Source: Pomacea canaliculata
Lineage: Eukaryota > Mollusca > Gastropoda > Architaenioglossa > Ampullariidae
Reading direction: 5' to 3'
Length of the DNA stretch: 64,000 nt
Assembly (NCBI RefSeq): GCF_003073045.1
Contig: NC_037593.1
Location: 18,404,725-18,468,724, forward strand
Shown here in pieces: positions 1 through 64,000 of this stretch. The position numbers were made by a program, and so were the translations under genes. The notes under the pieces were generated by a model. It made no database searches, was not told the origin of the DNA, and worked only from the letters and a program-made list of their open reading frames with translations. How positions within the stretch are numbered: position 1 is the first letter of the stretch; each line of letters starts with the position of its first letter.

Positions 1-398
1 AATAAAGGAAGAAGGAAAAAGAGCCTGTGTACACAGGATGCCACGCTCGTTTAATGTTTTGATCTTCATCAGGGGTGGAGAGCAATTCAGTTCCAAAGAA
101 GCTTAACAGCAATCAAACTAAATAGCATAAAAGAAAAAGGAATGAACGGGTAATGCCATCCTTTGCCATCAGTAATGCACGGTATGCATCTTAAACCCAA
201 TCACTAACAAATTTTTACCGTAATCTTGAAACACCGGGTGAGACAATGAGTTGAGAAAAAAACAAACACAAGCTGTTAAGGTGAGGGAAAACTCCCCATC
301 TAAAACTTTAAAAGAAAACCCATCAAAATATTTCTTTCAGGATTAGATAACTAAGAAGTTCAAAATATAGGCAAAATATATATTAAAAAAATGCCCAC
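1..398. other. Left edge, probably intron with one possible exon
   Basis: This is downstream of the last supported Treslin-like exon. On the minus strand, about 40-110 reads FFGTELLSTPDEDQNIKRAW after an AG acceptor. It looks protein-like, but its phase does not join the exon ending at 399, so it was not added to the model. Confidence 0.25.
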
Positions 399-3300
399 CT
401 TTCTGATCGGATTTCTTTGCTGGGCTGGAAGGATACTGTTGGACGATTTTTGCTTTAGAATAAAAAATGAAGAGGACTTAATATAAAATATATTTTCTGG
501 CAACTGTTATATAATGTGGTCTCCAGCAGAATATGCATTCCACACAGTGTTATCTTCATCAATCCAACACACATACTCCATCCATTTTCCCCAACACACA
601 AACCCTCTCATCCTTGCTTTCTATTTCATTCTTAGGATTAAAAAAAAAAAAAACCTTCAACTTCAGTAATTTCCTGACAATGAGAGAGACATGGGAGCAG
701 ATGGAGGAAGAAATATGATTAGACAGATTAGAGCTGAAGCTGGAGACTCCACATCACCCTTAACAAACCCTAAGATGACTACATCAACGCACTAAACCAG
801 ACCTGGGCAAAGGCCGGCCCGCGGGCCGGATCCGGCCCGCCTCCTGTCTCTGACCAGCCCGCCCGTTGGTCCGCCTTCCAGTATATATACTATATATACA
901 GTATTGGGTAAAACTGAGTTAACTATATTAGTCCGGCCCTCTGAAACCATCCCAATTTCTCATGCGGCCCCTTGGGAAAATTAATTGCCCACCCCTGCAC
1001 TAAACCAAAAATGTAATTCACAGAGACTCTCTCTTACACATTCACAGAGGTAGGCTGTAGGGGCCTATATACTTTCTTAGCATTTGAACAAATAAAGAAT
1101 GTAAAAAATTCTGCCAATAAAAATCTACTAATGTATTTTCTAGTAAGTGTTATTGTGGTCTCCAGCTGATTAAAATAGATCTATTGAATTCTATATAATG
1201 CCATCCAAACTGACCCCAAACACAATCTAAATGTGCAGAAATGTTTCAGCAGGTTATACCCACCATTTGAAAAAGGTTTGTTGACCTAAAGTTTCCAGAT
1301 TGGTACATGCTTTCATTGTCAGCAAAGCCTGAAGGGTACCCAACATTCTGCCGGTGCATAATGGCCATCTGGTTCATCTGAACACAAGCATAGGATATGA
1401 GCATCCACATGGATACAATTTTACAGGCTGAAAGCTAAATGCCACGGCTTTGATATTTGATAGTCTATGCATTTTTCCGGAAATGGCCTTCTGCCTATTT
1501 TCTAGTCCCCAACCCATAATGACAATTGACAATAGGTCACTATTAAAGCCTTTTCCTTTGTTGACTCTCCTCTTATTGGGGAAAGATAAGTTATTAAAGG
1601 TACATAGAATGCAACAACTTGCATGTTTGACTGTGCTTATTTATAGCTCTTGCTCCCTTGGTCATTAGGAAAAGGATTTAGCAACTATTTGATGCTAGGT
1701 GCACACACCACATTCTTATATTTATTATTTAACAGAAGAACTGGGATATCTGTTCTCTGAGAGTAATTAGTATGTTCATCTAAACATAGAAGAAGCAATT
1801 TTCTTTCCCTGCCTATGACTATTGCAAAGATTTGACTGGAAAATCAAAAACCCCATGGTGACCACATTCAAAGCTTTCATAAACAACCCCAAAAGCTGTC
1901 AGGAACAACTTTGGGAAGACCGATGGTTATGTCCAGTTCTCATTATCTTTCCATCCCTCTACTACCCTGATTCTGCAGCTTGGAACTGTGGTGCTGTATT
2001 TATTTTTGATGCTGCTCTTTTGATTAAGTGCACTGAGCTAACTGCCAAGTAAAGAAATGCACTTAAAATGTACTTTATTGTTATTATTACCTGTGCCTGC
2101 TGTTGAAGAAATGCAACTTTCCGCTCCATTTCTGCCAGTTTCTGAAAAATTTGTAAAACATGTAATTTTACTAAAACCACGTGACTGCATGTCAAGGAAA
2201 AGTTTCAGTTAATGAACAATAATATGGAATGCATCTACTAGTGATAAAGCAATAGCCTACTTATTTTCAGACACAAAGACATTAACACATACTACTGCTT
2301 GCTGCTGCATGGCACCAAAGGCTTCCAAAGGAGAAGGGTTGCTCTTTCTCTGAAATGGTCGGTGTCTTGGACGTCTTCTGACTGCAAAGGAAATCAAAAC
2401 AGTTTGAGCTTACTTTAAAACACGAGATTTTTTAAGATGTTTATCTTTTTATGTTAATCTTTATGTTCAAGATTATAGTTTTTAAATGCTCATAATGTAT
2501 TGCCTCCACCTTGCAAACTTGATATATCTAAAATATCAAAATGAAAGCCAAAAAAAAAAAAAAGTAGGCAAAACTGATTTATCTTGAAATCTCATCCTAA
2601 TTTTTGAGATGCTTCTTCTTCATACTTTTTAATCCTCTTACAGCCTTCTGCTGCTGTCGACTGCTGCCAGAAAACTGAGCTGCTTGTCTTGCAAGCTGGT
2701 TCTGAGGCTCTCCTTCCACCTTATGCTTTCCACTTCTACCAGAAAAACTCTTCTGTAGTTCTGTTGCAGCTATTTCTTTGGCAATTGATTTCTGCACACC
2801 TGGAATTTCACCATTACAAAAATTAACAATTCTGTGTATTAAATATTATTTAATGCATCTTAATACCCACAAGTTAAACTCTCCATTTAAATGTCATAAA
2901 TCAGTAGTAGAACTTTCTCTTTTTGCTCCTTGTACACTGAACTTATAAAGCAACTGAACAAACTTGTTGAATGAGTGACAAAAGAATAACTCTTATTTGT
3001 ACAGAAAAGATGAATTTAGCAGTAAAGGCACTATAATTTGGAGAAGATTCTAGAAATTTAAAAACAAATTTCCAATGCATTCACTCACTCTGCAAGGTTC
3101 TGGTGTAAGTGGCCATATCAACAAGCTTGCTGTGACCAAATGTAAGCCCTTGGTAAATATGCAGGATTGAATTGGTTTGTTCTGAAGATGCCATTTCCAT
3201 TATGACTGAACTGAAAATGCACATCACTTCAAAATCATGATGGCAACACTTTCAATCACAAGAAATCAGATTTAACAGAAAAATAGGAACAATTAGCTAG

Positions 3301-5911
3301 TAGTCTGCCATGTCAGTCTAAGCACATACATTTCCCCAAACACTCATTTATATCTTTAAGTTCTATACATTAAAGCACAATTTCCTTTTTAAACTTTGCA
3401 TACATGATGTTTACTTATTGGAATAAACTAGAATTTGTGGTTCATTTTCCCCATATCACAAACCTACCTGTAATCACTACCAGGGTTAACCTTTATGCGA
3501 TCGACAGATAGTGCCATGGGAAAGACTGCATTGAGAAGAACTGTGTGAAGTGTATCTGGAACCTCCTTCAGGTATAAGCAACGATGCTTTAGATCATCTG
3601 CACAACAGCAAAAATTGTCATAAACTACTGGGTTCACACAGGTTGTAGATTGGAAACTTATTTTGGGACCATTTCCTTTTGGTTTCAATTAAGGTCAAGA
3701 ATGTGTTGGACCTCCCCTTGCAGACTGTAGACCACTCAAATGGAAAATGAAAACTGTTCATAACATCATTGAGATTATAGGAGACAAAGATGGCGAATTA
3801 ATTAAAAATCTTACCTTTGTTGTCTGGATAAGCAGAAGTGCTCACCATTCTTTGCACCTTTTTCGTATCTTGTAAGAAAAAGGTTGCTGAAAATATACAA
3901 AAAAGATAAATTACTTTTAATAAACAGCTTTAACTAATGTAACTTTGGTAAAAACAAAATTTCACAAATAGCGCTTACCTTTGGATCGAACATTTTTGGA
4001 AGAATCATTAGATTCATCATCTGTAACAAGGAAAAAAATCTTTGAATAAGAAAAATAATTAAATGAAATAAGGACTGTTCATATTAAGCAGCACAGATGT
4101 TGGTAATAACAGATACAGATCATTTAAGAAGCATTCAAACGGTTTAGCCCAACTATTAGTTAGTACTCAAATTATTAGAATTTAAAAAGACTGAGCATTT
4201 ACCTGAATCATTCAAAACATCAAGTTCTGATTTGTCAGAAGAAAATGACTGTCTGATGGACACAGTCAGTCTTTCAGCATGTAGGTCCATTTGCAGCAGC
4301 ATTTTCATTACTTGCACCAGGTAATTGCACCTGACTCTCAGGTGCAATATACTGAAACAGATGGCCATTAACAAACGACAACAATTTTGAGTTTCATCAG
4401 CAGACAAAGAAAAGTACATTCATTTATTTTCCAGTGTTATACCTAAAACTGCATTAGCCAGCCTGTCACTTCAAAACCTACTATGAGTAAGAGTGCATGA
4501 CAAGATGATAGTACTGACAACATTTTTACATTACTCACAGACTAAAAGTGTGACTTTTCAACTAGACTTCAGATAACATCAATAAATTATAGATTATTAT
4601 TATTTACCCAGAAGTTAATAATGACAAAGCAGCTGGCAGTTTTTTAAAATCCTTGTTTTCTTTTCGTATAGTTAGAGAGGGTGTTCGAACTAATTTGAAC
4701 CCCAATTCTCCACAAAGTTTTGCAATCTTTTCTGTATGGTGTTGTGCTAGGTCCTGTAGTGTAATAGGTGCCACAAGCACCACCCAGTGTGTAACTGGAA
4801 ACAAAAATAAATAAATAAAATGCATCAGCAGTTAGACTGAAATGACAGACTAGGAGAAAGAAGTTTTCATTTTTACTTTGTACTTCCTCTTAAGAACAAG
4901 CTATGACAAGCAATGGAAACTTGTTTCCACAACAGTTTAGTTCTGCTGTGTGTATGATGCCAAGAAAGGGTGTGTGTTAAGAAATAAATTTTCAATACAT
5001 TGGTGCCAAGCTCATAATTGCAATAATTCTTTTTTTTTCATTAAAAGTACCAAAACCAATGATATATAACAACATTAAAGGAAAGTACTGCATTTGGCAT
5101 TTATACATTTTTGTTAGATATCGACCATTTTAAACAACCCCAATAAACTAGAGTTATTAAAAGCAAACTGCAAACAAATGTTTGTTTTCTGAATATTAGA
5201 AATATCTGGTTCTGGTTCTTGACTTCATATGACCTTTGGTCACCGTGAGCTAACTCAACAGTAGTCAGAATTAAATAGCATGAGTCCAGGCACTAATGTT
5301 AGGTGCTGCCTATTTAATAGCTGTTACAACGTCTTGCTCTTTGCTAAAAGCCCAGCTGTAGACATAGGCTAATTAAGGACTTACCGTCTGCTTTCTGTTC
5401 CTCTTGTAACTCAACTTGCTGGCTTTTGCGGTCTGAAATTTCTGTGTCTATTTCATCTGTGTCTTCCACCCCAAGGCCTATACTCTTTTTTAGTGCAGGC
5501 TCTTCTTGATCACCTTTATCAGCGCTACAGTTCTGTGCTTCTATCAATTCATATTCAATGCATTTATCATCCAAGTCCGTATCTGTAACCTTCATTTTTT
5601 CTCCCTCAATGTCACCTTCCACCAAAAAGGCGTCATCAGGGGGATCATTCAAAGAGTCTGCCATTATTTCATCATCATCTGTGGTATGCTTTGTTGCATT
5701 AACACCAGAATATTTGTTTTTAGTCACACTCTCACGAGTAGCAGATGCTATCTGGTTAACAGACATCCCAGGGTTGTCTTTAGCTATGTTTATTTGATCA
5801 CATTTCACCTGACTTGTGGGTGAAACTTTCGATGCCTCATAACTTCTTTGATGAAGACATTCATCAACTGTGTGTTCGTAGGTGTTTGGACTTTTTTCTT
5901 GTTTACTTGAC
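399..5911 (-). CDS. TICRR: Treslin/TICRR-like replication initiation protein (partial, 11 exons)
   Basis: Exons read down the minus strand: 5385-5911 (upper limit uncertain), 4608-4794, 4203-4351, 3979-4020, 3815-3886, 3468-3597, 3089-3210, 2626-2799, 2293-2381, 2091-2141, 399-452. All have GT donors and AG acceptors, and every junction keeps one frame. In animals Treslin works with TopBP1 and MTBP to load CDC45 at origins in the nucleus. Family evidence is the Sld3/Treslin-like central block: VRCNYLVQVMKMLLQMDL, then LYLKEVPDTLHTVLLNAVF, resemble vertebrate Treslin VRECQLQVFLRLEM and LYIDSIPKTLGNLYNSLGF. Basic downstream exons (RRRPRHRPFQRK) and a short coiled coil (KLAEMERKVAFLQQQAQ) follow. 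The first exon is very acidic; its first in-frame ATG is at 5764-5766, which would give at least 484 aa here. Vertebrate Treslin has several hundred residues before this block, so upstream exons may be missed or the family name wrong. The 3' end lies left of the window or is unrecognised. The exon structure is surer than the name. Confidence 0.55.
453..2090. other. Intron of the Treslin-like gene
   Basis: This 1.6-kb gap separates the exons at 399-452 and 2091-2141. Apart from the hAT element at 798-997, no feature was identified. Short open frames at 1450-2052 and 1962-2195 show no family resemblance and lack flanking splice sites in phase. A further short exon could be missed here. Confidence 0.5.
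798..997. mobile_element. Non-autonomous hAT element (MITE) with 8-bp target duplication
   Basis: A 200-bp element is bounded by CAGACCTGGGCAAAGG at the left and, on the opposite strand, CAGGGGTGGGCAATTA at the right: imperfect hAT-type terminal inverted repeats. It is flanked by a perfect 8-bp direct repeat CACTAAAC at 790-797 and 998-1005. Its interior is GC-rich (GGCCGGCCCGCGGGCCGG) with a TATA-rich centre and no coding capacity. It lies in the last visible intron of the Treslin-like gene. The intact duplication suggests a fairly recent insertion. Confidence 0.85.
4324..4348. repeat. Perfect 11-bp inverted repeat inside a coding exon
   Basis: Arms ATTGCACCTGA and TCAGGTGCAAT are exact reverse complements with a 3-nt loop. 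On the transcribed strand the stem starts 3 nt after the 3' splice site of the exon at 4203-4351. It lies in sequence encoding ILHLRVRCNY. Confidence 0.9.
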
Positions 5912-6685
5912 CTGTATCATCAGTGGCTGTTACTGGACATTGTTTGGTGGCTTGAGGTGATGAGCTCTCTCTTTATCTGTCTGCTGCTGCTTCGAATAGC
6001 TGGCACATTAATTTACATATAATGCAATCCTCTGAAATATACACAAAGTTGGTTATGAAATTTTAAAATTACCATAAGCGACTATTTCTTCTGCTTTATA
6101 TATTTTAGTATTTTACAACCGTTGTGTGTACTACTACTAAAATTTGGAACTTAAAGACTTCTGCACATGTTATGGAAGTATATTCTCAACTATGAAAGTT
6201 AAAACCAAACATTTTTTTTTTTTTGGCAAATAAGTCTTACTGAAGCAAGGAAAAGTCTGTGCATTTTTTCCATGAAATGACTGTTTTAAAGCTCAGCGCT
6301 CTATTTCATAGGTACCTATCAAGGGACGAATGAATGATTAATGAGTTGTATCAATACTCACTAAACAGTAAAACGAAAATGAAAAGAATGCACATACCGG
6401 AACGAATGAGACAACGAAATGTGACATTCTGGAAAATCTGCTTTATTACGCTTTCCAGCAAGCGGACATTCAAAGGCTTTCACTTTCACTCTCAGCGAGT
6501 TGTCAGACGGAAGTTGTGTTCAGGATGCAGAGCTCTACATTTTCTCAATCGTATTTTCGCAGTATCTGTGTTTGTGTCCACAATAAACAAAAGTATGACG
6601 AATTATCCGTACCTAATTACCATATACACATATCTACAGGTTCATTATCACTTTGAACGATGTACTTCTACTGAGCTGTTTCCTA

Positions 6686-6724
6686 TGACGTCATCAAAAC
6701 ATGCGTTGAGGACAGCTTGACTCA
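6686..6724. promoter_or_regulatory. Palindromic CRE plus AP-1 motif pair
   Basis: TGACGTCA, the full CREB/ATF palindrome, is at 6686-6693, and TGACTCA, the AP-1 consensus, is at 6718-6724, 24 bp apart. They lie 0.8 kb upstream of the first supported Treslin-like exon, which fits a promoter or enhancer role. The motifs are exact; function is inferred. Confidence 0.4.
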
Positions 6725-7679
6725 GTCGCCGTTGTCCTGAGGGCAGGCAGTACGGTGCTACCTGCTCAATCATGATGATTATTTTTGTTGTGTTTTTATC
6801 TTTAGACAAAGAAGTCATCTTTGCTGATGACATTCACCTTGAAAAAATAATGAACTCCTTGTTTTGAGACCGTTATTATTGCTATATCTGTGTGTTTATT
6901 TTTCTCTGTAAGGCGATTAATTTGAGGTAACCCTTGATGGCAGGATAATGCGCTATAGAAATTGACTTAATTAATTCAACACACAGAAACAAAAGAACGT
7001 TTGATTCGACTGTTGGAGACGACCAAGTGCACACTCGAGGATTTGTTGCCGGTATAACGCTTGAAAACATGATTTTTTTATTTTTTTTTTTTTCCATTAA
7101 AGTTGAGCGGAGAAGCAATTAACTGCTCTGACATTTCTGGGATACTAACAAAATTTTATCCTTGTTCAGAGTAGATGTTGCTGCTGGCTTTTTGACTTGC
7201 TAACTCTCAGCATAAAATGCAGGTATATTACGTACGTCAGTACAAAGTTTTGTTTGTGAGAAAATGATGGAATGAGAAGTGGTAGTTGAGATGATTCAGC
7301 TTTGGACAACTGAATTATTCCATGAAAGTTATAAATTCCTCGGAAAATGGCAAATTAATTTAACTTAGTTTGATATCCACTTGCAGAACATATTCAAAAG
7401 TGCAACTACACACCCATCACCAAAAATTACCCAATACCTTCAGAATTGCTCGCGAGAAACGTATAATATTTGTGTCGTTTATATTTTCAGCTTAAGGACT
7501 TTTTTCCCAAATAGCATCTGGTACATGTTAAGGGTGTCAGTGTATCTCACTGTGTATGTCCATTAATTTTTACTGACTCAGCAGGAAATATAACCATCTA
7601 AGCATGCAATCAGTCTTTGCAGAGTTAAAAATCAAAATGGCATTTAGTGTTTTAACATTTTCTACAAGAATTTCATAAC

Positions 7680-8375
7680 AAACGATGCTAAGGCCACTCG
7701 TCTGTAGTCGTTAAGACGCTGAACTGTAGCCTTCTGATGCAGTGGCAGACGATTTTCAAGTAAAACTGATTGAACATAAATATATCAGAAGAGTGCCGAA
7801 ACGCGTTGGAAAATGTCTCCAAGATTACTAATGGTAATGTTCTGCCACAGATGTCGCCAGGACCTGGAGCACTGCTTTTCTTCACTTGCATAAACAACCC
7901 TACCACTTGCTCTTGACGAATTTTAATCTTCTGGACAAGATTGAGAGAGCTCATCACTTCTAATCTCGAAACTAACAAACAAAGCATTTGGCTAGGCAGC
8001 ACCGTTTACACCTGAGAGGGAAATTTTTGCTTCCGAGTCCCTAAGCTGATTTTCACAATGGCCACTTCTTGAAGACTTGCCAAGCAGTCTGAATGTTGCC
8101 TGTACTAAACAGGGCGCCGTTTTTATTTATCTTCATACTGCACCTTGGCCTGACAAACAGCATTGCGGACCCCTTTGTTTACAAGCTACTGTTGATGGGT
8201 AGAACTTTTTATTCCGCGCTGCTTTCAAGCTCTTGATCACCGAAAGCTTGTTATTGGGGTAAAGTACAAACTGCTTTGATAAAATGGTGAAATGTGTACA
8301 GAAGGAGATGATGTTGATCAAATCGTCGAGATTAGGCCAGGCATCTAGAAAGACCTGCAAGTTGATGCACTCCAA
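7680..8375 (-). mobile_element. Degenerate Jockey/L2-like LINE fragment (reverse transcriptase N-terminal part)
   Basis: Reading down the minus strand, the upstream piece has LYPNNKLSVIKSLKAARNKK, like the YPNNKPW-TK-LK linker before the RT domain. It is followed by KKSSAPGPGDICGRTL, like the APGPD-ISGRVLK RT motif, and then RLNDYRRVALAS, like LNDYRPVALTS. The motifs come in the correct order over 0.7 kb but in different frames, so this is an old, frame-disrupted copy. Neither the 5' endonuclease region nor the 3' end was recognised. Superfamily assignment is approximate. Confidence 0.75.
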
Positions 8376-10354
8376 ACAACCTTCTAAGCTTGTAACTCTG
8401 TTCGTGGCCCACGTGGAGGACTGAGCTGGTGGTTTTTATACATAATAAGCAAATGTTCATCACAATGGTGAAGTGTAGTTTCTGAGTAGCTTCAGTGTGA
8501 GATTAAAAGTTTAATTTTCCTGGCTCTGACTGTATAGGAAATAATAACTTCCAGCTCAGTACTCAGTCATGTTGTTTAAGATGTTCTGCCTGCCCCACCC
8601 TGAAGATAGAACACTGTCATCGCATTCAGTGCACGCGCCCTCTCGCTTTCATTGGCAGGAGTTCATATGGAAGTCATGTGGACCCCCATGTCAACCGTCA
8701 GTGAAAAAGATCGTGAGTTTGCCTAAAGGAACCTTTGAAATGGAAGTCAACACCTGGAAATGAGGCCAGGCGTCAGTCGCGACTCACCAAAGTACAGGTC
8801 AGAGTTTCTTCGTACTTGACTGCCCGGAGTTGTGCCAGCGGAAATGAATGAACAGGTGTTTGTTTTGTGTTCATAAGCAACTGAAGTGCGTTTCAAGCAA
8901 GTGTGAACATATTTATAGATATTTATTTTTAGTGATTTTGTAAAGAAACTCATTTATCTAACATGTGGGAATACTAAACAAGAAAAACCTAAAAATTATG
9001 AATTAACAATTTCGATGAGTAAAAGTAAATGATTCTTGATTCTGTAGCATCATTTATAAAATATCAACTGTTGTAACTGTATACAAGAACTGAAACAGTT
9101 TCTGAAACATACAAAATAGCCTGGAAGAAGCGCTTTACGTGAAGCTGCTAATAAAGGGTGAGCACACGTACAAATATAATGAAATTCATCCCATACCTCA
9201 TTTAAATTACATAAGGGGCATATACTTCAATTTCTATGTATTTCACTGATTGCTAAATAAGCAGTTAATTGATGCTTAACTTGAATTTTATCGTGGACTT
9301 GTAAGGCAAGGCCTAAACTTATCAGGTACTTCTCTAAGCCAAACTCTTCTTTAAACACACGGTATGTAACGCAGATATTATTTGTATAATATTTTGTTTC
9401 TATTTTTGGATAAACTGATCCTTCAAACGTTACTATCTATTTAAACTGACGGGGAAAAAAACCTACAACCAATTTAAGATTCCAGATGAACGAAAAACCT
9501 AAAGTATCTAGCAATGAATATATGTAGCTAAACCGGAGTAATTCACACATTTAATTATCAAATAAAATCTTGCCTATTCGGAACAGGGTGTTGACAAAAG
9601 CTGAGATAACCTACTATGTAAACAAAACTTTAAAAATGGTTGTAATAACACCTTAGTTTTGCACAGTTTCAAACCGAGACTAAACACTACCACCCAACTA
9701 ACGTCTTTATGAACACATACCTAAAGTGTCAGTCAGTTCAACTCTCATTTTTAAAAAATGATATTTCAGGGAAATTCAGTTTGGTGACTTCTTAGGTGAT
9801 AGGAAAAGTCTGTGATACTAATTCTTTATGCCAGCATAATTTCCCTTACAAGAACAGTTAACACAGATGCATTCTCGTAACTGTCCCTACTCTCTGGAGA
9901 GCTGAGAGCGCCACTCTAAGCAAGTTGTTGAAAATTCAGTATCGCTCAGCCACACCGCGAGTCTGATCACGTGACACGAAAGGCAGTAAGAGGGAGGAAA
10001 GAGAAAGTGTACACTGGTAGTGAAGACACCGAGGGGTAAACATGACAGACGAGTAGACTCATCTGAATGAGAACAACAGCTTCAGGTACCAGAATTTAAA
10101 ACGTATTACACTTGGCGCTGTAGTATGACTCATATATTATTAACATTTTTTTCTTTTCGCTGCCATGAGATATTGTGAAATATTGATTCAAACACTTTGT
10201 TTCATGTTATTTTTATGTTTTCTCATTTTGCCTTGTACTATTGTTGTTGGTTTAGTGATCCGACCAGTGAAACGTTTTGATTGACAAATCAAGAAAATAT
10301 TAGTCAGTCATTGTACATTCAGAATGTGTTTGTAGCTTTTATCTTTATTTTCTG

Positions 10355-10590
10355 TTGGGTAGCCTAGTGATTCTGCTTGAGTTCAAAGCAAGTCTACAGA
10401 GTTCGAGCCTCATCCGGGCCTGTGGTTGTAAAACTCCCGGTTGCTCCCCCAGGCTCTGAGCACCTGATTTATCTCAGAATGTTGGGGAGTCGAAAGCGGA
10501 ATTGTTGGGCTTTGCCTCCCATTTGTCATTTCCGACACGGAGAACTACTCATCTAATGGGACTTCCTACATTTTCTTTCTCTTGCATCTC
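10355..10590 (+). mobile_element. tRNA-derived SINE-like element
   Basis: A Pol III A-box-like GGTAGCCTAGTGATT near 10357 and a B-box-like AGTTCGAGCCT at 10400-10410 are spaced as in a tRNA. About 170 bp of unique-looking body follows, ending in a pyrimidine-rich stretch. The ends were not defined by a target duplication. Confidence 0.45.
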
Positions 10591-10751
10591 ATTCACTCTC
10601 AGTTTATTAATAAGAGAAAGGAAAGCCGGTCATTCAGTGTACTGTCCACCATACAAACGTTTCTGAAAGTTCAAACAGTACAGTACAGTCTTTACAAACT
10701 TCCTCTGAAACATCATCACCTGTGCACGTGCTTCAGTCTTTGGTGCCAGAA

Positions 10752-12583
10752 ATGGCGATAGAAGGTGCTGATGGCGATGCCGTGTCTAAGAAAGGCAGAG
10801 ACCACCTCTCAGATGCTCAGGACAAGGGAGAACGACGCCGGGGTCTTGATGGCAGCGAGACAGACCCCACCAGGAACGGCGTGAACCAGGCAGAGAAGCT
10901 TCGGCGACCCCAGCTTCAGAAGTTCTCGGTGATGAGAGGATTAAGGACTAGGCCTTTACAGCAATGGAGGAAGCTAGAACACTGCTACAAGCTTCCAATG
11001 GGAATAGACTACAAACCGAAACCCTACGTACTCAAGCCATACAAACCAACCGAGACTGAGACCAAGGTGAGACTGATGCCGTTCAGACCAATCGACGTGA
11101 CGCCAAGGATCAGACCGTACAAGACACGTGGTGACTACGTTCTGACGAGTGACAACCATTGGTATGCATTTCCACGGGAGGATTCTAGACATACGACAAT
11201 TTTTGACTACATTCAGAGATCTTCTGTGCCCAAAGAAAAGCCCAAGAGTCGCCCACCTGTGCCGGTGTCCAAGGCAACCAAGCCTAAAAAGGCGCCGAAC
11301 ACGAACGGCTTGTACGTTGCACGGGAGTACAAGTACCGAGAGTACCAGCCAACGACTGTGAGGTCAGAGTTTAAATACTACCGCGGCCACACCTACGACT
11401 ACGTCCTGGTGTACGTTGGGCCGCCTGCACCTCCGGGGTACACGATTGTGAAGCAAAAGCAATGGGGATCTGCCGCTTCTAAAAAGACGGCATACAAACC
11501 AACACCACTGCTTCCCACAAACAAGAAGGAAATGGAAAAGGTAGAGACCGTAGAGGAGGTGGTAGACTCTGTAGAAGCGGAGAAAGTTGTCGAAGAAAGA
11601 AGGGACATAACTCCAACATTGCCTGTCACGTCTGCGACTCCAGCAGCTCTAGGAGCTGCCTCCCTTGAGCCGCAAGCCGCAGCTCCGCTTCCTCAGCAGC
11701 ACCCACCTGCAGCAGCGGTTCCTGTGCAGGCACCTTCACGCATCGCTCCAGTTCTTGCCGCAGGTGCTGTAGGTGCAGCTGCGACAGCAGCCGTGGTAGC
11801 AGGCACGACGAAGCCTGCTAAAGCTGTGGCTGCAGCACCTCCGCCTTTGAAACCGTCTACAGTCGCCCCAGCCCCAGCCCCAGCCCCAGCCCCAGTCACA
11901 GCCCCAGTCGCCCCAGCCTCAGTTGCCCCAGCTCCTGTGGCACCTGCACCAGCTGCGCCAGCTGCACCGGTGGTGCCTGTGGTAGTAGCTGCTGTATCAG
12001 CTCCTGCTACTGCTGCAACTGCAAAATCACAGCCTCCTGCTTTGGTGAGATATATTATCACAAAGTAATCACACATATATATATACACATGCACGCAAAC
12101 ACATGCAAACTAGACACGCTATCAGCTTCAACAGATGAGACTTAATCGTCAGTTACTGTAAGTGCATGAAGAAAAAAGAGAGGAAAAAGTCAACAAATAT
12201 CACAGTAATGATCAAAGATTTTAAAAATCGATTTAATCCACATTAAGATCTTTATTAATCTTAAGAGACTCAATCTACTTTTACAAAGTTCTCATTACAG
12301 TAAAAAGAAAAAAGAAACTTTACTTCAAAAGCATAGTTATTCTGGCGCATGTATAAAGTTAACATATCTTTACGGTGAGTACAATATTTGTATGCATTGT
12401 TTTATAATACAAAAAATGTAATATATACATATATATCAGTATTAAAGTATATAACACATATCGTCTGTTACAAATTCTCATGCTAATTCGAACATTTAAT
12501 TTTTTTTTATAAAGGCCGCGCCTCCTCCTGAAGTATCTGGAGCTTTGGGGTCCATCATGCGCAGTTTACAGATCCTGGCTTAA
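10752..12583 (+). CDS. Two-exon orphan protein, Tyr/Pro/Lys-rich then Pro/Ala-rich
   Basis: Exons 10752-12044 and 12515-12583 make 453 aa. The donor TTG|GTGAGA and the acceptor TTTTTTTTATAAAG|GCC join in phase 0; exon 2 adds 22 residues ending SIMRSLQILA and a stop. Without splicing the frame would run only eight more codons, so the intron is well supported. Residues 80-250 carry repeated basic-aromatic segments (YKPKPYVLKPYKPT, RPIDVTPRIRPYK, YKYREYQPTT). Residues 275-300 are Glu-rich, and 300-430 are Pro/Ala/Val-rich with tandem PAPA and VAPA units. No signal peptide, membrane segment or known domain was recognised. ATG 10752 is the first in-frame ATG, but the frame stays open from 10614 and a strong acceptor lies at 10601-10602, so an upstream exon may add residues. 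It could be a lineage-specific structural or matrix-type protein; the function is unknown. Confidence 0.7.
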
Positions 12584-12789
12584 CTGACTTCCGTGACTGG
12601 GACTCCAGGTCGCAATTCATGTCGAGACTGTAACCTAAGCCAGTAATTAGCCCCGTGTACCTCAAACCTGTAGACTCAGTGTAGAGGAACTGCAGGCTCA
12701 GCATCCATTGAAACCCTGTCCACATCAAGCAGCGTGCGTGCATGCGTGCGTGTGTGTGTGGTGCTGTGCAGACAATCTACCCTGTATTT

Positions 12790-13200
12790 CAGGGGTGGGA
12801 AAACTACGGTTTGCCAAAATGGGAAGTGCACTTGCTTTAATTTTTTTTATTATTCAGCCCAGGTTAATTTGATTTAAATTTAATTTATTAAGTACAACCA
12901 CGTTAGAAATGGACATTCTAACACAGACAAGGTACAAAGATGACAAAGAATACCGCTGATGGAGTCGTTAGATAGCTGTCTTCAAAGGCGGGTTTTATTG
13001 TTTTATTGTGAGCGAATTCAAACAGTTTCACTTTACACAATAAATTCGATGATAAAGTGAAGGCCATTATGTACTCATTTGTTGTCCATTCCATTATCAT
13101 AAGGTTTGTTGTGTAGTCGCCTGGTCACCTTTGGGTCTTTCACCGGCCCGCCACACAGTTTTGAGACCGGCCCACAAAAGGAAAACGTTGCCCACCCCTG
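12790..13200. mobile_element. Second hAT-type non-autonomous element
   Basis: It begins CAGGGGTGGGAAAACTACGG and ends, on the opposite strand, with CAGGGGTGGGCAACGTTTTC; the first 10 bp of the terminal repeats match exactly. Near the right end it contains ACCGGCCCGCC and ACCGGCCCAC, like the GC-rich subterminal boxes of the 798-997 element. The 8-bp flanks (CTGTATTT and GTCTAGGT) do not match, so the duplication has decayed or one end is misplaced. No transposase frame is visible. It lies 0.2 kb downstream of the orphan gene. Confidence 0.7.
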
Positions 13201-15429
13201 GTCTAGGTGTTGTCGCTTTGCCACCTGGTGGCTCTGCTGATGTCTCTGTCCCGACGATGTCAGACAAAGGCTGTGGACTGTTGGAAAACAGACTTACATA
13301 TTGCTGTTTGCTCTCCTCTCTAAACTACTTCGCTCTCTGTTAAAGGAAACATTGCTGTTGTTACTCTCATTCGAAAAATCATTTCAGTCACATAGTCACT
13401 AGCTTTTCTAGTGAGATAAAAGTTGTTTTGATCATCAACTTAGGTGTCAGCCTGTCACATGTACACTTCTTCTCAAAATAATTTTACAACGAAAGGACAT
13501 TTTTGTTATTGCTATCTCAAGCTTTCATGTCGGTAATAATTTTTTTTTAAATTTTGGTCACCTTGTGGTATAAGAATGTTCCCATGGGTAATGGTTTCTA
13601 GGCAAAAAAATCGCTTCTTGAACCTGAGCGATGTTTCTTCATTTGACTCAAAGACATGCATGGATTTGCTGAACTGAGCCACACAAGCTGGTACAAATAC
13701 TACTGGCGCAGTGGAACTCTCCAGTGTGAGAGAAAACTCTTCTCCTGTTTTCCTTGACTATTAAGCAAAATTATGTACTCATATTTTAGGATTGATTACT
13801 TTCAAATGAACTTAACCCGATCATAAAGAAAAAAATGTTGCATCTTGTTGCCCTTTTTCAGCATTTGTTGCAAATGATACGTTAAAGACCAGCCTGAATG
13901 GCTTTCGGGTTTGTTTTTGTTTGTTTTTTTCAACGATCAGTAGACGGCCGGCAATGTTTGTGAATGGTGAACCAACGTGACGTAGTACACTGCCAGCGAC
14001 AATTTTACAGGTTAGGTTTACATCGCCTACATCTACCGACATCTGCAAACAACGCAAACCATTCAGGTTGGTCTTTAAGCTCTTACTTCTCGTCGTACTA
14101 GGTGGTACAGAAAGCATCCACTACATAACTCAGTGTTTGTCTGTCAGCAGCAAGTTAAGTGTTGTTCAAAGTCTGTTTCTGGTCCTTTATTTCTCTCTTT
14201 AATGACCTCTGCCATGTTTATTTTGGCCGATCACGTTTCCTCTTGCCATCAGCTGTCCTTGTTGTTTCTAATCGCCCCCAGTGGAGCATAGGGCCTCTAT
14301 TTTGGTTGGTGCCTCTGGTTTTATTCTGCACACACGCCCTCGCCCTCTCCACCTTCTCTTTTTGGATTATGTTCGTCACTTTTGTGCAGCTGGCTCTTGA
14401 AGGAATTTTTACATTAGTGTTTGGCCAGAATATCTTAAAAACTTTCCCCACACTTTGGGTGTCGAAGGTCCCTAGTTTTAAGATGCTCTTACCTGCGGAG
14501 GAAAACATAACAACGGCTGCACATGTGACAGCTGCACTTGCTTTGATTACTAATTGTTCTGCTTGCAAATATAATGCATAAACCTCTCTCTAATAATCTT
14601 TGTCATTACAGATTACCTTTAATACATTTTTATTACTGCATTAAACTTATGTTTCATCACTAAAATTTAAACTAATCACAGAAATTGTAACAGAAATAGA
14701 GTTGTCAGAATCTGTTGGAATGCAAGTGCAATCCGTCATTAAAAAATGAATAAAATTATTTCGTTCAGAAATCTTAGGCTGCTGTTGACTGAAGTTTCTT
14801 TCCATGATCAGCTATTATGCTGTCTCCATAATGATCACATGACAAAGGTAATGAATATAAAGCAGTGGAAACTTGCAAAAAATCCAGAGGATATAAAACT
14901 CTTTCTTACCATCTCTTTATCAAGGGTCATGACATACAGTAACGAATGCATCTACCTACTCAGGAACTGCTTGACCTTAACAAAATGTCATCAGCAGTGA
15001 GGACTGGCATACAAACATTGAATATATGATGTATGTCTACCCCACATCATTTGAAGAAAAGAAACACATTTTCCTCTTTGACTATAAATATAATTTCATC
15101 ATCAGACTAGACCTTTTCGGCACCAGGCACGGATAATTGTAAAAAAAAAAAAAAAGTTATTCAGAAAAAACAGACTTTTGTTTGATAGTCTGTGCACTGA
15201 CAAAAGCAATAGGTTTATTAACTTTTATTTATTTATTAAAAATTTATTAACTTTACCTCAAGCACTACGAGATGAGAGGCCAACAGGTCACTGACTCACC
15301 AGTCCCGCATCAGGACTGACATATTTCAGTTACAAAGGCATTCAGACCCTGTTAAAATATTTGTGGGACAAACTCATGGCCACTTTCCTTTCTTTCCAAG
15401 TCGTCTGCGAGGTAGGCGGGTCCGCGGCT

Positions 15430-15475
15430 AGGATCGGAAGAACGGAACTACGTGTCCCGCGCAGGCGCAACTGCC
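15430..15475. promoter_or_regulatory. NRF1-type and ETS-type motif cluster in GC-rich patch
   Basis: CGCGCAGGCGCA at 15458-15469 fits the NRF1 palindrome (YGCGCANGCGCR), and ATCGGAAG at 15433-15440 has an ETS core. They sit in a CpG-containing island of about 250 bp in otherwise AT-rich DNA. Such pairs mark housekeeping promoters in animals, but no adjacent gene was identified. Confidence 0.35.
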
Positions 15476-18039
15476 AGCGGATGTTGCCGAAAATAGCTGC
15501 CGTGGATGCTCGACACGCAACTTGCTGGTTTTGTATCGGAAATAAATGTCTTATTTATTTCCACCGCTCGCGTCTCACCGACTAAAGCTTTGCGCCATGT
15601 AAATGATCCCCCCGGGAGGGAGGGGAAGGGGATAGGAAGGGAGCGGAGGGGAGGCAGTAAGTGCGATGAGTTACTGACGAATGTCGATAACATTAGCGCT
15701 ACAACTGTTCAAGACTACATTAGGGACCGCTGTCATGGCTTTTCATCAGCTAACTGACAATTAGGTTCGTTGGTAGGCATTGGTATTGCATCAACACACC
15801 CCACAGTCAGCAAGTGGCAGGGAAGTGTTGTGCCATGAATTCAGAGTCCACAGCAAAAGAAAATCTGGATGGCGGACAACATGGGGCATACACACACCTA
15901 CACCCTCAACCACTCTCTCAACCGTGAAAACATCAAAAGCTTCAAGAGCAGCACTAATAACTGGTGTTAAGGAACTCTGAGAGGTCAATGACTTGGTCAT
16001 TGCTTTCATCTCGCGGGTCCTCAAAGCAGCGACACTGGGAGATGAAAACAAGATGCGGTTAATTATGTAGGTGAGTCCTCAAGGGGTTGACTATAATGAG
16101 TGCAGTGATAGGTGCTACCTTGCCTTTGATACAGAAACATGTTGCATGAGCTATGTAGACACTAACTGCCGCATCACACAATGCTCTCCTCAACCACTTG
16201 TGTTTCTCTTGGCGCGGATGTCGGTGGCGGCGCTGCTCCAGTCCTGGAAACAGCTGCTGGCAATGAGAAACAGTGTTACAGGGAACTGCATGTGTGAGTG
16301 TGTGTGTCATGCACTTAGTAACCAGTTTCCAGATGTGAAATACCTGAAAAATGTCGCTCAAAAAGAAAGCCGAAGTGTCATCCAAAAACTTAATATTTAA
16401 TAAAAACTAAGTAAGACCCTACTTGGCCAAACACACACCCCACAGTGACGAACAGGGTGGATAAAATGGCACAGAATAGCCTCCCATAACTTGTAAAAAA
16501 ATCTTGGGTTTCAAAGTTCATTTTAAGTGACATCAAGCTTTCTTTTAATACTGTTAAACAAATAAACTAAAGACTGTCTGGTCTCCACCGGCATTTAGTT
16601 GCCAAGGATGCTACCCATGATGCCATTCGCGGCTTAGCGGAGGCTCTGGCAATGAAGTCTGATCAAGACATGCATTCATCAAAGAGAAGATGAACACTAC
16701 TGCCACCAAAGAACGCAGGCAGGGTTCTAACTCGTAGTCAACTGGCTGTGGAGTGTAGATGCCTATCTTCTTCTCTCGAGAGTTCCCTGGCCAGGATGCA
16801 GCGCGCACTCGGAGGCAGCAGGCGGGTAAAGATGACAGATGTTGGCGGCGCGTGAGCTGGCGTGTTCGTGCCGGCGGTGGGTTTTTTCCCGTGTCTGTAC
16901 AAGACTCTGGGCGTCGTCAGAACGTTCATCTGGAGATTGATGTCGAGGCTCTGAACCCACGTGGTGTCAGATGCCTCCCTAGTAGAGCTCGCTTTACCAG
17001 TACTTCCAGGTTTTCCTTTTTTCAATTGTTTTCTTTGGATCATTTAGTTTCTATTCTGCCTCTACTGGATTTTTAAAGCTTCAAACCTTAGTTTGTGTGT
17101 CACAAATCCCAGCTAAGTACAAGCTGCATCGATGCCAACACCAATACCTGGAGGCTGCAAGCAACATTTCAAGTCCAACGTCTTCTTTTAAATAGCATCA
17201 AAGAAAAAACAGGTAGAATATAATAAGAAAGAACAGGTTATTTTGTGGTGGCAGATATATAGCTGACACCAGGTTAACTCAGACTGGTGTCTTTTACTCA
17301 GAGGTATAGTACCTGCAAGTGTCAGCTCTGACAGATGGAGCTTTTTATTAAAGATGTGCTAACAAGGGTGTAGTCTGGTACATATACTCTTAAAGGCGGC
17401 GAGAACAAAGCGCCTGCCTAGTTCCACATCCTCATGCACACAACCACCATCTTCACTCTTACAATAACACTCACTCGCCAACAACTTGGGGTCGAAGTCA
17501 TGGCGCGGAGATAAGACTATCTCAGAGGTAGCTGCGCATTGGAAGTAAAGAGCGGAGAACGCAAAACTCTCCATCATGCGTTCTGACCACATCACACAGA
17601 GATGTTACACTGGTCCTTGAAACAACCACACAAACATTCTTCCTGACGACAACTGGCAAAGAATTCTTTGTCGATGGCAGCAAACGACTCGCATGATTAG
17701 AAGACACTCGCCATGAAGCCCCCGGAAAGAATGGAGAACAGAACAAAACATCTGCTAACCGAAGTTTTACTAGAAGTGTATGTTCATCTATGTCAGAGCT
17801 TGTTGATGCTGTTTAGTAATGGAATTTCTAACCTTACTTTCCACCCTTCAGACAGGGAGGTGAAATTTCGCTGTATATAGGAGTGTGCTGACTCAGTAAA
17901 TAAATACCGTTAATTTATAGAGCTATTTTCTCCCACTACTCAAGGGCTCTAGGCAAGAAAACAGCTTCTGGTAAGATTAAAGGGAGCCACATGACACACA
18001 CATAGGATGGAGGAATGTAGAATTTGTTAAAAAATAATA

Positions 18040-18170
18040 ATAATTAAAAAAAAAATAGGCGTCATCTGCATGAGGGTCGCAGTGAATCAGAATTTTTTCG
18101 GTGTCGAGATACGAACCCACCACCTATACTTTACTCACTGTCACCAACTGCGCCGGAAGAAACAACAATA
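18040..18170 (-). mobile_element. tRNA-derived SINE-like fragment
   Basis: On the minus strand the A-box-like GGCGCAGTTGGTGAC (about 18143-18157) is followed about 40 bp later by the B-box-like GGGTTCGTATCTC (18106-18118). The order and spacing are those of a tRNA-derived SINE head. The body and tail were not resolved. Confidence 0.5.
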
Positions 18171-19554
18171 ACCATTCCATGCTCATTTCCAGACGTCTCT
18201 TGTCTTTCAGTTTTAGTCTTTGTCAGGCTCCATGTTTTCGTATAAACATCAATGACTAAAAATTCAGAAAGATGTGGGTGTCGAATGAAATAAAAATTAA
18301 ACTCAAACATATCTAACGCTCGTGACTGCCAGTGTCAGACATCTTTCCCAGATCTTAACAAGAAGATAAACAACATGCAAGCTGTAAATGTGCAGACCTG
18401 TCGGCAAGTGTGATGTAGCTCTGTGCTGCAGTTGTTGTTGTAACAACGCACGTGCTGCTGTTTCAATGCACGCGGGCATCAGTCCCATGAGGCATGCGGC
18501 AGAAGGAACGATTCCAGATCGTTCTGGCGACTTCCACTGTTTACTTAACCCAGGGACAAAAATCAGACCAGGCCTTCTAGCTTCACACCATTACAAGAAT
18601 GATAGCTCCATCACATGCTTCACTCTGATGGGAATATATTCGACATGTGAAACTTTATTTTATTACTGACTCGGACTCACACAACCTTCATTAAAAACAC
18701 AAAAACCGGAATATTAACTTTCATTTTTCCAAGCAAATTTCAAAGATGCTCAAATATCTGTAAAGAACTAAAGCAAGAAAGGGAGACAAATGTAGCTGGG
18801 AGATATCAATAGAATAAACTTATAAAGACGAATTAACCTTATTATAACTGTGAATAAAACTTTTAATAAATATATGAGAAACAAACCTTATAATAACTAA
18901 GAATAATCTATGCAATAAACAAAAACCGAGTGATGGAAGACGGGAGGAAAGGACAAAAACAGATGGTAGGAAGACGAGGGTAAGTTGAGCGGATGCGGGA
19001 AGACAGCTCCAGCTGAAAATGTGCAAGAAACGGTTAGTTTAGTGGAAAATGAACCGCACGTCCGCTCAACAAACTGAGATTCAGACAAAAACTCAGGACG
19101 TGCAGGTAAAAAGCTCGAAAGAGAAGGATCCCCCTCCAAAAAAAAAAAAAAAAAAAAAAATATCCAGGACACCAAGGTAAGCCAATCATTAGAACAAATG
19201 ATAAGAAACCAAAATCGAAGATAAACAAATCCACGTCGTTAAGAAGTGAAATTTATGCTCCTTTTATTTTTTTGATCGCCTGGAAGAGGAATGGAAGGAG
19301 TGAAATCCATTTGACTTGCTTTGTAAAAACAAACAGAATGGCTCCGTTTACTGCTGCACTTGAGAATGACACCTTCATTTCCTTTTGCAGTTTTCAGGCC
19401 GTTAAAGCGATTTGGCTTTTAAAGAGAGTATGGAAACGACTTTTTGTCAGGTATAGTGTTCTTTGAACTATAAATAGACAGGTAGGCTTGGAAAAGTTCT
19501 GATAAGACTGGAAGTGAAAGGTTTGTCAAGCTATGAAGAGAACAACAAAATATA

Positions 19555-19605
19555 CATATACATACACTCATACATTCATGCATACACCTATACACACATA
19601 CATAA

Positions 19606-19692
<87 letters not shown>

Positions 19693-19700
19693 GCATACAT
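19555..19700. repeat. (CA)n microsatellite, interrupted
   Basis: Near-continuous CA dinucleotides run from about 19608 to 19690 with one interruption at 19650. CATA-rich flanks extend on both sides. The open frames across it on both strands are repeat artefacts. Confidence 0.95.
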
Positions 19701-20189
19701 ACATACAACCCATCATTATTAACAACTGTGAAGCTCTTGAAACTGTTTGAGTACACACTCTAGGCATCCGCAAACAGTGTGCTCCCTCGCTATTACTCCG
19801 ACAGCCCGCTCGACATCTTCAGCAATAAAACTAACGACTTTGTACAAAACATTGTTGCCACTCTAGTAGGACACTAGGAACCTCTACCTGCAACAGCTGA
19901 ATGGCGGAAGCAGGTCTGGTGTGACCTTTGCCCTGGCAACACGTCGTCGAAGATTGTCTTTCCAGGTACCTCGGAGGCTGGTCGACATCGCGGTGGTCAG
20001 GGGAAGAGATGGGTTACGAGTGTAATAGCGTGGATAATCTCACCAACAAACTTCTAACATACACCTTGACAGTCCAATAACACATTTTGAACGGTCCTTT
20101 ACTGAAAACACACTTCAGAGACATTACTCCTAACAACCTTTCCCAGAATGCTAGTCCTTTGTCACATCCTTCCTTTTGCTATATCATGT

Positions 20190-20425
20190 TACTCTCAGCT
20201 CTTGTTATTGTTATTGGGCTCGTCTTTGTGTTTTCTGTATTTTATTTTATGCTTTGTTTAGTACGGTTGTTTATTCTTTTATAGCTCAAATGTTGTTTGT
20301 TTTCCTGTCCCTCGTATGCTGTCCATGCTTCATTCTTGTTCTTAGGCGCTTAGAGCATTCTCCTTAGGAGTGTGAGTATGTGCTTTACAAATTTTGTATT
20401 TTATATTATTATTATTAAGTCCTAC
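20190..20425 (+). mobile_element. 3' tail of a non-LTR element with (ATT)n end
   Basis: GGCGCTTAGAGCATT, then TATGTGCTTTACAAATTTTGT and a terminal TATTATTATTATTA run, resemble the shared 3' ends of CR1/L2-like LINEs and their SINEs in molluscs. The tail near 26020-26130 has the same layout. Only the 3' end is recognisable. Confidence 0.45.
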
Positions 20426-22024
20426 TGACAGTCTACTAGCATAGTGTACATTGTCACATTGTCCCACTGACACCCATTTGCGAAGCCACCGTACAAAGAG
20501 GTCGAAGTGATTAACGCCGCTTGTGTGGGAGGGAAATGTCACAGCGGCTAGCCGGCAGTTGACTAGTAGCTAGACAGAGACCTGCTGTTTGATTGGTCAG
20601 TTGACATGAATAGCTCTACTCGTGTACACTTGAACACCCTCTTTGGTTGTCTAACAATACTAGACACTTGTACAACCTCTTTATATCCCAATCTGCACCA
20701 GTTAAGCTTACATACAAACTCCTCGGACACAACATTGGTGAACAGAAAAATGCAGAGCAAGGGGATAAGGTATAGAAGGCCTGACGACATTGATAGAAGG
20801 ACAGTAACATCCCCTATTCACGTTGTGTGAGTAGTTTTCATACAAACATGCATCTATAGATACTTACACACAGACCTACCGTCTTCCTCAGTCGCACTCG
20901 ACCACAGCAAAACCTAAAGTATATAACAGGGGCAAGGGTACAGAAGTAATATTCTAAAAGACCACAAGCTTTAATAATCGACTGTTTACTTTCGTTTGTT
21001 CGTTCCTTCCTTCATTCGTTCGTTGGATGGTTTGTTTATTTGTTCGTTCGTTTGTTGGCTGGTATATTAGTTTGTGCGTTTTTTTGTTTATGTTTTTGTG
21101 TTGGTGACGTAGTTGACATTTTAGTGAAGCCTGACAAGTTGGTTTCCTCCCGGCGACCCCCGGTGGCAAACCAGAGGCTTGTGATACAGTCCCACACAGT
21201 CCCCCAGCACCTATCTCTGACCCATCCCTGGGTTGGTGGAGACGATGTGTGCGTCACTCTAACTCTTCCGCCGTTTAACTGCCAGCTGGCGCAGCGGAAG
21301 GCAGGCGGCAGGACGATTTGGCACGCGCGTCATCAGCATTTTTTTTTTTTTTGCTGCTTCCCTCCATTTTCCCCAGGTCTACTCTGGTATACAGCAAAGA
21401 AAATAATTCTTTGGGGTCTGTACCTGTCGTCTTCGCCGACCATCGAGGGCTTTCATCGACGAAAGCGAAGGTGAAAATCAGCAGGAGGGCACCGTGCCGC
21501 GCCGCTCACCGCCTGCGGTCCGCCTGGATGTGACGTACACGCATCGAACTTTGCGCGATTGACCCTGCTTATCTGCATGACCCCGCGCTTACTATTCACG
21601 TGTGTTTACTACACTCGCAGCAAGAAGTCGCGACGAGGCGGTGAGACTTGATTCTCCTTCATCTGCTGCTTGCTGCTGCTGCTGCTGCACAAAGCCCAGC
21701 ATACTGCACGTGCACCACGACGTCTGCAACCGAGTCCCCCACCCACCTACCCACAAGTTTTAGTCAGGAGAGTATTTTTTTTTTCATTTCCTTCTTTTTT
21801 TGGCTGTTGAGTAATGGACGAACAGTAACTTTCCAGTTCAAGTGAGTGTCTGTGGTGGGAATTCACACAAGAACGTCGCTGCAGGTGAGAAAGCAATGAC
21901 AACTGACGATGCGAACTACATTTTAAAAATTGTTTACTTGTAATACCTGATTACCGTGTAGATTTGGTAGATAAACTGTGCACAGATTCTAGTCAAGTGT
22001 AATGTGACCGATATATCATTCGTG

Positions 22025-22115
22025 AGAGGTTGTGGACCAGCCGGGATTCGAACCGCTACACACGTTTCACCCAAACACTTTCCTCAAATCGCTTGACCTT
22101 TGACACCCAACTTTG
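22025..22115 (-). mobile_element. tRNA-derived SINE head or tRNA relic
   Basis: On the minus strand GGTCAAGCGATTTGAGG resembles an A box, and GGTTCGAATCCCGGCTGG at 22038-22055 holds an exact B box (GGTTCGAATCC). The arms do not form a full cloverleaf, so a functional tRNA gene is unlikely. Confidence 0.45.
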
Positions 22116-22379
22116 GACATTACTAGCGAACAAAAATAGTCAACAAAGAAGTAGGAATTATTGTCAGTTGTTACCTACGTGTGTGAGAGTGGGAAGGTGT
22201 GTGAATGTGTGTGAGAAAAGTCTGCGAGAACACGTGCGTCAGGGCGCGCGCCCGTCTGTGCGCCTGTGCGTATACATTTAAGAGTGTATACTTAGGTGTG
22301 AAAGAGCTTTGCTTATCTAAAGCTGTAAGTGCTGGTTATTCCAGGGCCTGAGGAGAGAGAGAAAAAAAACTAAACTGTG

Positions 22380-22543
22380 AAAAAAAGTGGAGAAATCGCG
22401 AGGAGGCAGCCCGGAGCAGGCGGTGCTGGAGTGGAGACGGAGAGTTGCTGGGTGCAGCGCGAGGCGCACACGCCGCCGTAACGCTATCCGGGATTATCGC
22501 AGCCACAGGGCCAGCCATCCGGCCAGACGTGCAGGAAGTTATC
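22380..22543 (+). promoter_or_regulatory. GC-rich 5' UTR or promoter-proximal region of the AChBP-like gene
   Basis: The 160 bp before ATG 22544 are GC-rich with several CpGs, unlike the AT-rich flanks. The start context is TATCATGG. No TATA box or initiator was assigned, and the transcription start is unknown. Confidence 0.35.
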
Positions 22544-23394
22544 ATGGTGTCCTGGACTGTGGTGCTGGTCTCTCTCTTCCTCTTCCACGGGTAAGTCGCA
22601 GACTTTTATGTGTCCACATTTACATCCTGATGGCGAGAGAGAGAGAGAGGGGAGAAGTCTGGTGTGATAACTTTTGAAATGGATTGACGGGAATGGTTTT
22701 GGTCTACCTTTCGGTTTGTCTGTCTGTCCGTCCAGCCAATCGGTCTTCCGTTTCGTGTATGTATATGTATTAATGCCACTCGGATAAAGATTATGATGTT
22801 TACTTCTATATATCTCTCACTTTCTCTTTCTCTCGTACACACATGCGCGCGTGCGTGCAATAATAAACGCTGATATAAAATATGCAAAAGAAATAATTGT
22901 GTGTAGCTATAAGAAATATCTTTTGCTGTGAAGAAAAAAAAAACATGTACAAGCTCTCGTGCCCATCCCTGCTTCCTGAAAAAAAGACTTCTCAGCACTT
23001 TGTTCCCCTAGAAACGCCTCTACGACTGAGTTTTGAAAAGGGAAAGAAAGCTTATTTCAGGACAGTGATATCAAAAATGATCGGTTTCTGACAAGGATTG
23101 ACGAGGGGTGTACTACAATACACTCGCCTACTACAGTACACACGTGTGTTGTTTGTCAGCACAGGTGCTCTTTATTCCAGGCGCATAAAGCCGCCCAGTG
23201 GGGGCATAATTACCGTCTGTGAGATCAGATGGCTGTCGGTAGTCGTGCACTTACATCCCACAGTTCGCGAGCGTGCGAGTTCGCCAAATACGAAGGATAC
23301 CGAATCCACACGAACGCGCAAGAAAACCCACACATTACTTTACTCGTCCCTGTCGTCTGGTAATTGTGTGTGTGTGTTTGAAAAGCCGCAGATT

Positions 23395-23446
<52 letters not shown>

Positions 23447-25211
23447 GGCAGGCAGGCAGGCAGGCAGACAGGAAAGCACAAAGATAAAGAAAAGTAGACA
23501 AACAAGATGTATCAAACAAACGAATATCGACAGACTCGCATGCATGATCCCACTCAGGTATATCAGATCTTTATGAAGGTAAATAATTTTTCCCATCATT
23601 TGTCTGAGAGACGCTTACAGCTCTGAAAAGTCAAAGCACAGGTAAGAAACATAAACTATTTGGATTTCAATGAAAAACAAGACAGCTCAGCATGTTTAGT
23701 TTTAAGATTAGAAAAATAATAATGGTATGATTTATTACTTTTTACACACACATCTTCTAACATTGAAAAGCGTCGAATAGCAGTTATTATTATTATAACC
23801 TCTGCAGGATAAGACAACAGGGATATTTTCCACCCGTCTCTTGACTTTGGTGTTTGTCTCGGTAACAGGAAGTGACGTCAGTGGTTGGTTGGTTGGTTGG
23901 TTGGTTGGTTGGTTGGTTGGTTGGTTGGTTGGTTGGTTGGTTGGTTGGTTGGTTGCGTTTGACGTTGATGGCAGTCTTTACCTCCAACTTCTGCTTTCAC
24001 CACCGACCAATGGGTGCTACGCATGCGCTAAATACTTGACATATACCCGTATTCTAATAAGGGTGGCCTTACCAGGAGGGTAACTCACTTCCGAGTAGTT
24101 TGTCATGCGTGACTCGTGAAGGTGCCACGGCGTGACTGGCGAACATTATCGCTGCATAATGAATGGATGATGCTGTTGCTGTAGGTAGGTTCACGTGTAG
24201 TACTGGGAGTCCGATGGGCGACACAATCAGCACATTTCGACATTCATCTGCCACAAAAGGCTCGCGAGCAGATGCGGTGTGTGTATGTGTGTGTGTGTGC
24301 GGGCGTGCGTACTGTGTACTGATCACATGATCACATTGTAATCCGAAGGTCCAACATCTGTGACGACGAGAAGCTTCTACTGTCACGGAACACAACCTCC
24401 GGTCCTCGTTGACTGTGAGCACAGCGATAGACTAGCTCCTGGCACAGAAATCTCCATCATGTGAAGTTAGAGGTCTTCATGAGATTCTTTGCATAGGAGG
24501 CATGGATGGGTATATGCTTATTATTCACCCAATACATCCTCTCTCTCACACACACACACACATGCAAACACGCACACACACACTCTCTCTCTCTCTCAAG
24601 CACACGCCTGCACGTAGAGAAAATGAGGGAGAGAGTGAAGCAGTGAGTAAATGAGAGAATAAGACAACCCGAGAGGAGCACACTGTGCCCATCATTCACT
24701 CGGCCCCAGCAGATGCCAAGGGCGGGGATAAAAGACTTGTAGCAGAGTCTTGAAACGGTAACTGTGCGTGGGTGAGAGGATGGGGGATGCTTTGTTGTTG
24801 TTGTTGCCTTGACACTACTCTAGCAGCTACGCCTACACATAGCCAGCGCTAGCACCACGTGATACCACTGTACTCTGCATGTAAACATCTCTGGAACTAA
24901 CACCACGTGATAAGAAACTACTCTAACAGGTACACGTAGACATACGTAGTGCCAGCACGACATCATAAGACAGATCAGCCAATCCAGGCACTCATAAGAC
25001 CATCGCCCTGACGACGACGACGACGACGACGATGACGATGACGACGATGTTGATAGTGATGACATTATCACGAGGATGCCGACAACGATTACAGTCATCG
25101 TATTTTCTGGACACCCATTCTTCCACAAAATGATGCAATGCAATCTTTAACGCACAGACAGACAGACAGACAGACAGAACGACAGACAGGCAGGCAGGCA
25201 GGCAGGCAGGC

Positions 25212-25264
<53 letters not shown>

Positions 25265-25663
25265 CTTGAGCGAGAGTCTGGCAAGAAAGATCAAAGGGGC
25301 GTGCACTGTGATCAAGAGGAGATTACTCAGAATAGCAGTGTGTTTCACCTGGCGTTGCCTGGCACCACCGGTGCTGCTTCTGTCCACCAACTGGCGGCAG
25401 TTGTCGAGGTGGATGTGGATGCCGGTGTGAAGCAGCGCCCAGGTTGGCCAGGCGCCAGGTGGAGTAAGTGTCAAGCCTGACAGGCTAATGGCAGTGGCTA
25501 CCGGCGATGTCGCGCAGTGTGAGGCCGGCTTTACATGCAGACACCGGGCTCGGCAACACGGATAGCTCAGGACTGAGCCTCGTGTCGAATATTTCCATGC
25601 AGTCTTCCTACTTTCTTCATGTTGAAGTGGAGTAGGGACATAGAAAAATAATTGTGTCGGGGG

Positions 25664-25718
<55 letters not shown>

Positions 25719-26076
25719 AGTGTTTGGGGTGAAACTCAAAACAAGATACCACTTGCCCAAATGTTGGTGAACACCTCTTCTCCATTCTCGAAATAATCGC
25801 GTACAATGCACAGAAGGAGGTCAGCACCACAGACATCCAGATAACAGATTTCTAATATTAAACACTTTCAGGTCTTAAGCCTATTTAGATAATCAGTTTT
25901 ATAGAAAACCAGTGCATAACAAAAATTTTTGAACTTTTTTAAACTAAAATTGTTTTGAATAACTTAAAATTTCTTAAGTTAGATTTTCAGTCTGGTCAGC
26001 ACATTAAATTTATTTATTTTTGTGAAGCGCCTTGAGCTTGCCCTTAGGGTAGGGATAAGAAGCTATACAAGCAACC

Positions 26077-26129
<53 letters not shown>

Positions 26130-29100
26130 GACATCAGGGGGATTTTGAAATAAAATTTTCTAAATTTGGTTCCTTAGAACTGTTTTAAGTTTAAAAATAT
26201 ATTGTGCAGCTAGCTACAGAGTTCTACGATCTCAAAGTCTCAGCTAAAGGGAGAGCTGGACTAGATGCTAGAGGAAACAGGATTTCACTAGGTTTTACCC
26301 AGTCACCAGAAAGAAAAGTTGCCCTGACTAGACCTGTAAAAAAAAGATAAGAGGATAGACAGTGTTCTCACCTTCACCGATACAGGGGTAGCTTGGCACA
26401 GTCAAAGGTCTCTTTCTTCTTTCTTTCTTTCAAGCATATGCTAACCTTAAAATGTTAGTCACTCACACGCATGCACGTGCACACACAAATATAAATGGAT
26501 GGAGAGACAGATGAAGAGACAGGCAGTTACATGTAGCTATAAAACTTTTGGCATTTTTGAAGCTATTATCTCTTCTTTCATGCAGGCAGTATTAATGGTG
26601 GCAGTTGTGTTTCATTTCTTACCTTTTTTTTTTCGTCATTTCTCTTTTACTTCTTTCGACAGTTTGGTTCCTTCTTTATGTCTGACACTCTCCTTATCTC
26701 CTGCCCAAATTTTTCTGCCTCTCCTTGTACCTTATCTCACTTGTCTTATTTTTAATTCTTCCGTCTCGAGTCTAAGGCTCTCTCTCTTTCTCTAGTTTGT
26801 AGTTCTTGTTTGTTTCTTTGAACCTTTTACCTCATTTTTTCAGGTTTTTTTGATCCTGCCTTTTTTTTTTTTTATTATTATTATTATTATCACCATCTTT
26901 CTCCCGTTTCCGCAGTTATCGGTTAAAGGGAGTTTTCGCCTATTATTTACTCACCCACTCACGTCCCCTCACTCACTCACTGACTCATAACTCACTCTAT
27001 TCTTTACATCCCGCCGGTTATCTTCTATCGTTTACCGGTGTACATCTCATCCCAAGTGTGAAGATGGTCAAAGATCTGTGCCCTTGATAGCCGCCTTCCT
27101 TTTTTCACGAGTAGACAGAGATCCCTTGGCCCACTGTACCACTCACGGAATGGCTGCGGTGCTGTCTGTCTGAGGTACTCAAGTAATGTTGTTGTTTGTC
27201 CTTATGTAATGTCGAGTTCAACCGATCTGATCCCATTTCTGCATTTGCCCGTGAGGACCACTTACTTTTGCACCTGGCAAACCTTCACTTGCACCTGATA
27301 CAAGGTTACCCATGACAAACGTGTGTGTTTGTGAGAATGTTTGTGAAAGATAAACAAAACAGGAAATTTAGATACTTAAGAAAAAAAAAAACACCTGGAG
27401 TTTTACTTGGTGAGCTTTTTGTGTGATCAGTTGTACAAGAAGTTAGAACAGCATTCATACGGACTTTATACGAACTGTCACTGTTCTTCTTTGTCAATTA
27501 TTAAATATTATATTAAGACTACGGTTTATACTTTATTTATCTTTACGCATGATCAGGTGTGCTTCTGACTAAAATTCTTTAATCTAATTATTAAAACCAT
27601 CGTTGATGGAGCCGACAACAACGGTGGCTTTTATTTGCACCTGTACTGAAAAATATAGACAAAAGAAAAAAAAAAGCTTAACGGAGGTAAACGGCAAAGA
27701 TTCTTTAAAGAAACGGAATTCTATTTATCAGGCCTGCTTCCGAGATGTCTGGCATAAACTTGACAGCGGTAACTGGTACTGGTACAGATACTCGTCCTCC
27801 TCCTGGTCTTATCGCCTCCCCTGCACGGGTACCTGTCGGGTAATTGATCTCCAACACACAGGGCGGTACATCACCTGCCAGGTAGCATCACCTCACCTGG
27901 CGAACAGCGGCCGTCGTACGTGCAGGTCTGAACACAACCTTCTTCTTTCTCCACACTTGTGTGTCTGGGCTTCTCGAGATGAGTACTTTCTCCAGCAGAC
28001 ATGTGAACTCACATAAATGGTGGTCCGTGTGTAAGTATGTACACAAGACACATATACTGATGTACAGTCTACCTGCTTTGCCAGCTGTTATTTCGCTGAC
28101 CTCTCCTCTCGTCACACATCAAGAGCTGAGACTGGACATAAACAAAACAAACATTTGAAGGAAGTACAGCAAACCCAATCCAATGTTGGAGAACAGGTTG
28201 GTATCACAAGGGAAATGTTCACATAGAGTTCACTACAGCAGCTAACCGACAAAGATGGCAATAACAAGGGGGTCATGTTGTCATGACAACAGCAGTGAAG
28301 ACTGTACAGACAAGTGGGTGTCCATGTAGAGCTGTGCAGTCTTCCTTGTCTAGAACTCTCATCATCAGTCCGTCGTCTGAATATGAACTTGCCAGCGATA
28401 AATACAAACTTAGGCAAAAGATGAAGCAACAAGAGAACTTTCACCCCGCTCCTCCCCTCAGCACACCCGCGGCCAGACACACTCACTCACCCACTTACCC
28501 CAATACACACACAACTCACCCACCACTTACCACCACTCACACTCATATCCACCCCCTACACCTCCATCCAACATCTGTTTGCCCTGTACATCAAGCCACT
28601 TTTTTGTGGGCAGTACAAAAACTGCAGCAGAAGACCACAGCCATCATCCCGACAGGAACGACTGTTTCTGGAAAACTCGCAATGTGCCCCGAGTGGCCCT
28701 GCCTCGGAGAAAATATCTCAGTCTGTCTCTAAGCAAAGAGTAAACGTCTGCCCTACCCGAGCTCTGACGAGCGAGTACGTGTCTGATAAACTACCCGCAA
28801 GCAGCCTCTCCAAGTGCACTTGGGGTTGGACTTCGGTGGGAAGCTGCCTCCGAGTCGTCACGAGGGAACTCGGGGGGATACTCGTAGAAAGGTTCATTGG
28901 TTGTTTCCGAAGACGAAAAAAAAAAAAAGACCTCAGAAAAAGATTTGCCGATCCTTGGACAGGAGCCCACTGGAGGAGACAAAAGCGATATTTATGTCTT
29001 ACACGCAGACAAGCTGCTTCTTACACCTGTTGCTGAAACTTCACATCAGGGTGATACTATATGCGAGCACATCTCACGGTGATGCCAGGGTATCCACCCG

Positions 29101-32100
29101 TGTGTAGGAACAGCTGCACACTAGCAATACGGAGACTGGGCAGAAGTTCTTTCTTCTTCTCTGGACCCACCAGTTGTGGGATTCTTGTCTACGTTCCAAG
29201 CTTTGAAGTTCGCAATCAAAAGCCACCATTTGAACATTTTAAGAAATTTATTTCAAGATTCAGCAAAAGTCATGCGCAAAGCACACACTTACATACACTC
29301 ACAGACATACACGTGCGCACACGCACTCACGCAAACTACATACACATTGTACATATATATATATACAGAGAGAGAGAGAGACTTGTGTGTAGTTTTGACA
29401 GTTGCATTTATTTTGTTTCTATTTTAACCTTTCCATTTTTTACTGCTGTTGTTCTAATTTTATCTGAGATTCTTTTTTGTATTCTTTTGCCCCTCACATT
29501 CTCTCTCTCTCTCTTTGCGTGCGTACGCGCGCGAGAAAGTGTGTGTGTGTGTTTGTGCAAGTGCAAGGGTATGATTTAGTGATGGAATACATTTAGAATA
29601 CATTTATCTTTCTTTATTTATGTCTAGTGGGTGAGTACATTTAAACTAATTTTATAATCTCTTTCTTTCTCGCTCCTCGTGTCCTCGACAGCTATATGCA
29701 CAGGCATTCATACTTTCACACACACACACACCTGTGTATATTCACACGTACACCTGAAAATATTCAGACATGCACTTACATAGATTTCATGCATTCCTGA
29801 ACATACATATGTTCTAACACACACATATTCACATAGACACACACAGATGCAGAAGAAGTGAAGGAAAACTGTAGAAGTAAAAGCTTTACCCAACAATATC
29901 ATCACAAGAACAAAATATCAGTTTATTGTTGCTACCTTCACTGTATCCACCCTCTTCACGAGGTTTCAAACCCCTACCAAGGGTTTAACCCAGAATTATG
30001 TTAGCTTTGTCTCACTCACCTAGACCTGCAATATGGAGCATTCAGCAGAACATGCTCTTTGAGTGATGGGAAGAAAACACAAAATAAAGCATACAGGGTG
30101 AATATGAAGTGGGAATGTGAAGGGAGGTCAAAGGTGAAATCACTAAGCGTGCAATAATGCGTGCATGAGTACAAAAGCTAACTTACAAAGATGTAGTTGA
30201 TTCTACTACAGAGGTTAGCATCCACATCACTTGTGTGCAGGCAGGCAACTATTTCCAGCCATTAAACTTACCCCGACTACAGCTCGGGTGGAAACCGCAG
30301 GATGTGTGATCTAGCGAATCGTTTATCATCCTCCCTCTAAATAGCCTTATCAGCATTTCTTGTGGCTACAGTGCAGAATGCGAACTCCTTGTCAGCGCTT
30401 CGTGCTTTGCACAAAATCTCGACCTCCTGCCCCTGGGGTCGTAACCATGACGTACGGGTAAAACTATCCTGGGGATGGAGGATGGGGAGGTGAGGTAAAG
30501 CTACGTGACGAAGGTGAAGCGGAATCGTCTGGGTGGAAGCTGGCGCAGACCTCGACAGCCTGCAGATAACCCATGACCACCTAGTGTGTGGCTTCTGGGT
30601 GCTCCCTGAGGGGAAGCAGCTTCTGGGGGCAACGGCGTACTTCCGGTCCATGGGCGCGGGCCCTGGTGTCAAAGAACTCGTATGATCGTTTGGTGGAGGC
30701 CGACTGTGAAAGCGCGCTTTTCCTAAACAAACAAGCCAAGAGGTCAGAGGAGGGTCAACAGGGTGCAACGACTTCTTCCTGCGAGTGGAGAGAAGTGTAC
30801 GGCATGGAAGTTGTTTTTGTTCTTCCGCCCGTGAAACAATCTCACTTTTTCTTCCATCTGCTTGTCAACGCATGCTCATGAAAACATTCAATATTTTCGT
30901 TTTGGGTGTAAAGTGGATCTCTTCATGCACAGCCTCACGACTGACAAGGGGAGAGTACATGGCGATGGCAACATGGCGTCAATACATGAGAATATTTTGT
31001 GAGTGTGAGATGGATGAAGGTAAAAATACACAGGACTATACACAGTCTAAGCTGCACTAACCGCCATTATAATTAACCCAGGTCTTGTTCTCTTTTTTTA
31101 TTATTATTATTAAAACTGTCTAGAGTGGATGTCCATCATAGTAAAGGTTGGTTTCCATAAATCAGCAAAGGTTGGTAGCACATTTTTACAGACAAGATTT
31201 TTGCATGTGTTCTGAGGCCTGCTTACATCCGGGGCCTCGCCTCAATGCTGAAGAGGTGGACTTTGTCCCCAGCATCTGACATTTTGCATCCGTCATCGCT
31301 CTGAGTGGACCGCGTTTGTTCTCTGCTAAATTGTCGGAGGACCTTTGTGGCTGGTGAGCGAGAGAGGGTAGAAAAACGACATAGCTGACATTTTCAACCC
31401 TGACTTGGGGTTCAGTGCATTCGTTTTTGTTCACCCCTTCTTGGAGGGTGCGGGCATGCGAAGAACCCCCAGTAGTTCTGCCCCTTGTGTGACAGAGACC
31501 GGGGGTGTGAATATGATGACATTTACAATGTGTCAGAATAAATAAATTCGTGTGAAAAAAACAACAAAGGTGTTTAACAATTTAATGTGATTTGCTTTGA
31601 TGTCCTCCATGCTCTCCCGCTATACAACAGCAGTGTACAAACTATACTCATCACAATAAGTGTTGAATGTTGCACTGAACTGCGAAATGAAGAAACTGTA
31701 GGATTTTAATTTTGTGTTTATTTCCGAAACCACAATGTAAACGAGAATTCTTTATTGGCCTAAGTCAGTTCGGTTTAAACTGAAGATTACTGCTAACCGA
31801 AGACACACTTTATTTATTACAATATATCAAACCATAGAAATGATGCGAACTAACATGACCAACAATGTGGTTAGTAAAGCTCGATCAGCCTGTCGTAAAT
31901 ACAACAACCCCTGAGAACAAATTCGCCAGAGAACAGAGTTGAGAATAACACAGAAGGACAAGAACAACCTGGGGAAAAGAATGTTTAGATGATCACTGTG
32001 ATATTAGGGTGATATTTGCTAATTTATTAACCGATTCATTGACCGTTAGACCTGTCATATTGCAATAGCTGCTCACTGGTCCTGTCTTTTTTTAGAAGAA

Positions 32101-35100
32101 TAAAATTGTTAGCAAACTTTTAACTTCGCTTCATCTCTGACCGAGTTTGTATCTAAAGTGAACTGTTGAAACATATCCAAGTCTCTAATGACTGCACCTT
32201 TCAGCATTGCTGCCGCGAGAGAGAGAGAAGGAGTGAGAGAGAAAGAAAGTGCTCGACAGGTGCAGCAAGCAGTGCATCGAAGCCCATGGTATTCCATATT
32301 TCTCGAAAATAACAAAAATAATCCAGTTTGATGGATTTCCGCCTCTCATGCCCATTTAGTTTCGCTTGCCTGCACGCCACCTGTTTGATTGATTTTGCAA
32401 GCGAGTGTTCACAGACTTGTCTGCTCGTCTAGCATCGGATTTGAATTAATAGCTTAGCCATGAGTGTGTGAGAGGGTGAGTGTGTGGATGAGTGAGTGAG
32501 TGTGTGAGTGAGTGTGTGAGTGAGTGGGTGAGGGGTGGGTGAGGGGGTGGGTGAGGGAGTGGGTGAGGGAGTGATATGGTGTGGCAGGTAGAGACAGAGG
32601 ATGAGACAGAGTGTAGCAGAGGGAAAGAAGGATAAACAGATCCAATAAGTTGTAGCAGTTTCTTTTGCAAACTTTTCCAGAAGACGATTTTCCTTCACAA
32701 ACCTGGTGGCATGCGAGTTGACCGGCAAGATCACCTCCAGGCTGTGTCCTAAGTTGTATGTTTACATTGAAAGGTGATGGTCGTGATGACCAGTATATCA
32801 GTGTGTGTGTGGGGTGGGTGGAAGTGGGGAAGGTACCCTGTTAGTGTGATCAGGTGTTGTGAGCCAGAGAGAAAACCTGTTTGTGTTGACACCCTAAGGC
32901 TTGGCAGTTCTTTGAAAAATACAATCAACATCAGCTTAATATCATCAGAGCCCCACTGTTGGTGTCTCACACATACGTGCACGCTAGTAAACCTAAATGT
33001 GATGGATGGAAAATAATAATTAAAAAAAAACCAACCACGTTCACTACTGCGAGAACGAGTTTGAAAGAACCCTTCTTTACACATTTGTGGAGTTATATAT
33101 TTATATATCCGATTCACTCGGTCAGCTTATGACAGTTACATTACAAACGGTGACAGCGTACATCTGCAAAACATGTTTATCATTCTTATTTATTGTTTGT
33201 CTCTTTCGCATTTTTGGAGTTTGCGTAAACTGCGGGACGACCGTGACCTGCTGCACAAGAGAAGGAATTGGCTTCGTTCCACTCCAGGGCCTCACCCCGC
33301 ACCTCCACCTCGCTCTTTGCTCTCAGTGTCTGAGCCGCGCTGACCTTTCACCTGGTGTTGTTTGCATGCAAACCACGTGATGCCAACTCCGTGTCTCGGC
33401 GTCCCAGGTGTGTCTACAGCTGATTGGCGCATGATCGTCTGCTACTCTGCAGACTTTGTTTCTTTGCTTTGTGGGTTCTTTCTTCCTTTTTTTTAAGTCC
33501 TAGAAGTTTATAATCCTTGCTTCCTACCCTCCCTAGCCTGACATCACCTTGATGAGGTCGTGACCTAGACCTCGCAGACGTAAGACTGTAGATTGTGATA
33601 CATCGGGTGTTCCGTCAATACCCCGTTTATCCACCCGACCCACCCTACTGCAACCTTCCGTAGTATTATGTATGAGTAGCTGCCTCAAACCTTGTATATA
33701 TATAATTTGTTGCTAATTTTCTTTTTCTTTCTTTGTTTGTTTGTTTTGTTTGTTTGTTTTTTTTTGGGGGGGGGGTTTGTTGTTGTTGTTGTTGTTGTTG
33801 GTTTTTTTTGTTTTTGTTTTTGTTTTTTTGTTTTTTTTTTGCCTCTTGGTGTTTACGTCACCTGGATTCATGATACACGTGTTCGCATATGATAAACGTA
33901 GGTTTACGATTATACATCTGTTTACACATCATAAACATGTGTTCACACTCATCATAAGCCTGCGTTCATACCACTCACAAACCTGTGTTTATATATATAT
34001 CTTTAACCTGTTTATGAATCATCATAAACCTGTGTTTATTCCCATCATGCCCAGCGTTTTCTCGTGCCTCCACCAACTCTTTTCGCCATTGTCAGCGTGT
34101 CCGCCATCCTCACCTCCTGTAGCTGCGGTCTACCGGTGACGTCAGCGCGTGAGCTGTGCTCGTGCATGCCGAGGCCGTGCAGTGTGTCCAGCTCCAGCTT
34201 TCAATTATTCACCGATTAATCGCCTTCTGTCCCTCCGGCTTCCTCGCTTGCGTATGCAACGACAGATTGAGCGTTTGCTGCGGCCATCTGTAATAACCAG
34301 AGATCAGTGTATGGCATCCCAGCACGAGGGACCGCGTTCCCTGCAGGGAGCCTCCATCCGTGGGGACACCCCGGCGGGTAGGGGAGGCGACAGTCTACAG
34401 CTCATCGGTGTTGTGGAGCAAGGATGCACGTGCTGACTGTGGACTTGCACTCCAACAGAAACGCGTCACGTGACTATAGTAAGTCTCGTTTTGACCTAGA
34501 CGAATTGGGCCTCGGGATGAACAGAGCTGCACGAATTCAAACCTGTGTACAACAATCTTATAAGAGCAGACAGACTGTATTACAAAAATAGTTTGAGAGT
34601 TATAAGACAGGCATCTACGATAGATAAACGATCTATGCATTCAGCTCACAATCAATTTGCCTAATGGTCGTTCGCCGATCACAAGCTGCCATCTTTATGA
34701 ACCCCTCTCAGGTGAGGGTTGTCTTCTCCCCCGTCCTTACAAATAAAAATAATAGTTAATAAAACTGGCAGAGCGGTGCACTTTTGGTTGGAAAGTTGGG
34801 GTGGTAGCTATTTCGAGACCTCTACACGGGGTAGTGTCGAAAAATGTTGACGCAGTTCGAAGCAGGTTAAAAAAAAAAAAAAGGTCTTTATATGGCTCAG
34901 CGTATTTTAGAAAAAACGGGAATCTGCATGGTCTCCCTACAAGGGCCCGCAAGGGTACCTCAGGGTTAGCGGAAATGTCCTGTCAAACAGGTGGTTGGCT
35001 AATAATCTAGAGGTAAAATCTTGAGTACAATCTACATTGCTGACTACGGACGCCTTTCTAGACCTGTAAATGTAAAGCGATGCTAAAGCAAACCTGGGTG

Positions 35101-38100
35101 GGTGGGTGTTAATGTATCTCTGATTAACTAACAGTTACGTCCCAAACTTACAGAAAAGCTAACAACCCGAGGCTAAAAAAAAAAAATGAAATAAAAGTCT
35201 CTGGACTTTTAAGTGCCCTATTACTGTTACAGAAACTAATTATTTTATAATTGAAATAGCAACAACAGAAAAGAAAGGGGCTGTGAATTATGCAAACAAA
35301 AATATTTGTTAGCAATGCTTGACACCTCGTAAAAATGGAGGCAAAGCACGATTGTTCTCAGCTCATTTTGGGTATTATTTCATGCTGTCGACCTCTGAGA
35401 GTCTCTCCCCCGTAATGGGACATTGAAGCCGTTGATTATAATGAGCTGCCTTGTTAATGAACGCCCCTGATGACCCTCGCACCTGCTGCTCCTGCCCTCG
35501 GTGACGCGACATTTCCCGAGAGGTGATGGCGCCCTCGTTTACTTGTACCGCTGTTAATTTTCCTTCGTAAGTACCCGCATAAATTACAAGATATATTTAT
35601 ACAGAAATTAAGAAAGTGTCTATTCGATAGAAAGAAAAGATGCAGGTGTTTACATTAATTGATGTTTGAGAGATAATTTGAAAAAAACTCACTCCGAAAT
35701 AAAATTAATAACTCCAAGAATCCAATCAAGCTAAAGATTTAATGTATATTTTAAACCCGGAATAAGCTGTATGAAAACAATGGCCAGTTCCTTTAAAATC
35801 ATATAAAATAATCTCTCAGGAAGTCCACCCCAAACTCCCAGCAGTACTTGCGGTGATAGAGGGTGTCTGAGTAGTGGGGTGGACTGTACTCAGTGCTGAG
35901 TGGAAACAAAATGTCGGGCGGCTGGTAGAACAATAGGACTTGGCTTCCCAAAGTCAACACCTTTCCTTCTCTGTACTCAGCGCTAAATGTCATTGTGCAG
36001 ACCTCGTGGAAAAAATTTCACGTGCTATCATCCATTCGCAAGAGAGGAAATCACAAAGTTTAAACAAACATCTGGGATCCCTTAGTCTACTAAATATAGT
36101 GTGTACAAGTAGGGAGACCATTGTAAACAAACCTTTCTTGTTTTGTTTTTGTTTGGCCACCAGGAGAGCTTTTGGTTGTACCGCACAGTGCAAGAGAAGG
36201 TTACACCATCTGAAAGTAATAGCAGTCACCAAGTTCGAGTCTGGGGGGAAAAATGGCGAAAGAACTTTGTAATTTTTTTAACGGTCTTTTATCGATGCTT
36301 TACCAATTAAACTTTTAAAAGAGTCAAAAGATAAAAAAAAAAAAACATAATAATAACACAAGATCTTCAGTATCGCAAACTGTAGAAACACCAGTGATTT
36401 GACAATTTATTTTTGGGTGTCCACGTTGAAATTCTATCTGAATTTTTTTATTTTTATTTTTTTTTTATCCTCTTCCTGTCTCTGAATCCAATCTACATCT
36501 CGACATCCATGTAGCGATGTACGTATTGTCATCGATCATCCGTTTAGGCAAGTAATCATATTATTTCACGAATCATCCATTTGCTCTCCCATCATTCATT
36601 CGGTTTCTCACGTGGGTGAGCTTCAGTCTGTCCTCGCCGCACTCGCCACCATCATCAGTGAGGCAGTGAGGAGGGGAGACATGCATCAGCGCTGTGGGCA
36701 TTCGGCTCACCACGTGACTTGCCCGCCGCACACTGCAGCCATTAAGGACCACCAGGAGACCAGTCGAGGTGAAAATATGTGCTAAACAGCTCAGGTGGCC
36801 GGTCCTTTCAGGTAGTCTCCATCCTCCACGAGGCTGTTAATGAAATATGGTTAGGGTCACCCGTGCACAGCGCCGTCACCTCCGACAGGATCAGCGCCAT
36901 CGACGGCCACGTGACCAATACGCTTCCTGTACATAAACTCCGATGAGCTGGTCACGTGAGCACACGTCGACACTCATGGCTGACAGTCTCAAAAACTGCC
37001 ATCACAGACAGAAATTCAATAATAGGGAGAATACAGAAGCCAGAATACATCACCGACATAAATCAGATACTAGAGAGAACACACTAGTCAGAATACATTA
37101 AGACATAAATCAAATAAGAGGGAAAATCCAGGAGTCAGAATACATCACACATAGAAATCAGAGGGAGACTATAGTAGTCAGAATAAATTAAAGAAAGAAA
37201 TAAAATAAGAGGGAGAGCACAGTAGGTGGGAATACAATAGGGACAGAACAGCGAGGAGAGTACAAAGAACACGTTTGCCACCAACACTGGAGACAGAAGC
37301 CGTGGAATACGAACACGAACTGACAGACTATTTATTCTATGAATTACTAACAAAGAGAAATTTGAACAAGAATCTGTTGTACCACAGGCTGTAAGCACCC
37401 TGAATTAAAAAAAAAAAGTCGTAAGACTGTAAAGGTTAAACCAAGAAATGTTTAAGAATACCGACACAGAGTGTATGCTCTTTCCCTTAATCTTTCCTGG
37501 CAGAGTTTAATTTTATGTATTTTTATTTTGTTTGTATGTTGGGGTTTACACTGGGGGTGTTTTGAGTATGTCTGAAGTGTGATGTAGCAAAGTTTTTGTC
37601 GCACACCTGCATACTTTATTTGTCTGAGATTATCCGCCCTTGCATTAATTGGTGTTTTAATTGAGTCTACACATAATAATAATTCCGACAAGGAGCAGTT
37701 TAAGAAGCCAACCAAGAAAGAACGGGGGAGGGGAACGGAAGGAGGGGCGTGTAGTGCTATTTAATTGTCCCTATCTGAATACAGTACTCTGTGTCCACCA
37801 AGTCTATGAAATTAAAATAAATTATGGACAGAAAATCGCGGAGACAGAAGAAAACTGCGAACCAGGTGTGTGTGTGTGCTGCCTGGCGTTTCGTCCATGT
37901 AAGCAAGAACATTGTGGTTTTTGTCGATTCCCGGAATGTTTTTAATTTTTATTTTTATTGACTTTTATTTTTCTTTTTGGTCTAGGTCTTGAATTTCTTT
38001 ATATATAAATTTTTGCGTTTCCCTTTTTCTCAAACATGGGGTCGGGCAGGTCAACTTTTACTCGCCGGGCCAGGTAGGCGCCGAGAAAGTGTTGCTGTCT

Positions 38101-38391
38101 GGGCTGGATGTAGACAGTTGCTGTTCTAACGCCATAAATATCTCCAAATCCACTCACATGAAAGAATAAGCAAATGATAAAGTCCTTGATGTTGTTCACA
38201 GAATTTTAAGAGAGTTCTCAGAGATAAGAAAACCGTCTGAGATGACACCTCGTATCTTAATGACCTGAGTACATGAAGGCGGATCCCACTTGCCTTTATA
38301 TCTTTGTGAATTTTGTAGTTTAGTGGAATTTTTAATGATTTTATGACAGAAGAAAACGAATAAAGAAAATTAACAGCCGCAGCAGATGCAG

Positions 38392-38435
<44 letters not shown>

Positions 38436-41400
38436 GCAATGCTGCTGCTGTTGGTTTTAATTTTGTTTCTGCTTTTGTTCTGCCATGTGTTAGCGCAGAT
38501 TAGCATGCGAAAACTAACGAAAGAAAGAAAGAAAGAAAAAGAAAGAAAGAAAATCAAGCTTAATTCAAAAGAGCGCTGAGATAGTTGATTGCAGCCTACT
38601 CTGTTGTTCACACTAAAATGAACTGTTTAGCTCTATTCTAACCAAGACCAGTGTATTTTTCGAAGTTTACTTGTTTGCATCTTCTTCTTTGTTTAATTAA
38701 TGGCTCCGCATTTTTTCAGAAGTAAAAACAAATAGAACCTAATTCTCGTAGCTAATATGTTCGTTACCCCTCGCGGAAATTCATTTCTTTCTGCAGATCG
38801 CCTGCCTGGGTCAGGACCACTCCTTATTAGCTCACATTTGAAAGCCATTTTTGTGCCGAGGGTTTGTCGGAGAGACTAGGTTTCGACTGCTGAGAGAAGA
38901 TTCGCAACGTCTGTTTTAAACTAATACGCCCGGGGCGGCAAACTTGACATCAAAGAGTTCATGCAACGGGACTCTAACGGAACTGCGTCAGCAGAGGCCC
39001 TATAGCCGGTGCTTGTGTGCGTCGGGAGGAATAGGGTATGGTGTATGTGGGGTATGCTGTATGTGGGGTATGCTGTATGTGGGGTATGCTGTATGCAGGG
39101 TATGCTGTATGCAGGGTATGCTGTATGCGGGGTAGGGTGTATGTGGGGTATGTTGTATGCAGGGTGTGCTGTATGCGGGGTGTGCTGTATGTGGGGTATG
39201 CTGTATGCGGGGTGTGCTGTATGTGGGGTATGCTGTATGCGGGGTATGGTTTATGCAGGGTATGCTGTATGCGGGGTAGGGTGTATGTGGGGTATGTTGT
39301 ATGCAGGGTATGCTGTATGCAGGGTATGCTGTATGGGTGGTATGCTGTATGCAGGGTATGCTTGAGGGAGGAAAGAAGTCTGTTAGCGAGGCAGGAAGAG
39401 AAAGGATTTAACTGAATTTTCTTCTGATTGCCCATTCATCTCTATTTTTTTCTCTTCAGTTCAATCTTCAACTGTGGTGCTGTAAATATTTTTTTTTTGT
39501 GCGAAGGGAGTTGGGAGGGAGTAAGGGGGGAACTGAGAGCCGGATGGGGGAGAGGAACGTTTAGAAATGCTAAATTAAATGCTAGTGGAAAATGCGATTC
39601 ACGCTGGCACGTACTCATCTGCGTGCTTGCTTGAAACGTATTCAGTAATTATCATTAGCTTTTCTTTTTTCTTTCTTTTTTGTTTTGTGTTTTTCTGGGT
39701 TGGAGGTTGTGGGTGGGGGGTAGTTGTGATAAGTATGTGAGCCTAGATCAAGTTTATAACCAAATGGTATGTAGACAAGTATGTTTGCGTGTTTATCTGT
39801 GCAGCTGTGTGTGCATGTGTGAGTATTTATGTGTACACGTGTGCGTGTGGACCTGTTCTTGTTTATGGGTGAGTACGACTGTGTGTGTATGTGTGTTTGT
39901 TCTCGAGTGCGTTCGTGTTTGTGAACTTATCGTTATACTCATGCGTGCGCGTGCCTGTGTGTGTGAGAGAGAGGGGGGTAGAATGTAGACCGTGCTGAGG
40001 CGGTACTTCACGTGTACTCGGCTCCGATCTACATACCGTGAGTGTCGGAGGGAACGAGCACTCCGATAACTGGTGAACACACTCACCAACAAAACCCACG
40101 CGCTTGATTCTGTGTAAGCGATGCTCTCCTACGTTTTTGGCCCCCCGAAATAGTAACAGAGAGAGAGAGAGAAGAAGAAAGAAACCCCCAGTGAAATGCA
40201 ATGCTCCACCCATGACTGTTGACTTCACCACCATTTCCCGACCTCGAGTTACTGCGGGGTGCACTGTGCCTACGTCACTAGGCGGCGCTCCACAGGGTAG
40301 ATCACTCCCTAGAGACGTACTTACCTCTCGCTCCACCCTGCTCCTGCAGAAATCTGTTTCTGACACGTCTGACCTCCGTGATTACAACACCTTCCTGCGC
40401 ACTGCGAGTTGTGAACCTAATTTCCTCCCATTCCGATTGCCATCTTTCTTCTATATGCATTATGTATGTCTGCACAGCAAGTAAGAAAAAAAAGGTATAA
40501 AAATACTTGTGTTGTCTATTTTGGTTCAAAGTTGTTTTTTCAAGCGATGAGATTTCCAGAAATCACCTAGACTAGAAAGACTAGAACATAAAGGACTAAA
40601 AATAAAGAGATAAAAGACGTTATCTCCACGGCAACATATCCCGCTAGTCAGCATTAAAAGAGTGAAGGACCAGAGGGTCTGGTACTGAATGTAACGGATG
40701 TAACACTTTATCACATTTCATCGTTTCACACCGTCTAACCAAAAATAGAATGAAATCGTTTCTCTCCCACCCCACTCACAAAAAATAAATAAATAAAAAA
40801 AGAAAGGAAAGATAGGAATAAAAAAGTGATTGAAAATGAAGGGCGCGGATGTAAGACAGACATTTGCACGAGAAGCAGAGAGACTAAACAGACAGATGAA
40901 ACCTGAGCGAGAGAGAGAGGAAATGTGGGTGGAGGAGAGGAAGGGAGAGGGTGAGGGAAGGGGAAGTGGAGGAAGAAAAAACGTTTATGGCTCCGATAAT
41001 TTGTTTTTCTTTACTTTATTACCTAGTGTAAAAGGCCATAGCAGGCAGGTAATATGCGACACTTCTTACCATCGTGTCTTATCTGTCTTGTGCATCTCAC
41101 AGCGCGTGTTGCGTCTGTCTCGTCGTCTACTTCACTTCCACATCTTCGCTCCTTAAAATAACGGGTACACTTGTGATTACGAGCGTTGGGTTTACCCGAG
41201 TGTCAGCAATGAGTGCTTGGGGCCGCGTGTTTATGCTCTTCATCTTGATGGCGATTTGCGATAGATCCTCTGAAGTACCGCTCAAATCTTTTGACAGACA
41301 AAACGCCCTTCCAGAAATAGCAAGCAGAGGGTTTTTTTTATAAATATAAAAATAAAACAGACATTTGCTCCTTGGAAAACCTATTGCAGTACAAGTGTTG

Positions 41401-43595
41401 ATGATAGTTCCTGCTTCAAAGGTGATACCTAGATTGGTCTTGATGTGCATCATTTCGAGTAAACTCACTTGTTTGAGAAATAACATCGAATCACATTATT
41501 TTACAGTGAAATCTTGCTCTCATGACCAGACTGCACATAAACACCCCTTCAGAAACGGGTGGGGTGGTGGTGGTGAGGGAGGAGTAAAGAAGTATGAGAT
41601 CTGTGTGAACATGAAGACCAGTGCCTACAGGTGCTACCGCTTGTTGCAGGTCCTGCCAGGCTAGAGGGACCCACGATCCAGAAAAGTTTCTAGAAGAGGC
41701 GGGGCAGATCTACACAACGATATTCCACAAGTACAACAAACGGGTGAGGCCCCCGGATGACTACCCCAGTAAGGTTAAAGTCAACGTTCAAGCCGTCCTC
41801 ATCCACATACGGCAGCTCGACCTGCTCAAACAGGAGCTGGAGTCGGTCCTAGCCCTCAACATAGTGAGTAGAACTCTTACATTCACCGCCATTACACTTC
41901 TTCCGCCATCTCTCGCCTTCCTTCCTTTGTAGCGCCCATCGTCTCTTCCTTGCTTCGTGCTTCTTGTTCCGTGGAGGTTAAAAAAGTTTTAAAGAAAGTG
42001 GAGATGATTCATTGCAAGATATCAATTACCAACATGGGAGCAGAATGTTTTTCTCGTGCCTTTGAACCGCACAGTTCTCACCTGGGTTCACTTTCATTTT
42101 TTTACTGTGACGTCACAAAAGTATACTCGCCGAGTAGCTAACACTTCACACGCTCGAAGCTTTCAAGTTGGTTGAGATTGTTCAGAGAATTAATTTTTTT
42201 GGAAATTAAAATTCAGGCCAATCCAGATATGTTCTTCTCTTAAAAAAAAAACCCAACAACAAACAACAAACAAAAAACAACAACAACAAAACAAAAAACA
42301 AAAAACAGCAACAAATATAATGATTGAAATTATCCAACGCATTTTGTAACAATATTGTGTTCTTCACAGAAACTTTAAATTTAACTCTAAGAAGGACTCC
42401 AGCTACAGCTTTTATTTGCTCCAGTTTCACATTTTTTGCATCTTACTTTTTCTCCTGATTACTTCTGCTAGGTAATGAAGAAACTTCGCCTATGAATGAA
42501 CCTGTAAATTTGGAATGAGGTTTGGCTGTTTTGGTGTCTTGTCTCTAGACATGGGATGACAAGCGGCTGGCCTGGTACGCCTACCAGGTGTACAACATAA
42601 CGGAAGGTGTGGATCAGGTATGGAGCCCTTCCATCATCTACCTGAACAGGTAACATTTACCAGGGGCTAGAAGTTTACTTTTTGCGCGTCAGTGACGAAG
42701 TAGGTAATTTCTTTGCTGGCGAATATTTTACAGTTGCTTTCTGTCTTCGTTCTGCTTTTAGAAATCATTTTTTTTTTACCAGAGTCTGTACCGTTTCGTT
42801 CCCGGCTGATTTAAATGAGCTTGTCATTTGAGACCAGATGATAAGTGTGAAATGGCTAAAAATAATTCTGTAATCAGGATGAAAAAGGAACAAGTTGAAC
42901 CGTTCAGGAAAAGGGGTCAGATTATAGTCTTCACCGCGAAATAGATGTTCAGGTTGTCAATGGTAGCGCTAGAGAAGTTATCATAAAGACCAGTCGTGGG
43001 TTCATGCTGTCAAAAGTATGATATGTGAAGATAATGAAATAGAATAAAGAATATCAATAATGATTGTGACGACAACGACGACGATGATGATAAGGATGAT
43101 GATGTAAAACTGGCTATCTTTTTCAGTGCTGTTCCGCCAAATCCGTTGTTCTTTTCCAAAGTGACCATCAGCTCAGAGGGACTGATCACGTGGTTTAGAC
43201 AAGAAGTAGTCACCACAGTGTGCCGCACGAATCCCAAGGAGGCAACCCAGACGTGCGCCATCAGCCTCGGCTTCACCTCGCCGCATGCTGACGAAGAGTT
43301 TGGCAATGTAACGACATTTGAGTTAAGTGAAGAGTTCTCCAATCACGCCTGGGAAGTGCAGCCGGGAGAAACGGAAGTAGACAACTCCCGCAAAATCAAC
43401 TTTGTCCTTTTTCTAGAACAGCTAGAGCCAATGGCCGACAGACCAGAAGACAAAAACCAGACAGATGCTATGGATGTCGTGAGCAACGGAAACGCCAGCA
43501 AAGCGAGTTCCGTTCTCGTTGTCATGGCTACTAACTGTTTGGTAGTCACTGTGTTCCTGTGCAATTGTATGCTTTTGTACTTTAACTTGTATTGA
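22544..43595 (+). CDS. AChBP-like Cys-loop ligand-binding-domain protein with C-terminal anchor
   Basis: Exons 22544-22590, 41650-41863, 42549-42649 and 43127-43595 join in phase to 276 aa. Exon 1 gives signal peptide [16 protein letters not shown], completed by SCQA in exon 2. Residues 30-222 follow the extracellular fold of Cys-loop receptors: [11 protein letters not shown] (40-50), TWDDKRLAW (88-96; AChBP TWSDRTLAW), [12 protein letters not shown] (110-121; SSLWVPDLAAYNAIS), and a Cys loop C153-C164 with 10 intervening residues (12 in Lymnaea AChBP). Loop C is short and lacks the vicinal cysteines. Trp53 of AChBP is Ala84, Trp143 is Thr171 with Phe170 beside it, and WxPD is WSPS. Five N-glycosylation sequons (N86, N103, N181, N231, N243) fit a secreted protein. 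There are no four channel helices; after a polar linker, residues 250-276 are hydrophobic to the stop, as in a GPI signal or tail anchor. Expected on the cell surface; its ligand is unknown. AATAAA at 43953 may be the poly(A) signal. Confidence 0.8.
23397..23470. repeat. (CAGA)n followed by (GGCA)n microsatellite
   Basis: About 12 tetranucleotide CAGA units pass into GGCA units at the right end. A closely similar compound array lies at 25157-25262. Confidence 0.95.
23879..23955. repeat. (GGTT)n microsatellite
   Basis: About 19 GGTT units are nearly perfect, directly after a TGACGTCA palindrome at 23873-23880. Confidence 0.95.
24538..24612. repeat. Compound (CT)n/(CA)n microsatellite
   Basis: CT-, CA- and again CT-dinucleotide runs alternate. 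There is no coding potential. Confidence 0.85.
25013..25050. repeat. (GAC)n/(GAT)n trinucleotide repeat
   Basis: About 11 mostly GAC triplets run with GAT interruptions. They account for the Ser-rich and Val-rich antisense open frames. Confidence 0.9.
25157..25262. repeat. Compound (CAGA)n/(GGCA)n/(CAGA)n microsatellite
   Basis: CAGA units flank a central GGCA block, mirroring the composition of the array at 23397-23470. The two probably share an origin or a slippage-prone motif. Confidence 0.95.
25664..25719. repeat. (TTG)n trinucleotide repeat
   Basis: About 18 perfect TTG units. Antisense open frames encoding poly-Asn or poly-Thr are artefacts of it. Confidence 0.95.
26010..26130 (+). 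mobile_element. 3' tail of a non-LTR element with (ATT)n end
   Basis: GAAGCGCCTTGAGCTTGCCC, then GGGTAGGGATAAGAAGC and CTATACAAGC, run into about 17 ATT units ending at 26129. This is a standard 3' terminus of CR1/L2-like LINEs or their SINEs. The 5' part is not recognised. Confidence 0.6.
32460..32575. repeat. G-rich (GAGT)/(GGGT) degenerate repeat
   Basis: GTGA, GAGT and GGGTGAGG units run for about 115 bp, G-rich on the plus strand. His/Thr/Ser/Pro-rich antisense frames across it are artefacts. Confidence 0.85.
33718..33842. repeat. T-rich (TTTG)n/(TTG)n tract with G9 run
   Basis: TTTG units, a G run at about 33768-33776 and TTG units form a strand-asymmetric T/G tract. There is no coding content. 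Confidence 0.85.
35796..36010 (-). CDS. Unrecognised open frame that looks like a coding exon
   Basis: On the minus strand an uninterrupted frame includes [20 protein letters not shown], then [20 protein letters not shown] and [18 protein letters not shown], ending at TGA 35796-35798. The composition is balanced, with Trp, Cys, Tyr and Phe and no repeat, unlike other frames in this intron. The first ATG is at 35991-35993 and the frame stays open upstream to about 36016. It could be a terminal exon or a single-exon remnant. I do not recognise a family, and no in-phase partner exon was found. It lies antisense within intron 1 of the AChBP-like gene. Confidence 0.3.
37015..37262. repeat. Diverged minisatellite, about 47-bp unit
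   Basis: The motif CAGAATAC/CAGAATAAA recurs at 37041, 37089, 37136 and 37179, with a weaker copy near 37228. ACATAAATCA and GAGGGAGA-like boxes sit in register between them. About five diverged copies are present. Confidence 0.7.
38393..38437. repeat. (TTG)n trinucleotide repeat
   Basis: About 15 TTG units, followed by CTG units. It produces poly-Thr in the antisense frame. Confidence 0.95.
38517..38553. repeat. (GAAA)n microsatellite
   Basis: About 9 GAAA units with one imperfect unit. Confidence 0.9.
39033..39362. repeat. 15-bp minisatellite, about 22 copies
   Basis: The unit GGTATGCTGTATGCG, with T/A/G variants, repeats for 330 bp. Fifteen is a multiple of three and the unit has no stop in several frames, so long open frames appear on both strands (Cys/Tyr/Val/Met-rich on plus, His/Thr/Tyr/Pro-rich on minus). 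Variant units recur in higher-order blocks, for example GGGTAGGGTGTATGTGGGG at about 39130 and 39276. Confidence 0.95.
40138..41649. other. End of intron 1, no feature
   Basis: Short GA-rich runs (40158-40183, 40907-40980) and AT-rich DNA lead to the acceptor at 41648-41649. Open frames here lack family resemblance. The last 100 bp before the acceptor are G-rich (GGTGGGGTGGTGGTGGTG). Confidence 0.5.
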
Positions 43596-46200
43596 AGGAT
43601 TTAGATGATTTTTTTCCTAGCTGCATTGTCTTTTTCTCTCATTTCTACGCCCCACCATTCATACACTCTCATGCAACAAAAACATCGTTATTTCTTTATG
43701 CAACTTTATGTTATGTCACATTTTCGAGGGTTTTTTCCATCCTTATATATCATAATTCTGCCTTATACGAACCATAATACTGCAAATGTGAAATTGTATT
43801 TATTTTGATAAACTGCCCACATCGATTTCAAACTACTCTCTCACGCACATTAACAACACGCTGATGATCTGTCTTGGAAATACTAAAACAAAAGTGTTTT
43901 ACAGATGCAGTCTCCTTCGAGCAGGATTTTTTATGGATCTTTATTTTGATGCAATAAATGGAATATGGCGAATATTAAAATGTGCACGAAAGAAACCAAG
44001 GGAGCATGAATGTTGGCTGTGTTCTCGTCAAACTTCATTGATATTTTATTTCTTTAACGTGCTGACCATTGAAATAGAGGTGGCCAGGGATGAAAGCTAT
44101 TTTGTCTGCACCCAAAGTCTAGTTACAAGAGTAAGAGATTTCCATGTACATACTTACCAGCCATATTGCTATATTGCGTGTTTTTGCTGGAGAACTAGGA
44201 TCCGAACTACATATTTTCAAGGCCAGCCCGAGTCAAACACGAAATGAACCTTGAAGTTGCAATCAGGTTAACAGGACATAAAGCAGTCGTTACTTTTACA
44301 CCAAATGCATTTTATATATTTGAAGAAATGAAAGCAGTCGTACATTACCCTTTCATTTCTCACGCCTCTGAAAGGCGCAACTACAATGCGAGAGCTTTGA
44401 CCTCTCGGTAATGAGACGTTGCCATGACAGTTAACCGACTTCTGTGACGTCCAGGGAAAATTGGGTCTTGACATCTTTGCAAAAGGCAGATGAAAATTTC
44501 AAAGTTCAAGATCTCTCATCTTGTGATCGAACAGATTTGTTTATAATTTAGGGAATCAGTATGTGTGATGAATGAGTCCAGGCCAATAATTTTGCACTCG
44601 AATTCATCTGTAACACCAAGTAAATCTAGAGACCAAAAAAAATAAAAATAAAAAAATAATAATAATAATTCATGCAATCCTATTACTTGACCAGCATGGT
44701 CAAAATATATCCAAAATGCAGTTTCACCACTTTCCTCCTGATCATCTTCTGCATAGTTATTATCAAATTTCATAGTTAAATCATAAATACCTTCATAGGC
44801 TGAAGATTGTAAATGATAAAACAATGGGAAAAAATGTAGCACGATCCTATGAAAAATGCGAGTGGTGGTGTTTTACACAGCTCTTCATAATAAAATTCAT
44901 TTCTGAACACGTCTACCTCATTTATACGTTATGCATGAGTTATCACAGTTGCACATCCCGCATCTGACCCAAGTAAAGCAGCAAAATGCAACAGTTTGTG
45001 AAGGACGACACCTTAGTGTGCAAGTGAATGATCTGTCAGCGATCTTCCGGTTGTAGGTGTGATAAATCACGTGCTTCTTCATTGAGTTTACAGACGCATT
45101 ATCACGATTGACCAAAATGTCATAATCATCGTTAGACAAGTATGCCTTCGATTTAAAAGACTGCAAAAATTAAACTTTCCGGAAACAGTTTTCTGCAACA
45201 GCAGATTTTCGTTTCTTTTTTTTTTTTCTGTTCATTTCAAATCGCTTTTCTCGTTTTTTTTCTGTTGTTATTGAATGTGATATGAAATAAATACGTATGA
45301 GTATATTTTAAGGAATATGTCACTCACACTTTATATACTATACCATTATTATTATTTATACACCTTCAAAGGTGGGCTTATTTATGGCGATTTACATGCG
45401 TGCACTTACGTGACGACACACCAGCACACGACGAACAGGCATCGAATACGTCTTACAAATCATCACACCTTTCCCTTTCACACACAGCTGGGTAGAGGAA
45501 ACCTGGAGTACCTGGAGAAAAACTACCGACGTTAACCGTGTAAACAGGTGTCACATCAAGAGAAATGTGTGTCAGACCCGAGTTCTGAACCCTAGACACC
45601 CAATTCTTATTGTAGTGCTTTACCTACTGCGCCACTAGCCGCGCGCGCACAAGAAGTGTGTCGATCTGTGTGTGTGTACGTGTGTTTTAGTATATGTGCT
45701 TTCTGTTTGGTGGACTGGAGCAGGAATAGGTTATACTTGGATGGGATGTCAGGAACAGATTTTAGAATATTTAATCCAGAATATAGTGGCAGGAACGTCT
45801 GTAAACTTTCAACAATAAATTTAAAAAAAAGAAATTTCATTAAAATGACTTATGCAAACATAATTAGATGCGACCTTTCTGTCGAAAAACCCTGGCACAC
45901 ATATGTGCTACTCTATAGTGACCTGTATCTGTTTAGACTCATTTATTGGCCTAATTGATATAAAAAGGCTTCCGTCTACTCTAAAGGGTTTTGGTGAAAA
46001 GGTGATGAAGTCAATACTGAATGTTTAGCGCGCATTTCCCTCATTGGATGCGAGTTCAGTGTGCTTCACACGAAAATCAAAAACGAAACGAAAATGGTAG
46101 AGAAAATAAACTACATTTTAACCCTGGCTCTTATAATAATCCTCACCGAACTCGAGAGTATTAAGGAACATAAGAAGAGCAATTTTAACGGTTAATAGTC
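43596..46200. other. 3' flank of the AChBP-like gene and intergenic DNA
   Basis: The first 0.4 kb is probably 3' UTR, with AATAAA at 43953-43958. The 127-codon frame at 43864-44247 has no family resemblance and probably overlaps this UTR. A SINE-like piece lies at about 45540-45650. Nothing else is recognisable. Confidence 0.5.
45540..45650 (-). mobile_element. tRNA-derived SINE-like fragment
   Basis: On the minus strand GGCTAGTGGCGCAGTAGG is a good A box, and GGGTTCAGAACTCGGG follows at B-box spacing. It is probably a SINE head. Confidence 0.6.
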
Positions 46201-46451
46201 GCAGAGTAGCGGTTGCGCCATTTGTAGCGAGACTAATAAAGGGAAGCTATCAACAATAAGGATTGGCTGCTTACTTCCCTTTACGTTTGTAGCGAAGTTT
46301 AGCGAAAATGGCGCTAACAATGAAAAGATGACAATCCGTCGATTTTGATTAGCATAGACTGACGTGAATATTGGAAACAAGCATTGTGTACCAGACACAA
46401 AAGCTTCCCTGTAACTTACATCAATTGTGTGGCATGCACACCTGAGACAAG

Positions 46452-49400
46452 AGTAAGTTAATTTAGGATGTCAGAAGTTGAGCTTTGTCGTACAGTTTGT
46501 TGATGTTGACATATCGTTTTATTGCTTACGAAGAAGTACAAATAAAAAAATAATACATTTTGCGTTGTCGGTAGCACATACTGGACTTGTTCATTTTTAA
46601 AAGTAGGATCAGATCAGCAGATTAATTTGACTTGAAGCATGCAGCGAAGGTTAATAGACATTCTTGCATCTGCTTAATGATTAATTGTTCTCCTTATCGT
46701 ACACTACTGTTTTTAACGTTTACTTTCCAAGTTTAGCGAAGCAGCCACTTTACCTTCATTTTAATTACTTTGTATGCCGGGAGTAGAACAATGTGATAAC
46801 TTATTATTTTATGTATAAGTTTAGGCTTTTTTTTTAATTTGAAAGAAAATTAAATTAGTAAGGAGACTTGTAGTTTTAAACTGTTAGAGATCCAGTGAAA
46901 CAGTTTAAGGGAGTTTCTGAAAGTAATTTGAAAAAGGTGAGTCAAGCTGCTGATTAAAACTAGTTATGCAGCTTGGTGGAAGAGAAAGGGAAGAGTGTTC
47001 AAAGCAAAGGGACTAGTGTATGCAAAGGTTTTCTGACTAGTGAAGCAGAGTATTGTTCAGAATAATGTGGAACCAAAGGTATCAGATGCTGATCAAAGCA
47101 TGCAGGATGTGGTCTGGATGGTGAGGCAGGAAGAAAGTAGCACGGTGGTGGAAATATAACAAATACCAACATGTAAACAGATGCATCAACAAATGTGGCT
47201 ATATTTAAATTTTACTTTGATGATGTGTCTGACTTTTGCAGTGCTTGGTTCACTGTCAGCACTTGGATCTCTTCAGTCTGCTGCCACTGCCAAACAACAA
47301 AGTGAAAAAGAGGTAGCTATCAAACAGCAGATAAAGCAAGCACAGCTGCAAAGAATTGAAGAGTTGAAAAAGAAACGTGAAAAGCTGAAGGAACTGTTGC
47401 AGACTGCGGCAGCTGAAGCTGACGAATTACACGCTGTGGAAGAAAATGGCAGTGGCTCAGAGCTAAGGCGTGCAGAGGCATATTGCAAGAAGCTTCGTGA
47501 ACAATTAAATGTCTACAAATTAACAGGTATGCAGCCTGAAGGTTATTTTTGTGGAACATAAAGCTAAAATTAGATTGCAAAAAGGAAGATATAGAGATTT
47601 CTCTGGAGCTGGAGTCAATGTGTTAATGGCTTATGGAGTCCAATTCCAGTTGTGTTGGTGCATTTATTATGGTGAAGCAATATTGGCTCATATAAATTGC
47701 TACTAAGAGGAATAAAATGCCTCAAGGTCATGAAGCCTGTCCTTAAGGTCAGGAAAATGATCTGTGATTGCATGGGTTTTGTCTGGTGTGATAGATGTAA
47801 ATGTGATGGTATGAATGTGTGATGGTGGTTTTGATTGATCTTGTTGTGTTGTGTGTGTGGTTGTCACCCTTTCTTCCTTATAGAGGTGCTTAGTAATTGG
47901 ATAAATAAAGTCGTATCTTACATATTTGCAATGGTTACATTTCAAACAGTTGTTTACATGGAAATTCTCAGCCATTCAACTTAATCCTGTGATGTTATTA
48001 AATCAACAGGTGTTGCAATTACTGAATCAGACCATGTCAGCAAACTTCTCTGCTTCACTACATCTTTTAAAGGTATCTATCTGGAGTCATACCATGTGAA
48101 ATTGCAGCGTTTGTCTTCAGGACACTTCAAAATTGCCCACCATGACCTCCCTGCTTTCATTGTTTTCTCAAAGCTGCCAGAAAATCTTGAAGTGAAAGAT
48201 CTGCAATCATTTGTGCAGCCTGTCAGAGAGTTATTAGCAATGTATATCATTCGTCGAGAAGAAGTAAAGCAAGCTGAGGTGAGAGCAAATGTCAAAATTT
48301 AATCTGGGTGTCACCATCTTTATGTTATCAGCTCAGTTTGTTTGTCAGAGAAGACTGAAGGAAGATAGTAACATAGCAGTACTGAAATATTGCAGAAATC
48401 AGTCCTTTTATTGTTAAGCAGATGAATTAATTCAGTGCTGACCAAATATATCACTACTTTTAGTAGCAGATGAAGAAGGAAAATATTTCGTGCATCATAT
48501 ATCAGCTAAGAACATTACATTAATGTTGACAGTTATATAAATTTCTTTTGGGGTTTTTTCCAGACCAAATTCTCCTCAGTCCTGTATGTGGCTGAAAAAA
48601 GTGGGCCAGTTGATTTCTTATGTTTTCGTCTTGACATTCAGCCAAACCTGCAAGCAGAAATCACTTTGAAGTATGCAGATCTATGTACTGCCACACCAAC
48701 AACAGTTACTGTGGTCCCAGTTAAGAAAGGTGTGTAATTCAATCAATTCTGTCAAACTGTTTTCCTGTACAGCTTCAGATTCTGTTACAAATATGAAAGA
48801 GTACTTAACATTTTCTGTGCCTATGTACATTTTGGGATATCTTACATCATTTGTTAGTTCATCGAAAAATTTAAAGCGTGACTAAACTCATTTTTGTGTA
48901 ATTTGCCCATCTTTGCACCATCAAAAACATGACTTACTAAAAAAAAAAACCCCCAAAAAACAAAAAATCAAATGCGGCTTTCATCCTCAAGCTAGGGTAG
49001 GTAGGTGATGCATGTTTTTTGGTTGGTACCAATTAGGGAATTGCCTAATTCAGTATTTTATTGCTTGTCCAATTGAAATATACTCCATTTCTATAATTTG
49101 AGTTTAGTCACACTTAAAAGTGTAGGGAGGTGGCAGGTAATTTTGGGGATGGTGTATATGTGGAAATGTATTATAATGTAGATATTTTATTACTTTAGAA
49201 TGTATTTTGCAAAAATGTGATCCTAGACCTTGTGGTCAATAAATTTACTGAGTTCTCATTCATCATGAAAGGTGAACATAATACACTATATAATTTTTTG
49301 TTATTGTAGGTAATCTTGTGCATCAAAAGGGACTGCCTGATTCTGTCAGCTTAGAGCTTCAGCATGTTTTCTCAGAGAACAGATTAACTGCTGCCATTGG

Positions 49401-49461
49401 CTTAGCATTGGAACTCTTGGTAGCTCACTTTAGGAACCAGACAGAGGCAAGCATCACATGA
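46452..49461 (+). CDS. CENPO: Centromere protein O (CENP-O)
   Basis: Coding exons are 47242-47526, 48010-48278, 48564-48729 and 49310-49461, plus a proposed upstream exon ending at 46452 whose last A completes the start codon. The product is 290 aa; human CENP-O is 300. CENP-O is a subunit of the CENP-O/P/Q/U/R kinetochore complex at centromeres. An N-terminal coiled coil (about 18-95, EELKKKREKLKELL) is followed by the RWD-type pair: CFTTSFKGIYLESYHVKL with HHDLPAFI resembles human CISTAFEGNLLDSYFVDL with HHSVPVFI, and FLCFRLDIQPN with LCTATPTTVTVVP resembles LLSFTYKLDPG with LTATLPTDVTVTC. All introns are GT-AG and phases agree (1,1,0,1). The start at 46452 is inferred from the GTAAGT donor at 46453 and an in-frame TGA just upstream. 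AATAAA at 50081-50086 is a candidate poly(A) signal. Confidence 0.8.
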
Positions 49462-52400
49462 AGACCACACATGAGACCAATGGAATGGACTGGCATGTAA
49501 TGCTGAATCCAAGGAAATAGTGCTGTCAAGGGAGTCATGCTAGAAGAACTGTTGCTTGAGGAACCTAAGTTGCAGAATCTCAGGAAACTTGTCAGACTGC
49601 TGAACCCATGAGCCAAGATAAGTCAGGAATGGGAACTGCAGTCCTGTTGTACCATAGAGATACCAGTGCAAAGATGAAAATTTCCCATATGGATAGAGAC
49701 CTATAGGTGAGAACAGCATAGAAACTAGGTTTCTTTTAGTACTTCAGTGGTGAGTCGGCAAACATTAATGAAAGAGCTCGAAGATGCTAGGGTGGTTGCT
49801 GTTTCAGGAAGACTAATACAGGCACACCTTTAAGAACTATAGAACTTTTATATTCATTAGTCAGATCACAGGAGACTTATCTTTTTATTGCATCTAACCT
49901 AGTGCTAACTTGTGACCCTCCAGATTTCTCTGATTAACTGGCTAAACAATGGAATGCGGTGTGATAGCATGCCCAATGGCAGCAGTAGCCTTACATGATA
50001 TGTAAATAATTAAAAACAGGAAGTAGCAGCCTTGTGTTGACTGTAGTCTTGTTTACAGGTGGTAACTACTTTGAGATCACAATAAATGTAATATGCAAGT
50101 AGTAAAACTGGTTTCTCCAGCAGTGTCATTTCACAGAACTGGAAATCTTATTCAATAATTCCAGTGATACTGAGCATGGCAAAGATTAAGGAAATCTAGG
50201 CTTTCCAAAATGCATACTTGTTTAGCAATGATTATGGTAGGGCATGCTAAGTATTTTCTTTAACAGCTCTGACTGCTGATGTATTTAAGGGCATGACAGT
50301 TTGTTTTACCACGAAAAAGGGTTGAAGAGGGCTACTAAGGTTCCTTCACAACCAAGCACCTGAGCATGAAAACAGGTATCACTGAAGAAGAACAGTGTAC
50401 CAAGGAGAAAATCTAAATCTGGAACACCTGATTTTCATGGCATATGTGAAAAGCACCTAATGTTGTGCCACCAGCATGTAGGAAAGACAGTGCACATCAG
50501 TTATTAGGATAGTTTAGGTATCATGTGCATCTGGTCTCTTTAAAGTGAAAACCTTCAGATATAGTTGTTCTGGCTATAACATTTTAAAATATAAAATTTT
50601 GATTTGAATAACATGCCTAGAAGCAGTATGCATAGAATCCAACATAAAAACTGCTTTGACAAGAGATAAGATAATGAAGGGTGAATGCCTTGAGTGTTTC
50701 AGGCAATCTGTGTGTTGTCACACATCACACTCATTATAGTTGAGGAAAAAAGTGAGGAACTGTGACAACAAAATAAGAGTATCTCAAAGCTTTCTTTACA
50801 TGCTTGTAATAAAGTCGTTGAGTGAACTGGCTGTTCACTGGGGGACCTTCTTGCGCTGACATGAGTTCATTGCATCTTCCATATGATTGGTACCAGTTAC
50901 AGGATAAAGTGAATGAATAACAAAGTCAGTAGGCAGCTTGTGGCATTTATTTCTGAGTTTGTAACTCATTGAGATCTTTTACCATACTGTTTACTTGAAA
51001 ATGTACATGCCAGACAACAGTCCACTTAGCTTGATCACAACATTATTAAAAAAAGTGAATGTTTCCACATCTTTGTTAGCAGAATGCCAACATATTTAGA
51101 TCTAACAGTCTTTGTAACATTTATCAACAGTATATTCTCTTACTTACATAAGCATTATATAGGTTATAACCATCTATACCTGAGGCTCAAATCAAATATA
51201 TTTAATATTTTACTTTCTTTAAATGCCATCTGCAACAAAAGATGAAGTCTGCCTGGCAACAGTTTTCTTGATATTCACGTGGAATAGCAAAGCAGTAGGG
51301 TCCAACTAAGCATGACAAAGATATATGTGAAACGAATCTATTGACTGGAGCATGATGTTCATGTGCTGGTTTAATATTGCTTTCAAAACAAATCAGAGTT
51401 GCTCTGCCATTCAAATATTTTAGTGAAACTATCAAAGCCTGCACTTGTTGATCAATGAAAAAAGAGATTTGGGAAAACAGGTAGACCTAACTACATTAAA
51501 ATGTGCTTTCAAAAGGAATAAATTAGGCTATTATTACTTAATTCCCTTTAACTCACTGGACACTGGGAGATTTACTGCATAATTCTGACCTTTCTTGCAG
51601 TAACATGGAGAGATTCAAAAGTGCACAACTATAGGACCTGGTATGTGAAAGGCTAAACCAAGAACATTATTATTTTGAAGTCAGTGTGTTCATTTTCTCA
51701 CAAGATACTATACAGACCATGTAATCTAAATGTAAACTCTTCCATTCACAAGCTTTTAAACATTGCAGTCCTCTCCTCAGTTTTAAGGTAACAAAATGAG
51801 GCTAAATTATTAGACAGTGTATCATTAGCACATGCTCAAAGCTCATGTAATTAATGCTGCAATTAGTGAAATCAAGTGATCAGAATTTACATCAATTCAC
51901 ATGTTCACTCACACTAAAAGCCCTGAAAAAATATGGAATAGGCTAACGACAGCAACATGTTCTGTTAATATGCCAGTACATTGAACTCAACTGATCATAA
52001 GTGACTTGGCTTACCCTTTAATATTTGCCCGAAATGACTGTCTCGTACAATAAAACTAAGAAACAATACATGTATCTATATATAGATATGTGTGTGTATA
52101 TATACATATATAGTTCTAGACATAATACTTTTTTGGAATTGCTGAAAGGTTCTCACTGCACTTGATTATATGACCTCATTCTACAAGCATAAATAAACTG
52201 TCTAAAATAATACTTTAATTGCAAAAACACATCTGTTAAAAACTGTTTTTGAGACCAGCATTCTAGTACTCACAGGAATGATAACACTATATATATAAAA
52301 ACAGAATAACACAACAGATTTAAGCAAACTTTGACACAAACACACATGCTTAAAACTAATCCTATTTTGCTCTCTTAGAGAAATGCTAGAGGCAACAGGA

Positions 52401-55400
52401 AACCAGCAAATAGTACTCTCTTTTAAAATATTTACATCCTTATATGCAGACATACAGCTTAAGTAAAAACACGTACACACTCAGCTATTCTTAATGATTC
52501 CTCAGTTCTTGCACTTTATGAACTAGTTTAAACATGGGATCCTTATACACATGCCATGCCTCTTATCTCGCTCCACTTAAGCAAAGGATAACCAACATAC
52601 ATCATGCTGAATGATCTTTAGTGCTACCCTCAATTTTTACCAGAATACACAAGTTTCTTATATTTCACAACCACATCAAAAGTAGCAATGGCAACAAAGG
52701 GAAGTGTTTCTTAACCACACACCCCCCCCCCCCCAACCTCAAAACTAAAATAGTAAAATCTGTTCTTAATAATGCTTTTACTTCTTAATGCATTGATTCA
52801 ATTGAACACTCAAGGAAGGGGATCCGCAAGATTCATATTTTGATTTCGCCTCTGGCAAAAGTGATTAAACAACTCTTAAAGTGAGCTTTTGAAAACTGCT
52901 AGAAGATCAAGACTACAAACAATGCAGGTTTTTTACACCTGAGAATAGAAATCTAATTGTCAACTTACACTACCAGTAGCCAGTGTTTATGTAGGGGTTG
53001 TCAGACCAGCCCTCATCACAATTAAAATTGTTGGCAAGTTTAGACACACCTCCCATGAATATATTGCAAGTTTTATCACCAGCTGCACAAAATAGTGTAC
53101 AAGTAATAATATCTTGATTCCTCCTGTCACGAAACTATTAGTATCATATTTTAATGTAAATCAGCATAACTAATATTATTTAATAACTAGTAATAATGAA
53201 AGAGCAGCTATTGGATCAAGTTTATTACAAAATATATTATGCCACGAGACATTTTACCTAAACTTGCTAAAAGGGTGTGGAAATGTTAATAATGCAAAAT
53301 CAGAAGACAGCTACAAGAAAACAACCCAATTCCTAACAATGTGTACTAAAGTTTGATACAATCCATGCTTCTAAACTAATAATATCAAATATCACAATAA
53401 TTCTTCCTTAAGCTTCCATGCTCTTTGGATTCAGTTTTACTTTTGAATATCTGTACATCCCACCGAATTCCATTTAGTTGCTTCTGCAAAATATTTTATC
53501 TGAAAAAAAAATATATCCTAACAGAATTAGGCATGAGTATGAATCCAAGCACTTTTCCTGCTCTTGGACATGAAGATGCACTGTAGCTGAGTATCTATAA
53601 TATAACACATAATGTATAGCAAACCTGTAAGACACCATGATAATAATCTCTTTGCAATATAATGCACAGTCAAATCCGAAAGAACAAACTAGAAGAATAC
53701 AACTACAGCATGAAACAACAGGTTAAACTGTTCAACATTCAAAGTTAATATATTTTTTTCTTTTTGGATGACTTCAGGCACAATAAAGCCAGAAGTTCCA
53801 GCACAGCAATCTTTGTTTTAGAGACACTGCATGGATTAATGAGAATTCAGTGAAGTTATGAGCAAGTAGACCCACAAAAGATACAGAGAACTGGCCTCAT
53901 GCTAAGAACATTTTTCCCTCTATTTTATGATGAGGTAGAAACTAGAGTACCGATTGAATAGAAACAAACAAAAAAAAAGTTAAGGAAATACAGAAATGGT
54001 CCTTTTTAAAATAATGCTTAGAAATCTTTTCTACTTCTTTTGATTTAAACAATCCTTTAGATGAAAATTCATCTTTTTATAAATACAAAACTGGCGTTTT
54101 CTTCATTCATGTCCATTCTTATGTTCATACTTGGTAAGCTTGAGATAAAATATAACATCATACACACACACACACACACAAAGAATGAAGTATAAATGTT
54201 TTCAAAAATGAAAAAAAAAAAAACAAAAACAAAAAACCAACACTGCAAAGCCAGTTATTTGCTCCTACTTTCCAATCAACTTCAATTATTATAAAAGACC
54301 AAAGTGAATTTGAGACCCATTAAAGTGAAAACAAAACTAGCTTATACACCTGTCTTTTTAAAATCAAGATTAAGATAATCATCATTATGGCAATATATTT
54401 TCGCACAATCCAATCTTTTAATCTGGTACTGAATACATTTTTTGAGACAAAGTTATTTCCTTCGTTGTAAAATGTTCAGGCATGTAATGAAAGTGTCAAA
54501 TCAACAACCATCGTTCAACAGCAGGGGCACCCTTTTAGAGTGGCAAGCGAGGCAACCGCCCCAGGCCCCACGACAGGAGATTCTTGTGGTACGGTTATGC
54601 TTATGGCTCTTGACTTTGAATATGACACTCCCCCAGGGCCCCGCAAGCTGCCTGTTCGACAGTCTAGGCATCTCTTGCCTTACATTCCATAAAATAGGCA
54701 TGTCAGGTCCACTTTCCTAACATCAATCCTGACATGAATCTATAGAGAAATGATTTCACATTTGAAATGAAGAAGTTTCTTCCCCAAAGTGTTTCTTAAA
54801 AGTATAGCTGTTGATTGGCAGGAAAAGGTGAGAACTTTTAAAAATCCATTTTAACCTATCAGAATTTTAAATAAAAACAATATTAAAAGAAGAGTATAAA
54901 TGACAAGTCTTGACATGTTAAAATATATTTGGTTTAAGATACCTGATTATCGTCAGGTAATTATGCATAATTAACAGCCATGTTAGTTCTTTATATTTCT
55001 AAACAGTCTTTGAAAATGTACTCCCTCCTATCAGCTAATTTTCTGCAAAAATTGTGACAAACAAAAACACCTGCATGTAGCTTTTTTGAATGAATCCATG
55101 TCACTAGGAAAAGTACAAAAAATTGCAATATCTGAGGCTACCTTGTTCACACATGCTCTCTATGGCAGGATCGTCTACACCAGCTTCATCTCACTATTAC
55201 AAAAAATATCACTTTGCTAGTACAGATGCTGCGACATGCATTCTGCAAATAAATATAGGTTTTGATGCCTATTTCTGAGTAAAAATCTATCAGATCCAAA
55301 GCCTTAGCAAATACAACAATAAAATGTGCTATCGCTGCACAGTGACAAAAATAAAGGGTGAAATGCAGTGCATCTGTCACTTCTCCGCCACATGAACAAT

Positions 55401-55453
55401 TGACGAACGGAAACGTGAAGAGAGATGCACTTTTAGTCTTGTGAAAACTATTT
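49462..55453. other. Convergent 3' flanks of CENP-O and the MBOAT gene
   Basis: The two genes converge here. The DNA is AT-rich and may contain long 3' UTRs; AATAAA at 50081 serves the plus strand. Also seen are a C run at 52723-52734, a TA-rich stretch near 52075-52110, a short CA run at 54163-54180, and GC-rich sequence at 54520-54660 that could be a transposon fragment. No additional gene was found. Confidence 0.55.
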
Positions 55454-58400
55454 TTAGTCTTGTTTCACTGGTGGCCGTCCACTGGGCTTGGACGGTGAAA
55501 TGAAAGTAAAATACACAACGACAGCAATTCCCAGCAGATGTAACCAGCAGTATAGTGATCTGAAACACAAATTATTTTTCTTAGTAAACCATGTGTAAGT
55601 CCTATAAGACACAAGAACAATTTTTCAGATTCAATTATTTTTTTCTTTTTAGCAAGACAGTTAAGCATGTCTGCAAGAAATTAATAAAAATAAAAGTGGA
55701 ATGTTTCATTAACATGTAAATTTATCTTGCTTCGCTGTCAACATCATCTTCAGAAGTATGAACATAAGTGTTTTGCAAAATGAGAAAACTTACAGATAAA
55801 TGCTTAGGGATGGAATAAACTCCAGGGTTAGAAAGTTGAAGGTTATATAGGCATTAACCAGGCGCGTGAAAACAAATGTTCCAACATCATACAGTTTCTT
55901 CATGTTGTCACTAGTTTGGAAGAATGGTCGCACCCTTCGTCGCACCTAAATCAATGAGTGTATGTATAAAGGCACAGAGTTTTTTTTAAAAAAAAAACTA
56001 AATACCTGTGCTATGAAATAAACAAACAAAAAAAATCAGAAAATTGTTGTTCAGATTCATTCAGATCACAGACCTGCCTATCAGGTCATTCTTGACTAAA
56101 TGCAGTTTTAAAGCTAAAGATCTAAGAAAAACCAATGAAAAGTGTTCAAAACTGTTAAATAACAGTTAAAGAATGCAATCTTGATTGAAAGAATGAAAAG
56201 TAGTTGAAAATGTGGCAAAAGATAAGATTTCACACATCATTTTCACAAATACATTTAAGAGATAAATAGCTATTGTATCTAATATTCAATTAAATTTAAA
56301 TTTCAGTTAAAAGTATGAATAAAATGAAGTAATATAATAACAGTACTACAGTAATAGCTACCAAACAGTTTTAAGGATTGGTGTCTACAGAACTTGTAGC
56401 TGTGTATGCAAAGAGATCATAACCCACACAGCCTTTACTTTCTAACAAAAATTTGAAAGACTCCAATGCTTTTTAAAGTACATGCATTCTTTGTTTTAAA
56501 AATGCTGTAGATCTTACCAGCCTAGCTGCCACTGTAAACAGGGCTGCACTGCCAAAGGTGAGGTAATACCCTGGATAGAAGCCATGCCAAATGGCACTGA
56601 TAGCAAAGACAGCAAAAGTCTGGTATTTTGGGGCACGATCATACACAACTCGACGAAGCCATACCAAAGTCTTCTGGTTCCATCCATCTATATTCACCTT
56701 CAGACTGTCACCAAACTGAGTAAATAACATGAAATTTCAATTAAAATCACTTCAAGCACTTTTACTAAGCAATATCATGAAGCTAACGATAAAAGAAATA
56801 CACACTTTGAAAAGTACAGACACTTTATTTCCACACATCTGCAACTAATCAGCATAATCAAAAAGTTCTCAGAGTCCTATAAACACAAGGAGAAAAATTA
56901 GTTAAATTTGGGTGCTGCAGTATGGCAAATAGAGACTGAGTTATTTTATAAGATGTGAAACGTATACTCAGAGAGCTGATCATACACAATAAATAAGAAG
57001 CAACTGAAACCTGCATGATGTTCTCCCCACTCAAACCCCATCCCCACCCTCCTTCATCAAACAGACAAATCTTTACTGACCTCAACAACCCACACATTAA
57101 CATTGTCAACCAAGTCCCACTTCGCCTTGCCATTTTCATCATAGCCATTGAATCCAAAGCCCGCAGCTACATTGATGGCTTCTCCTGAATAGCAAAAACA
57201 AACTTGTATTAATGATGGGTTCACTGGCCAGAAATTTCCTGCAATACTTGTAATCACAGCTGGGACTGTTATGCTTTAACTCTCAAATGTTTCCTATCAG
57301 AATAACTCTCTTTTCTCTACTTAAAATTTCATAACATACTTAAGCTTCTTTGACATTTCATTTGCCTTTCACAAAAAAAAGAAAGTACAGGTAAAATCAG
57401 AAAGTCATAATGTTATATGTAAAAAGCTAAACTTGGTTTATACAAATTTAATCAATCTAGATGTCATCATGCTTAAGATCCACCATAGATTAGTTCATAA
57501 TAAAAATCCCAGTATCTCTATTATTAAACCTTACCTAAAATCCAGGCAAAGTAATATTTGTATCTGGCACATGTCATGCAAACCAAAATATAGAGGTTTT
57601 TCTCAAGGAAGGATTTCTCATAGAATTCTTGAGCTGCACAAATATTTCAAACAGTCATTTTAAAACTACCATAAAATGACTATTTTAGGACATATAATTT
57701 AATTGAATTTCAAATTATGTTTTGTGCTTTTAAGTGCTCTTTCCAATTCCTACATAACCTACTGGAACAATCATCTATAGGTATTTAGATTTGTCAAATA
57801 AGATATTTAGCAGTTCCATGATAAAATTTCAAAGTACCAAAAGAATAACTTACAAAGAAGACTTTCTGGTGGACAAAGCAAAGGTGGCAGAACTACCATC
57901 AGGATTCCACTCACAGCAGCAGTGATGAGCTTCTTGATTAAAACTGCCTGATTGTTCAAAACACATCTACATGCATCAGATTAAAACAATGCAATTATCA
58001 AGAAAAATCAACATCACTCGCAATTATTAAGTTTAGCAAAAAACGCTCTATACAATAAATTAACAAAAAATGCTTTGTACGTAATCCTATTTGACAAATA
58101 TTGTATTAATTTTGTAAAATAAACAGGCATAATATGAGTATAAACACCAACATAATAGATCCAAATATGTCCTGAAATTATATTATTAGCATTTATTTAT
58201 TATTAACCTCCCTTTCCTTTTTTTTAATTTGGAAAAAAATGTATTCACTGTTATTGTAGATGCAAGCAGTTTCTCTTACTGTATCCAGAAACAGAATTTA
58301 GCTGAAGTCACAGATATTAAAATTTGGACAACCTGAAAGTTAAATATTGTTTGAGTAGCTGCAACACATTCACAAAACCCTCAGAACTTTCTACTATCCT

Positions 58401-61400
58401 TTTGAGAACTCAAAGGAATTTTTTTATGAACATTTAATTGTTATTTTTTATTTTTAGTGGGGTGAGGACGCAGTTGTTCCAACACTTTGTAAAACAGTAA
58501 TGCACCAAAAAACCCCACATCAAAAATGACAACTTATCTAAAAGAGAACAGCTAGACAGTCAGATAGTCAAGTTCTCACCATATGACCATCCCAAGGATC
58601 AGGCTGACCAACTTCCTTCTTAAGAGCAGTCTGAAAAGTTGAATTAAATAAGCTTAATACTTAAGTAATACTCAGTGTGGGGTAATACACTATATCTTAT
58701 TATTCTAATACTTAGAATATACTTAGAATAATAAGATATAGTGTATTACCCCACACTGAGGCGAGCTCAATGTGTTTTACAAGAGAAAGAGGGCAGTAGA
58801 GAATGAGGTCGTGTGATAGAAATAGACATCACAATCAAGCAGAGCATACCTACACTCATATATCAGTCAACTAGGTCAGGAACAAGAAGGAACAGAAAGA
58901 TAGGAGAATGGTGGAGAAAGGAACGGTAAGGGTAGATCAATTACAGTATTTCTGAATGAGGTAGATGTTAGGACCAGACTGGAAAGCATGTAGCATTCCC
59001 ATTGTACAGAGAGAATGAGACAAGTCATTCCAAATACTTGGACCAGAGAAAGTGAATGAGTAACAGTCAAACTTTTCTAGTCTGATACACAGGACAATAA
59101 AAACACTTGTATGAGCAGAGCAAACTGACCTGCCAGGCTGGTAGGGCAACACAAGCTCAGACAGAATGGAGCAAGACTATCATCAACATGAATGCAATGC
59201 ATAGCAATAATGAATTTAATGCAAACACAAACGGAAAGCCAGTGCAGATTGTGCAGAAGTGGTGTGATATGATCGGCCTTCTGCAATGTCAGTAGCATTA
59301 TGCTAAGCTCTTGGATCTTGTTGAGCAGGCAATCAGGGAGATCAACAAAGAGAGAGTTAAAATAGTCAAGTCTGAACGATACAAATTCTGACATAGGCTG
59401 CTGCTTGATGAAAGCACTAAATTGGAGATGTCTGATGCAGCTGATCCTGCACAGTTTAAGTAAGATAGCCATCTGCAGAATAAGTTAACATGATGGTCAA
59501 AAAACAATGATAGGTTAAAAAATAACTCTACTGTCAGACTGATAAAGAATAATTGTGGATCCAGACCAAGTGAGTGATGTGGATGAAGGCAGATGTTTAA
59601 GTGTATGTTCAAAGGCTATCATAAGCTTTTAATTTATCATCTTGAACCATTCATAACAATTAGACACAAAATGCAATTCAATAAAATTCCAAAATTCAAA
59701 CAAGAAAACAAAAACACACACTGAGAAAGGGAAAGATGACAAAATCTAAAAGTAAAATATTGTTCACTGAGCTTCACTTTATCCTACTATAAGTCATACA
59801 ACATACAACAGATACATTTTCAAAATTGCAAACCTGCGGGGGTGGAGTGTGCAAGTAACTGCCATCAATAAAGGACATATAATCAGAGTAAAAAGAAAGA
59901 GGACCACACATGATGCCATGGAAGTAGAACATAAAACTGTAGAAGCTCAACACATTAGGCACAGCTCTGAAATACAAAGAAAATGAGAACAGTGTAATGC
60001 CAAGTTCTACTGTCACCTTTCTACCCAACTAAAATATGGGAGTATTATCAAATCACATAGATTTAGCAATTAAAATCAAACAAGCTTTAATATGATGCAG
60101 AAACTATTGATAAACATGGTCACACACCTTTATTAGCCAAATGTAAACAGATGTAGGGAGTTACATTGATCGTTGTGGAGACTAGGCAGGGGAGGCTACT
60201 ATTAAAAGCACTGTCTGGAGAGGATGATGCAAAAGGGAGATTCTGAGAATGAATATGGATTGTTCCACTTTATGGTTACTGGTATTTTAAAATATTCTGC
60301 AAAACCACCTTATAATGTGTGACATTATACACTTAAGCTACAACACACACCTGATAGCCTGTGAACGTTGATCCGGAGTTAATTTGCTCTGGTCCTTATG
60401 TCCATCTGCTAATGCAAAGGCTAAACTGGTTAACTTTTGTGTTTGAATCATCATGGGACTGAAACATTTGTGATTTTTTGTACAAAAAAAAAAGCATATT
60501 AGAATGATGAGCTATGTTATAAAAAAAAATCTCTAAGGAATCTATACCATCTACTCCTACAGAAGGAAAAAAACCCCAAAGTTACAGACATTGCATATTT
60601 TCTGCCCAAATCTTTTAAACTTTTTTTTCAGATCATTTGGCCTGCAGTGTCATTTATTCCAGTTAAAAATGTCAAAATATTTCTCTCGTCAAATAACTAT
60701 TTTGTTCTGTATATTTGTATATAGAAAAGCCTATAGCCTGTTCTAAACTGGAAACCATTAGAATCTAATGCTCACAGTCAGTCCAATGCATACAAATATT
60801 CAACCTACTACAATGCACACTTACAGCAGACAATTTTTTCCTAAAGAAGGGAAGGAACATACCCTGTGATATCCAGTGTGTATCCACCATAATCATATAT
60901 CTGTCGATAAATGTGGGCAACAGAGAGATAGATGATGCAGAAGACAAACACTACTTTGTGTGACCACTGGGGACTGCCAAACATCATGACAAAGTAGCTG
61001 ATGGTAGACTGCACAATTAGGTACCATACCTGACTGTAAAGTACAAAGGAAAAAAAAAAGTACTTAAAAGGAAATTTGTTTAAAATTGACAATGACAGTC
61101 TGTTCTTACAATACAACTTTGTCTATTTCTGTGCTATGGAGAATTTTTCTTTGTTGGGAGCTCATGAAATAAACAAACTAAGCAATGAACTAAACAACAA
61201 ACAGCTGCATTCCACACACCAATACAATTACTACATTTTAACTACCTCCCTCCTAGCGATAATTATCAGAGGCACACATTCACACTCTTGATAGGTACAC
61301 TAGGACTTTCAGTAATAATTTTTTTTTTTTAAAGCACATATGCCTGTGTCTGATATATGCAACCTGCACAATATACATGTTATCCATGAGGAATGAAAAC

Positions 61401-63257
61401 ATTCCATGGAGCTTAAATCACAAATTGCAGAAATTTTGCCAGCCTAAAAAAGTAGAATTAGCTTAAATCAGATTCTACATAAAGGGTATTCTCATTTCTT
61501 ATATGATTAGTTATTTAGTATTTCAGTCAAGTGCCTCTATGTACTAATCTTCTGTCGTGGGCTTCTGCCCGTGATGAACAAATGTTTCTTTTTGTTCAGC
61601 AGTGCTTTTAGGCCCTTGGTCACCCAAGGTTTGTTGTTAGGATAAACATACACTGCTTTGATGGACTGGTGCAATCAACACTATTTTACTCCTCACTTTT
61701 ACTCCTAACTGTGTGTTAAATGTCTGTATGGGTATGTGAGCAAAGACAAATTTCTGCCCTGGGTCTCCTGGGCAGACAATAAAGTCTGTTTTGATTTGAT
61801 TTGATTTGATTTAAATAATAAATGAGTTTTATCTAAGAAGAAAATCAGGAAACACTATTGCAACAGAAAGCAAAAGTACAAAAGAACTTACTATCCAAAG
61901 CAGAAAAGAGCCAGAGCAAGACCAGCAACCAATTCCACAATAAGCCTTACTGAGGGCTTAGTTGTGGAAGGAGAAAGAACTTTGCGGAAAGGAATTGCCA
62001 AAGCCAAAGCAGCACATTGGCAAACAAGGAAGTTTAGCTGAAATATAGAGAAAATAAATTAAATATCCCAGTTTTTAAATATGAATATATTTCTTATAAT
62101 CTCAAGTACAGTGATCTTGTTTAAAGTAAAACAGAACCAACAATTTTTTTACCTTTAGATGACAGGTGGAATTTCCATTTGCACATAAAAGATAATGGAA
62201 TCAATATACAGTCAACAAACAAACAAGAAACAAGCATGTTATCTAAAACCTATCTTTTTAATGCATTCTACCCTAAAATTATTTTTTTAAATGGATAATA
62301 GTCTATCATATTTCATTATTCCCTAGAATGCTTTTAAAGCAGAGTGTTCTTGGTTCTATTAATCTGCAGGTTTTGATTTCAGTTGCTGCACAACATAGTT
62401 CAGCTGAATAGCATTGTTCTGTCCTCATGTCCTCTCGCCTCTGACTCATCATGTCAGTTCATTCTGTACCAGCCTGACTGGAGTGGGACTAACAATGTGA
62501 CAGATTCTGTCAACGAACACCCAGTAATGACATGTGCACAAAAATGCTTTGATAAAAGAAGTCAGATTTGGGAATGTTTTTCTATTATTGCAGACCTCCA
62601 AAAACATCAACATTTTCCCTTCCAGTTTTTTCAAATTTGAATCAGATGTATATTTCAATAAGAAAAAGCATATAATTATTGTGGTTTGATCACATTTGCT
62701 TATTTAACAGCATTAAATATATATCTAAGACATGCGAGTCGCTTTCAAGTAATTTGCTTAATCAAATTTCAATTTGCTGACATAAGCTCTTAGATGAGGC
62801 TGAAGATTATTTTATTTCTGGCTGAAATCTATACTTTTCAGCTTTTAAAAAACTGGTTAACTGGTTGAAAATTGTGGGACCGAGAAGAATGCTAGGGAAA
62901 GGTAGCCTCGTACAATCGTCCGATCAACCTCAGCGGTGCATCAGTCCACATGGCCTGATGCTACTGATGCAAGTCCTTGGAACTTTGCTAGTTCAAATTG
63001 GACTAGACACGCATTTTATCCTCACGCAAAATAAATGCAAAAAATATTTAATCTCCTAGAATGAAAAATACTTATGAACTGGAGGAGAAAGGCTAACTGT
63101 TAAGCTGAAATGAAATAAAATCACTAAAGTCACCTCGTGAGGTCTAATCCGTGCATGATTCATGTCACATTCATACCTGATCCAGTGGCAGTCCAACTAC
63201 AGAAACTAAAGGCATCAAAAGTTGAGATCCTGCGTAGAATTGTCCTCGCGCAACCAT
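55454..63257 (-). CDS. MBOAT2: Membrane-bound O-acyltransferase, MBOAT1/2-type lysophospholipid acyltransferase
   Basis: Twelve minus-strand exons are complete from ATG to stop: 63177-63257, 61892-62037, 60863-61033, 60351-60458, 59834-59966, 58580-58630, 57854-57947, 57535-57633, 57081-57184, 56518-56715, 55794-55945, 55454-55559. They give 480 aa (human MBOAT2 520, MBOAT1 495). All splice sites are GT-AG and all phases agree. The enzyme transfers acyl chains from acyl-CoA to lysophospholipids in the ER membrane (Lands cycle). Family motifs are KYYFAW (exon 8), AAGFGFNGYDENGKAKWDL (exon 9; human AAGFGFRGYDENGAARWDL), and DGWNQKTLVWLRRVVYDR with SAIWHGFYPGYYLTF (exon 10). These place catalytic Asn at about 342 and His at about 373. 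The protein is strongly hydrophobic with many membrane segments. Exon 6 (17 codons, phase 0/0) covers the variable loop before AVLIKKLITA and could be skipped in frame. MBOAT1 versus MBOAT2 orthology is not resolved; LPCAT3 is less similar. Confidence 0.93.
58671..58760. repeat. Perfect 38-bp inverted repeat (hairpin) in MBOAT intron 5
   Basis: Arm 58671-58708 (begins CTCAGTGTGGGG) and arm 58723-58760 (ends CCCCACACTGAG) are exact reverse complements over 38 bp, with a 14-nt loop TACTTAGAATATAC. On the MBOAT pre-mRNA the stem ends 40 nt before the acceptor of exon 6. It may be a MITE-like remnant or a very young duplication, since no mismatch has accumulated. Confidence 0.97.
58880..59612 (-). 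mobile_element. Degenerate LINE fragment, C-terminal reverse transcriptase region
   Basis: Minus-strand frames read FRLDYFNSLFVDLPDCLLNK, KADHITPLLHNLHWLSV and, later, FSGPSIWNDLSHSL. These match the conserved order SRLDYCNSLLAGLP, TDHITPLLRQLHWLPV and GPSLWNSLP at the end of Jockey/L2/CR1-type ORF2. The pieces lie in more than one frame, so the copy is dead. It sits in MBOAT intron 5, on the same strand as the gene and next to the 38-bp hairpin. Confidence 0.8.
61540..61680 (-). mobile_element. LINE fragment with YPNNKPW motif
   Basis: On the minus strand the frame reads VYVYPNNKPWVTKGLKALLN and then KKKHLFI, the linker ahead of the RT domain in Jockey/L2-like elements. It is the same region as the first part of the 7680-8375 relic but better preserved. 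It lies in MBOAT intron 2. Confidence 0.75.
61690..61815 (+). mobile_element. Non-LTR element 3' end with (GATTT)n tail
   Basis: CTGGGTCTCCTGGGCAGACA, then AATAAAGTCTGTTTT and about four GATTT units, form a typical LINE or SINE 3' terminus pointing right. It is next to, but opposite in strand to, the YPNNKPW fragment, so two insertions or an inversion are implied. Confidence 0.55.
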
Positions 63258-63865
63258 CTTGTGTTATTTTTTCTCAAAAGATTTTTTTAAGAAGCACAAA
63301 ACAACACACGAAGAATCCTTTGACAGCAGTCGTGGTCTTAAAATGATAATGAAGACGGTATCGTGTGTGGATGCTGTCGACTGCTTTGAAACTTCCCACA
63401 ATGCACTAGTAGCTTGGCTACATTAAAACAATGTCAGCTTCCGGTTAAGGGAGGCTATTCGGCAAGCCTCAAATCACAAGCGTCATGGAGATCATAGTCG
63501 TCTGCTTTAAATCATCCTCCTGCAGTTCGTAGCTTTACTGCTTGCAGCTTACAGGATTTCCGCTTGTGTCAGCTGACTTTCTGCCATACTTAAGACTCGT
63601 TGGAGTTCACTGCAGTCAAGTGTGTGCGTGTTCTGGCCGCCGTCCTGGTAATATTATTTCCTGGATAAATAATTGCGATTTGATCATTGTGTACTGTGGG
63701 CTATCCATAGTAGTGTGACACTGATAAGTAAGATGTCACGGCCATCAACCAGAGATAAGACTATCAATTTACTTATGTAAGCTTATCGTCCTGATATCAA
63801 GTGACCCTCAGGACCGTAGATTTACTGCGCTTCGCGTCATCTAAAGATAGTTTACTGCATTGACA
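63258..63865. promoter_or_regulatory. Bidirectional promoter region between MBOAT and NAAA-like genes
   Basis: The two start codons are 608 bp apart in divergent orientation. TTCCCACAATGCACTA at 63393-63408 fits the STAF/ZNF143 consensus at nearly all positions, and CTTCCGG at 63438-63444 is an ETS-type core. Both motif classes are typical of animal bidirectional promoters. No TATA box is obvious. Function is inferred. Confidence 0.6.
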
Positions 63866-64000
63866 ATGGCTTCTCACTATCTCATCGGAGTGTTACTAGT
63901 TGCCTGGTTCCATCTAGCAGTCACTGGTCAAGCACGGCCATCTGATCCACAGCCGGTAAAAACGTACAATGTGAGTTTCGACGATGATCCTTCTGTGAGG
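63866..64000 (+). CDS. NAAA: NAAA/acid ceramidase-like amidase, N-terminus (cut by window edge)
   Basis: The first 45 codons are seen, from ATG 63866 (context GACAATGG) to the window edge. MASHYLIGVLLVAWFHLAVTG is a clear signal peptide, with cleavage likely before or near QARP. The next block, KTYNVSFDDDPSVR, resembles the start of the mature N-terminal chain of N-acylethanolamine-hydrolysing acid amidase (RFNVSLDSVPELRW). NAAA is a lysosomal cysteine amidase that self-cleaves and hydrolyses N-acylethanolamines such as palmitoylethanolamide; acid ceramidase is its close paralogue. The catalytic cysteine lies beyond the window, so NAAA versus ASAH1 cannot be settled here. It is divergently paired with the MBOAT gene. 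Confidence 0.6.
   Translation, partial: MASHYLIGVLLVAWFHLAVTGQARPSDPQPVKTYNVSFDDDPSVR

Follow-up and report, generated by a model that had tools for sequence, protein, structure and literature searches.

Can a nicotinic-type gene lose its channel and keep its ligand-binding domain (LBD) at the membrane on another hydrophobic segment? The locus that raises this question lies in the window, the 64,000-nucleotide stretch of the Pomacea canaliculata genome analyzed here (C4:18404725-18468724; the searched genome comprises 440 Mb in 24 contigs). The original prediction described an AChBP-like LBD with a hydrophobic C-terminal anchor and no channel at 41650..43595. Joining the exons 22544-22590, 41650-41863, 42549-42649 and 43127-43595 and translating them gave a product of exactly the predicted 276 residues, with no internal stop. 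Each of the three introns is bounded by GT and AG, and the exons join in frame; the four predicted exons are present, but exon 1 (22544-22590) lies outside the interval that had been given for the gene. The features of the locus are the following:

22544..22590, + strand: coding part of exon 1, with the ATG, a hydrophobic signal-peptide core and a phase-2 donor (CGG/GTAAGT)
41650..41863, + strand: exon 2, N-terminal LBD, defined by frame and splice sites; PF02931 positions 3-51, E 7.2e-5 when searched alone
42549..42649, + strand: exon 3, from WDD..LAW onward, between loop D and loop A; PF02931 positions 56-91, E 0.004
43127..43424, + strand: LBD part of exon 4, by alignment, with a short Cys-loop (C153-C164), degenerate loops B and C and the last strand
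43425..43511, + strand: polar stalk in exon 4 (residues 221-249), containing the linker of small residues and two sequons (231, 243)
43512..43592, + strand: tail in exon 4 (residues 250-276), 27 uncharged hydrophobic residues; stop at 43593-43595
43953..43958, + strand: AATAAA, a hexamer of the polyadenylation type lying 358 bases beyond the stop, a match to the consensus only

The donor of exon 1 scored 10.4 bits, which places it in the top 0.3% of the GTs in the window. The 41.6 kb that precede exon 2 contain eight ATG-to-donor candidates that passed the scan; of these, the candidate at 22544 ranks first in both donor strength and hydrophobicity of the core. We infer that it is joined to exon 2 across a 19-kb first intron. 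An alternative first exon near 41210, inside an open reading frame, was rejected, as its possible donor is in the wrong phase by eye and it does not appear among the candidates of the donor scan. Within exon 4 no donor exceeded 4.4 bits, compared with 6.9-10.4 bits for the donors that are used, and this lack of a strong donor counts in favor of exon 4 being the terminal exon. Splicing out of exon 4 at 43308 (4.3 bits) or 43479 (2.9 bits) was discarded, both donors being weak.

A Pfam search of the 276-residue product reported a single family, PF02931 (Neur_chan_LBD), at residues 35-158 (E 1.1e-17), with a score of 64.6 bits against a curated cut-off of 26. Exons 2 and 3 each matched this family, below the curated cut-off when taken singly, while exon 4 alone had no PF02931 match and only a sub-threshold match to PF07418 (12.8 bits, cut-off 21.4). 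The protein thus reads, in order, as a signal-peptide-like start, a Cys-loop LBD, a polar stalk and, up to the stop, a tail of 27 hydrophobic residues without charge. The predicted sequons were found at 86, 103, 181, 231 and 243, as were the 10-residue linker at 240-249 and the tail, which runs from 250 to 276 and contains no D, E, K, R or H. The claim that the whole ligand-binding fold is there holds by profile up to the Cys-loop; beyond it, the fold is traced by an alignment to alpha-9 that reaches residue 199 and by MAFFT. The best solved relative is the alpha-9 LBD (4d01, E 7.8e-10), and nicotinic subunits lead the list, with the AChBP chains of the PDB behind them from about E 2e-6. An exon-by-exon search of the genome, in which 150 of 175 candidates were scored, yielded 130 PF02931 matches, the window gene not among them; as its exons were missed, other diverged genes can escape that search as well.

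No channel domain (M1-M4) was detected after the LBD of the window gene by Pfam, by a genome search with PF02932 or by a profile of our own. The 71 genomic matches to PF02932 all lie outside the window, and a single one of them is on C4, at a distance of about 10.8 Mb. This search was incomplete, since 13 of the 49 LBD clusters had no match inside them or within 30 kb downstream, with M1 readable in seven of these 13, and we therefore built a more sensitive M1-M3 profile from 12 segments of the same genome, some of them spanning M1-M2 only. Over the six frames of the window its best score was 8.5 bits (E 0.27), which is noise level. In six control loci the top scores were 26-57 bits, and M1-bearing frames scored down to 16 bits. 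The profile can miss weak channel segments: a probable channel exon in locus L011 (31328394-31328900) reached just 8.4 bits, which does not exceed the maximum of the window, and an antisense frame in L012, which we cannot explain, scored 8.7 bits. Hidden channel exons in the window were rejected on the lack of a PF02932 match and on the 8.5-bit maximum of a profile whose sensitivity, as L011 illustrates, is imperfect.

The other LBDs of this genome mostly continue into a channel. In the compared loci the LBD leads directly into M1 in 14 of 20 sense reading frames, counted after three antisense LBD frames had been dropped, and the six frames that do not (two in L011, one in L013 and three in L017) have channel-domain matches nearby. 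In a second set, M1 directly follows the LBD in 12 of 21 stretches; eight of the remaining nine have a same-strand PF02932 match downstream, the exception being C14:12465644. In six more loci M1 was readable in L061, L063 and L064 and not in L062, L065 and L066; PF02932 matches lie further on for L062 and L066 (C9:156839 and C7:4517879, respectively), and none was found beyond L065. Altogether, six LBD clusters have neither a nearby PF02932 match nor a readable M1 (C1:19256577, C10:18985832, C12:10247688, C12:19041572, C12:19114976 and C14:12465243), and the window gene may have company in other channel-less LBD genes of Pomacea canaliculata. The central claim of the original prediction, that the LBD ends in a hydrophobic C-terminus and that no channel follows, was supported by the single Pfam family and by the channel searches of the window.

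What is the tail? It is uncharged and has a mean Kyte-Doolittle value of 1.93. Of the 1490 stop-terminated frame ends of at least 27 residues in the window, 11, including that of the window gene, are uncharged and equally hydrophobic over 27 residues, which makes such an end unusual and is not proof. Codon usage fails to set the tail apart from non-coding DNA, as 27% of the 2059 null stretches reach its score. MAFFT set the tail opposite M1, and a relic of M1 was considered and rejected: on a position-specific score derived from 22 M1 segments of the same genome the tail reached -7.0, below the mean of shuffled tails (-5.1), and 65% of 5000 shuffled tails scored at least as M1-like as the real one. 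On this score real M1 segments, each left out in turn, obtained 11.6-50, and two signal peptides and six M2-M4 helices obtained -15.7 to 3.6.

A GPI-anchor signal, the layout suggested originally, is described as a small omega site and a small omega+2 residue, a spacer of 8-12 residues and a hydrophobic stretch of 15-20 residues (PMC10491789). The window protein agrees with this in part: a candidate omega region at S240-N241-G242 provides the small residues, and a polar spacer and a hydrophobic run to the stop follow, but the spacer has about 7 residues rather than 8-12 and the run has 27 rather than 15-20. On a crude insertion score the tail obtained -2.72, six GPI tails -2.31 to 1.41, and eight helices of two channel genes of this genome -5.76 to 1.04. 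The score fails to separate GPI signals from membrane helices; if anything, it leans toward a transmembrane helix. Weighing the partial fit to the pattern together with this score, we lean slightly and tentatively toward a GPI signal. A permanent single-pass helix, type I and with almost no cytosolic end, is a credible second possibility and a sub-case of the explanation that we prefer below. It would suit a run longer than the 15-20 residues of GPI signals and a tail that is more hydrophobic than all six GPI tails and within the range of the channel helices, and a class of LBD-TM genes is already present in a published survey (PMC6896357). Yet there is no basic residue behind the tail to hold such a helix, three Asn lie within it, and the small residues and polar spacer ahead of it are typical of GPI sites. 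That the tail is neither of the two appears improbable; it could also be lineage-specific or mis-read.

To characterize the binding site, the window protein was aligned with alpha-9 and nine LBDs of its own genome, three of these last exons only. We take the aromatic cage to consist of the loop-A Tyr, the loop-B Trp, two loop-C Tyr and the loop-D Trp. At these positions the window protein has A for the loop-D Trp, L for the loop-A Tyr and T for the loop-B Trp, with an F one column before the latter; in loop A a Tyr stands one place earlier than the cage position, and a register shift of the alignment is possible there. Loop C is several residues short and carries no Tyr or Cys: no Tyr lies between residue 197 and the tail, nor any Cys between 164 and 258, and hence there is no vicinal Cys pair. 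The Cys-loop keeps C153 and C164, with 10 residues between them and no FPxD, compared with 13 residues and FPxD in 10 of 10 compared sequences, and the basic motif that precedes M1 is absent from the window protein. The cage aromatics appear to be gone from both the principal and the complementary face, and the acetylcholine pocket looks dismantled, a point absent from the original prediction. A short Cys-loop without FPxD would be expected once an LBD no longer has to gate a pore.

Loss of the cage is itself common among the compared channel-bearing snail LBDs and therefore is no proof of a changed role. None of the seven aligned snail rows with a letter at the loop-A position has Tyr there, the loop-D Trp is missing in two of six rows and the loop-B Trp in two of nine, and only two of nine show the Cys pair; the loop-A Tyr is present in L042 and L057. 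Loops B and C, moreover, fall in the least conserved part of the alignment. More than the cage, it is the combination of a Cys-loop deletion and an absent M1 that is, as aligned here, unique to the window gene in the compared set.

The pocket bears on whether this is simply another AChBP. Like the molluscan AChBPs of Lymnaea, Aplysia and Biomphalaria, the window protein is a channel-less Cys-loop LBD with a signal peptide; unlike them, it has a hydrophobic tail and no cage or Cys pair, and the description of it as an AChBP-like binding protein could not be upheld, given also the short loop C. In the literature, AChBPs are soluble proteins whose pocket aromatics are strictly conserved and whose C-loop contains a disulfide (PMC3423370). 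A soluble protein of the AChBP or ACCBP type, its tail trimmed or non-anchoring, would bind acetylcholine or amorphous calcium carbonate in hemolymph or extrapallial fluid. It would explain an LBD without a channel and a hydrophilic Cys-loop without FPxD, AChBP Cys-loops are described as variable in length (16 residues in a spider AChBP; PMC4569296), and snail AChBPs and ACCBPs exist (PMC3423370). We nevertheless regard it as very unlikely, as the cage and the Cys pair are lacking, the hydrophobic tail argues against soluble secretion, the Biomphalaria AChBPs are given as 205 residues plus signal peptide (PMC3423370), and the gene structure differs, as follows.

The first LBD intron of the window gene is a phase-0 intron situated one residue ahead of the W-x-D motif; the second, in phase 2, comes just after the loop-A Y-N (L-N in the window gene). 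Both have, by eye, the same position and phase in L042 and L057, two readable canonical nAChR-type exons, and, expressed as profile positions, the exon borders of the window gene (3-51, 56-91) agree with those of multi-exon genes, e.g. 1-54, 53-92 and 102-216 on C1. As the introns are shared with two nicotinic-type genes, the window gene is not a retrocopy, and we read it as a nicotinic-type subunit gene that lost its channel, probably descended from an ordinary one. In the Biomphalaria AChBP gene, by comparison, only intron 1 is reported to be common to non-molluscan receptor genes (PMC3423370), whereas the window gene keeps two LBD introns of receptor genes of its own genome.

No close paralogue was found in the Pomacea canaliculata genome. 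The best of 20 matches, the gene's own four exons aside, is a gene on C5 (29% identity, E 4.9e-11), in a cluster whose frames mostly run from the LBD into M1. Such divergence, with the best paralogue only 29% identical, could also be that of a decaying receptor gene, a pseudogene or a mis-built model with other real exons. The 19-kb first intron of a gene known here from genomic sequence alone, the uninformative codon usage of the tail and a channel profile that can miss weak segments would all be compatible with this. However, the three LBD exons are open, in frame and bounded by good splice sites, the searches detected no channel exon in the window, and a polyadenylation hexamer follows the stop; we consider decay or a wrong model improbable.

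The explanation that we favor, with modest confidence, is that the window gene derives from a nicotinic-type Cys-loop subunit gene that lost its four-helix channel domain and kept the extracellular domain, and that it encodes a surface-tethered, non-conducting protein with an accessory role or with another partner. The signal peptide would export the LBD, and a newly acquired hydrophobic anchor at the C-terminus, either a GPI signal or a single-pass helix, would tether it to the outside of the cell by way of the polar stalk; the protein would conduct no ions. As the aromatic cage is absent from both interface faces, acetylcholine binding at the classical site of a homopentamer is not to be expected, and a tethered accessory protein is more likely than a neurotransmitter sponge. 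Most probably the protein would, without signaling, use the subunit interfaces of the fold to pair with itself or with channel subunits and so change the assembly or surface display of the latter, or else it would bind a different, non-cholinergic partner.

One form of the accessory role would be a dominant-negative subunit that, by assembling with ordinary nicotinic-type subunits in the ER, withdraws or silences these. The fold is kept at least to the Cys-loop, and at least 49 clusters of LBD hits in the genome offer possible partners, but the pairing of distant subunits is often restricted; we find this form unlikely. A more specific version, which we hold to be possible though doubtful, is a GPI-anchored Cys-loop extracellular domain that, with pore and pocket lost, acts in a lynx-like manner, regulating snail cholinergic receptors or sensing another ligand from the outer leaflet. 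The GPI-anchored lynx proteins, described as modulators of nicotinic receptors, would be its functional analogues, not its relatives.

Among known systems, the homology of the LBD is to neuronal nAChR subunits (alpha-9, 4d01), from which the window protein differs in the undetected M1-M4, the Cys-loop without FPxD, the lost cage and the absent pre-M1 basic motif. Its layout, an LBD with a non-channel TM segment, is, as judged by hydropathy only, that of the LBD-TM class of Jiao et al. (2019; PMC6896357), in whose Table 1 the rows sum to 55 LBD-TM genes in 10 of 14 species, molluscs and annelids, and to 142 LBD-only genes in 12 of 14; Pomacea is not among the 14. The layout is already known from these domain counts, which automatic gene models may inflate; tail, pocket and function are not described for either class in the sections covered. 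Another parallel, by description only, is ACCBP, the amorphous calcium carbonate-binding variant of AChBP, which is AChBP-related, channel-less and active outside neurotransmission, and which differs as a di-pentamer involved in the growth of shell and nacre (PMC3423370). The orphan nACh-like receptor Alpo4 of lophotrochozoans is reported to share the divergent LBD and the loss of the vicinal Cys pair and, unlike the window protein, to keep the aromatic cage and the channel (PMC10338036); Pomacea canaliculata is included in the nAChR tree of that paper. Judged by title and start of abstract, the literature matches listed, a scope outside which subscription papers and preprints fall, include no account of a GPI- or tail-anchored AChBP. 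Molluscs have large, expanded nicotinic-type gene sets of unknown use, in which the window gene, free of close paralogues, is a small and testable case. If our preferred reading is true, channel, gating loop and transmitter pocket were dropped together while the fold was kept on a membrane tail, and the Cys-loop fold would have been reused as a tethered surface module.

Scanning the window for tRNAs and for Rfam families (at the gathering threshold) gave no match. Elsewhere in the window, the interval 47985-48299 contains a CENP-O-like exon and 56473-56736 an MBOAT exon on the other strand.

A tandem cluster of loci (L009-L012) that match the Cys-loop ligand-binding domain (LBD) includes the window gene's nearest paralogue, the best of 20 matches.

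C5:31.30-31.33 Mb, tandem LBD cluster L009-L012, seven LBD matches

These are intron-poor nicotinic-like channel genes, in which the LBD is not interrupted by an intron, the loop-A Tyr is absent, and the first channel helix (M1) lies in the same frame as the LBD for five of the seven matches. Another LBD frame was found on a different contig, at locus L065.

C10:18984700-18986100, minus strand, LBD frame of L065, with the LBD match at C10:18985832

A second LBD match lies just outside this stretch, at C10:18986276. No M1 was visible within the stretch and no match to the channel-domain profile PF02932 was found up to 30 kb downstream; L065 is possibly a second channel-less LBD gene, or else a decayed LBD gene.

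Three further features lie in the window.

39034-39362, minisatellite, 20.6 copies of a 16-base unit
47985-48299, plus strand, exon of a CENP-O-like kinetochore gene (PF09496, E 8.7e-6)
56473-56736, minus strand, MBOAT acyltransferase exon (PF03062, E 2.4e-12)

The minisatellite sits within the 19-kb first intron of the window gene and is open in several frames, resulting in spurious long ORFs there. The CENP-O-like exon lies ~4.4 kb beyond the window gene's stop. A coiled-coil-like frame at 47160-47558, where matches to pinin and FUT8 were all sub-threshold, may be part of the same gene, which would then span 47160-48299 (plus strand).
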